29,656 bases of DNA from a virus. Shown one piece after another: positions 1 to 29,656 of this stretch. How positions within the stretch are numbered: the first letter of the stretch is position 1; every line of letters starts with the position of its first letter. Below the pieces are notes generated by a model, which ran no database searches, was not told where the DNA came from, and saw only the letters and a program-made list of their open reading frames with translations. The position numbers and the translations under genes are program-made. Where the stretch lies: positions 1 through 29,656 of IMG/VR virus record IMGVR_UViG_3300044610_000151, one strand, 5' to 3'.

Positions 1-750
1 CATTGTACTTGTAGTATCATTATTATAGAATCCTCTTTCCCCCCCTACCCAAGCATTTCTTCCTTCCATAGTAAATCCTGATACCATAGCTTTAGAATCA
101 AGAAGAATACTTGTTGTTGGTATAGTTCCTCCAGCAGAAGCAGCAGAAGTAGGAGATAAATAAGTATCTCTAAGAACAAAATGATCTACTGAAAGCCATT
201 CTGTTGTATTAGTGTTTGGTGAGAATCTTATACAAATATCTGTATCAGAAATTCTAACTTTCTCAAAGGTACTATTTTCCCTACCATAAACTCTAAGTCC
301 GTGGGAATCTTTTCCTTTAAAACCAATAATATTAACATGGCTTAATGTAAAAAGACTAACATCTTTTAGAGCAATTGCAGTTTTAGAGTTAGTAGTATTT
401 GCTGTATAGATAGATAGGTCTTTTAAAGAACAATTGTATATAATACTTGCACCCTTAGAAAAAGTAAGGAACTCCCCATCCACAGAAGTAGAAAAGTTAA
501 ATTGTGTAGTTAGTGGGCCTTTACCATATATATGTATTCCAGATTGAGCTACAATTACGTTAGCGTCAAAATTAAATTTACCAACACCAAAATCAATAGC
601 TACTTCTCCAGCAACAGAGTTTAGAAAAGTTTGGAGTTTTGTTGCTAAGTTTGTATCAGTAGGTTTAAATCCTAAATAAGCTGAAGTAAAAACTTCTATA
701 GAGTTACCAGAAGCATCAAGTATAAGTGATGATTTTTTTGAAATAGGCAT
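1..750 (-). CDS. Tailspike / beta-helix fibre protein, partial
   Basis: Reading the minus strand from the ATG at 750-748 gives an uninterrupted 250-codon frame that leaves the window at position 1, so only the N-terminal part is present. The protein begins MPISKKSSLILDASGNS. It then shows short glycine- and asparagine-rich beta strands (for example VAQSGIHIYGKGPL, DLSIYTANTTNS, VSLFTLSHVNIIGFKG) spaced as in right-handed parallel beta-helix tailspikes and pectate-lyase-fold proteins. An N-terminal particle-binding part followed by a surface-glycan-binding or depolymerising beta-helix is the usual layout; catalytic residues cannot be judged in the fragment. The start lies 1 nt after the stop of the upstream gene, with an AGGGAG Shine-Dalgarno inside that gene's end. 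It is the last visible gene of the leftward cassette. The fold is inferred from sequence texture only. Confidence 0.6.
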   Translation of the reverse strand, partial: MPISKKSSLILDASGNSIEVFTSAYLGFKPTDTNLATKLQTFLNSVAGEVAIDFGVGKFNFDANVIVAQSGIHIYGKGPLTTQFNFSTSVDGEFLTFSKGASIIYNCSLKDLSIYTANTTNSKTAIALKDVSLFTLSHVNIIGFKGKDSHGLRVYGRENSTFEKVRISDTDICIRFSPNTNTTEWLSVDHFVLRDTYLSPTSAASAGGTIPTTSILLDSKAMVSGFTMEGRNAWVGGERGFYNNDTTSTM

Positions 751-751
751 C

Positions 752-1195
752 TTACCACTCCCTAGCTACAAACTTCTGTCCAGTTGTAGCGCCAATAATA
801 CTTATAGCTGCTGAACTAACACAACCAAAAAGACTTTCATATAGATCACCAGCTTTTATAACTAAGCTGTTTGGTGTACCACTATTTGTAGTAGCAGTAC
901 CAACTTCAGATATGTATAAATCACCTGTGCTTATGTTTTGCAGCCAAAAACCTTTACGAAGTGTATTTGCCGCCATAAGTTGTTGGGCAGTTCCTCCAGT
1001 AGTTATACTTCCAGAACGATCTGTTACAGTAACATTACTTGAAGCAATAGGAAGTCCATTCCCTACAGCAACATCTGAAGAAGAACCATCACTCCCATAA
1101 GTTACCTTAATACGTTGGTACTTAACTCCACCAATATCATCAGTAGCGATAACATCGCCACCAGAACCTGTGTTTAATGTTGTATTATCAGCCAT
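752..1195 (-). CDS. Putative virion structural protein (147 aa)
   Basis: This small beta-rich protein lacks a signal peptide or membrane segment. Its N-terminus contains GGDVIATDDIGGVKYQRIK, a stretch I recognise as recurring near the start of accessory head or tail proteins in many phages. The C-terminal half (RKGFWLQNISTGDLYISE) looks like a small beta-sandwich domain also found in phage particle proteins. Role: probably a structural or fibre-associated component, specific function unknown. It is the seventh gene of the leftward cassette; a good ribosome site (AAGGAC) precedes the ATG, and the tailspike gene starts 1 nt after its stop. Family membership rests on remembered sequence resemblance. 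Confidence 0.6.
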   Translation of the reverse strand: MADNTTLNTGSGGDVIATDDIGGVKYQRIKVTYGSDGSSSDVAVGNGLPIASSNVTVTDRSGSITTGGTAQQLMAANTLRKGFWLQNISTGDLYISEVGTATTNSGTPNSLVIKAGDLYESLFGCVSSAAISIIGATTGQKFVAREW

Positions 1196-1204
1196 AAGTT
1201 GTCC

Positions 1205-1639
1205 TTACGCTCTAGCAATAGAAAAAGAATTACTATAAGTAATACTCGCACTACCATTAGAAGGAGCTAAAGCAGTTGCAAACTCAACATAATGTAGAAG
1301 AATATCAGTTGCAGCATTACCAGTATCTTTGTAAATAATTGCACCCGCAGCAGAGAAAGTAGCCGCAGTCCAACCATTAGTTATATTAGTATAAGTTATT
1401 GTCTGTGCATTAGAAGTTGTATTAAGTGCATCCAATGTGTAAGCCTGAGCAATACCACCAGTTGCGTAGCCATTACCATTAGCAACTTCATTTGTAATAT
1501 CTGCTCTATAGTCAAAAGCATCAATATTCGCTTCAGAAAGTTGTGAAGTTACCAACAAAACTTTGCATGTCATTGTATCCCAATCCAAATCACCTTTAGC
1601 AAGGAAACGAGGAACATTTGTAAAAGTAGCAGAGGCCAT
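1205..1639 (-). CDS. Putative virion protein, conserved phage type (144 aa)
   Basis: The protein opens MASATFTNVPRFLAKGDLDW, followed by KVLLVTSQL and later NGYATGGIAQAYTLD. This layout (DLDWxxxxxKVxLVTS, then a GYxxGG turn) is seen in a widespread family of small phage particle proteins encoded near tail-fibre genes; their exact role is unknown to me. No transmembrane helix or signal peptide is visible, and the sequence is rich in Ala, Thr, Asn and Ser, as expected for an all-beta virion component. A GGAG Shine-Dalgarno lies upstream of the ATG. Neighbours on both sides are also putative structural genes on the same strand, supporting a role in the particle or its host-contact appendage. Confidence 0.6.
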   Translation of the reverse strand: MASATFTNVPRFLAKGDLDWDTMTCKVLLVTSQLSEANIDAFDYRADITNEVANGNGYATGGIAQAYTLDALNTTSNAQTITYTNITNGWTAATFSAAGAIIYKDTGNAATDILLHYVEFATALAPSNGSASITYSNSFSIARA

Positions 1640-1652
1640 ATTTAATCTCCAA

Positions 1653-1970
1653 TTAAGGTAAAATAGTTAAAAGTATTTCAGTATCCCAAGCAAGACCGAT
1701 TGTATGGGTTGTATCTTTAATAATAAGTCTGCAAGAATGAGTTCCTACTGGTAAATCAGTTAAACCAAGTTTAACAAGAAGGAAACCAGCATCTGTAAAA
1801 TCCCAATCAGAAGCATCAATCTCACTATCAGCAAGTGTAACTCCTTCAGAAGTTCTAAGTTCAGCAGCAGTTATTAGAGTATGATTCTGAACAATTCCTT
1901 GAACAGAAAGAACAATCTTATATTTATTCTCTGTATTAAGTAAAACAGTGGCTTTAACTTTCTTAGCCAT
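1653..1970 (-). CDS. Small Ig-like putative fibre-associated protein (105 aa)
   Basis: I do not recognise this protein. It starts MAKKVKATVLLNTENKYKIV and alternates hydrophobic and polar residues throughout (VLSVQGIVQNHTLI, GFLLVKLGLTDLPVGTHSC, AWDTEILLTILP), consistent with an all-beta, immunoglobulin-like sandwich such as the N-terminal modules of some phage baseplate and fibre proteins. There is one cysteine and no signal peptide. Its ATG overlaps the stop of the upstream repeat protein by one base (TAATG), so the two are probably translationally coupled and made in similar amounts. A particle role is inferred from the cassette only. Confidence 0.5.
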   Translation of the reverse strand: MAKKVKATVLLNTENKYKIVLSVQGIVQNHTLITAAELRTSEGVTLADSEIDASDWDFTDAGFLLVKLGLTDLPVGTHSCRLIIKDTTHTIGLAWDTEILLTILP

Positions 1971-2767
1971 TAGAGTCTCTCCAAGGTCATAAGACCAAGT
2001 TCATTTGTTAAGGTTAAATCATAAGAACTTACTGGAAGTAATGTTAAAGTTTTTTCACCAATTTCTTGTATGACAGAAGGATATTGTCCTGAGACAGAAC
2101 CAGTTCCAGAAAGAGTGTTTAAAGTTATTCCTTGGATACTTCCAGAACTTATTACATTACTTGTAAAGGTAATATTCGCTGTAAGGGTATTAAGGATTAA
2201 TCCTGCAAAGCTACCAGAACTTACAACACCAGAGATGGTGCTTCCTTCTCCAGAAACAATGTTTAAAAGAAGATTGGTTAAATCTCCTGAAGAAACACTA
2301 TTTCTTGTAAAAGAACCTTCTCCAAGTAAAGTCCCAATTGATAAGTTTGCTAAATTTCCTGAAGCAACATCACCAGAAGAAGATGAACCACTTCCTAAAA
2401 CAGAAGTAAGGATTAAGTTACCAAAACTCCCTGAAGTAGCAGAATTGTTAACAAAACTACTCTCACCAGAAAGTGTGTTTAAACTAATCCCAACAAAACT
2501 TCCTGCTACAACACTATTCCCTTCACTGGAAGCAGAACCAGAAATTATGTTTAAACTTAAACCTGCAAAACTTCCTGAAGAGCTACTATTACTTGTACCT
2601 GCACCTTCCCCAGTTACACTGAATAGACTTAGATTACCTAAACTTCCTGAACTAGAACTATCAACTCCTCCAGTGCTTGTTTGATCTACAAAATAAACAC
2701 CATCCAGTTGATTTGTTCTTTGTCCAGTTCCTATAACATATTTCCCAGGTAACTGATAAGAAGCCAT
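1970..2767 (-). CDS. Tandem 24-residue repeat protein, putative fibre
   Basis: The 265-residue protein has three parts. Residues 1-37 form a unique head (MASYQLPGKYVIGTGQRTNQ...). Residues 38-229 are eight back-to-back copies of a 24-residue repeat with approximate consensus xSSGSFxxLxLNxLSGEGSxxxNS. Residues 230-265 are a unique tail ending LGLMTLERL. Each repeat has a Gly-Ser turn, an alternating Leu/Ile strand (LSLNIISG) and a polar loop, which suggests a regular beta-solenoid or beta-prism stalk with one coil per repeat. The alternating strand pattern resembles repeat stalks of phage fibres, but I cannot name a family. The start has a GGTGAC ribosome site and lies 1 nt after the stop of the upstream fibre gene. 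Low complexity leaves a long spurious antisense frame. Confidence 0.55.
   Translation of the reverse strand: MASYQLPGKYVIGTGQRTNQLDGVYFVDQTSTGGVDSSSSGSLGNLSLFSVTGEGAGTSNSSSSGSFAGLSLNIISGSASSEGNSVVAGSFVGISLNTLSGESSFVNNSATSGSFGNLILTSVLGSGSSSSGDVASGNLANLSIGTLLGEGSFTRNSVSSGDLTNLLLNIVSGEGSTISGVVSSGSFAGLILNTLTANITFTSNVISSGSIQGITLNTLSGTGSVSGQYPSVIQEIGEKTLTLLPVSSYDLTLTNELGLMTLERL
2081..2656 (-). repeat. Eight tandem 72-bp coding repeats
   Basis: Codons 38-229 of the gene at 1970-2767 divide into eight consecutive 72-base units with no insertion or deletion between them. At protein level they share the SGSF/xL, LxLN and SGEGS positions; at DNA level they are diverged, so the array is old or under selection for protein shape rather than a recent slippage product. 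Confidence 0.8.
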
Positions 2768-2768
2768 A

Positions 2769-4118
2769 TTAAGTCACCGTAGGTTTCGGGTCAACATAAA
2801 TTGTGTAACTGGGCTTTGCAAGATAAACTCTCAAATAAATAAACCCTTTCATATTGTTGGTGAAAGTAAGTTCTAATTTTTGTTTATTTGGATTTGTTAG
2901 TCCAGTGGTTGTCCATGTAGTAGAAGAAGTCGGATGCTCTGTAGTTGTACTCATTAGTGTTGATCTTCTATCTGCTAGATATGAACCTAACGGCTCAGTT
3001 GAAGAACCTAAATATTCCACATCTGCCCATATTTCAGAATCATTTAAAGACGTTAAAGAATCATGTAAGAAGTCTAATGAAACAGTTTTAGATGCCCCTG
3101 TTGTATCTATCCATACTGCTATTGGGTCAGATACTAACTGATTAATTGCCTCATTCGCAGAAGAATTAGATAACAACCTCCACGAAATAGCGGTAGTTCC
3201 ATCAGAAGCACCGCTACTTTTAACAATAGCTGTATTTTCTCTAATACTGCCAGCAGATGTTACAATCCAAAGTCTATAATTAGTGGACTCATTATCACAG
3301 TTATACAGTGAAACCCTCATTCCAGAATTAGTAATAGTTGTTACTGGAACACCAGTCCAACCTGGAGGTAACTTACAATTTATAAATCTAAGCTCCCCTA
3401 CAGAGTTTATAGGAGAAATAGCTAATGACCCTCCCGTGGCTAATCTAGTTAAATCAACACCCCTGAACTCACAATAAATTTGATTATTTACTCCAGCAGT
3501 AATTAAGTTATTTAAAAGGGTTGATGCTGGGTCAAAGCCACCACCAATCATAGTAAATCTACCTATACCGAGTATACTAAAACCTTGACCAGTATTTGAG
3601 AATCTTATAGTTACATTTCTGAATACAATATTTGCTTCTGTTGAGGCTGAGGATGATCCAATAGCTATTCTGCCATTTGCAGATGTATTTACAAGTGATA
3701 AAAAACAATTCTCTATGACAATATTACTATTATCAGAAGTTCCTATATTTATAGATGAATTTGAACCGGAACCAGTTCCAGCTAAGAACTTAAGTCCCCA
3801 AAAGTAACCAGAACCTTGTATAGAAATTGAAGAAGCTCCAGTTGGAGCTATAGTTCCTGATGGGATTGTTACAGGTGTTGTAGCTGGAAATACAGAATCA
3901 TCAACACAAATAAGTTTATTAGGGTTTGTATTAGTTCCTGCTAATGCTATAGTTTGGTTGGTGGATGGTACTTCATTGTGCTTATTGGAAATGTAATAAG
4001 TATCACCAGCAGCATCAATACCTGAGGCAGTAACTAAAAGTTGAGCTGCTGTATTCCATGAACTATTATAAGGTGTTGTAGGAGTTGTTGCTCCTGAGTT
4101 AATATAAATATCAGGCAT
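2769..4118 (-). CDS. Putative beta-helix tail fibre / virion protein (449 aa)
   Basis: The protein begins MPDIYINSGATTPTTPYNSS and contains a long series of short beta strands with regularly placed Gly, Asn and Ser (ISIQGSGYFWGLKFLAG, SNIVIENCFLSL, ANIVFRNVTIRFSN), typical of a right-handed beta-helix. The C-terminal part (from about residue 340) is a different beta-rich domain ending FIYLRVYLAKPSYTIYVDPKPTVT. The terminal YVDPKPxVT pattern matches a family of phage structural proteins I have seen beside fibre genes. Likely role: a fibre or appendage protein contacting the cell surface; no catalytic residues can be assigned. The start codon overlaps the previous gene's end by 8 bp. Fold inferred by eye. 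Confidence 0.6.
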   Translation of the reverse strand: MPDIYINSGATTPTTPYNSSWNTAAQLLVTASGIDAAGDTYYISNKHNEVPSTNQTIALAGTNTNPNKLICVDDSVFPATTPVTIPSGTIAPTGASSISIQGSGYFWGLKFLAGTGSGSNSSINIGTSDNSNIVIENCFLSLVNTSANGRIAIGSSSASTEANIVFRNVTIRFSNTGQGFSILGIGRFTMIGGGFDPASTLLNNLITAGVNNQIYCEFRGVDLTRLATGGSLAISPINSVGELRFINCKLPPGWTGVPVTTITNSGMRVSLYNCDNESTNYRLWIVTSAGSIRENTAIVKSSGASDGTTAISWRLLSNSSANEAINQLVSDPIAVWIDTTGASKTVSLDFLHDSLTSLNDSEIWADVEYLGSSTEPLGSYLADRRSTLMSTTTEHPTSSTTWTTTGLTNPNKQKLELTFTNNMKGFIYLRVYLAKPSYTIYVDPKPTVT

Positions 4119-4587
4119 TTAATATCTCCGCTGCCCTACCATAAGTTAAAATACCTAATTGTTCATACATATTAACAAAAGCAATTGTCTTAGGATGAGC
4201 TAAATAAACTCTTCTAGCGTCAGCATAATAGGCTAAAGCAGAAAGTATTCCTGCTTTTTGTTCAGAAGAAAGATTAGGGTTACTTTGATAAGTTGCATTA
4301 AAATTATCGACAAGAACTTGCTCTTGCGTTGTGAATCTATCTCTGAATTCTGCTTTAAAGAAAGGAACTTCATAATTCATAGCTTCTGCTTCAGCAAGAG
4401 CTTTTGCTTGAAGTTCAACATTTATTTTTTCTGCACGAAGACTAGCAACAAGTTGAAGATCAAGTGAAGCATCAGCTAGATAGTTGATGGTTTGCGTGTC
4501 ACCATTATCATAAGTATGTCGTTCAGTAACATCAATTCTACCATCAATTTGCGGTATTTGTTTTTCAATAACACTATTAACTATCAT
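4111..4587 (-). CDS. Hypothetical helical phage protein (158 aa)
   Basis: Not recognised by family. Residues 1-40 are polar with a GRIDVTERHTYDNGDTQT stretch that looks beta-stranded; residues 45-75 (VASLRAEKINVELQAKALAEAEA) form a likely amphipathic helix or short coiled coil. The C-terminal half (SSEQKAGILSALAYYADARRVYLAHPK) is also helical. No membrane segment is seen. A GAGGG Shine-Dalgarno sits upstream of the ATG. Its end overlaps the start of the fibre gene at 4118 by 8 bp, which suggests coupled translation and a link with fibre or appendage assembly, perhaps as a chaperone or adaptor. That role is inference. Confidence 0.5.
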   Translation of the reverse strand: MIVNSVIEKQIPQIDGRIDVTERHTYDNGDTQTINYLADASLDLQLVASLRAEKINVELQAKALAEAEAMNYEVPFFKAEFRDRFTTQEQVLVDNFNATYQSNPNLSSEQKAGILSALAYYADARRVYLAHPKTIAFVNMYEQLGILTYGRAAEILNA

Positions 4588-4597
4588 AAACCCTCAC

Positions 4598-4852
4598 TTA
4601 TTTATCAACTTTCTTATCAAGCATATCTCTTATATTATCAAGTTTTCCGAAAAGAGCATCAACTTTTGCCTCGAAATAACTCTTCTCAACATAATCTCCG
4701 GCAACAAGTTTCTCAACTTCAGAAATCTTTGCCGTTAGTTCTTTATTATCTTTCTGTAAATCTTTTATAGATTCCCAGACAACTCTAAGAACCCACCCTC
4801 CTAAAGCAGTAATAAATCCTACAGCTATGTTGAATAATTCTTGATTTGACAT
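4598..4852 (-). CDS. Small membrane-anchored coiled-coil protein
   Basis: The 84-residue protein has one hydrophobic segment near its N-terminus (about residues 6-26, FNIAVGFITALGGWVLRVVW). A strongly heptad-like charged region follows (IKDLQKDNKELTAKISEVEKL), and then a second helix ending DNIRDMLDKKVDK. This one-TM-plus-coiled-coil layout is common in small phage proteins, some annotated as holin-like or XhlA-like, but no function is established for this one. It is the first gene of the leftward cassette, directly downstream of the minus-strand promoter, with an AAAGGG ribosome site. It is distinct from the more convincing holin candidate in the rightward lysis module at 27958. Confidence 0.55.
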   Translation of the reverse strand: MSNQELFNIAVGFITALGGWVLRVVWESIKDLQKDNKELTAKISEVEKLVAGDYVEKSYFEAKVDALFGKLDNIRDMLDKKVDK

Positions 4853-4906
4853 AAGTAACCCTTTAAAATCCTCAGCAAGTTATAGATAAATTATTACGTT
4901 TATAGT

Positions 4907-4935
4907 TTTACAATTAGTGCTTTTTGGCGTATTAT
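4907..4935 (+). promoter_or_regulatory. Sigma70-type promoter for packaging/head genes
   Basis: TTTACA (4907-4912), a 17-bp spacer and TATTAT (4930-4935) match the consensus -35 and -10 hexamers at five of six positions each. Transcription would start near 4942 and read into the small terminase gene at 4992. The -10 overlaps that of the divergent minus-strand promoter. The leader would open with a short GC-rich hairpin (GGCCGG 4948-4953 against CCAGCC 4957-4962, one mismatch). Confidence 0.55.
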
Positions 4936-4959
4936 ACCTTATATATAGGCCGGTGTCCA
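4931..4959 (-). promoter_or_regulatory. Sigma70-type promoter for leftward fibre cassette
   Basis: On the minus strand TGGACA (4959-4954), a 17-bp spacer and a perfect TATAAT (4936-4931) form a near-consensus promoter. Transcription would start near 4924 and proceed left into the gene at 4852. The -10 shares five base pairs with the plus-strand promoter, so polymerase should not occupy both at once. Confidence 0.6.
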
Positions 4960-4991
4960 GCCAGCCTTGAAACCTTTTTGAGATTATAGTT

Positions 4992-5681
4992 ATGGCAGAT
5001 TTAGAAGAATTACTCTATCTTGATGGACAAGTTGAGCCAGCAAAACTTTGTGCACTCTTTGGTGTTAGCGTTAATGCAATATATCAAGAGAAACAGCAAG
5101 GCTTATTCGGAACTAAAGAGTTTCCAGAAATGACCTATAGGGAAGCGATAAAAACTTATCGAGAGAATCTTAAACGAAGTATCGAAGTTAAGCTTGCAAA
5201 AGAAGAAACAGAAAGACAACTAAAGCTTAAGAAGATTGAAGAAGATCGAATCTTTAAAGAGAAGAAAGCAAAAAATAACTTATCTTCCGGTCTTATAGGC
5301 ATGGAGGGTGAAGATACAATGCACCCTTTAATGAAAAAGAAACTTATCCAAGAGATTAAACTTGGTCGTGTTAAAGAAGTACAGGCATGGCTTAATATTG
5401 CTGAGGAAAAGAAAGTCTTTCTTAATGAGAAAGAATTAACAAATCTTCTTGAACCTTTCATGCACGTTATAAAGAATGTTCTTATAAGTATAAGTACAGA
5501 TTTTCCAGAAACTCAGAGTAAGATTGAGGTTTGTATGAATAATTTATATGCTTTTGGTGAGAAACTTCTTGACCAAGTTGATCTTGATGAAGAAGTTTTT
5601 GTCGATGAAATGCTTGCAAAAGATATTGATGATGCTATTCTTGAACTTAATTTCATTCCTGAAGAACGAGAAGATTTATGA
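4992..5681 (+). CDS. Terminase small subunit (gpNu1-like)
   Basis: This 229-residue protein lies immediately before an unmistakable gpA-type large terminase. Its N-terminus (about residues 12-42, QVEPAKLCALFGVSVNAIYQ) reads as a helix-turn-helix/winged-helix DNA-binding segment, as in lambda Nu1. A long charged coiled-coil region follows (residues 60-95, KRSIEVKLAKEETERQLK), then a helical C-terminal half with an acidic tail (EEREDL) that would contact the large subunit. It is expected to recognise the packaging site and regulate cleavage by the large subunit. The ribosome site is weak (GAG at 4979-4981). Its TGA overlaps the next ATG (ATGA, 5678-5681), coupling the two terminase subunits. 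Assignment rests mainly on position and architecture. Confidence 0.75.
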   Translation: MADLEELLYLDGQVEPAKLCALFGVSVNAIYQEKQQGLFGTKEFPEMTYREAIKTYRENLKRSIEVKLAKEETERQLKLKKIEEDRIFKEKKAKNNLSSGLIGMEGEDTMHPLMKKKLIQEIKLGRVKEVQAWLNIAEEKKVFLNEKELTNLLEPFMHVIKNVLISISTDFPETQSKIEVCMNNLYAFGEKLLDQVDLDEEVFVDEMLAKDIDDAILELNFIPEEREDL

Positions 5682-7633
5682 GGCATTTAGGTAACACAGC
5701 AGAAAGAAGATTCTTCGCGAACTTCTTTAAACTATTCTTCAAACCAGCTTATGTTTCAACAATAGAATGGGCGAAAAAGTATAGGATTATAACAAGTAAG
5801 GAAAGTTCATTCGGGATAGGGAATTTTGACCCGAACTTAACTCCTTATATGGAGTATGTTTATGATTGTTTAGATAATCCTTATATAGCGAATATAAGTG
5901 CAATGAAGTCAGCAAGGATTGCTTGGACAGAAACATTAAATAATTATAGAGGTAAAAGAATCCACATTAATCCAACTTCAATGCTTCTTGGTTTCGCAAC
6001 TCGTGATGCTGCAAGAAGTTTTGCAAAAGGGAAATGGCAGGAGTTTATAAAAAACATACCTATTCTTAAAAGTATTATCGACGTTGGAGTTAGTGAAAAT
6101 AAGAAGTCAATCTTTGATTATTCCTTTCCTCATGGAAGTTTAAAACTTGTAACACTTGGTTCAATCTCAAATCAAAAATCCGACAACTATGAATACATCG
6201 AGATTGAAGAACCAGATGATGCTAAAGATGATGTTAAGGGTCAAGGAGATACTTTTGCTAACCTTAAAGAAAGACAAAAACTTGTACCAATAACAAGAAA
6301 GAAATTCATCTTCGGAGGTACACCAACTTTTAAAGATTTCTCTCGTGTTGAAAAAGCAATACTTGCTTCAAACCAACTTATCTTTAAAGCTTGTTGCCAC
6401 AACTGTAATGAACTTATCCCTATGGATGGAAGTTCCTTTGACCATATACACTATGATGAGTATCAAGAAAGATATATTGATGAAGTTTATGGGAAGTTTA
6501 ATCCTGAAACAGCAATCTTCCTCTGCCCTTCTTGCCAAACTCCTTGGGATTTTGAACAGAAGAAAAAGAACATAATTGAAGGTAAGAAGTTTGGGTTCAC
6601 CGACCACACTGGAAACTTCTCTAAAGGTTGGCATCCAAAGAAACCAGAAGTTACAGAAGTTTATGGATTTATTTTTTCCGAAATGCTTTCTCCTTTTCCA
6701 GCAAGTGATTTTAAAGAACTAGCTAAAGCAAAAATAACTGCTGAACTAGAACTTGCAAAAGGGAATGAATCGCCAATGAAGTCTTATACCAATAATAAAA
6801 AAGGTATGCCTTATGCTTCTGGTGTTTCTGCAATGGAAGTTGATGAAATGAAAAGTCTTAGACTTAATTATCCAGAACATATTTGTCCAATGGAAGGTTT
6901 AGTAGTTACCGCAGGAATAGATGTTCAAGATAACCGATTTGCTTTTGTACTTCGTGCTTGGGGAAGAGATAACAACTCCTGGTTAATAACTTGGAAAGAA
7001 ATCTTTGGTGATGTAAAGAACCAAGATGATATAGTCTGGACAAGACTACTTGACGAAACTGTATTAAAGGAGATTCCTCATGCTTCTGGAAAAACTATCC
7101 GTGTTTCTGCTATTTCTATCGACTCAGGTGATAATACTGATCTTGTGTATGATTGGGTTCTTGCTGCTCACCAGTATAACGATCAGGTATTTGCTACAAA
7201 AGGTGTTAGGGATTTAAGATATTCTGAAGATGAAATATATAAAGAACCTTCGTTATTCGATGTTGATACAGGAAAACAAATAAGAAAGACTCTTGCAGAA
7301 ACAAAAGGTGTCACTCTTTATCATCTTGGAGCGCATAGGGCGCATAATGATATTCTTACGAGAATCGGACTTAATAAGAATAAAGAAGCTAAGAAGAATG
7401 TTTACTACTTTAACGAGCAAAGTTATGGGAACTACGAAGAACAAATGCTCTCCTGCCGGAAACTTATTGATGTGAATTCTTCCTACAATAAAGAAGTTTT
7501 CAAACTTATTCCAGGTAAAAGAAAAGAAGCTATGGATGCTGAAAAAAATACACTTCATGCTTCTATAGCAATTGGTGTAAGAATGTTTACAGAAGAACAT
7601 TGGCGCGAACTTGAAGCTTATTATCACAATTAG
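5678..7633 (+). CDS. Terminase large subunit (lambda gpA-like)
   Basis: ATPase and endonuclease that cuts concatemeric DNA and pumps it into the prohead. The 651-residue length is close to lambda gpA (641). A gpA-type deviant Walker A is seen at residues 77-84 (KSARIAWT) and a Walker B-like acidic segment at 173-180 (YIEIEEPD). A zinc-ribbon-like insertion has CHNC (240-243) and CPSC (283-286). The nuclease domain starts at about residue 408 with VVTAGIDVQDNR, where Asp415 is the expected metal ligand. The C-terminus (EEHWRELEAYY) is where lambda gpA docks to the portal. Its ATG overlaps the stop of the small subunit. The gpA-type enzyme implies packaging from specific sites (cos), which I cannot locate with certainty here. 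Confidence 0.93.
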   Translation: MRHLGNTAERRFFANFFKLFFKPAYVSTIEWAKKYRIITSKESSFGIGNFDPNLTPYMEYVYDCLDNPYIANISAMKSARIAWTETLNNYRGKRIHINPTSMLLGFATRDAARSFAKGKWQEFIKNIPILKSIIDVGVSENKKSIFDYSFPHGSLKLVTLGSISNQKSDNYEYIEIEEPDDAKDDVKGQGDTFANLKERQKLVPITRKKFIFGGTPTFKDFSRVEKAILASNQLIFKACCHNCNELIPMDGSSFDHIHYDEYQERYIDEVYGKFNPETAIFLCPSCQTPWDFEQKKKNIIEGKKFGFTDHTGNFSKGWHPKKPEVTEVYGFIFSEMLSPFPASDFKELAKAKITAELELAKGNESPMKSYTNNKKGMPYASGVSAMEVDEMKSLRLNYPEHICPMEGLVVTAGIDVQDNRFAFVLRAWGRDNNSWLITWKEIFGDVKNQDDIVWTRLLDETVLKEIPHASGKTIRVSAISIDSGDNTDLVYDWVLAAHQYNDQVFATKGVRDLRYSEDEIYKEPSLFDVDTGKQIRKTLAETKGVTLYHLGAHRAHNDILTRIGLNKNKEAKKNVYYFNEQSYGNYEEQMLSCRKLIDVNSSYNKEVFKLIPGKRKEAMDAEKNTLHASIAIGVRMFTEEHWRELEAYYHN

Positions 7634-7641
7634 GAGTTACT

Positions 7642-7917
7642 ATGATAACAATGCCGTTATCCGAAGCACAAAGTCAACTAAAAACTGTGCAAGTTGCTAT
7701 ATCAGATTTAATTGGGGGAAAGCGAATAACTCAACTTAGAGTTGGTTCAGGAAACTTCCAAAGAGAGTATAAGTATTGGAACCCAGATACTTTACTTAAC
7801 ACGTTAATCGAATTAAGGAGTGATCTTAACCTTATTATCGCAAGTTATTCAACAGCTACACCAACTTTCCGTACAAACTCAACAATACCTCTTCAAGTAG
7901 GTAAGGATATATTCTAA
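7642..7917 (+). CDS. Head-tail joining protein gpW-like
   Basis: Lambda gpW is a 68-residue protein that plugs the head after packaging and creates the site for FII. This 91-residue product has the same plan and lies between terminase and portal exactly as W does. It shows an N-terminal helix (SEAQSQLKTVQVAISDLIGGKRI), a beta hairpin (QLRVGSGNFQREYKY) and a second helix (NPDTLLNTLIELRSDLNLI). The SDLIGGKRITQLRVG segment parallels the HDLMTGKRVATVQ region I recall for lambda gpW. The extra C-terminal 20 residues are unstructured-looking. An AGGAG site at 7632-7636 supports the first ATG; a second ATG three codons in is possible. Its TAA overlaps the portal ATG. Confidence 0.85.
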   Translation: MITMPLSEAQSQLKTVQVAISDLIGGKRITQLRVGSGNFQREYKYWNPDTLLNTLIELRSDLNLIIASYSTATPTFRTNSTIPLQVGKDIF

Positions 7918-9347
7918 TGACTGAAGAAGATATGTACTTTAGTGTTTTAACACAACCTGCTTATGAAGGAGCAGTTACAAATTATCGTAAAGAACAATCA
8001 GGTATTGTTTATGGAACTTCAGATAATATTGCGGCAAGGGAACTCCTAACTCTTCAACTTCGTTCTGCTCATGCAAGAAGAAACAATGGTTATGCTTCTT
8101 CAGCAGTTAAGAAGTATGTTGAAAATATGAAAGCTCTTGAAGTTAATTGGATTGACAAGAAAGGGAAGAAACATACTCAAATGCAAGATTTATGGGAAGA
8201 GTTTAAACTTGACCCAATGCTTGATGGTTATGGAGATTTCAGAACTTTTCAAGCAATCCATCATGGGAGTTGTTTTATGTCTGGAAGTTCTTTTGTAAGG
8301 AAGCAGATTCGTCGAGCAAATAACAAGAACAAAGTTCCATTAAAACTGGAGTTTATTGAGTCAGAGTTCCATGATATATTTTACTCCGGTCTTTCTTCAA
8401 ATGATAATGTAAGGAATGGAATAAAATTTGAAGATTCAAAACCAGTTGAATATTACTTTCAAAGAAGTAGAATTGATACAAGTGTTCGAGTTGATTCAAA
8501 CCCTTATGAGAAAATAACAATCCCTGCTTCAGAACTTATTCATAGTTTTATTAGAGAAAATCCAAATCAATGGATAGGTATTCCTTTTTTATCATCAGTT
8601 CTTCTTCCTCTTTATGAACTTGATGATCTTGCTGATGCGACAGTTAATAAACAAAAAGCTGCTCAAGCTATTTCTTGGATTATTGAAAATACAAATCCAA
8701 TGAATATGACTCCAGTTGGAGCACCAGCAATTAAGAAAGATCAGAACAATAACGATAAAGTTATCTTTCAAGCAAGAGGAGGTAATGTTCAATATCTTAA
8801 TAAAGGTGAGAAACTAACTTCAATTCAATCTTCAGATATTGGAAATAACCTAATCCCTTTCATGGAAGTTGAACTAAGAAGAATTGCTGCTGCTATTGGT
8901 ATTCCTTATTTCCAACTTACAGGAGATTATAAAGGAATTGATTTCTCAACTCTTCGCGGAATTGCAATTGAGTTAAGAAACCGGATTGAATATGTTCATC
9001 ACTTCTATACAATCCCACTTCTTCTTAGACCTATTGCAACTTCTTTTAAAGACTTAGCAAACCTATATATTCCCAGGACTTCAACAGCTATTCCAGTATT
9101 TCAAATGCCTAGATGGTATGGAGTTGATGAACTTAAAGATGCACAAGCTGATATTCTTGAAGTTCAAAACGGAATGGCAACTTTACAAAGTAAACTTGAT
9201 GAACGTCATACTACTTTTGAAGAAATTGCTGAAGATAGAAAGATGATCCAGGAACTTGGGCTTGATAACTTATTAATGGCAGGTGGTAAACAAATGGCAC
9301 AAGCTAATAATAGTCAGGCAAATGCAAATTCTACTGGAAACGCATAA
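7917..9347 (+). CDS. Portal protein (lambda gpB-like)
   Basis: The dodecameric portal forms the DNA channel at the capsid vertex and docks terminase, then the connector proteins. This 476-residue protein has the features of the lambda-type portal family: an N-terminal region with LLTLQLRSAHARRNNGYASSAVKKYV, a central stem/wing part, and a C-terminal helical segment with LDERHTTFEEIAEDRKMIQELG. The stretch YFQLTGDYKGIDFSTLRG is the typical conserved block (lambda-type LTGDYSxxxYSSxR). Position between gpW and the prohead protease fits. It starts within the gpW stop codon (TAATGA). A 78-bp promoter/terminator region follows it. Confidence 0.92.
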   Translation: MTEEDMYFSVLTQPAYEGAVTNYRKEQSGIVYGTSDNIAARELLTLQLRSAHARRNNGYASSAVKKYVENMKALEVNWIDKKGKKHTQMQDLWEEFKLDPMLDGYGDFRTFQAIHHGSCFMSGSSFVRKQIRRANNKNKVPLKLEFIESEFHDIFYSGLSSNDNVRNGIKFEDSKPVEYYFQRSRIDTSVRVDSNPYEKITIPASELIHSFIRENPNQWIGIPFLSSVLLPLYELDDLADATVNKQKAAQAISWIIENTNPMNMTPVGAPAIKKDQNNNDKVIFQARGGNVQYLNKGEKLTSIQSSDIGNNLIPFMEVELRRIAAAIGIPYFQLTGDYKGIDFSTLRGIAIELRNRIEYVHHFYTIPLLLRPIATSFKDLANLYIPRTSTAIPVFQMPRWYGVDELKDAQADILEVQNGMATLQSKLDERHTTFEEIAEDRKMIQELGLDNLLMAGGKQMAQANNSQANANSTGNA

Positions 9348-9352
9348 ATAAG

Positions 9353-9381
9353 TTGACAAAAAGCCCTATTTTATGTAAACT
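9353..9381 (+). promoter_or_regulatory. Strong promoter for head-protein operon
   Basis: A perfect TTGACA -35 (9353-9358), a 17-bp spacer and TAAACT (9376-9381, four of six consensus) lie just after the portal stop. Transcription would begin near 9388 and read the protease/scaffold, decoration and major capsid genes, the products needed in the largest amounts. The promoter overlaps the left arm of an inverted repeat. Confidence 0.6.
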
Positions 9382-9406
9382 ACCCTTGCAGAAAAGTAGG
9401 GCTTTT
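9359..9406 (+). terminator. Terminator-like inverted repeat enclosing the promoter
   Basis: AAAAGCCCTA (9359-9368) and TAGGGCTTTT (9397-9406) are perfect 10-bp complements separated by 28 nt. GC-rich core plus terminal T-run resembles an intrinsic, possibly bidirectional, terminator, although the T-run is only four bases and lies within the stem. RNA read through from the portal would form the hairpin; RNA begun at the internal promoter would lack the left arm. Confidence 0.45.
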
Positions 9407-9425
9407 ATCAGCTCAGGAGAAAATA

Positions 9426-10643
9426 ATGAAACTAAAAGAACTAGATAAACTTTCCGGTAACGAACTTAAAGAAGCACTTAAAACTCATAAAGATGTTTTA
9501 ATTGCTGAGAAAAAAGGAACCATAAAGTTTACTGATGGTTTAATTCATCAAGCAGATATTACTCCGGTTGAGACTCAAAAAAAAAGTTTTGACTTAAAGG
9601 AAGATTCTGAAGAAGTTGATGCTCCATTCATGGTTACAGTTGTTTGTAATACTGCAAACTTTTGTGACTCTCACATGGATGTTTTAACTGATGAAGCTTA
9701 TAAAGAAAGCATAAAGAATAGAGGAAACTCTATCCCTCATATTGCAGACCATAAGCATGAATCAACTGCACATGTTGGTGATGTTAAGAAAGTTTACACA
9801 AAGAAACTTCCTGCAAATGAACTTGGTTTTGAATCTTCTGAAGAAACAACAGTTCTTCTAATGGACTCGTTAATCCGAAAAGACTATAATGAAGATGTTT
9901 ACAAATTCTATAAGTCTGGAAAGATTAACCAACATTCAATCGGTTTATCTTATGGTGAAATAGAACTTGCTTACAACTCTCAAGTTGAAGGTGATGAAAA
10001 AGAATATGAAATCTGGCAGAAATACTATCCACAAATCCTTAATAAAGAAGTAGTTGATAAAAGAGGTTATTTCTGGGCAGTTACTAAAGTTGATGTTAGA
10101 GAAAACTCTTGTGTTCTTTTTGGTGCAAACTCACTAACCCCTACTTTATATACCGAACAAAAATCGGATTCCTCCGATAACAAAATTAATCTTCTTTCTG
10201 AAGATAACAAGTTTAAACAACCTGAAACTTTTACAAAAGGAGTCACTATGACTATTGAAGAACTCCAAGCTGAAGTCATTAGACTAAGTGCGGAAAATGC
10301 AACTTTAAAAGGTTCTCAAGAAACTGCTGTTAAGTCTGCTGTTAAAGCAGAACAAGATCGTATCTTGGGAATTCAGAAATCTGCTGAAACTTTTGGTATC
10401 AAAGGAAGTCTGGAAAAATTTATTAAATCTGGTGCAGATATTGATTCTTGTACTGGTATGTTTGAACTTATTAAAGAACAAACTCAACTAGCTAATCCTT
10501 CTCCAAAAAGTGAAGATCAAGGTTCATTGAATTCAGATAATACACAAGAAGTTAAATCTGATGAACCAAAAGCTTTTGGTGGTATTCTGGAAGGATTCAA
10601 ATCCTTGGCAGAACAAAAAAACATTTTTGCTAACGTTAAGTAA
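9426..10643 (+). CDS. Prohead protease with C-terminal scaffold domain
   Basis: Bifunctional maturation protease and scaffold, 405 residues. The N-terminal 260 residues match HK97-type (U35/S78) prohead serine proteases. A conserved His sits in PHIADHKHES (His109) and the candidate catalytic serine in GKINQHSIGLSYG (Ser171, less likely Ser175), with the beta-strand VTKVDVRENSCVLFGANSLTP closing the fold. From about residue 275 the sequence becomes helical and charged (IEELQAEVIRLSAENATLKG), ending in a polar tail, as in scaffold proteins. The protease should cleave the scaffold and itself during prohead maturation. An AGGAG site at 9415-9419 precedes the ATG. An internal in-frame start produces the scaffold alone (see 10248). 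The arrangement parallels lambda C/Nu3, although the protease fold here is the HK97 type. Confidence 0.85.
   Translation: MKLKELDKLSGNELKEALKTHKDVLIAEKKGTIKFTDGLIHQADITPVETQKKSFDLKEDSEEVDAPFMVTVVCNTANFCDSHMDVLTDEAYKESIKNRGNSIPHIADHKHESTAHVGDVKKVYTKKLPANELGFESSEETTVLLMDSLIRKDYNEDVYKFYKSGKINQHSIGLSYGEIELAYNSQVEGDEKEYEIWQKYYPQILNKEVVDKRGYFWAVTKVDVRENSCVLFGANSLTPTLYTEQKSDSSDNKINLLSEDNKFKQPETFTKGVTMTIEELQAEVIRLSAENATLKGSQETAVKSAVKAEQDRILGIQKSAETFGIKGSLEKFIKSGADIDSCTGMFELIKEQTQLANPSPKSEDQGSLNSDNTQEVKSDEPKAFGGILEGFKSLAEQKNIFANVK
10248..10643 (+). CDS. Nested scaffold protein from internal start (Nu3-like)
   Basis: Inside the protease gene, and in the same frame, AAAAGGAG (10235-10242) lies 5 nt before an ATG (10248-10250), a near-ideal ribosome site. 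The product would be 131 residues. It starts MTIEELQAEVIRLSAENATL, a clear heptad-type helix, continues with a second helical part and ends with GFKSLAEQKNIFANVK. It matches exactly the helical scaffold domain of the long product. In lambda and many related phages the scaffold is made this way, in excess over the protease fusion, as Nu3 is from C. The nested start is seen directly; its use is inferred. Confidence 0.75.
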   Translation: MTIEELQAEVIRLSAENATLKGSQETAVKSAVKAEQDRILGIQKSAETFGIKGSLEKFIKSGADIDSCTGMFELIKEQTQLANPSPKSEDQGSLNSDNTQEVKSDEPKAFGGILEGFKSLAEQKNIFANVK

Positions 10644-10656
10644 GGAGTAATTACTT

Positions 10657-11475
10657 ATGCCTGAATATAATGGTGGATTCCAAAGTTATCCAGATAAGGT
10701 AACAAAGGATATTTTCTTTCGTGCGGAAGGTAGACAAACTAAAACTGTCACCTTACTGGCTGGTCAAGTAGTTAAAGCTTTAACTCCTTTATCTTCTAAT
10801 AATGATGGTAAATATGTTGTTTATGCTGGTGTTCTGAATGAAAGTAACTTGGTTACTTTAAGCTCGAACTTGGCAAACACTGAAACAACTATTACTGCTG
10901 GTTTAACTGCTACTGCTTCTGGTGTTGTTACTGCTGCTAACTGGGCTGCTGCTATTCTTAACTATGTTAAGAATGGTGTTGCTGCTGGTACTAACGTAAC
11001 TATTTCTGGTACTTTGACTGGTTATACTATTGATGCTTACGATGCTGATAGTATCGTATTTACTTCAACAACTGCTTTAACTGATGTTACCGACTTAGCT
11101 GCAACTGGTACTGCTTCAGCAAAAGTTTCTATCGTTAATATTGACGGTACAACTACTTTGCCTCGATTAGCAGGTATTGCAGTATATGACGTAGCTGCTA
11201 TTAACTCTGCTGGTGCAAATGCTGATACTGAAATTGCTGTTTATTCAGAAGTTTCTTTGTGGGCAGATGCTATTCGTTGGGCTGCTGACCCTAATGCTGA
11301 TACCATTACTCTTCCTGATGGTACTACTAGAGCATGTACTTCTTTCAATACTGGTGCTGCTGGTATCCCTGCAACTCAAGCAGATGTTAAAACTTTGAAA
11401 CGATTGAGACAGAAACTTGTTGAAGGTTCTGAATTCGATACACTTGGTTTCAGAAACTTAGGAGATTATATCTAA
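10657..11475 (+). CDS. Capsid decoration protein (gpD-like) with insertion
   Basis: Position between scaffold and major capsid protein is that of lambda gpD, the trimeric head-stabilising protein. The first 60 residues (RAEGRQTKTVTLLAGQVVKA, LTPLS, KYVVYAGV) and the last 105 (LAGIAVYDVDA-like segment, IAVYSEVSLWADAIRW, TLKRLRQKLVEGSEFDTLGF) read as a head-decoration domain with its FxxG-type strands. Between them, residues about 61-166 are an Ala/Thr/Gly-rich beta domain (TITAGLTATASGVV, TISGTLTGYTIDAYDAD) that lambda gpD (110 aa) lacks; it could project from the capsid surface. A GGAG site precedes the ATG, and the stop overlaps the capsid ATG. Codons are heavily T-ending, as in the capsid gene, suggesting high expression. 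Confidence 0.75.
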   Translation: MPEYNGGFQSYPDKVTKDIFFRAEGRQTKTVTLLAGQVVKALTPLSSNNDGKYVVYAGVLNESNLVTLSSNLANTETTITAGLTATASGVVTAANWAAAILNYVKNGVAAGTNVTISGTLTGYTIDAYDADSIVFTSTTALTDVTDLAATGTASAKVSIVNIDGTTTLPRLAGIAVYDVAAINSAGANADTEIAVYSEVSLWADAIRWAADPNADTITLPDGTTRACTSFNTGAAGIPATQADVKTLKRLRQKLVEGSEFDTLGFRNLGDYI

Positions 11476-12665
11476 TGGCTGTTACTACTTTTTTATCCCC
11501 GTATGATATTGCTCCTATCTTAGATGGTGCAATGATGGCTATGGAAACTAAGCGACCTAATTGGTTGCAAAGTTTCTTCCCTGCTCCACAATATTCAGAC
11601 AGAACTAGAGTAAATCTTGACCAAGAATATAACATTAAGAATGTTATGGGTCAATTTGTTGCTCCAACTGCTGATGCTACTCCAATTAAATTGAATGACT
11701 TTGGTACAAAAGAATTGTACTTTGCTTATTCAAAAGAAAGTATTACTTCAGATGATTTTGAAACTTTAAACAGTAGACAATTTGGTCAACAATTTGGTCA
11801 AGTTGATGTTTTAGCTAACAAAGCTTTAAGATTGCAACAAAAAGTAACTCTGGCAGAATATCGCTTTGAGAACTTGTTTGAGAAAACTGCTGCTGATATT
11901 TTCCTTTATGGTGGTTATCAAGCTTCTGGTGAAAATCATCCTATTGTTCGTTATGATTTCAATAGAACTGTTATCAGAACTACTGCTCAATTGAATAGTT
12001 TGAAACTTATTCCTTCTGTGAACTTAACTGCTTCTGCTGTTACTGCTCCTTGGGATAGTTCAACAACTGTTCTTCCTGTTCTTTCTGGCGGTACTGCTGG
12101 TGCAAGAGCTTGGAGTAAAGCTAAAGTTGATGATAAATCTTGTACTCCAGTTCTTGACGTTGTAAGAATCTATGAAACTGCTAATGCACGTTCTGGTTCT
12201 TCTGCTGTTGTAATGTCTGATGATGCTTATGATGTATTTAATTATGATTTGACCAAAAACTATTTGGTTTCTTCTGATTTGACTATTTCAAGTGTTGTTC
12301 GTGTTGCACAAGACTTGTTACCAAGAGCGCAGGAATATAAAGGTTTGACTTTTAGAAGATCATATCCTTTAGATAACGGTGCGTTAATTAATATCTATAC
12401 CTATAATGCGGTTTACAATGATCGTATTACTGGTGTTGAGACTTCTTATATTGGTAATGGTTGGGTTCTTTCTCTTCCTTCTGCTGAAAACGCATTGAAG
12501 ATTTATGGTCGTATTATGCATCCAAGAGCTAACTGGGCTTCTATGCCACGTTGGATGAACTATTGGATGAATGAGAAAACTGGTCAGGAAGAGTATGAGT
12601 ATCATACTAATTTCCTTATGGCACACAAAGATATTGACTCATGTGTCGCATGGAAAGTGATATAA
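11475..12665 (+). CDS. Major capsid protein (lambda gpE-like)
   Basis: HK97-fold shell protein of the Phage_cap_E family, 396 residues against 341 in lambda. Family features seen include the N-terminal FLSPYDIAPILDG, the E-loop region after RTRVNLDQEY, and the long spine-helix segment LRLQQKVTLAEYRFENLFEK. The C-terminal block (ALKIYGRIMHPRANWASMPRW, then KTGQEEYEYHTNFLMAHKDID and a final WKV) is characteristic of gpE-type capsids, where the conserved aromatic/His tail is near the end. The start overlaps the decoration gene stop (TAATGG) with GGAG upstream. Codon usage is dominated by GCT, GGT, ACT and TTG, unlike the fibre genes. The gene is intact; the following HNH gene lies outside it. 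Confidence 0.93.
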   Translation: MAVTTFLSPYDIAPILDGAMMAMETKRPNWLQSFFPAPQYSDRTRVNLDQEYNIKNVMGQFVAPTADATPIKLNDFGTKELYFAYSKESITSDDFETLNSRQFGQQFGQVDVLANKALRLQQKVTLAEYRFENLFEKTAADIFLYGGYQASGENHPIVRYDFNRTVIRTTAQLNSLKLIPSVNLTASAVTAPWDSSTTVLPVLSGGTAGARAWSKAKVDDKSCTPVLDVVRIYETANARSGSSAVVMSDDAYDVFNYDLTKNYLVSSDLTISSVVRVAQDLLPRAQEYKGLTFRRSYPLDNGALINIYTYNAVYNDRITGVETSYIGNGWVLSLPSAENALKIYGRIMHPRANWASMPRWMNYWMNEKTGQEEYEYHTNFLMAHKDIDSCVAWKVI

Positions 12666-12683
12666 GTTTTAGTTAATTGAATC

Positions 12684-12737
12684 TAATGCAGCTAGTCCGG
12701 CCAGACGAAAAGAAGAAACCTACTTCCTGCTGCATTA
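12684..12737 (+). ncRNA. Three-way-junction RNA element, degenerate hammerhead-like
   Basis: TAATGCAGC (12684-12692) and GCTGCATTA (12729-12737) form a 9-bp perfect stem closing a 36-nt loop. Within it are GUC/GAC (12695-12697/12704-12706), then GAAA (12707-12710), then GAAG/CUUC (12712-12715/12723-12726). The order of stems and the GAC-GAAA junction resemble a hammerhead ribozyme, but the CUGAUGA core is reduced to CUA and the cleavage-site nucleotide is G, so self-cleavage is not expected. The structure could alternatively be a processing site, mRNA 3-prime stabiliser or weak terminator of the capsid transcript. Confidence 0.4.
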
Positions 12738-12769
12738 CTTTATTAGGTTAATTTTATTAAGGTGATAAA

Positions 12770-13282
12770 ATGATTACACAAGAAAGATTAAAAGAACTTG
12801 TAGATTATTCTCCTATAAATGGTAAATTTATAGCAAAATGTTCTGTAGGTAGAGTTAAGAAAGGAACTGAATTAGGTTGCTTTGATAAAGCTAGAGGTTA
12901 TATTGTAATAAGACTAGACTCTACATTATACCAAGCACATTTACTAGCTTGGTTATATGTATATGGAGAATACCCAGAGTTACTAGATCATAAAGATACT
13001 AATAAAACAAATAACACCATTTTAAATTTAAGATTAGCTACAAAATCACAAAATGGTATGAACTCTTTAGTAAGAATTGATAGTACAACTGGTATAAAAG
13101 GAATAGTTTGGGAAGAACGAGCAAATGGTTTTCAAGCTAGAGTTGTTCTTGATAGAAAAAATTATACTAGAAGATTTAGTTGTAAGAAGTATAAAGATAA
13201 AGAAATAGCTTTACAGGAAGCTATAAAATGGGTACAATGTAAAAGAAATGAACTTCATGGCGAGTTCGCAAACCACGGTTAA
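12770..13282 (+). CDS. HNH homing endonuclease with AP2 domain
   Basis: Free-standing DNA endonuclease, 170 residues. The HNH core spans about residues 55-98: AHLLAWLYVYGEYP (His57), LLDHKDTNKTNN (Asp73-His74, Asn82) and NLRLATKSQNGMN (Asn86, Asn95). This is the pattern of phage HNH homing nucleases. An AP2/ERF-type DNA-binding domain follows at about 105-160 (TTGIKGIVWEERANGFQARV), ending HGEFANHG, a very common tail in this family. It would nick or cut a target near its own locus and spread by recombination. It is inserted between the capsid gene and the gpZ-like gene; its codons (TTA, ATA, AGA) differ from the T-ending capsid codons, a sign of transfer. AAGGTGAT supplies its ribosome site. 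A role in phage packaging is unlikely. Confidence 0.9.
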   Translation: MITQERLKELVDYSPINGKFIAKCSVGRVKKGTELGCFDKARGYIVIRLDSTLYQAHLLAWLYVYGEYPELLDHKDTNKTNNTILNLRLATKSQNGMNSLVRIDSTTGIKGIVWEERANGFQARVVLDRKNYTRRFSCKKYKDKEIALQEAIKWVQCKRNELHGEFANHG

Positions 13283-13303
13283 ATAATTGCTCTCCTACCC
13301 TAT

Positions 13304-13918
13304 ATGACTATATCTATTGCTAAGATAAATGGGTTAGAACTTCTTCAAGAAGCTTTGAACCCTAAAAGGATTAAAAAAGATATTTCGTTAGGTGTAGGTA
13401 GAGCAGCTTTAGCAATTCATTCAGAACTTCGCTTTGCTGTTGCTAGGCAATATAGAGCACCTGGGGATTTAAATTCTGTATTAATTGGTAAAACTGCCTC
13501 TGCAAGAGACTTTGGTAGGAATATTATAAAAGCTGAATTAACTTATACTCAACCAAGTATTAATCTTGCAAGATATATGAATGGTGTCCAACCAACTTTA
13601 GGTAATATACCTCCTCTTCCAAAGATGAAACAAGGTTGGGTGCATACTGTTGAAATTGTTCGTGGAAGAAGAAAAGTTGTATTTGGTAAAAAGAATCTTG
13701 GAGGTTTTACTCCTAGAGATTCAAAAGGAACTTTAGTTAGGAAAAATGGAAGAGCTATAATGATGGAAAGAGGTACTGATAAGAAGTATCCAGTCCATCA
13801 ATTATTCGGCCCAACACTAGCTTCTTTAGCTATGAAAATGTATGATACTGACCCACAAGTACAAAAAGCTAAAGAAAGAGCAACTGATATTATTCTTGAA
13901 ACAATAGATTTCCTATGA
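13304..13918 (+). CDS. Minor tail/connector protein gpZ-like
   Basis: Lambda gpZ (192 aa) is needed to make tails competent to join heads and for correct DNA positioning. This 204-residue protein has the same size and a similar plan: an N-terminal helix rich in Ala, Val and Arg (SLGVGRAALAIHSELRFAVARQYR), then KTASARDFGRNIIKAELTY, a basic middle (VEIVRGRRKVVFGKK) and a C-terminal helix (VQKAKERATDIILETIDF). It precedes FII-like and U-like genes. No Shine-Dalgarno is visible before the ATG; the 21 nt separating it from the HNH stop are pyrimidine-rich, and both genes are in the same frame. Translation may depend on reinitiation. Its TGA overlaps the next ATG. Confidence 0.65.
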   Translation: MTISIAKINGLELLQEALNPKRIKKDISLGVGRAALAIHSELRFAVARQYRAPGDLNSVLIGKTASARDFGRNIIKAELTYTQPSINLARYMNGVQPTLGNIPPLPKMKQGWVHTVEIVRGRRKVVFGKKNLGGFTPRDSKGTLVRKNGRAIMMERGTDKKYPVHQLFGPTLASLAMKMYDTDPQVQKAKERATDIILETIDFL

Positions 13919-14226
13919 CTGAAGATTTAGAATTACTATTTAACCTTACAGGTGTTGATCTTGAGTTTGAAGCAGGTTCAATAAAAGGGCTTCCAAACTA
14001 CTTACAAGAAACACTTTATAATGGAACTTATAAGGTTGAGAAACAAGACTTCCGTTTTATTATCTCAACAGTTGATTGTGCGGAACTTGGTGTAACTTCA
14101 GGAAATACTTTCACCTTTGAAGATACAGCATACTCTTTAACCTTTAAAGTAACCAATCAACCAATCCACGATTTAACTGGTGTTACAGAACTTATCTGCG
14201 AGTATATCTCTAAGGAACCTTTATGA
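13915..14226 (+). CDS. Head-tail connector gpFII-like
   Basis: A 103-residue protein with a size, position and mixed alpha/beta pattern like lambda gpFII (117 aa), which seals the portal and provides the tail-docking surface. Visible segments are an N-terminal helix (MTEDLELLFNLTG), a strand with DLEFEAGSIKGL, and a C-terminal barrel (DFRFIISTVDCAEL, GNTFTFEDTAYSLTFKV, VTELICEYISKEPL). The pattern of 'threshold, pair of strands, final strand' fits small barrel connectors. The order Z, FII, U here differs from lambda's FII, Z, U. Starts in the stop of gpZ (ATGA) and ends overlapping the next ATG. Identification is by context as much as by sequence. Confidence 0.6.
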   Translation: MTEDLELLFNLTGVDLEFEAGSIKGLPNYLQETLYNGTYKVEKQDFRFIISTVDCAELGVTSGNTFTFEDTAYSLTFKVTNQPIHDLTGVTELICEYISKEPL

Positions 14227-14642
14227 TTGCTTTATCAGTTCTTATAAATAAACTTGAAACTGAGACTTCTTATATAATCGAAGAAGCTAAAGCAAATGAA
14301 CAAGAAATGCCAGATGAGTTAGGTAAGCCGAAGATTACAGTAGGTTATGGGCCGATAAGAAACTCTCATCCAGAAGTTATAACAACTTTTGATCTTTATG
14401 AGAAAAATGCTGATGATCTTGTTCAAAGTTTTTATATAAAATACATCTGTGATGTTGCTGACTTTCGAGCAGTCTTTATAAACGTATATAAGATTCTTTC
14501 TTCATTTAACCCGAATCTTCCCAATGATGTTAATACGGGCTTTTGCTATGTAAACGGTGAACCTGCTGGAATTAACAACAATACATTCTGGTTTATATCT
14601 GAATGGAAAATAAACTTCCCAACCAATACTCTTTTAAATTAG
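14223..14642 (+). CDS. Tail terminator gpU-like
   Basis: Lambda gpU (131 aa) caps the growing tail tube and joins it to the head connector. This 139-residue product occupies the U position just before the tail tube gene. It has an N-terminal helix with LINKLETETSYIIEEAKAN, an acidic loop, and alternating strands and helices (ITTFDLYEKNADDLVQSFYIKYICDV split around a helix, ADFRAVFINVYKILSSF, NTFWFISEWKINF). This is consistent with the alpha/beta fold of tail terminators. The start overlaps the FII stop (ATG 14223, TGA 14224-14226). Sequence evidence is weak and position is the main argument. Confidence 0.6.
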   Translation: MIALSVLINKLETETSYIIEEAKANEQEMPDELGKPKITVGYGPIRNSHPEVITTFDLYEKNADDLVQSFYIKYICDVADFRAVFINVYKILSSFNPNLPNDVNTGFCYVNGEPAGINNNTFWFISEWKINFPTNTLLN

Positions 14643-14651
14643 AGGTAAATT

Positions 14652-14795
14652 ATGTCTAGTTATATCATTAACGAAGATGGTACAGTAACAGAGAATCGTA
14701 GAGGAGAAACTGCACCAACAGTTAATCCAGATAGTGTTTGCGGTCAGATACAAGTACCTTCTGAAGAATCAACCCAACTTCCAGAAGGAGAATAA
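14652..14795 (+). CDS. Small acidic protein, 47 aa, unknown
   Basis: A short frame (ATG 14652 to TAA 14795) fills the gap between the tail terminator and tail tube genes. The product starts MSSYIINEDGTVTENRRGE and ends VPSEESTQLPEGE; it is acidic, low in hydrophobic residues and probably unfolded. AGAGG at 14641-14645, 6 nt before the ATG, is a good ribosome site. The tail tube Shine-Dalgarno (AAGGAG, 14785-14790) is inside its last codons, so the gene may couple translation to the tube gene. I know no family; homologues in related phages at this position would confirm it. Confidence 0.55.
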   Translation: MSSYIINEDGTVTENRRGETAPTVNPDSVCGQIQVPSEESTQLPEGE

Positions 14796-14798
14796 TTA

Positions 14799-16061
14799 AT
14801 GGCAATTAAGTTCCATGAGAAGAACCAAGCAGTTTATTTTGGTTTACAAACAGCTTCAGGAAGTGCTAATAAAGTAGCAACTGCTTCCCTCGGCCCAACT
14901 ACTGCTATTGCTTGTACAGAAATTTCTGCTGATACTACAAGAGATACAGGAAGTTTCCAATACTTAGGTGACTCACTATCCCGTGATGAATATACCTATG
15001 AGAAAGACAAGTATATTGATATGAGTGTTACTACATTCAACCAAGTTCTTTCTGATATGGGTACTGCAATTAACCCTGATGCAGCTTCTATTTGGAAACT
15101 GTTCCAAGTTTGTGGTGGTAATGTTATTGTTGATGCTGCCACAAAAGAAGTTTGGGTAGATAATGCAATTGAATCTGCTGACTATGGTACTGCTGATGTT
15201 CGTTTTGCTTCTCCAGATGATGCAACAAACGATAAACTTACTAAGTTCTGGGATTTACGCGGAACAGTAGATGTTAACGCTAGTTTGGGTGAAGTACCAA
15301 CTTTAAAATTCAGTCTTAAAGGTAATGCTGATGACCCTGCTGCTGTAGCTAAACAAACTGCAAGTTTTGGTACACAAACAACTCGCGTTGCTCCTTCTGT
15401 TCTAGCAAGTACAGTTAAAACAGCTCAGTTGATTAATATGAGTGTTACTCCAGTTTACTCAACTCTTGGTACTATTACTTCTGTAACTTATGTAGGTGCT
15501 AAAGCTGTTGTAACTGCTGCGGCTGCTCATTCTGTTCCAGTTGGTAATATTGTTCGTATTAGAGTTTCAGGTTTAACACCTTCAATCTTGAATGGTGACT
15601 TTGTAGCTTATGCAACAACCACAACTAAGCTTCAATATTACGCTAAAGGTTCTACTGGAACTGGTACTGCTACTGGCACTGCAACTGTTTCTAAAGGTGA
15701 TACTGCTGCTGAGACTTTCTGTTTCTCAACCTTATCTGCACCAAACTTCTTTGGTTATGACTACCAACGTTACTTAACTGGTTGTGACCAAGGTTTTGCT
15801 AAAGGTGCAACTCCAACAGATGTTTCTGTAACTATGTTGGAACCTCAAGTTGGTGAAGTTGGTGTATTTAACCCTGATGCTAATACTACTCAATTCTTTG
15901 CTGGTATTATTAAATTTGGTGGTTCAGTTGCTGGTAGTACAGTTGCTTATATGTGGGATAAACTGCAATTAGCAAACGTAAAACAAGGTAAAGTTGCAAC
16001 GTATTTAGGAAGGGATGTTACCTTTAGAAATACAGGTTCTAGTTTTATCTTTTATCAATAA
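14799..16061 (+). CDS. Major tail tube protein (gpV-like)
   Basis: The tube protein assembles as hexameric rings around the tape measure. This 420-residue product follows the terminator gene and precedes the tail chaperone, the V position (lambda V 246 aa). The N-terminal part (ISADTTRDTGSFQYLGDSLSRDEYTYEKDKYID, split at the DxG turns) and the C-terminal part (FAGIIKFGGSVAGSTVAYMWD) read as tube domain. Residues about 223-297 (SVTYVGAKAVVTAAAAHSVP, GDFVAYATTTTKLQYYAKG) form a distinct Ig-like beta module common in phage virion proteins, with its own GxxV pattern; it is probably an insertion displayed on the tube surface. AAGGAG precedes the ATG by 8 nt. Codon use is T-ending, like the capsid gene, consistent with high output. 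Confidence 0.8.
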   Translation: MAIKFHEKNQAVYFGLQTASGSANKVATASLGPTTAIACTEISADTTRDTGSFQYLGDSLSRDEYTYEKDKYIDMSVTTFNQVLSDMGTAINPDAASIWKLFQVCGGNVIVDAATKEVWVDNAIESADYGTADVRFASPDDATNDKLTKFWDLRGTVDVNASLGEVPTLKFSLKGNADDPAAVAKQTASFGTQTTRVAPSVLASTVKTAQLINMSVTPVYSTLGTITSVTYVGAKAVVTAAAAHSVPVGNIVRIRVSGLTPSILNGDFVAYATTTTKLQYYAKGSTGTGTATGTATVSKGDTAAETFCFSTLSAPNFFGYDYQRYLTGCDQGFAKGATPTDVSVTMLEPQVGEVGVFNPDANTTQFFAGIIKFGGSVAGSTVAYMWDKLQLANVKQGKVATYLGRDVTFRNTGSSFIFYQ

Positions 16062-16079
16062 TCTTTAACACGGCCGCTT

Positions 16080-16104
16080 CAGATAGGAGTTTTTCTTCTA
16101 TCTG
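16080..16104 (+). terminator. Hairpin after tail tube gene
   Basis: CAGATAGGAG (16080-16089) and CTTCTATCTG (16095-16104) pair over 10 bp (one G-U) around a TTTTT loop, followed by only three T residues. It may be a weak terminator or an mRNA 3-prime stabiliser of the tube transcript. A second small hairpin, AGGTT/AACCT (16110-16114/16123-16127), follows before the ribosome site of the next gene. Confidence 0.4.
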
Positions 16105-16140
16105 TTTGCAGGTTCTTTTATAAACCTTTGTGAGGACAAA

Positions 16141-16383
16141 ATGAAAGATCAACATACTTTAATAAAAGGGTATCGGGATTTAACTCAAGATGAAATTGAT
16201 TGTATGAATAAAATCAAATCTTTAGGGGAAGAATTAGGTAAACTTTATGACTACTTAGCTGTAACTAATGCAAATACAGGTAACCATCAAATAGATATGC
16301 GATGGTTAAATGAAGGTAGAACTGACCTTCAAAAAGGTATTATGTGCTGGGTTCGTGCAGTAGCTCAACCAACTTCTTTCTAA
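16141..16383 (+). CDS. acb2: Acb2-type anti-CBASS cyclic nucleotide sponge
   Basis: Acb2 proteins form hexamers that bind and sequester cyclic oligonucleotide signals of CBASS immunity, stopping effector activation. This 80-residue protein carries the family hallmark: IKGYRDLTQDEID near the N-terminus, MNKIKSLGEELGKL as helix one, MRWLNEGRTDLQKGIMCWV as helix two and a strictly ending RAVAQPTSF. These match the sequence I know for Acb2/Tad1 hairpin-domain proteins, including Tyr11 and Lys26 at the positions reported as ligand-binding in the Pseudomonas phage protein. It is shorter than the roughly 94-residue reference in the loop joining the helices. It has a GAGG ribosome site and sits among tail genes, so it is probably made with structural proteins. 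Recognition is from memory of the family; binding is not shown here. Confidence 0.88.
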   Translation: MKDQHTLIKGYRDLTQDEIDCMNKIKSLGEELGKLYDYLAVTNANTGNHQIDMRWLNEGRTDLQKGIMCWVRAVAQPTSF

Positions 16384-16394
16384 GGATAATAATC

Positions 16395-16838
16395 ATGGCT
16401 AAAAAATTATTCATTTCTTCTCAATCTCCTTTTGTTGAAATTCCTGTAACTTCTGCTAAAGATGCAGAAGGTAAAGAAACAACAATCCTCGTTGGTTTCA
16501 AAAGATATTCAGCAAAAGCTGCTCAACAAAAACTGGAAGAAATCAAAGACCTTTCAGAAGTAGAAGCAGAAGTAACTTTAAAAGAAGAAATTCTTTATAT
16601 AAAAAATGCAATAATCACAATCTACGATGAGGAAACTCTTGAAGTTTCTGAAACAATTACTGTTAAAGATACAAGAACAGTTAAAGTTATTGAACCCTTC
16701 TGGGAAGATGCTTCTGGAGCTTTGGAAGTCCTCACCAATATGTATCTTGATTCTATTCCTTGGAAGGGTTCTCTTATTACTGCTTATTTGAAAACATTGT
16801 ATAATGTTGACTTCAAGGAAGCTGAAATAAAAAACTAA
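16395..16838 (+). CDS. Tail assembly chaperone gpG-like
   Basis: This is the short product of the G/GT chaperone pair that coats the tape measure and recruits tube protein. The 147-residue frame begins MAKKLFISSQSPFVEIPV; AAGGAT at 16382-16387 selects this ATG over an in-frame upstream one inside acb2. The body is alpha/beta with ATILVGFKRYSAKAAQQ-like and EVEAEVTLKEEILYIKNAIITI segments. The C-terminal helical region (FWEDASGALEVLTNMYLDSIPWKGSL) matches the tail-chaperone family style. The stop codon lies directly after a slippery heptamer, so a fraction of ribosomes continue into the T frame. Its position between tail tube and tape measure is the same as in lambda (with acb2 intervening). 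Confidence 0.75.
   Translation: MAKKLFISSQSPFVEIPVTSAKDAEGKETTILVGFKRYSAKAAQQKLEEIKDLSEVEAEVTLKEEILYIKNAIITIYDEETLEVSETITVKDTRTVKVIEPFWEDASGALEVLTNMYLDSIPWKGSLITAYLKTLYNVDFKEAEIKN
16829..16835 (+). promoter_or_regulatory. Programmed -1 frameshift site A AAA AAC
   Basis: The heptamer A AAA AAC (X XXY YYZ) is correctly phased in the G frame, with codons AAA (830-832) and AAC (833-835), and is followed at once by the TAA stop. Slippage by -1 moves ribosomes into an open frame that continues for 125 codons to a TAA at 17207-17209. I see no strong stem downstream. The same logic operates in lambda G-T. Confidence 0.8.
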
Positions 16839-17209
16839 TTGAAGCGGGAGAATTCTATGGGAAACTTCTTTTAAACTACTCTGAAGAACATAAAGCTGAA
16901 GAAGCTAGAAAGACTTTAGAGAAAACAAAAGAAGCTTTCCCTGGATTACCTTTCGCGGAAAATGAAATCCTTCCTGAAGAAGAGAATGATATTGAGATTT
17001 TCTATCTTTGGGAAACAAACGAGCAGATTTTTGAAGTCTATAAGATTATCCGTAATTATCTTAATGAGTATTACGGACTCCCTCAGAATATTCTTCTTGA
17101 ACTTATTCGAGAAGAACAACTCCCACTTAAAGATACATTATTTAAAATACCGTTTATTCATAGCGGATTTCTTGACGTTATAGTTCCTAAAGGCGAAACT
17201 AATGAGTAA
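16835..17209 (+). CDS. T extension of GT fusion (tail chaperone)
   Basis: There is no good independent start, so this frame is expressed by the -1 shift, giving a GT fusion of about 271 residues (147 plus 124). The extension reads LIEAGEFYGKLLLNYSEEHK, then helical acidic stretches (DIEIFYLWETNEQIFEVYKI, RNYLNEYYGLPQNILLELIR) and ends DVIVPKGETNE. In lambda the T part binds tape measure and tube, and GT is not in the mature virion. The T stop overlaps the tape measure ATG (ATG 17202, TAA 17207-17209), linking chaperone to tape-measure translation. The frame is without stops throughout, and its amino acid pattern is normal protein; a short spurious frame at 16962 is a shadow of it. Confidence 0.82.
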   Translation, partial: LIEAGEFYGKLLLNYSEEHKAEEARKTLEKTKEAFPGLPFAENEILPEEENDIEIFYLWETNEQIFEVYKIIRNYLNEYYGLPQNILLELIREEQLPLKDTLFKIPFIHSGFLDVIVPKGETNE

Positions 17210-20200
17210 AAAAGTCTTAACAATTGACTTAGAACTTAACACTGTTAAATATGAAGATGGTGTTGCTAGATTGGGTAAATCTCAAGATAGTATTAAAGAT
17301 GCTATTGAAAGGCAAAATAACGCTTTAAATAAACAAATCGCAACAGAACTTCAACTTGATGCTGCTTTAAAAGAGAAGCAAAGATTAGCTGAGAAGTATT
17401 TAGCTTCTATAGATAACATTGCTCGTTCAAGATTAGATGAAGAAAATAAAATAAGATCAGCTATCTCTTTAACTAACCAATTAAATGCTAAGTTAAAAGA
17501 GCAAGTTGTTATTCAAAATACTTTAAAAGCAGGAACTTTTGCGGCTAATCTTGGGGCTAGTGCTTCTCAAGCAGATAGTAGAGGTTATAAACCTTTTGCT
17601 TCTGGTTTTGTTTCAGAGAATAGAGCTAAAGTAGAAAAAGAAAATCTTGAAAAACAAAAAGAAGCTAACTCTATCTATGCTGCTTTTATAAAAGAACAAG
17701 AAGAACTTATATCCAGAAAACATAAAGAAGAATTAGATAAACAAAACTTTAATACACAAGCTTCCTTAAATAGCAGGAGAGCTATGTATGTCTCAATGTT
17801 TAATGAAATTGAACAAAGAGAAAAACAAATAGCTGCTAAGAAAGGTGCTGATAATAGAGGTTATACTCCTTTTTCTTCTGGATTTGTTCAACCTAAACAA
17901 TCAACAGCAGTTTCTAAAGTTGATGCTAGGACTATTTCATCTGCTGCTCCTGATTTGTCTTATAGTTTTATTTCAGGAGCTACTCGTACAATAGCTGCTG
18001 AACAAGAAAAAGTAGCACAAAAAGTTAAGGAAACTTCTTCTGCTTTGGATAGTGTTACAAGTAAACATAAAAATATTCTTGTTCATGTTGGAGAAATCAT
18101 TCTTTCTTATAGGACATTAAACACAGCTATTAATTTAATCCAGCAAGGTTTATTAAGTATTCCTAGAGCTGGTATAGCTTTAGAATCAGCTTCAGCTTCT
18201 TTAACTGCTATATTTAAAAGTTCAGCCGGAGCTGGTAGAGAACTTCAATTTCTAAGAGAAGAAGCTGATAGAACAGGTATTTCAGTAAATGCTCTTAGAA
18301 CGTCTTATTCTAATGCCTCTGCTTCTTTTATAGCTGCTGGAGAATCTGCGGAAAATACTAGAAAAATATTCCAAAACATAAATACAGTAGTTACTACTTT
18401 ACATTTAAATAGTGACCAAACTTATGGGATTTATCTAGCATTATCACAAATTTTTAACAAAACGAAACTACAAGCAGAAGAATTAACAAAACAGCTTGCT
18501 CAAACAATTCCTGGTGTAACTAATGCACAAGCACAAGCCTTAAACATAACTGTATCTGAGTTATATGATAGTATGAAAAAAGGTGCTATCAATGCTCATG
18601 ATGCCGTTATAAGATTATCAGAAGTTCTCGCTAATACTTACGGTCAAGAAGCTTTTGCTACTGCTGCTAATGGTTTAAATGCTAATATAGGAAGGCTTAA
18701 TACTTCTTGGACTTTATTTGCTGAAAATGTTTATAAAGCATCTTCTGAAATGCTTATCGGTATTCTTAAATTTACAACTGGAAGCATTGAAGGTATTTCT
18801 GATTTAACTAATGATACAGCCAAGTTAAAACAAACTATGCAAGACCTTTTAATTGGTCTTGGTTCTTTAGCTACTGGTTACGCTGTCGTTACTGGTGCAC
18901 AAGCTCTTTATGCTAGAGGTGTTATTGAAGCTGGAAACAATGTTTCAAAATTTACTACTTTCATAAATGGTCTAGGTGCAGCACTTAAACAATTAACTTT
19001 TATCGGAGCTATCGCTGAATTAGCTAATTTTTCAGCAAAACTTGCAGCTATTCAAGCACAAAGAAATGAGCTATTCCAAGATGTTGCCGATGCTCAGAAA
19101 ATAGCTTCTGCAACTACTCCACAAGAGTTTGCTCAATATACTGCTGAAGCTGATGTTCAGTCTAAAGTAGTGAAAGCTAAATTAGATTTTGCTAAAAAAG
19201 AACTAGAAAAATTTAAAAGTGGTTCTGGATTATTAACTAAAGATGGTTTAGCTGAATTAGACAAACTAGATAAAGCAGTAAATTTCTTTGATAAGAAATA
19301 TATTGAGACAGTTAATAAAGTAAAAAAAGAATTAGCAAAAACAGATGAGCAAACTAAAGGTACATTTACCCCTTCAAAAGTAGATGCCTCCGATGCTATT
19401 GCTAGAGCTGAAGTAGATAACTTAAAAGCAACAGGTAATAAAATAGCAGCGGCAAGAAAAGATTTCCTAAATAGGAATCAAAAAGATATAGACATTTTAA
19501 TGGCTGCCTATGCTCAAGGAAATGAAGAAGCTGGTAAAGCATTAGAGAGTTTGCAAAAAGCTAGTTTAGCCCAAGGCATTGAGAAACCTACAGGAGGTAA
19601 TGGAGGAGGTAATGGAGAAGCTTTAAAAGAAAATTATAAAATTTCTTTCGAGGCTATTAAAGAAGCAGCAAAAGAAGTTCAACTTGATGTACAAGACGCT
19701 CTTGGTAGGATTGATGAATTATATCAAACAAACGGAATAACCATTAAGGATTACTTCACTCAAAAGAAAGCCTTACAAGAAGCTGATCTTTCTGTAGAAC
19801 TTGATAGGATTACTAAAGAGAAAGAACTTGCAACCATTAGTGGAGATAAGGTTAAAGTTGGAAAACTTGAGAATGATTATCTTCGTGTTCAAATTAACTC
19901 TAAGAAAGAAAGTGTAAAAACTACTCAAGAACAGATCGCTGCTGAAAGGGAGTATTATGCTTTAAAGATGCAGAATAAAGCACAATTCTTAGAATCTCAA
20001 GGAAGAAGTGGGGAAGCTGCAAGAACACAATTTGACATATCAACAAGAGGAACTTTTGAAAAGTTTGCAATTGAAGGTGATACTCAATCTTTAAAAGAAC
20101 TTGAGAATAACCGTCAGAATGTATCTCTGAAAGCTCAACTTGCTGATTTTGATAACCAAAGAAATCTTGCTGAGGAAGAATATCAAAGTATTATTGATAG

Positions 20201-21086
20201 AACAAATGTTTTAGTTAATATAGGAGCTATGTCTAATCTTGCTGCCGCTAGAGAAATCGAAGAAGCGAATAAGAAGATAATTGCTTTAAAAGAGAAACAA
20301 CTTGCATTAAGTGACCAGGAAATTGCTAAAGCAAAAGAACTTGGTACAGAAGTTGATATTAACGTTACCGCGCAGAACCAAAAACTTCGTAACGAGATAG
20401 AAAAACTTAAACTAACTGCTGATACAACAAGTCAGTATTTTTCTCGTGTAATGGGTGATGCTTTTGAAAACTCTTTTGCTTCTTTTGTAACTGGTTCGCA
20501 AACTGCTTCACAAGCTTTTACTTCTTTTGCTAATTCTGTTGTAAATTCTATAGCAAAGATTATTGCAGAAGAATTAAAAAGCCAAATGTTAAGCTTGCTT
20601 TTTTCTGCCGGAAAAGGTATACTGGGTTCATTCGGTGGAGGTGGTGTAAGTGTTGCTGGTGGTAATAGTGCTACTTTCACTTCCTCAATGGATAACTTAT
20701 TTAGTGGGTTTAAGTTAGCAAATGGTGGTATAACTTCTGGTTTATCCTCAGCTTCAAGTACAGTTTTAACTAAACCAACACTATTCCCAAATGCTAAAGT
20801 AATTCCTTTTGCTACTGGCGGTGTTCTTGCTGGAGAAGCTGGAGCTGAAGCAGTTTTACCATTAAAAAGAAGTAAATCTGGTAAACTTGGTGTTGCAATG
20901 GAAGGAAGTCAAGCTCCTGGAAACATGATAAACATCAATGTTTCAGTAGCCAGAAGCCAAGGTGAAGATGACAATGCTTATGCTGCCAAAATAGCAGAAT
21001 CAATAGCAAGAAGAATTGCTAAAGAAGAAGTTGCTAACGGAGCTAGAACTGGAAACATTAACAATCGCATAACTAAATTCGGATAA
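17202..21086 (+). CDS. Tape measure protein (gpH-like)
   Basis: Sets tail length and is ejected into the cell during infection. The 1294 residues (lambda H 853) suggest a tail of roughly 190 nm at 0.15 nm per residue. The N-terminal 300 residues are coiled coil (KNISTE-type charged heptads) and contain a duplicated RGYxPFxSGFV motif (124-137, 216-229). Residues about 326-520 form the tape-measure domain (ALESASASLTAIFKSSAGAG, QIFNKTKLQAEELTKQLAQ), followed by hydrophobic helices near 560-640. The C-terminus has a Gly-rich stretch and GEAGAEAVLPLKRSKSGKLG, typical of H-type proteins, with MGDAFENSFASFVTG before it. The weak ribosome site (AAAGGC) fits coupling to the T stop. Confidence 0.92.
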   Translation: MSKKVLTIDLELNTVKYEDGVARLGKSQDSIKDAIERQNNALNKQIATELQLDAALKEKQRLAEKYLASIDNIARSRLDEENKIRSAISLTNQLNAKLKEQVVIQNTLKAGTFAANLGASASQADSRGYKPFASGFVSENRAKVEKENLEKQKEANSIYAAFIKEQEELISRKHKEELDKQNFNTQASLNSRRAMYVSMFNEIEQREKQIAAKKGADNRGYTPFSSGFVQPKQSTAVSKVDARTISSAAPDLSYSFISGATRTIAAEQEKVAQKVKETSSALDSVTSKHKNILVHVGEIILSYRTLNTAINLIQQGLLSIPRAGIALESASASLTAIFKSSAGAGRELQFLREEADRTGISVNALRTSYSNASASFIAAGESAENTRKIFQNINTVVTTLHLNSDQTYGIYLALSQIFNKTKLQAEELTKQLAQTIPGVTNAQAQALNITVSELYDSMKKGAINAHDAVIRLSEVLANTYGQEAFATAANGLNANIGRLNTSWTLFAENVYKASSEMLIGILKFTTGSIEGISDLTNDTAKLKQTMQDLLIGLGSLATGYAVVTGAQALYARGVIEAGNNVSKFTTFINGLGAALKQLTFIGAIAELANFSAKLAAIQAQRNELFQDVADAQKIASATTPQEFAQYTAEADVQSKVVKAKLDFAKKELEKFKSGSGLLTKDGLAELDKLDKAVNFFDKKYIETVNKVKKELAKTDEQTKGTFTPSKVDASDAIARAEVDNLKATGNKIAAARKDFLNRNQKDIDILMAAYAQGNEEAGKALESLQKASLAQGIEKPTGGNGGGNGEALKENYKISFEAIKEAAKEVQLDVQDALGRIDELYQTNGITIKDYFTQKKALQEADLSVELDRITKEKELATISGDKVKVGKLENDYLRVQINSKKESVKTTQEQIAAEREYYALKMQNKAQFLESQGRSGEAARTQFDISTRGTFEKFAIEGDTQSLKELENNRQNVSLKAQLADFDNQRNLAEEEYQSIIDRTNVLVNIGAMSNLAAAREIEEANKKIIALKEKQLALSDQEIAKAKELGTEVDINVTAQNQKLRNEIEKLKLTADTTSQYFSRVMGDAFENSFASFVTGSQTASQAFTSFANSVVNSIAKIIAEELKSQMLSLLFSAGKGILGSFGGGGVSVAGGNSATFTSSMDNLFSGFKLANGGITSGLSSASSTVLTKPTLFPNAKVIPFATGGVLAGEAGAEAVLPLKRSKSGKLGVAMEGSQAPGNMININVSVARSQGEDDNAYAAKIAESIARRIAKEEVANGARTGNINNRITKFG

Positions 21087-21088
21087 TT

Positions 21089-21505
21089 ATGTTAATACTT
21101 GGTAATCTTAATCTTGGTCTTGGAACTGCTCCAGTTGTTGTTTCTACTGTTATCAATATGCCCTACCCAAATAGGGTTGAGATTGGTAGCAGTAGAACAT
21201 ATAATAGAAGGACTTTAAAGGCTCAATTTGGTGATGGTTATGGTCAATTTGCTGATAATGGTTTAAATGCTAAGTTTGAAACTTGGGATATTATTCTTGC
21301 ACCATTAACAATTGTTCAAAGAGATACTGCAATGACTTCCTTAGATATGATTGGAGGTTTTGGTACACTTCTCTGGACTCCTTGTAATGATTCTACGCAG
21401 AAAAAATATAGGGTTGTTGATGGAACTATTGATGAAGAATCGTTAGGTAATGGTCTTTATAAACTTTCCTTTAAACTAGAACAGAGGTTTGATAATGTCT
21501 CTTGA
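21089..21505 (+). CDS. Minor tail protein gpM-like
   Basis: Lambda gpM is a small tail-tip protein that joins the distal tube to the tip. This 138-residue protein carries the Phage_min_tail signature: PYPNRVEIGSSRTYNRRTLKAQFGDGYGQ, then AKFETWDIIL, and the closing YKLSFKLEQRFD. The two RxxxxxxFGDGYxQ and final LxQRF positions are typical of the gpM family. The gene starts 2 nt after the tape measure stop and is followed by gpL with an overlap of its 3-prime end. Its place in the M-L-K-I-J order is exactly that of lambda. Confidence 0.85.
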   Translation: MLILGNLNLGLGTAPVVVSTVINMPYPNRVEIGSSRTYNRRTLKAQFGDGYGQFADNGLNAKFETWDIILAPLTIVQRDTAMTSLDMIGGFGTLLWTPCNDSTQKKYRVVDGTIDEESLGNGLYKLSFKLEQRFDNVS

Positions 21506-22037
21506 ACAAGATATTCTTAAATCTGCTGCTCCAGCTTATGTGGAACTTTTTGAAATTGATTGCTCAATGCTTGGTGGAGGAGAGTTAACAACTTATTACT
21601 TAACTAACTCCCCAAGTATATGTTCTTTTGGCCTAGATGAATTTGGTAATCCAAGAACTTACTACCCTTTTCCAGTGGCAATATCTGGAGTTGAAACGAA
21701 TTCAGAAGGCGCACCACCACGACCAAAACTTGAATTAGCTAATCTTCGCGGCCTTTCTGGAGAAGCAATTAAACTTTTCGGAACACTAGCATTTACTTAT
21801 GATGACTTAGTTGGGATTCCAGTTACTTTTATTAGGACTTTTGACTCTTACCTTAATCTGACTTCAAGAATTGGTGTACCTTTAAAGTATTATATTGGGA
21901 AGAAACTAACCCATAATAGGCTTGGTATGAGTTTTGAACTTAGATCACCATTAGATAAAGAAAGAGCTTTCCTTCCTAAAAGACAAATGCTTAGAAGAGA
22001 TTTTCCAGGCTTATCAATAAACAAACATGTAGGATAG
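21495..22037 (+). CDS. Minor tail protein gpL-like, lacking Fe-S domain
   Basis: Tail-tip component following gpM. From the ATG at 21495 (AGAGG 21483-21487 just before; the 5-prime extension to a TTG is not needed) the product has 180 residues. Recognisable blocks are APAYVELFEIDCSM, FGNPRTYYPFPVAISGVETN and RPKLELANLRGLSG, matching the gpL N-terminal domain (PPRPxLxxxNL). It ends SPLDKERAFLPKRQ, then FPGLSINKHVG. Lambda gpL (232 aa) carries an iron-sulphur C-terminal domain with four cysteines between those positions; here no such cysteines are present and the tail joins straight to an FxxxSINK end. It therefore looks like a natural short variant. Comparison is from memory of lambda gpL. Confidence 0.8.
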   Translation: MSLEQDILKSAAPAYVELFEIDCSMLGGGELTTYYLTNSPSICSFGLDEFGNPRTYYPFPVAISGVETNSEGAPPRPKLELANLRGLSGEAIKLFGTLAFTYDDLVGIPVTFIRTFDSYLNLTSRIGVPLKYYIGKKLTHNRLGMSFELRSPLDKERAFLPKRQMLRRDFPGLSINKHVG

Positions 22038-22039
22038 TT

Positions 22040-22759
22040 ATGAAATGCTTTGAGGACATTAAAGAGTATATTTTAAGTAAGTATCCTGAAGAAGCTTGTG
22101 GGATTATTGTTGAAGGAGTTTTTATTCCTTTGGAGAATGTTCATGAAGAACCAGAGAAACACTTCACAATAAAGGCAGAGGATTTAATCCCTTATGCTGG
22201 GAAAATCTCATACATAATCCACAGCCATTGTAGGAATCCAAAGAAGCCTGAAGTTATAGACTTACGAACACCAAGTTTCAGTGATATTTCTGGTCAAAAA
22301 GATTCTGGAGTTCCTTGGTTAATCTTTGGTACTGAAGGTTATACTGTAAAGGAACCTTTGGAACTTCCAAGAGTTCATAATAATGATTATATATTCAGAC
22401 CTTTTATTTGGTATATTAATGATTGCTACTCTCTTGTACAAGATTACTATGAGTTTGAATTTGGAATTATTCTTCCTGACCATAAAGCAGATAAAGACTT
22501 TGCAGATATAAGAAGAATTAATAATATCTTCGGCCCATTTATATCTGAATATGGTTTTATTGAATTCTCTCCAATTAATCATGAGTTTCAGAAAGGTGAC
22601 TTAGTTCTTCTTGACCAACATGGTTATGAACAAAATCATCTTGGAATCTTTGAAGATGGATTCATCCTTCACCAAGATATGATGAGTAAGAAAGAAAGAA
22701 TTGAGCATTTTATAGGCAGAATACATAAGGTTCTTCGTCATGAAAGTAAAAGTATTTGA
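22040..22759 (+). CDS. Tail tip protein gpK-like, JAMM plus NlpC/P60
   Basis: Two-domain tail peptidase, 239 residues. The N-terminal JAMM/Mov34 metalloprotease domain has Glu18 (EEACG), His61-Ser62-His63 (YIIHSHCRNP) and Ser79...Asp82 (PSFSDI), the full zinc-binding set. The C-terminal NlpC/P60 cysteine peptidase domain has Cys129 (INDCYSLVQDYY) and His200 (QNHLGIF), with a further His211 nearby (ILHQD). Together they suggest cleavage of peptidoglycan peptides during DNA entry, as for lambda gpK. The gene starts 2 nt after the gpL stop and its end overlaps gpI by 20 bp. All metal and catalytic residues look intact. Confidence 0.88.
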   Translation: MKCFEDIKEYILSKYPEEACGIIVEGVFIPLENVHEEPEKHFTIKAEDLIPYAGKISYIIHSHCRNPKKPEVIDLRTPSFSDISGQKDSGVPWLIFGTEGYTVKEPLELPRVHNNDYIFRPFIWYINDCYSLVQDYYEFEFGIILPDHKADKDFADIRRINNIFGPFISEYGFIEFSPINHEFQKGDLVLLDQHGYEQNHLGIFEDGFILHQDMMSKKERIEHFIGRIHKVLRHESKSI

Positions 22760-23327
22760 AAATGTTAATGAGTTTTTTGAAATGGATTTGGATATAACTT
22801 CTGTTAGGGAAGCTATTTCAGGAATAAGACTTCATAAAGGAAAAGAGTTTGCAGAGAAAGTTGCGAGTGAGAAATATAAATATATTCTGATTCCTGAAAA
22901 TGAAAGTGAACAGCCAGTTGCCTTAGTTCCTGATGTTATTCTTTCTGATATTAGTGGTTTTAAAGAACTTATTATATTTAAAGACGTTGAAGGCGAAGTT
23001 AAAGCAGCTATGATTGCACCATTACTTTTCTCTGGTACTATGGTTGCAGGAACACTAACATTCACAACAGCTCAAATGATAATTGCAACTACAATTGCTG
23101 CTATTGTTAATATAGGTTTATCTCTTGCCTTAAATATGGTAATGAGCATGATTTCACCAACAAAAGAATTTAGTTCTGACCCTGCCTCAGCACAAAGAAA
23201 TAACTCAAACCTGTTTAACGGCGCTCCTTTAATAAGAGAACAAGGTGGAAGTGTTCCTTTAGCATTTGGATATGGTTATGCAGGTGGTGTTCTTATCTCA
23301 TCAAGTCTAACAACAGCAGAAGGTTAA
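22740..23327 (+). CDS. Tail assembly protein gpI-like
   Basis: This 195-residue protein (lambda I 223) has the gpI plan. A ubiquitin-like beta-grasp N-terminal domain (KVKVFENVNEFFEMDLDI, VREAISGIRLHKGKEF) is followed by a hydrophobic region at residues about 85-140 (AMIAPLLFSGTMVAG, MIIATTIAAIVNIGLSLAL) with two membrane-like helices, then a Gly/Ser-rich tail. The hydrophobic part is typical of gpI and may help assemble the tail tip. Its start lies 20 bp inside gpK and its TAA overlaps the gpJ ATG, so K, I and J are strongly coupled. The weak AAGG ribosome site is usual for the coupled gene. Confidence 0.8.
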   Translation: MKVKVFENVNEFFEMDLDITSVREAISGIRLHKGKEFAEKVASEKYKYILIPENESEQPVALVPDVILSDISGFKELIIFKDVEGEVKAAMIAPLLFSGTMVAGTLTFTTAQMIIATTIAAIVNIGLSLALNMVMSMISPTKEFSSDPASAQRNNSNLFNGAPLIREQGGSVPLAFGYGYAGGVLISSSLTTAEG

Positions 23328-26300
23328 TGATGAATGAATTAATGGATGTGTCAGGTTCTATGGGTGGTGGTAAAGGTGGTAAAGGAAGCCGTACTCCAGT
23401 AGAATCTAATGATACTTTAAGAAGTAGTCAAACAATTAAAGTCCTTCTCGCTATACATGACGGGGAAATTGACTCTATTGAAAACATATATCTTAATAGA
23501 ACACCTATTTCAACTTATGATGCAAGTTTTGATGTTCGTTATGGTTTAAGTAATCAGGAAACAATTCCTGGTTTTGTTAACACTGAAAGTCCGTTTAATT
23601 ATAATAGCTCTGAGATTACACAGGCAACTCCTTCAGAAACTTTAACTCTTGCTTCAGATGTTGACGCTGTTAGATTAACTTTCTTTGTTCCACAACTTTC
23701 ACAATATTTAGAAAACGGAGATTTAGTTGGTTCTGGTGTTTCTCTGCAAATAAGAACTGGGATAAATCCTGCAAGTTTAACTTATTATTCTAACACTGAT
23801 AAATCCGGTAAATCATCCTCTGAATACGCATGGGATGTTCTAGTAACTCGCCCAACAAATATTGGTGGAAATCCAAACTGGTACGTTAGAGTTTATAGGA
23901 ATACTCCTGATTCAACTTCAGTTAAAACTAATAATAAGACCCATCTTGCAAGTGTTACGCAGATTTATTATAAGAATTTAACTTATCCTGGAACAGCACT
24001 TGTTGGTATTACTTTAAGAAATGCAGATCAATTTGGTGGTCAAGTTCCTGAAATTACCATTAAAGGTAAGTTTGCAAAAGTTAGAGTACCAAATAACTAT
24101 GACCCAGTTAACCACACTTACTCTGGATTCTGGGATTTAGGTTTCTACCCAACAAAACGTTTTACTTCAAATATTGCTTGGATTATTGTTCATTGCTTAA
24201 TTGATGAAACTTGCTTAAACCTCCCTCATTCAGATATAGATAAAGCAAGTTTCTATGAACTTTCTATCTATGCTGATTCTTTAGTTGATGATGGTCTAGG
24301 TGGGCAAATTCGTCGTTATCATATGGGGTATCAATTTTCCTCAAGAGATAATGTACCTAGTTTTTTAGCAAACTTATTATCAATATGTAATGCCCAACTT
24401 GCAACTAATGAAGTTGGTCAAATTTGTATTGTTTTCGACCAAGAAGGAATTCAACCTTCAAGAATTGTTGCTAACTCTAATGTTCTTGAAGGAGTTTTTA
24501 ACTACTCCTCAAATGACATTGAAGGAAGAACAACACAAGTTAATGTAACTTATAATAACTTTGATAAGTTCGGTGATACTGATACAGCAACTTGGCCCCC
24601 TGCGGTTATAACTCCAGATTCTCTTGAAGAAAAACTTATCAATCGCTATGGTATTCAACCTTCAGATATTGTTCTTCCAGGTTGTCGTTACGAAGCACAA
24701 GCAATATATAAAGCTCGTTGGGCTTTCTACACAAACTGTTTAACAACAAGATTTATCACATTCAAAGTTATGCTTGCTGGTATGACTTATAAGTTTGGAG
24801 AAGTTCTTCAAATTATGGATAGTGAGAATCGCCAAGTTATGCAACATGGAGTTATTACTGGTTCAAGTGTTTTAGCTGGTGTTACGACAATTAATCTTGA
24901 TAGGGATATTGTTTTATCAAACACTGTTTGGACAATTAGTTTTACAGATGCTAATGGTTTAACCATTCATGAGAAACAAATTCTTCAATCTGGTGGCACA
25001 GTTAATGCTGTAACCTTTAACGGAACAGAAGTACCTTTTATTGGTTCAACCTTTATTCTTAATGGGCCGATTGAAGCAAAACTTTATAAAGTAACTGGTA
25101 TAACTAAAGATGATGAAACTTATGTTATCTCCGGTATCGAGCATGATGAGAATAAATACGCCTATATTAACGAAGGTGTAACTATTGACGCACCAACAGG
25201 GGATTTCGTTAATGTTAGTGAGTTCACTGTTGAGCCAGTAGTTAATGTTACAGTTCTTCCAGTAAGTTCTTCAGATGGGATAAATTCAAACATTCAACTT
25301 TTTGTTGGTTGGGAATGGGATTTAGATCACTCTTCAAAATTTAAGGCAGATTTTATTGCTAATTGGAGAAGAGATGGAAAGGATTTTACAATTGTTCGTG
25401 ATATTCAAGGACAAAGTTTTGATATAGATTCTGCTGTTCCAGGTACTTATGAGATAAACATTTGGGCAATTAATCCAGCAACAGCAATTAAATCTACTGT
25501 TGTTAGTACTGTTTATAACTATAAGACAACTGCTGGAACAAGTGCGCTTCTTCCTCCTGTTAATGCGAGAATTGCTGGAACTTCTGGTTTAATCTATGCT
25601 TCTCCTGCAATGACATTACTTTGGGATTATAACTCCCTTAATGATGATGTTGCTGAAGATAGTCTTTATGATTATGTTGTAGAGTTGTGGGATGTTTCTG
25701 GAGTTACAAAGTTTTCCTCACATACTGTTAATCCAGACATTGAGAAAAATGGTAGTTTCACTCTTTCTTTTGTTGAAAATGTTGCAACTTTTGGTTCTCC
25801 AACAAGAGAGTATCAGGTTAAACTCTATTCAAGAGACTTAACCGGCGAAGTTTCAACTGCATATAGTGTTACTGTAAATAACAACGTACCTGCTACTCCA
25901 AGCTTTACTCTTCTTTCTGGGGTTAGTCAGACTTTTGTAAACATTACTCGGTCTACTGAATATGATTTACAAGGTTATATTGTATATAGAAGGCTTTACA
26001 GCGGTTCTACTTGGACTCCTTCCACTGGGGATATTGTTTATAAAGGGCCAGATAGTTATATACCTCTTGGTGTGGTTGATGCTGGTACTTATCAATTTGC
26101 TGTTGCTGCTTATGATACTTTTGGAGACAGTGGGTTAAATGTAAGTTCTATACAACAAAGCACAACTTTAACTGCTGAAACGGATAAGTTTGCTTATTCT
26201 GGATTGCTCTTCACTCCGAATAGTCCGACAACCAATTCTGTAACTTGGGCAACTTTTCAAGTAACTATTAATGGTGGTACTGTTCAAAATGTTTCTGGAA

Positions 26301-27325
26301 GTTCTGCTGCTTGGACAAGTGGTACACTATACTTATGTTTTAATAAAGATACTTTAAGTATTGAAACAACAACAAGTATGGCTACTGCTGTTACGAAAAG
26401 TCAAATTCTTGCTACTTATGAAGGGGGACTTAATCTTAAAGGTGGTGATGGGAGTGCTTTTATTAATGGGGGGCAAATTCTTGCTCAAAGTGTTGGTGCA
26501 AACCAACTTGTAACTAACTCAGCAATAATTACAGATACAGCCCAAATTGCAAATACAATAATTACTAATGCTCATATCGTCAATGGTACTATAACTGATG
26601 CTAAGATAGGAAATGTTATTCAAAGCACTGGTTTTGACGACATTGGCCCTACTTACTCTGGTTGGAAGATTGATAAAACTGGTAATATAACTTCTTATGG
26701 AAACTTATCCATTAAAGATACTGCTGGTAATGATATACTTACAACTGGCCCTAGTGCAGGTATAAAGTGGGATAAGATTGTTGATAAATCTTCTTGGGTT
26801 AGTATATCAGGTATTACCACTACTAATGCCAGTACATTTATTGAAGCTGGTGCTATTAATAACTTAATGTTTGATAGAGCAACTGGTAATAAATTATCTG
26901 TTGGTGAATTAGATATTCAAGGTAACGCTGTATCTATGGCAACAGCAGCAGTAACAGCAGGCACAATAACCTTAGCATCATTATATACATGGGTAACAGT
27001 ACAAACACTAAATACAGGAGTTGTTTCATCTAACTTAAATTCTAAAATATTTGCCTCATTTGGAGCAGAACTAGAAGTATCTAGTGATAGCCCAACAGGA
27101 GGGGCTGTAATTGATTTAAGATTAGTTGTTAATGGTTCTGTTGTCTACGGCCCAGTTTCTGCTATTTACGGAGAACCTCTAGCTTATGCCTTAGTTTCAG
27201 CAGCAACAGTATTTGATTTACCTTCTGGACAAGATTATGTAATTCAACTACAACTAAATAAACAATACTCCGATAATGCTTATGCGAAAAATCGTTATAT
27301 CAACTCTCTAGGAGTTAAAAAATAA
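23327..27325 (+). CDS. Central tail hub / host-specificity protein gpJ-like
   Basis: Forms the tail-tip hub and, at its end, binds the host receptor. The 1332-residue length exceeds lambda J (1132). The Gly-rich start and SRTPVESNDTLRSSQTIKV resemble the J opening (KGHTPREAKDNLKSTQ). The hub domain runs to about residue 620 (WDVLVTRPT, VRVYRNTPDS blocks). Fibronectin-III-like modules follow from about 620 to 930, and a C-terminal receptor-binding region ends DYVIQLQLNKQYSDNAY. The ATG at 23327 overlaps the gpI stop; AGAAGG favours the next ATG at 23330. From about 26935 codon choice changes (GCA/ACA/GTA/TTA replace GCT/ACT/GTT/CTT), suggesting recombinational exchange of the tip. Confidence 0.88.
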   Translation: MMNELMDVSGSMGGGKGGKGSRTPVESNDTLRSSQTIKVLLAIHDGEIDSIENIYLNRTPISTYDASFDVRYGLSNQETIPGFVNTESPFNYNSSEITQATPSETLTLASDVDAVRLTFFVPQLSQYLENGDLVGSGVSLQIRTGINPASLTYYSNTDKSGKSSSEYAWDVLVTRPTNIGGNPNWYVRVYRNTPDSTSVKTNNKTHLASVTQIYYKNLTYPGTALVGITLRNADQFGGQVPEITIKGKFAKVRVPNNYDPVNHTYSGFWDLGFYPTKRFTSNIAWIIVHCLIDETCLNLPHSDIDKASFYELSIYADSLVDDGLGGQIRRYHMGYQFSSRDNVPSFLANLLSICNAQLATNEVGQICIVFDQEGIQPSRIVANSNVLEGVFNYSSNDIEGRTTQVNVTYNNFDKFGDTDTATWPPAVITPDSLEEKLINRYGIQPSDIVLPGCRYEAQAIYKARWAFYTNCLTTRFITFKVMLAGMTYKFGEVLQIMDSENRQVMQHGVITGSSVLAGVTTINLDRDIVLSNTVWTISFTDANGLTIHEKQILQSGGTVNAVTFNGTEVPFIGSTFILNGPIEAKLYKVTGITKDDETYVISGIEHDENKYAYINEGVTIDAPTGDFVNVSEFTVEPVVNVTVLPVSSSDGINSNIQLFVGWEWDLDHSSKFKADFIANWRRDGKDFTIVRDIQGQSFDIDSAVPGTYEINIWAINPATAIKSTVVSTVYNYKTTAGTSALLPPVNARIAGTSGLIYASPAMTLLWDYNSLNDDVAEDSLYDYVVELWDVSGVTKFSSHTVNPDIEKNGSFTLSFVENVATFGSPTREYQVKLYSRDLTGEVSTAYSVTVNNNVPATPSFTLLSGVSQTFVNITRSTEYDLQGYIVYRRLYSGSTWTPSTGDIVYKGPDSYIPLGVVDAGTYQFAVAAYDTFGDSGLNVSSIQQSTTLTAETDKFAYSGLLFTPNSPTTNSVTWATFQVTINGGTVQNVSGSSAAWTSGTLYLCFNKDTLSIETTTSMATAVTKSQILATYEGGLNLKGGDGSAFINGGQILAQSVGANQLVTNSAIITDTAQIANTIITNAHIVNGTITDAKIGNVIQSTGFDDIGPTYSGWKIDKTGNITSYGNLSIKDTAGNDILTTGPSAGIKWDKIVDKSSWVSISGITTTNASTFIEAGAINNLMFDRATGNKLSVGELDIQGNAVSMATAAVTAGTITLASLYTWVTVQTLNTGVVSSNLNSKIFASFGAELEVSSDSPTGGAVIDLRLVVNGSVVYGPVSAIYGEPLAYALVSAATVFDLPSGQDYVIQLQLNKQYSDNAYAKNRYINSLGVKK

Positions 27326-27326
27326 T

Positions 27327-27953
27327 ATGTTTAGTGTAATTTATGAAACAGGTACAGGCAAAATAACAAGAGTTACCAGTAGTTCAGATGTGGGTTTTGA
27401 ACCAACTCTAACTATTGGCGAGGCTTTTATTTCCTCAGAAGAATATATTAATGATTCTTTATTTTTCATTGATGAGGGAATTGCTACTGCTTTCCCTGCA
27501 AAACCTTCTATGTATCATATATGGGATTGGGAAACTAAAGCATATATATTATCTGCCGAACAGTTAAATCTAGCAAAGTTAGAAAAGTTAAAACTTGTTA
27601 ATAGAGTTAGAGCTAATTTGTCATTAGAGCCTATTCCTTACGATAACAAAACCCTAGATGCAGATACCCAAGCTCAATCAAACATAAACGGAAAACTTCA
27701 AGAAATATTCGCAAGAGGAGCAAAGAATACTCCCTTAACTTCTGGAGAAATGTTTTGGAAAGATGCAGATAATGTAATTCATTCATGGGGAAGTCAAGAG
27801 AACTATAAACTCTGGCTTCAAGGATTAGTTATTGCGATTTCTTCAAGAAACACAGAACTTTATGCAACTGCTTGGACTAAGAAGGCAGAAGTTGAAGCCT
27901 TAACAGATATTAACGATATTCTTAACTATGATACAAACTCAAATTGGAGCTAA
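27327..27953 (+). CDS. DUF4376-type fibre-associated protein
   Basis: Follows gpJ at the end of the tail module. The 208-residue protein opens with a beta-rich half (MFSVIYETGTGKITRVTSSS) containing a WDWETKAYI fibre-protein-like turn. Its C-terminal half (residues about 100-200) shows the layout of DUF4376 and tail-fibre-assembly proteins: NKTLDADTQAQSNING, FWKDADNVIHSWGSQENYKL and a last helix of Ala-rich repeats (TKKAEVEALTDINDI). DUF4376 domains are usually found as C-terminal modules of short fibre or fibre-assembly proteins. Function here: probably an appendage or assembly component; not certain. The Shine-Dalgarno is distant (GGAG, about 12 nt), so it may be read through from gpJ. Confidence 0.65.
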   Translation: MFSVIYETGTGKITRVTSSSDVGFEPTLTIGEAFISSEEYINDSLFFIDEGIATAFPAKPSMYHIWDWETKAYILSAEQLNLAKLEKLKLVNRVRANLSLEPIPYDNKTLDADTQAQSNINGKLQEIFARGAKNTPLTSGEMFWKDADNVIHSWGSQENYKLWLQGLVIAISSRNTELYATAWTKKAEVEALTDINDILNYDTNSNWS

Positions 27954-27957
27954 CTAT

Positions 27958-28251
27958 ATGAACGAATACCTTATTTCCCTCTACTACATTCTTTTCGGAA
28001 TCATTGGAGCCTCTTTCCACTATATAAAGAAACGATACGTCGATGAAACAACAAATTTAACCTTTAAAGAGTACCTTTTCACTAATAAAAGAGCAACTTT
28101 TAACACCATTTTTGCTATTGTTTCAACTGAAGTTGGCTTATCAATCCTTCATTCAGGCGGGGATTTCCTTTCTTTATCTGAGTTTGTTGGGGCTTTAACA
28201 GCCGGTTATACTGCTGATAGTGGTGTTAACTCAACCAAAGAAGAAGGTTAG
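27958..28251 (+). CDS. Putative holin, three-helix membrane protein
   Basis: The frame begins at the ATG at 27958 (GGAG at 27946-27949; the longer upstream form overlaps the previous gene and is less likely), giving 97 residues. Three hydrophobic stretches are visible: about 4-22 (LISLYYILFGIIGASFHYI), 48-65 (FNTIFAIVSTEVGLSIL) and 72-88 (SLSEFVGALTAGYTA), with charged loops (KKRYVDE, FTNKRAT) between. Size, topology and position just before Rz/Rz1 and the endolysin indicate a holin that would permeabilise the inner membrane for endolysin release. I cannot name the family, and a pinholin or other membrane protein remains possible. Confidence 0.65.
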   Translation: MNEYLISLYYILFGIIGASFHYIKKRYVDETTNLTFKEYLFTNKRATFNTIFAIVSTEVGLSILHSGGDFLSLSEFVGALTAGYTADSGVNSTKEEG

Positions 28252-28255
28252 AAAG

Positions 28256-28753
28256 ATGTTTTCTTTCTTGATTCCTTATATAATTTCTGCTATAATTGGT
28301 ATAATTTCTGGAAGTTTCATAACATCTGCAATAAAAGATAGTGAAATTGCTGAATTAAACTTACAAATTGTTACACAAAGAGAACTTGCTGCAAATACCT
28401 TACTTGAGGAGACAATTAAAGTCTCTTCTCAGAAGGAAAAAGCAGAAAAACTTGCTAATCAATTGGAACTTTCACATGAACAAAGTGTTTCTAGTATTAA
28501 TGCTCTTGACTCTAAGCTTAAATCTATTAGGTTGCGCGGCGGAACCAGTGGGAAGAGTTGTAATAGCACCGAAAGAGAAGGTAGTAATACCTCAGAACCT
28601 TCTGAAGAAGCCAGTACCAACGAATTTGCAGGAAGATTACATGAGTTTCTTATACCAAGAGCATATAATTCTGGAATAAATGATGAATACGCGGCTTCTT
28701 GTTATAAGTTTGTTGTAGAAAATAACTGTGGAATATCTAAGGAAGAAGAATGA
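28256..28753 (+). CDS. i-spanin (Rz-like)
   Basis: Inner-membrane spanin subunit. From the ATG at 28256 (AAGAAGG and AAAG upstream; the longer upstream start lies in the holin gene) the product has 165 residues. One N-terminal membrane anchor covers about residues 4-22 (FLIPYIISAIIGIISGSF), followed by a long charged coiled-coil part (EIAELNLQIVTQRELAAN, SQKEKAEKLANQLEL). It thus spans the periplasm to meet the Rz1 lipoprotein encoded inside it in the +2 frame. Together they fuse inner and outer membranes at lysis. The C-terminal part (FLIPRAYNSGINDEYAASCY) is typical of Rz. Its stop overlaps the endolysin ATG (ATGA). Confidence 0.85.
   Translation: MFSFLIPYIISAIIGIISGSFITSAIKDSEIAELNLQIVTQRELAANTLLEETIKVSSQKEKAEKLANQLELSHEQSVSSINALDSKLKSIRLRGGTSGKSCNSTEREGSNTSEPSEEASTNEFAGRLHEFLIPRAYNSGINDEYAASCYKFVVENNCGISKEEE
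28476..28679 (+). CDS. o-spanin (Rz1-like lipoprotein), embedded in Rz
   Basis: This gene lies entirely inside the i-spanin gene in another frame. The ATG at 28476 (GGAAC 7 nt upstream) starts a 67-residue prolipoprotein: MNKVFLVLMLLTLSLNL then LLGC, a lipobox with Cys20 as the acylated residue. The mature 48 residues (CAAEPVGRVVIAPKEKVV...) include several Pro and Lys but are less Pro-rich than lambda Rz1. It should be anchored in the outer membrane and pair with the coiled-coil end of the i-spanin. Embedded Rz1 is the classical arrangement; its clear lipobox makes it a real gene and indicates a host with an outer membrane. Confidence 0.85.
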   Translation: MNKVFLVLMLLTLSLNLLGCAAEPVGRVVIAPKEKVVIPQNLLKKPVPTNLQEDYMSFLYQEHIILE

Positions 28754-29319
28754 GTTACGAACTTGATAAAGAAACTTTTGAAGCTTGCTTCCCTCATGCA
28801 AGTAAGAAGAATATAGACCTTTATTTTCCTTATTATAAGGGATCTTGTGCAAAGTATTGTATAAATACTCCAATAAGACTTGCTGCTTTCTTCGCGCAGA
28901 TCGAAGTTGAAAGCGGAAGTCTTCATTATGTTGAAGAAATTGCTGATGGTTCTGCTTATGAATATAGGAAAGACTTAGGGAATCTTCTTCCTGAAGCGTT
29001 GGAGATTGCTCATAAAGCAGGAACAACTACTGGAAGATTCTATAAAGGTCGCGGTCATATCCAACTTACTGGCTTCTATAACTATAAGAAGTATGGTGAT
29101 AGTCTTGGTCTTGATCTTGAACATAAGCCAGAGTTGTTAAAAGAACCACAATATGCTGTAGCTTCTGCTTGTTTATATTTCAACTCTCATGGATGCAATG
29201 AACTTGCTGATGTTGGTTTGTTCGGGGCAATTACAAAGAAGATTAATGGTGGTTATAACGGAAGTAAAGACCGTCTTGCTGCTTATTCAAGAAACAAAAA
29301 GGTTTTTGGATTAACTTAA
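28750..29319 (+). CDS. Endolysin, GH19 chitinase-like muramidase
   Basis: Peptidoglycan-degrading enzyme, 189 residues. GH19-family blocks are seen in order: IRLAAFFAQIEVESGSLHYVEE, with the catalytic acid at Glu54 (the usual HES is VES here); RKDLGNLLPEA; the highly diagnostic FYKGRGHIQLTGFYNY; and later KINGGYNGSKDRLAAY. The fold is lysozyme-like. No signal peptide or membrane anchor is visible, so release needs the holin. The start overlaps the Rz stop (ATGA). It completes the lysis cassette of holin, spanins and endolysin. The antisense open frames across this region are shadows. Confidence 0.92.
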   Translation: MSYELDKETFEACFPHASKKNIDLYFPYYKGSCAKYCINTPIRLAAFFAQIEVESGSLHYVEEIADGSAYEYRKDLGNLLPEALEIAHKAGTTTGRFYKGRGHIQLTGFYNYKKYGDSLGLDLEHKPELLKEPQYAVASACLYFNSHGCNELADVGLFGAITKKINGGYNGSKDRLAAYSRNKKVFGLT

Positions 29320-29331
29320 TGAGGCTATTTT

Positions 29332-29499
29332 GTGCTTTCAGCTCAAGCTAAAAGGAGATTTAGGTTAAATAAGTATCAAAAACTTATTAATCTTCATGCA
29401 AAACGAGTCAAGGAAGTCGAAAAAACCATCTCCAAAAGTAAAGAAGCAATTCTCCGCCTTGCTTATAAGATGGTTGATCTTTATTATAAAGACTTTTAA
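29332..29499 (+). CDS. Small basic helical protein, GTG start (55 aa)
   Basis: Directly after the endolysin stop, GAGG (29321-29324) lies 7 nt before a GTG (29332-29334) that opens a 55-residue frame ending TAA at 29499. The product (VLSAQAKRRFRLNKYQKLIN..., ending DLYYKDF) is rich in Lys and Arg and predicted helical over most of its length (KRVKEVEKTISKSKEAILRLAYK). No membrane segment. It might bind nucleic acid or be a lysis accessory factor, but no family is recognised. The good ribosome site and single start choice make it probable. A longer antisense frame across it lacks support. Confidence 0.55.
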   Translation: MLSAQAKRRFRLNKYQKLINLHAKRVKEVEKTISKSKEAILRLAYKMVDLYYKDF

Positions 29500-29514
29500 C
29501 ATATGAATATCCAC

Positions 29515-29530
29515 AGCACAAGGATGTGCT
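29515..29530 (+). other. Short hairpin after last gene
   Basis: AGCACA and TGTGCT pair perfectly over 6 bp around a 4-nt loop (AGGA), 15 nt after the small gene's stop. No T-run follows, so a standard intrinsic terminator is not supported; it may mark the end of the lysis transcript. The remaining bases to 29656 hold no supported gene. Confidence 0.3.
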
Positions 29531-29656
29531 ATACAATTAATCAACCTATTATCCCAAACATCCGTCTGCAACAATGTATACAAAGTCGCATGATGTAACT
29601 TTATTCTTTCCAATAATTACTCCAATTAAGCTCTCCACAAAACAATCTCCCTCAAC

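Follow-up and report, generated by a model that had tools for sequence, protein, structure and literature searches.

A predicted family-wide head-gene promoter and a clade-specific hairpin, possibly confined to read-through RNA, at the portal–protease junction of a virus family

Introduction

From one late operon, tailed phages have to produce portal subunits, about a dozen in number, and capsid subunits in the hundreds. The locus described here raises the question of how the portal and capsid messages of such an operon might be kept apart. The window, as we call the whole stretch of DNA analysed, is a virus record of 29.7 kb whose packaging and head module is of the lambda type (Table 1). From the terminase to the capsid genes a single gap exceeds 15 nt, and this gap of 78 nt separates the portal gene from that of the probable prohead protease. 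A sequence-only reading of the DNA had placed here a promoter nested in a terminator-like repeat, and had suggested that this design could insulate the head genes from upstream transcription.

Table 1. Coordinates of the genes and regulatory features at the portal–protease junction of the window
Feature	Position	Strand	Remarks
Terminase large subunit gene	5678-7633		
Small protein gene	7642-7917		Between terminase large subunit and portal
Portal gene, lambda gpB family	7917..9347	+	Pfam PF05136, E 7.5e-53; PHROG 21; upstream of promoter and hairpin
-35 box TTGACA	9353..9358	+	Same element in the same gap of most relatives
Promoter spacer	9359-9375	+	17 nt
Hairpin left arm AAAAGCCCTATTTT	9359..9372	+	Inside promoter spacer
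-10 box TAAACT	9376..9381	+	17 nt past the -35 box; GATACT at the aligned position in L011; better TATAAT-like boxes at that of other relatives
Expected transcription start	9388..9390	+	Inferred, about 7 nt past the -10 box
Hairpin right arm AAAGTAGGGCTTTT	9393..9406	+	In leader of internal transcript
Short U-tract TTTTAT	9403..9408	+	Partly in stem; not rich enough for a strong terminator; G instead of T9408 in L001/L002
Shine-Dalgarno region	9415..9420	+	Outside hairpin, not sequestered
Probable prohead protease gene, first of head operon	9426..10643	+	Assigned by position and relatives; product without family match in the window's family searches
Further head protein gene	10657-11475		Between protease and major capsid
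Major capsid protein gene, gpE family	11475..12665	+	Pfam PF03864, E 5.9e-9; PHROG 29

Two other loci of the window deserve mention. The capsid gene is separated from the following gene by a segment of about 616 bp (12662-13277), which contains an int-alpA RNA (RF02996; 45 bits, cut-off 35.8) together with a gene for an HNH endonuclease; the otherwise near-identical relative L001 is without this segment and has about 9 nt in its place. The segment resembles a mobile cassette in which the HNH gene is accompanied by a structured RNA. At 4853-4991 a divergent gene pair is separated by two promoter-like sites with one common -10 region, TTTACA-17-TATTAT from 4907, directed rightward into the terminase operon, and TGGACA-17-TATAAT from 4959, directed leftward. 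The pair of sites is identical in L001 and L051 and possibly represents a bidirectional, mutually exclusive promoter.

A sigma70-type promoter upstream of the head genes

The perfect TTGACA noted in the earlier reading is indeed present, and with its -10 box it forms the element TTGACA-17-TAAACT, which matches 10 of the 12 positions of the sigma70 consensus at a spacing within the 16-18 nt of promoters of this type. The promoter score of the gap lies in the top 0.4% among equal-length stretches of the window. TTGACA itself is under-represented in the window, where it was found 4 times and is expected 24 times by chance. The transcription start previously proposed near 9388 agrees with the position expected 7 nt past the -10 box, and we infer that internal transcripts would begin there.

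Relatives were fetched by their portal, capsid and terminase, and the gap from the portal to the next gene was read in each of them. This gave 31 distinct gaps, with portal identities to the window of 37 to 100%. A promoter with at least 10 of 12 consensus matches and 16-18-nt spacing was found in 23 of these gaps, as compared with a mean of 1.3 and a maximum of 6 for shuffled gaps. Within its own locus, the gap promoter usually outscored all other stretches or ranked in the best 1% (empirical p 0 to 0.01 for most). In several relatives the promoter is a better one than in the window, that of L039 being a perfect TTGACA-16-TATAAT. The element is thus conserved at the same place beyond chance, as expected of a sigma70-type promoter, and comparison indicates that a head-gene promoter in the portal–protease gap is a real, family-wide feature. 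The earlier suggestion that the promoter serves the head genes is accordingly backed by position and consensus throughout the family. We regard this predicted family-wide promoter as the firm part of our account and the insulator function considered below as a prediction.

Searches further afield found no DNA relatives among annotated phages, and the portal relatives from isolates were at most 33% identical among those listed. In two of these isolates, Vibrio phage MAR and Wolbachia phage WOcauB1 (about 30% identical), the portal gene overlaps the next gene, so that there is neither gap nor promoter. A portal search of host genome contigs gave no relatives; the matches listed in a DNA pattern scan of the same contigs were spread over unrelated taxa, and none of them belonged to the portal gap list. 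In L006 the portal and capsid are conserved despite a divergent post-portal gene (4130-5443), which is 30% identical to its window counterpart over part of the protein and differs in its N-terminal half. This difference points to an exchange of modules immediately downstream of the head promoter.

An inverted repeat built around the promoter

AAAAGCCCTA (9359-9368) is perfectly complementary to TAGGGCTTTT (9397-9406), with 28 nt between them, just as the sequence-only reading had stated. The inverted repeat extends to arms of 14 nt (9359-9372 and 9393-9406) that are 93% complementary. The promoter spacer contains its left arm, its loop takes in the -10 box and the expected start, and its right arm belongs to the leader. 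The arm had been described as overlapping both TTGACA and the spacer; it does lie within the spacer, and it directly adjoins the -35 box instead of entering it.

When folded as RNA, the gap has a minimum free energy of -26.6 kcal/mol (z = -5.5), a value as good being reached by none of 200 shuffles. The stem consists of 14 + 5 bp and includes a small internal loop; its length corresponds to the roughly 20 bp of double strand expected of an RNase III site. RNA folded from 9388 onward is missing the left arm and cannot form the stem; the predicted asymmetry between read-through and internally started RNA therefore holds at the level of folding. The inverted-repeat score of the gap was matched by 17 of 16,000 dinucleotide shuffles, and a coding stretch elsewhere in the window, around 24181-24271, scores equally high. 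An outer stem, AGTTGA/TCAGCT, is weakened by T9408G in L001/L002, and we dropped it as support for this reason. In the internal RNA of the window an alternative leader hairpin, GGGCT/AGCTC, is within chance (61 of 200 shuffles); its counterpart in L011 is stronger (z -2.2). A search of Rfam gave nothing matching at the promoter or hairpin.

Distribution and evolution of the hairpin

L001 and L002 have portals 99% identical to that of the window and are therefore of little help in judging the pairing; their G at position 9408 falls outside the main stem. L011, with 69% portal identity, has in the corresponding place a repeat of different sequence, ACTAACCCTATTTTGTG and CACAAATAGGGTTAGT, with a stem of at least 13 + 3 bp. 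Three pairs have changed on both sides between the window and L011 (A-U to C-G, A-U to U-A and G-C to A-U), one U.G has become U-A, nine pairs are unchanged and one is broken. The pairing signal is lost when the partner is slid by one to three columns. Covariation of this extent was reached by 19 of 500 shuffles in what is one pairwise comparison of two lineages. None of 16,000 shuffles reaches the repeat score of the L011 gap.

The hairpin clade also differs from its relatives in leader length. The distance between the last base of the -10 box and the start codon is 44 nt in the window and 52 nt in L011, as against 20-29 nt in most relatives. The leader of the window's clade is about 20 nt longer, and the right arm lies in this extended leader. 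In the internal leader of L011 (3374-3428) an 8-bp hairpin, TAGGGTTA/TAGCCCTA, can form with the use of the right arm of the larger hairpin, and the two L011 folds are consequently mutually exclusive.

Most relatives have the promoter without a significant hairpin. Inverted repeats can be seen by eye at the promoter of many of them, and shuffling leaves only those of the window clade, L011 and L019/L134 above chance. A search with the pattern TTGACA..CCCTATTTT..TAGGG returned, beyond the window clade and L011, only unrelated contigs. One of these, L049, is a short tandem repeat array and no relative: this GC-rich viral contig, unrelated to the window, contains at 1364-1496 tandem TTGACAAATCRGCCCTATTTT-like units at 36-nt spacing. 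The pairing of the window's hairpin thus looks selected, to judge from the compensated changes, and is limited to its clade, made up of the window and L011 lineages.

L019 and L134 (portal identity 42-43%) have a 19-bp hairpin of unrelated sequence, GCATAAACATAATATA/TATATTGTGTTTATGC, across the head promoter; it begins before the -35 box and reaches the -10 box. It folds with -23.7 kcal/mol in L019 and -20.4 kcal/mol in L134, and was matched by 14 and 18 of 16,000 shuffles, respectively. Since the expected start comes after both arms, the hairpin would be wholly absent from internally started RNA. Two unrelated sequences therefore place a long stem across the promoter that is missing from the internal RNA.

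Discussion

The explanation that we favour, tentatively and with somewhat less than even confidence, combines a family-wide head promoter with a clade-specific hairpin that would be formed only by read-through RNA and would separate or attenuate the read-through mRNA. A sigma70-type promoter would give the genes for the protease, the scaffold or decoration protein and the major capsid protein their own transcripts. In the window's clade this promoter appears to have been built into an inverted repeat, with the spacer as left arm, the -10 box and start as loop and the right arm as leader. Transcripts from the upstream terminase promoter, which we assume from the gene order to cross the portal–protease gap, would carry both arms and form a hairpin of about 19 bp just past the portal stop codon; those from the internal promoter would have the right arm alone and no hairpin. 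The hairpin would then most likely affect only read-through RNA, through processing of the RNase III type or protection of RNA ends and, in the window version, perhaps through partial termination. As a result, a low-copy portal mRNA would be split from a high-copy capsid mRNA. A conserved internal promoter at the portal–protease border, accompanied in some clades by a hairpin marking each RNA by its start point, would be a compact way to set the portal/capsid ratio.

The action of the hairpin could be explained differently. If it were an intrinsic terminator with an embedded promoter, as had been supposed, read-through RNA would stop at about 9406-9408 and internal RNA would escape. The window offers the stable G+C-rich stem of such a terminator, with pairs kept in L011, and an A-tract/U-tract layout (AAAAGCCC...GGGCTTTTAT); the gap site also appears in the list of terminator-like sites, with a U-tail score of 3.5. 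However, only four consecutive U are followed by AUCAG, the UUUUAU of the window is altered to UUUUAG in L001/L002 (tails as compared, UUUUAUCAG and UUUUAGCAG), and L011 has compensated its stem yet has no U-tract, its tail scoring 2.4, or 1.0 past the whole stem. A U-rich tail directly past the stem is thus not conserved (TTTTATCAG in the window, TTTTAGCAG in L001, TTAGTTTAGC in L011). The L019/L134 hairpin is also without a U-tract, the sequence after the hairpin being GCGATAAUC there and UUAGUUUAGC (after GGG) in L011. A stem kept by compensatory change while its tail is lost indicates that selection acts on the formation of the stem and not on a terminator as such, and across all these relatives hairpin selection does not track the terminator tail; both the window's hairpin and that of L019/L134 can be accounted for without such a tail. 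Of the terminator-like repeat, the stable stem and, through the three compensatory changes in L011, its selected pairing stand, and the poor, unconserved tail does not. The hairpin is probably not a good transcription terminator, and we regard this reading as unlikely; weak termination by the window's own version is possible, as is insulation of the head genes from upstream transcription by RNA processing or partial termination. A translational switch like that of phage T4, in which the protease gene would have its ribosome site blocked by the hairpin of read-through RNA, is very improbable, even though the geometry is that of T4 late promoters inside hairpins (PMC2988022), the left arm is missing from internal RNA because 9359-9372 lies upstream of the expected start, and the right arm reaches the upstream edge of the 30S footprint. 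The opening energy of the region from the Shine-Dalgarno sequence to the AUG is 0.9 kcal/mol for read-through RNA as against 1.5 for internal-start RNA, a small difference in the wrong direction, so that masking of the ribosome site is not supported. For the wider footprint (-20 to +15) the cost is barely higher in read-through RNA (7.9 versus 6.7), and in L011 it is the internal RNA that forms a hairpin beside the Shine-Dalgarno region.

The repeat could also act as DNA, its arms being half-sites for a phage regulator of the head promoter. The arms do flank the promoter core, the spacing of their CCCTA/TAGGG core is nearly constant (33 nt in the window, 34 nt in L011), and symmetric changes would also be expected after a shift in regulator specificity. 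Yet, with 14-16 bp, the arms would make long half-sites, the motif occurs in a single gap of the window, the L019 arms are positioned differently relative to the promoter, and a change from U.G to U-A makes sense for RNA, T.G being a mismatch in DNA. An operator of this kind seems to us distinctly unlikely. We consider it less probable still that a real promoter is accompanied by a chance or relic repeat without function of its own. The absence of the hairpin from most relatives and the equal repeat score of a coding stretch would fit such a repeat; the compensatory changes in L011, the shuffle probabilities (about 0.001 for the window, below 1/16,000 for L011) and the unrelated hairpin at the same promoter in L019/L134 speak against it.

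The preferred reading, separation of portal and capsid mRNA by a read-through hairpin, could be taken further. Promoter-spanning hairpins that fold only in read-through RNA may have evolved repeatedly in this phage family from unrelated sequences, as an insulator that is neither a terminator nor a mask of the ribosome site and that separates the two mRNAs by the origin of transcription. For now this generalization, suggested by the two hairpin sequences, is doubtful.

Comparison with known systems

The G+C-rich stem, the A-tract and the short U-tract of the window resemble those of Rho-independent terminators, from which the locus differs by a U-tract that is short, altered in the sister strain L001/L002 and missing in L011. 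At the T7 junctions phi3.8, phi6.5 and phi13, where RNase III has a role, promoter and hairpin likewise meet at a gene junction in a long operon. On folding, however, their main stems start at or close to +1 and are kept by the internal RNA, whereas the internal RNA of the window loses the left arm; we therefore rejected them as instances of the same design. In IS10 and IS50, fold-back protects against impinging transcription: an inverted repeat present in the outer transcript but missing from the inner one lets only the outer transcript fold, as predicted for the window. The setting there is the end of a mobile element, with the ribosome site of the transposase hidden, and not a phage operon junction.

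Closest in geometry are the T4-type late promoters located within RNA hairpins, described for I-TevI, I-TevII, I-TevIII and segB and for mobE of phage Aeh1 (PMC2988022). There too, RNA started upstream has both arms and folds, and RNA from the embedded or adjacent promoter cannot; the promoter is a phage late promoter, and the hairpin hides the ribosome-binding site (PMC2988022). The seg43(25) gene of Aeromonas phage 25 has a stable hairpin just upstream of its ribosome site without covering it, as in the window, but has no established role and, in the passage that describes it, no promoter within the hairpin (PMC2988022). In contrast to the T4-type cases, the promoter of the window is sigma70-like, it would serve a capsid operon, and the ribosome site is open. 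The promoter-in-hairpin geometry is thus already familiar from homing endonucleases and late genes of T4, and what appears new here is the type of promoter, the genes served and the open ribosome site. If our reading is true, the logic of the T4 hairpins would apply not only to the timing of translation but also to the insulation of operon segments from one another.
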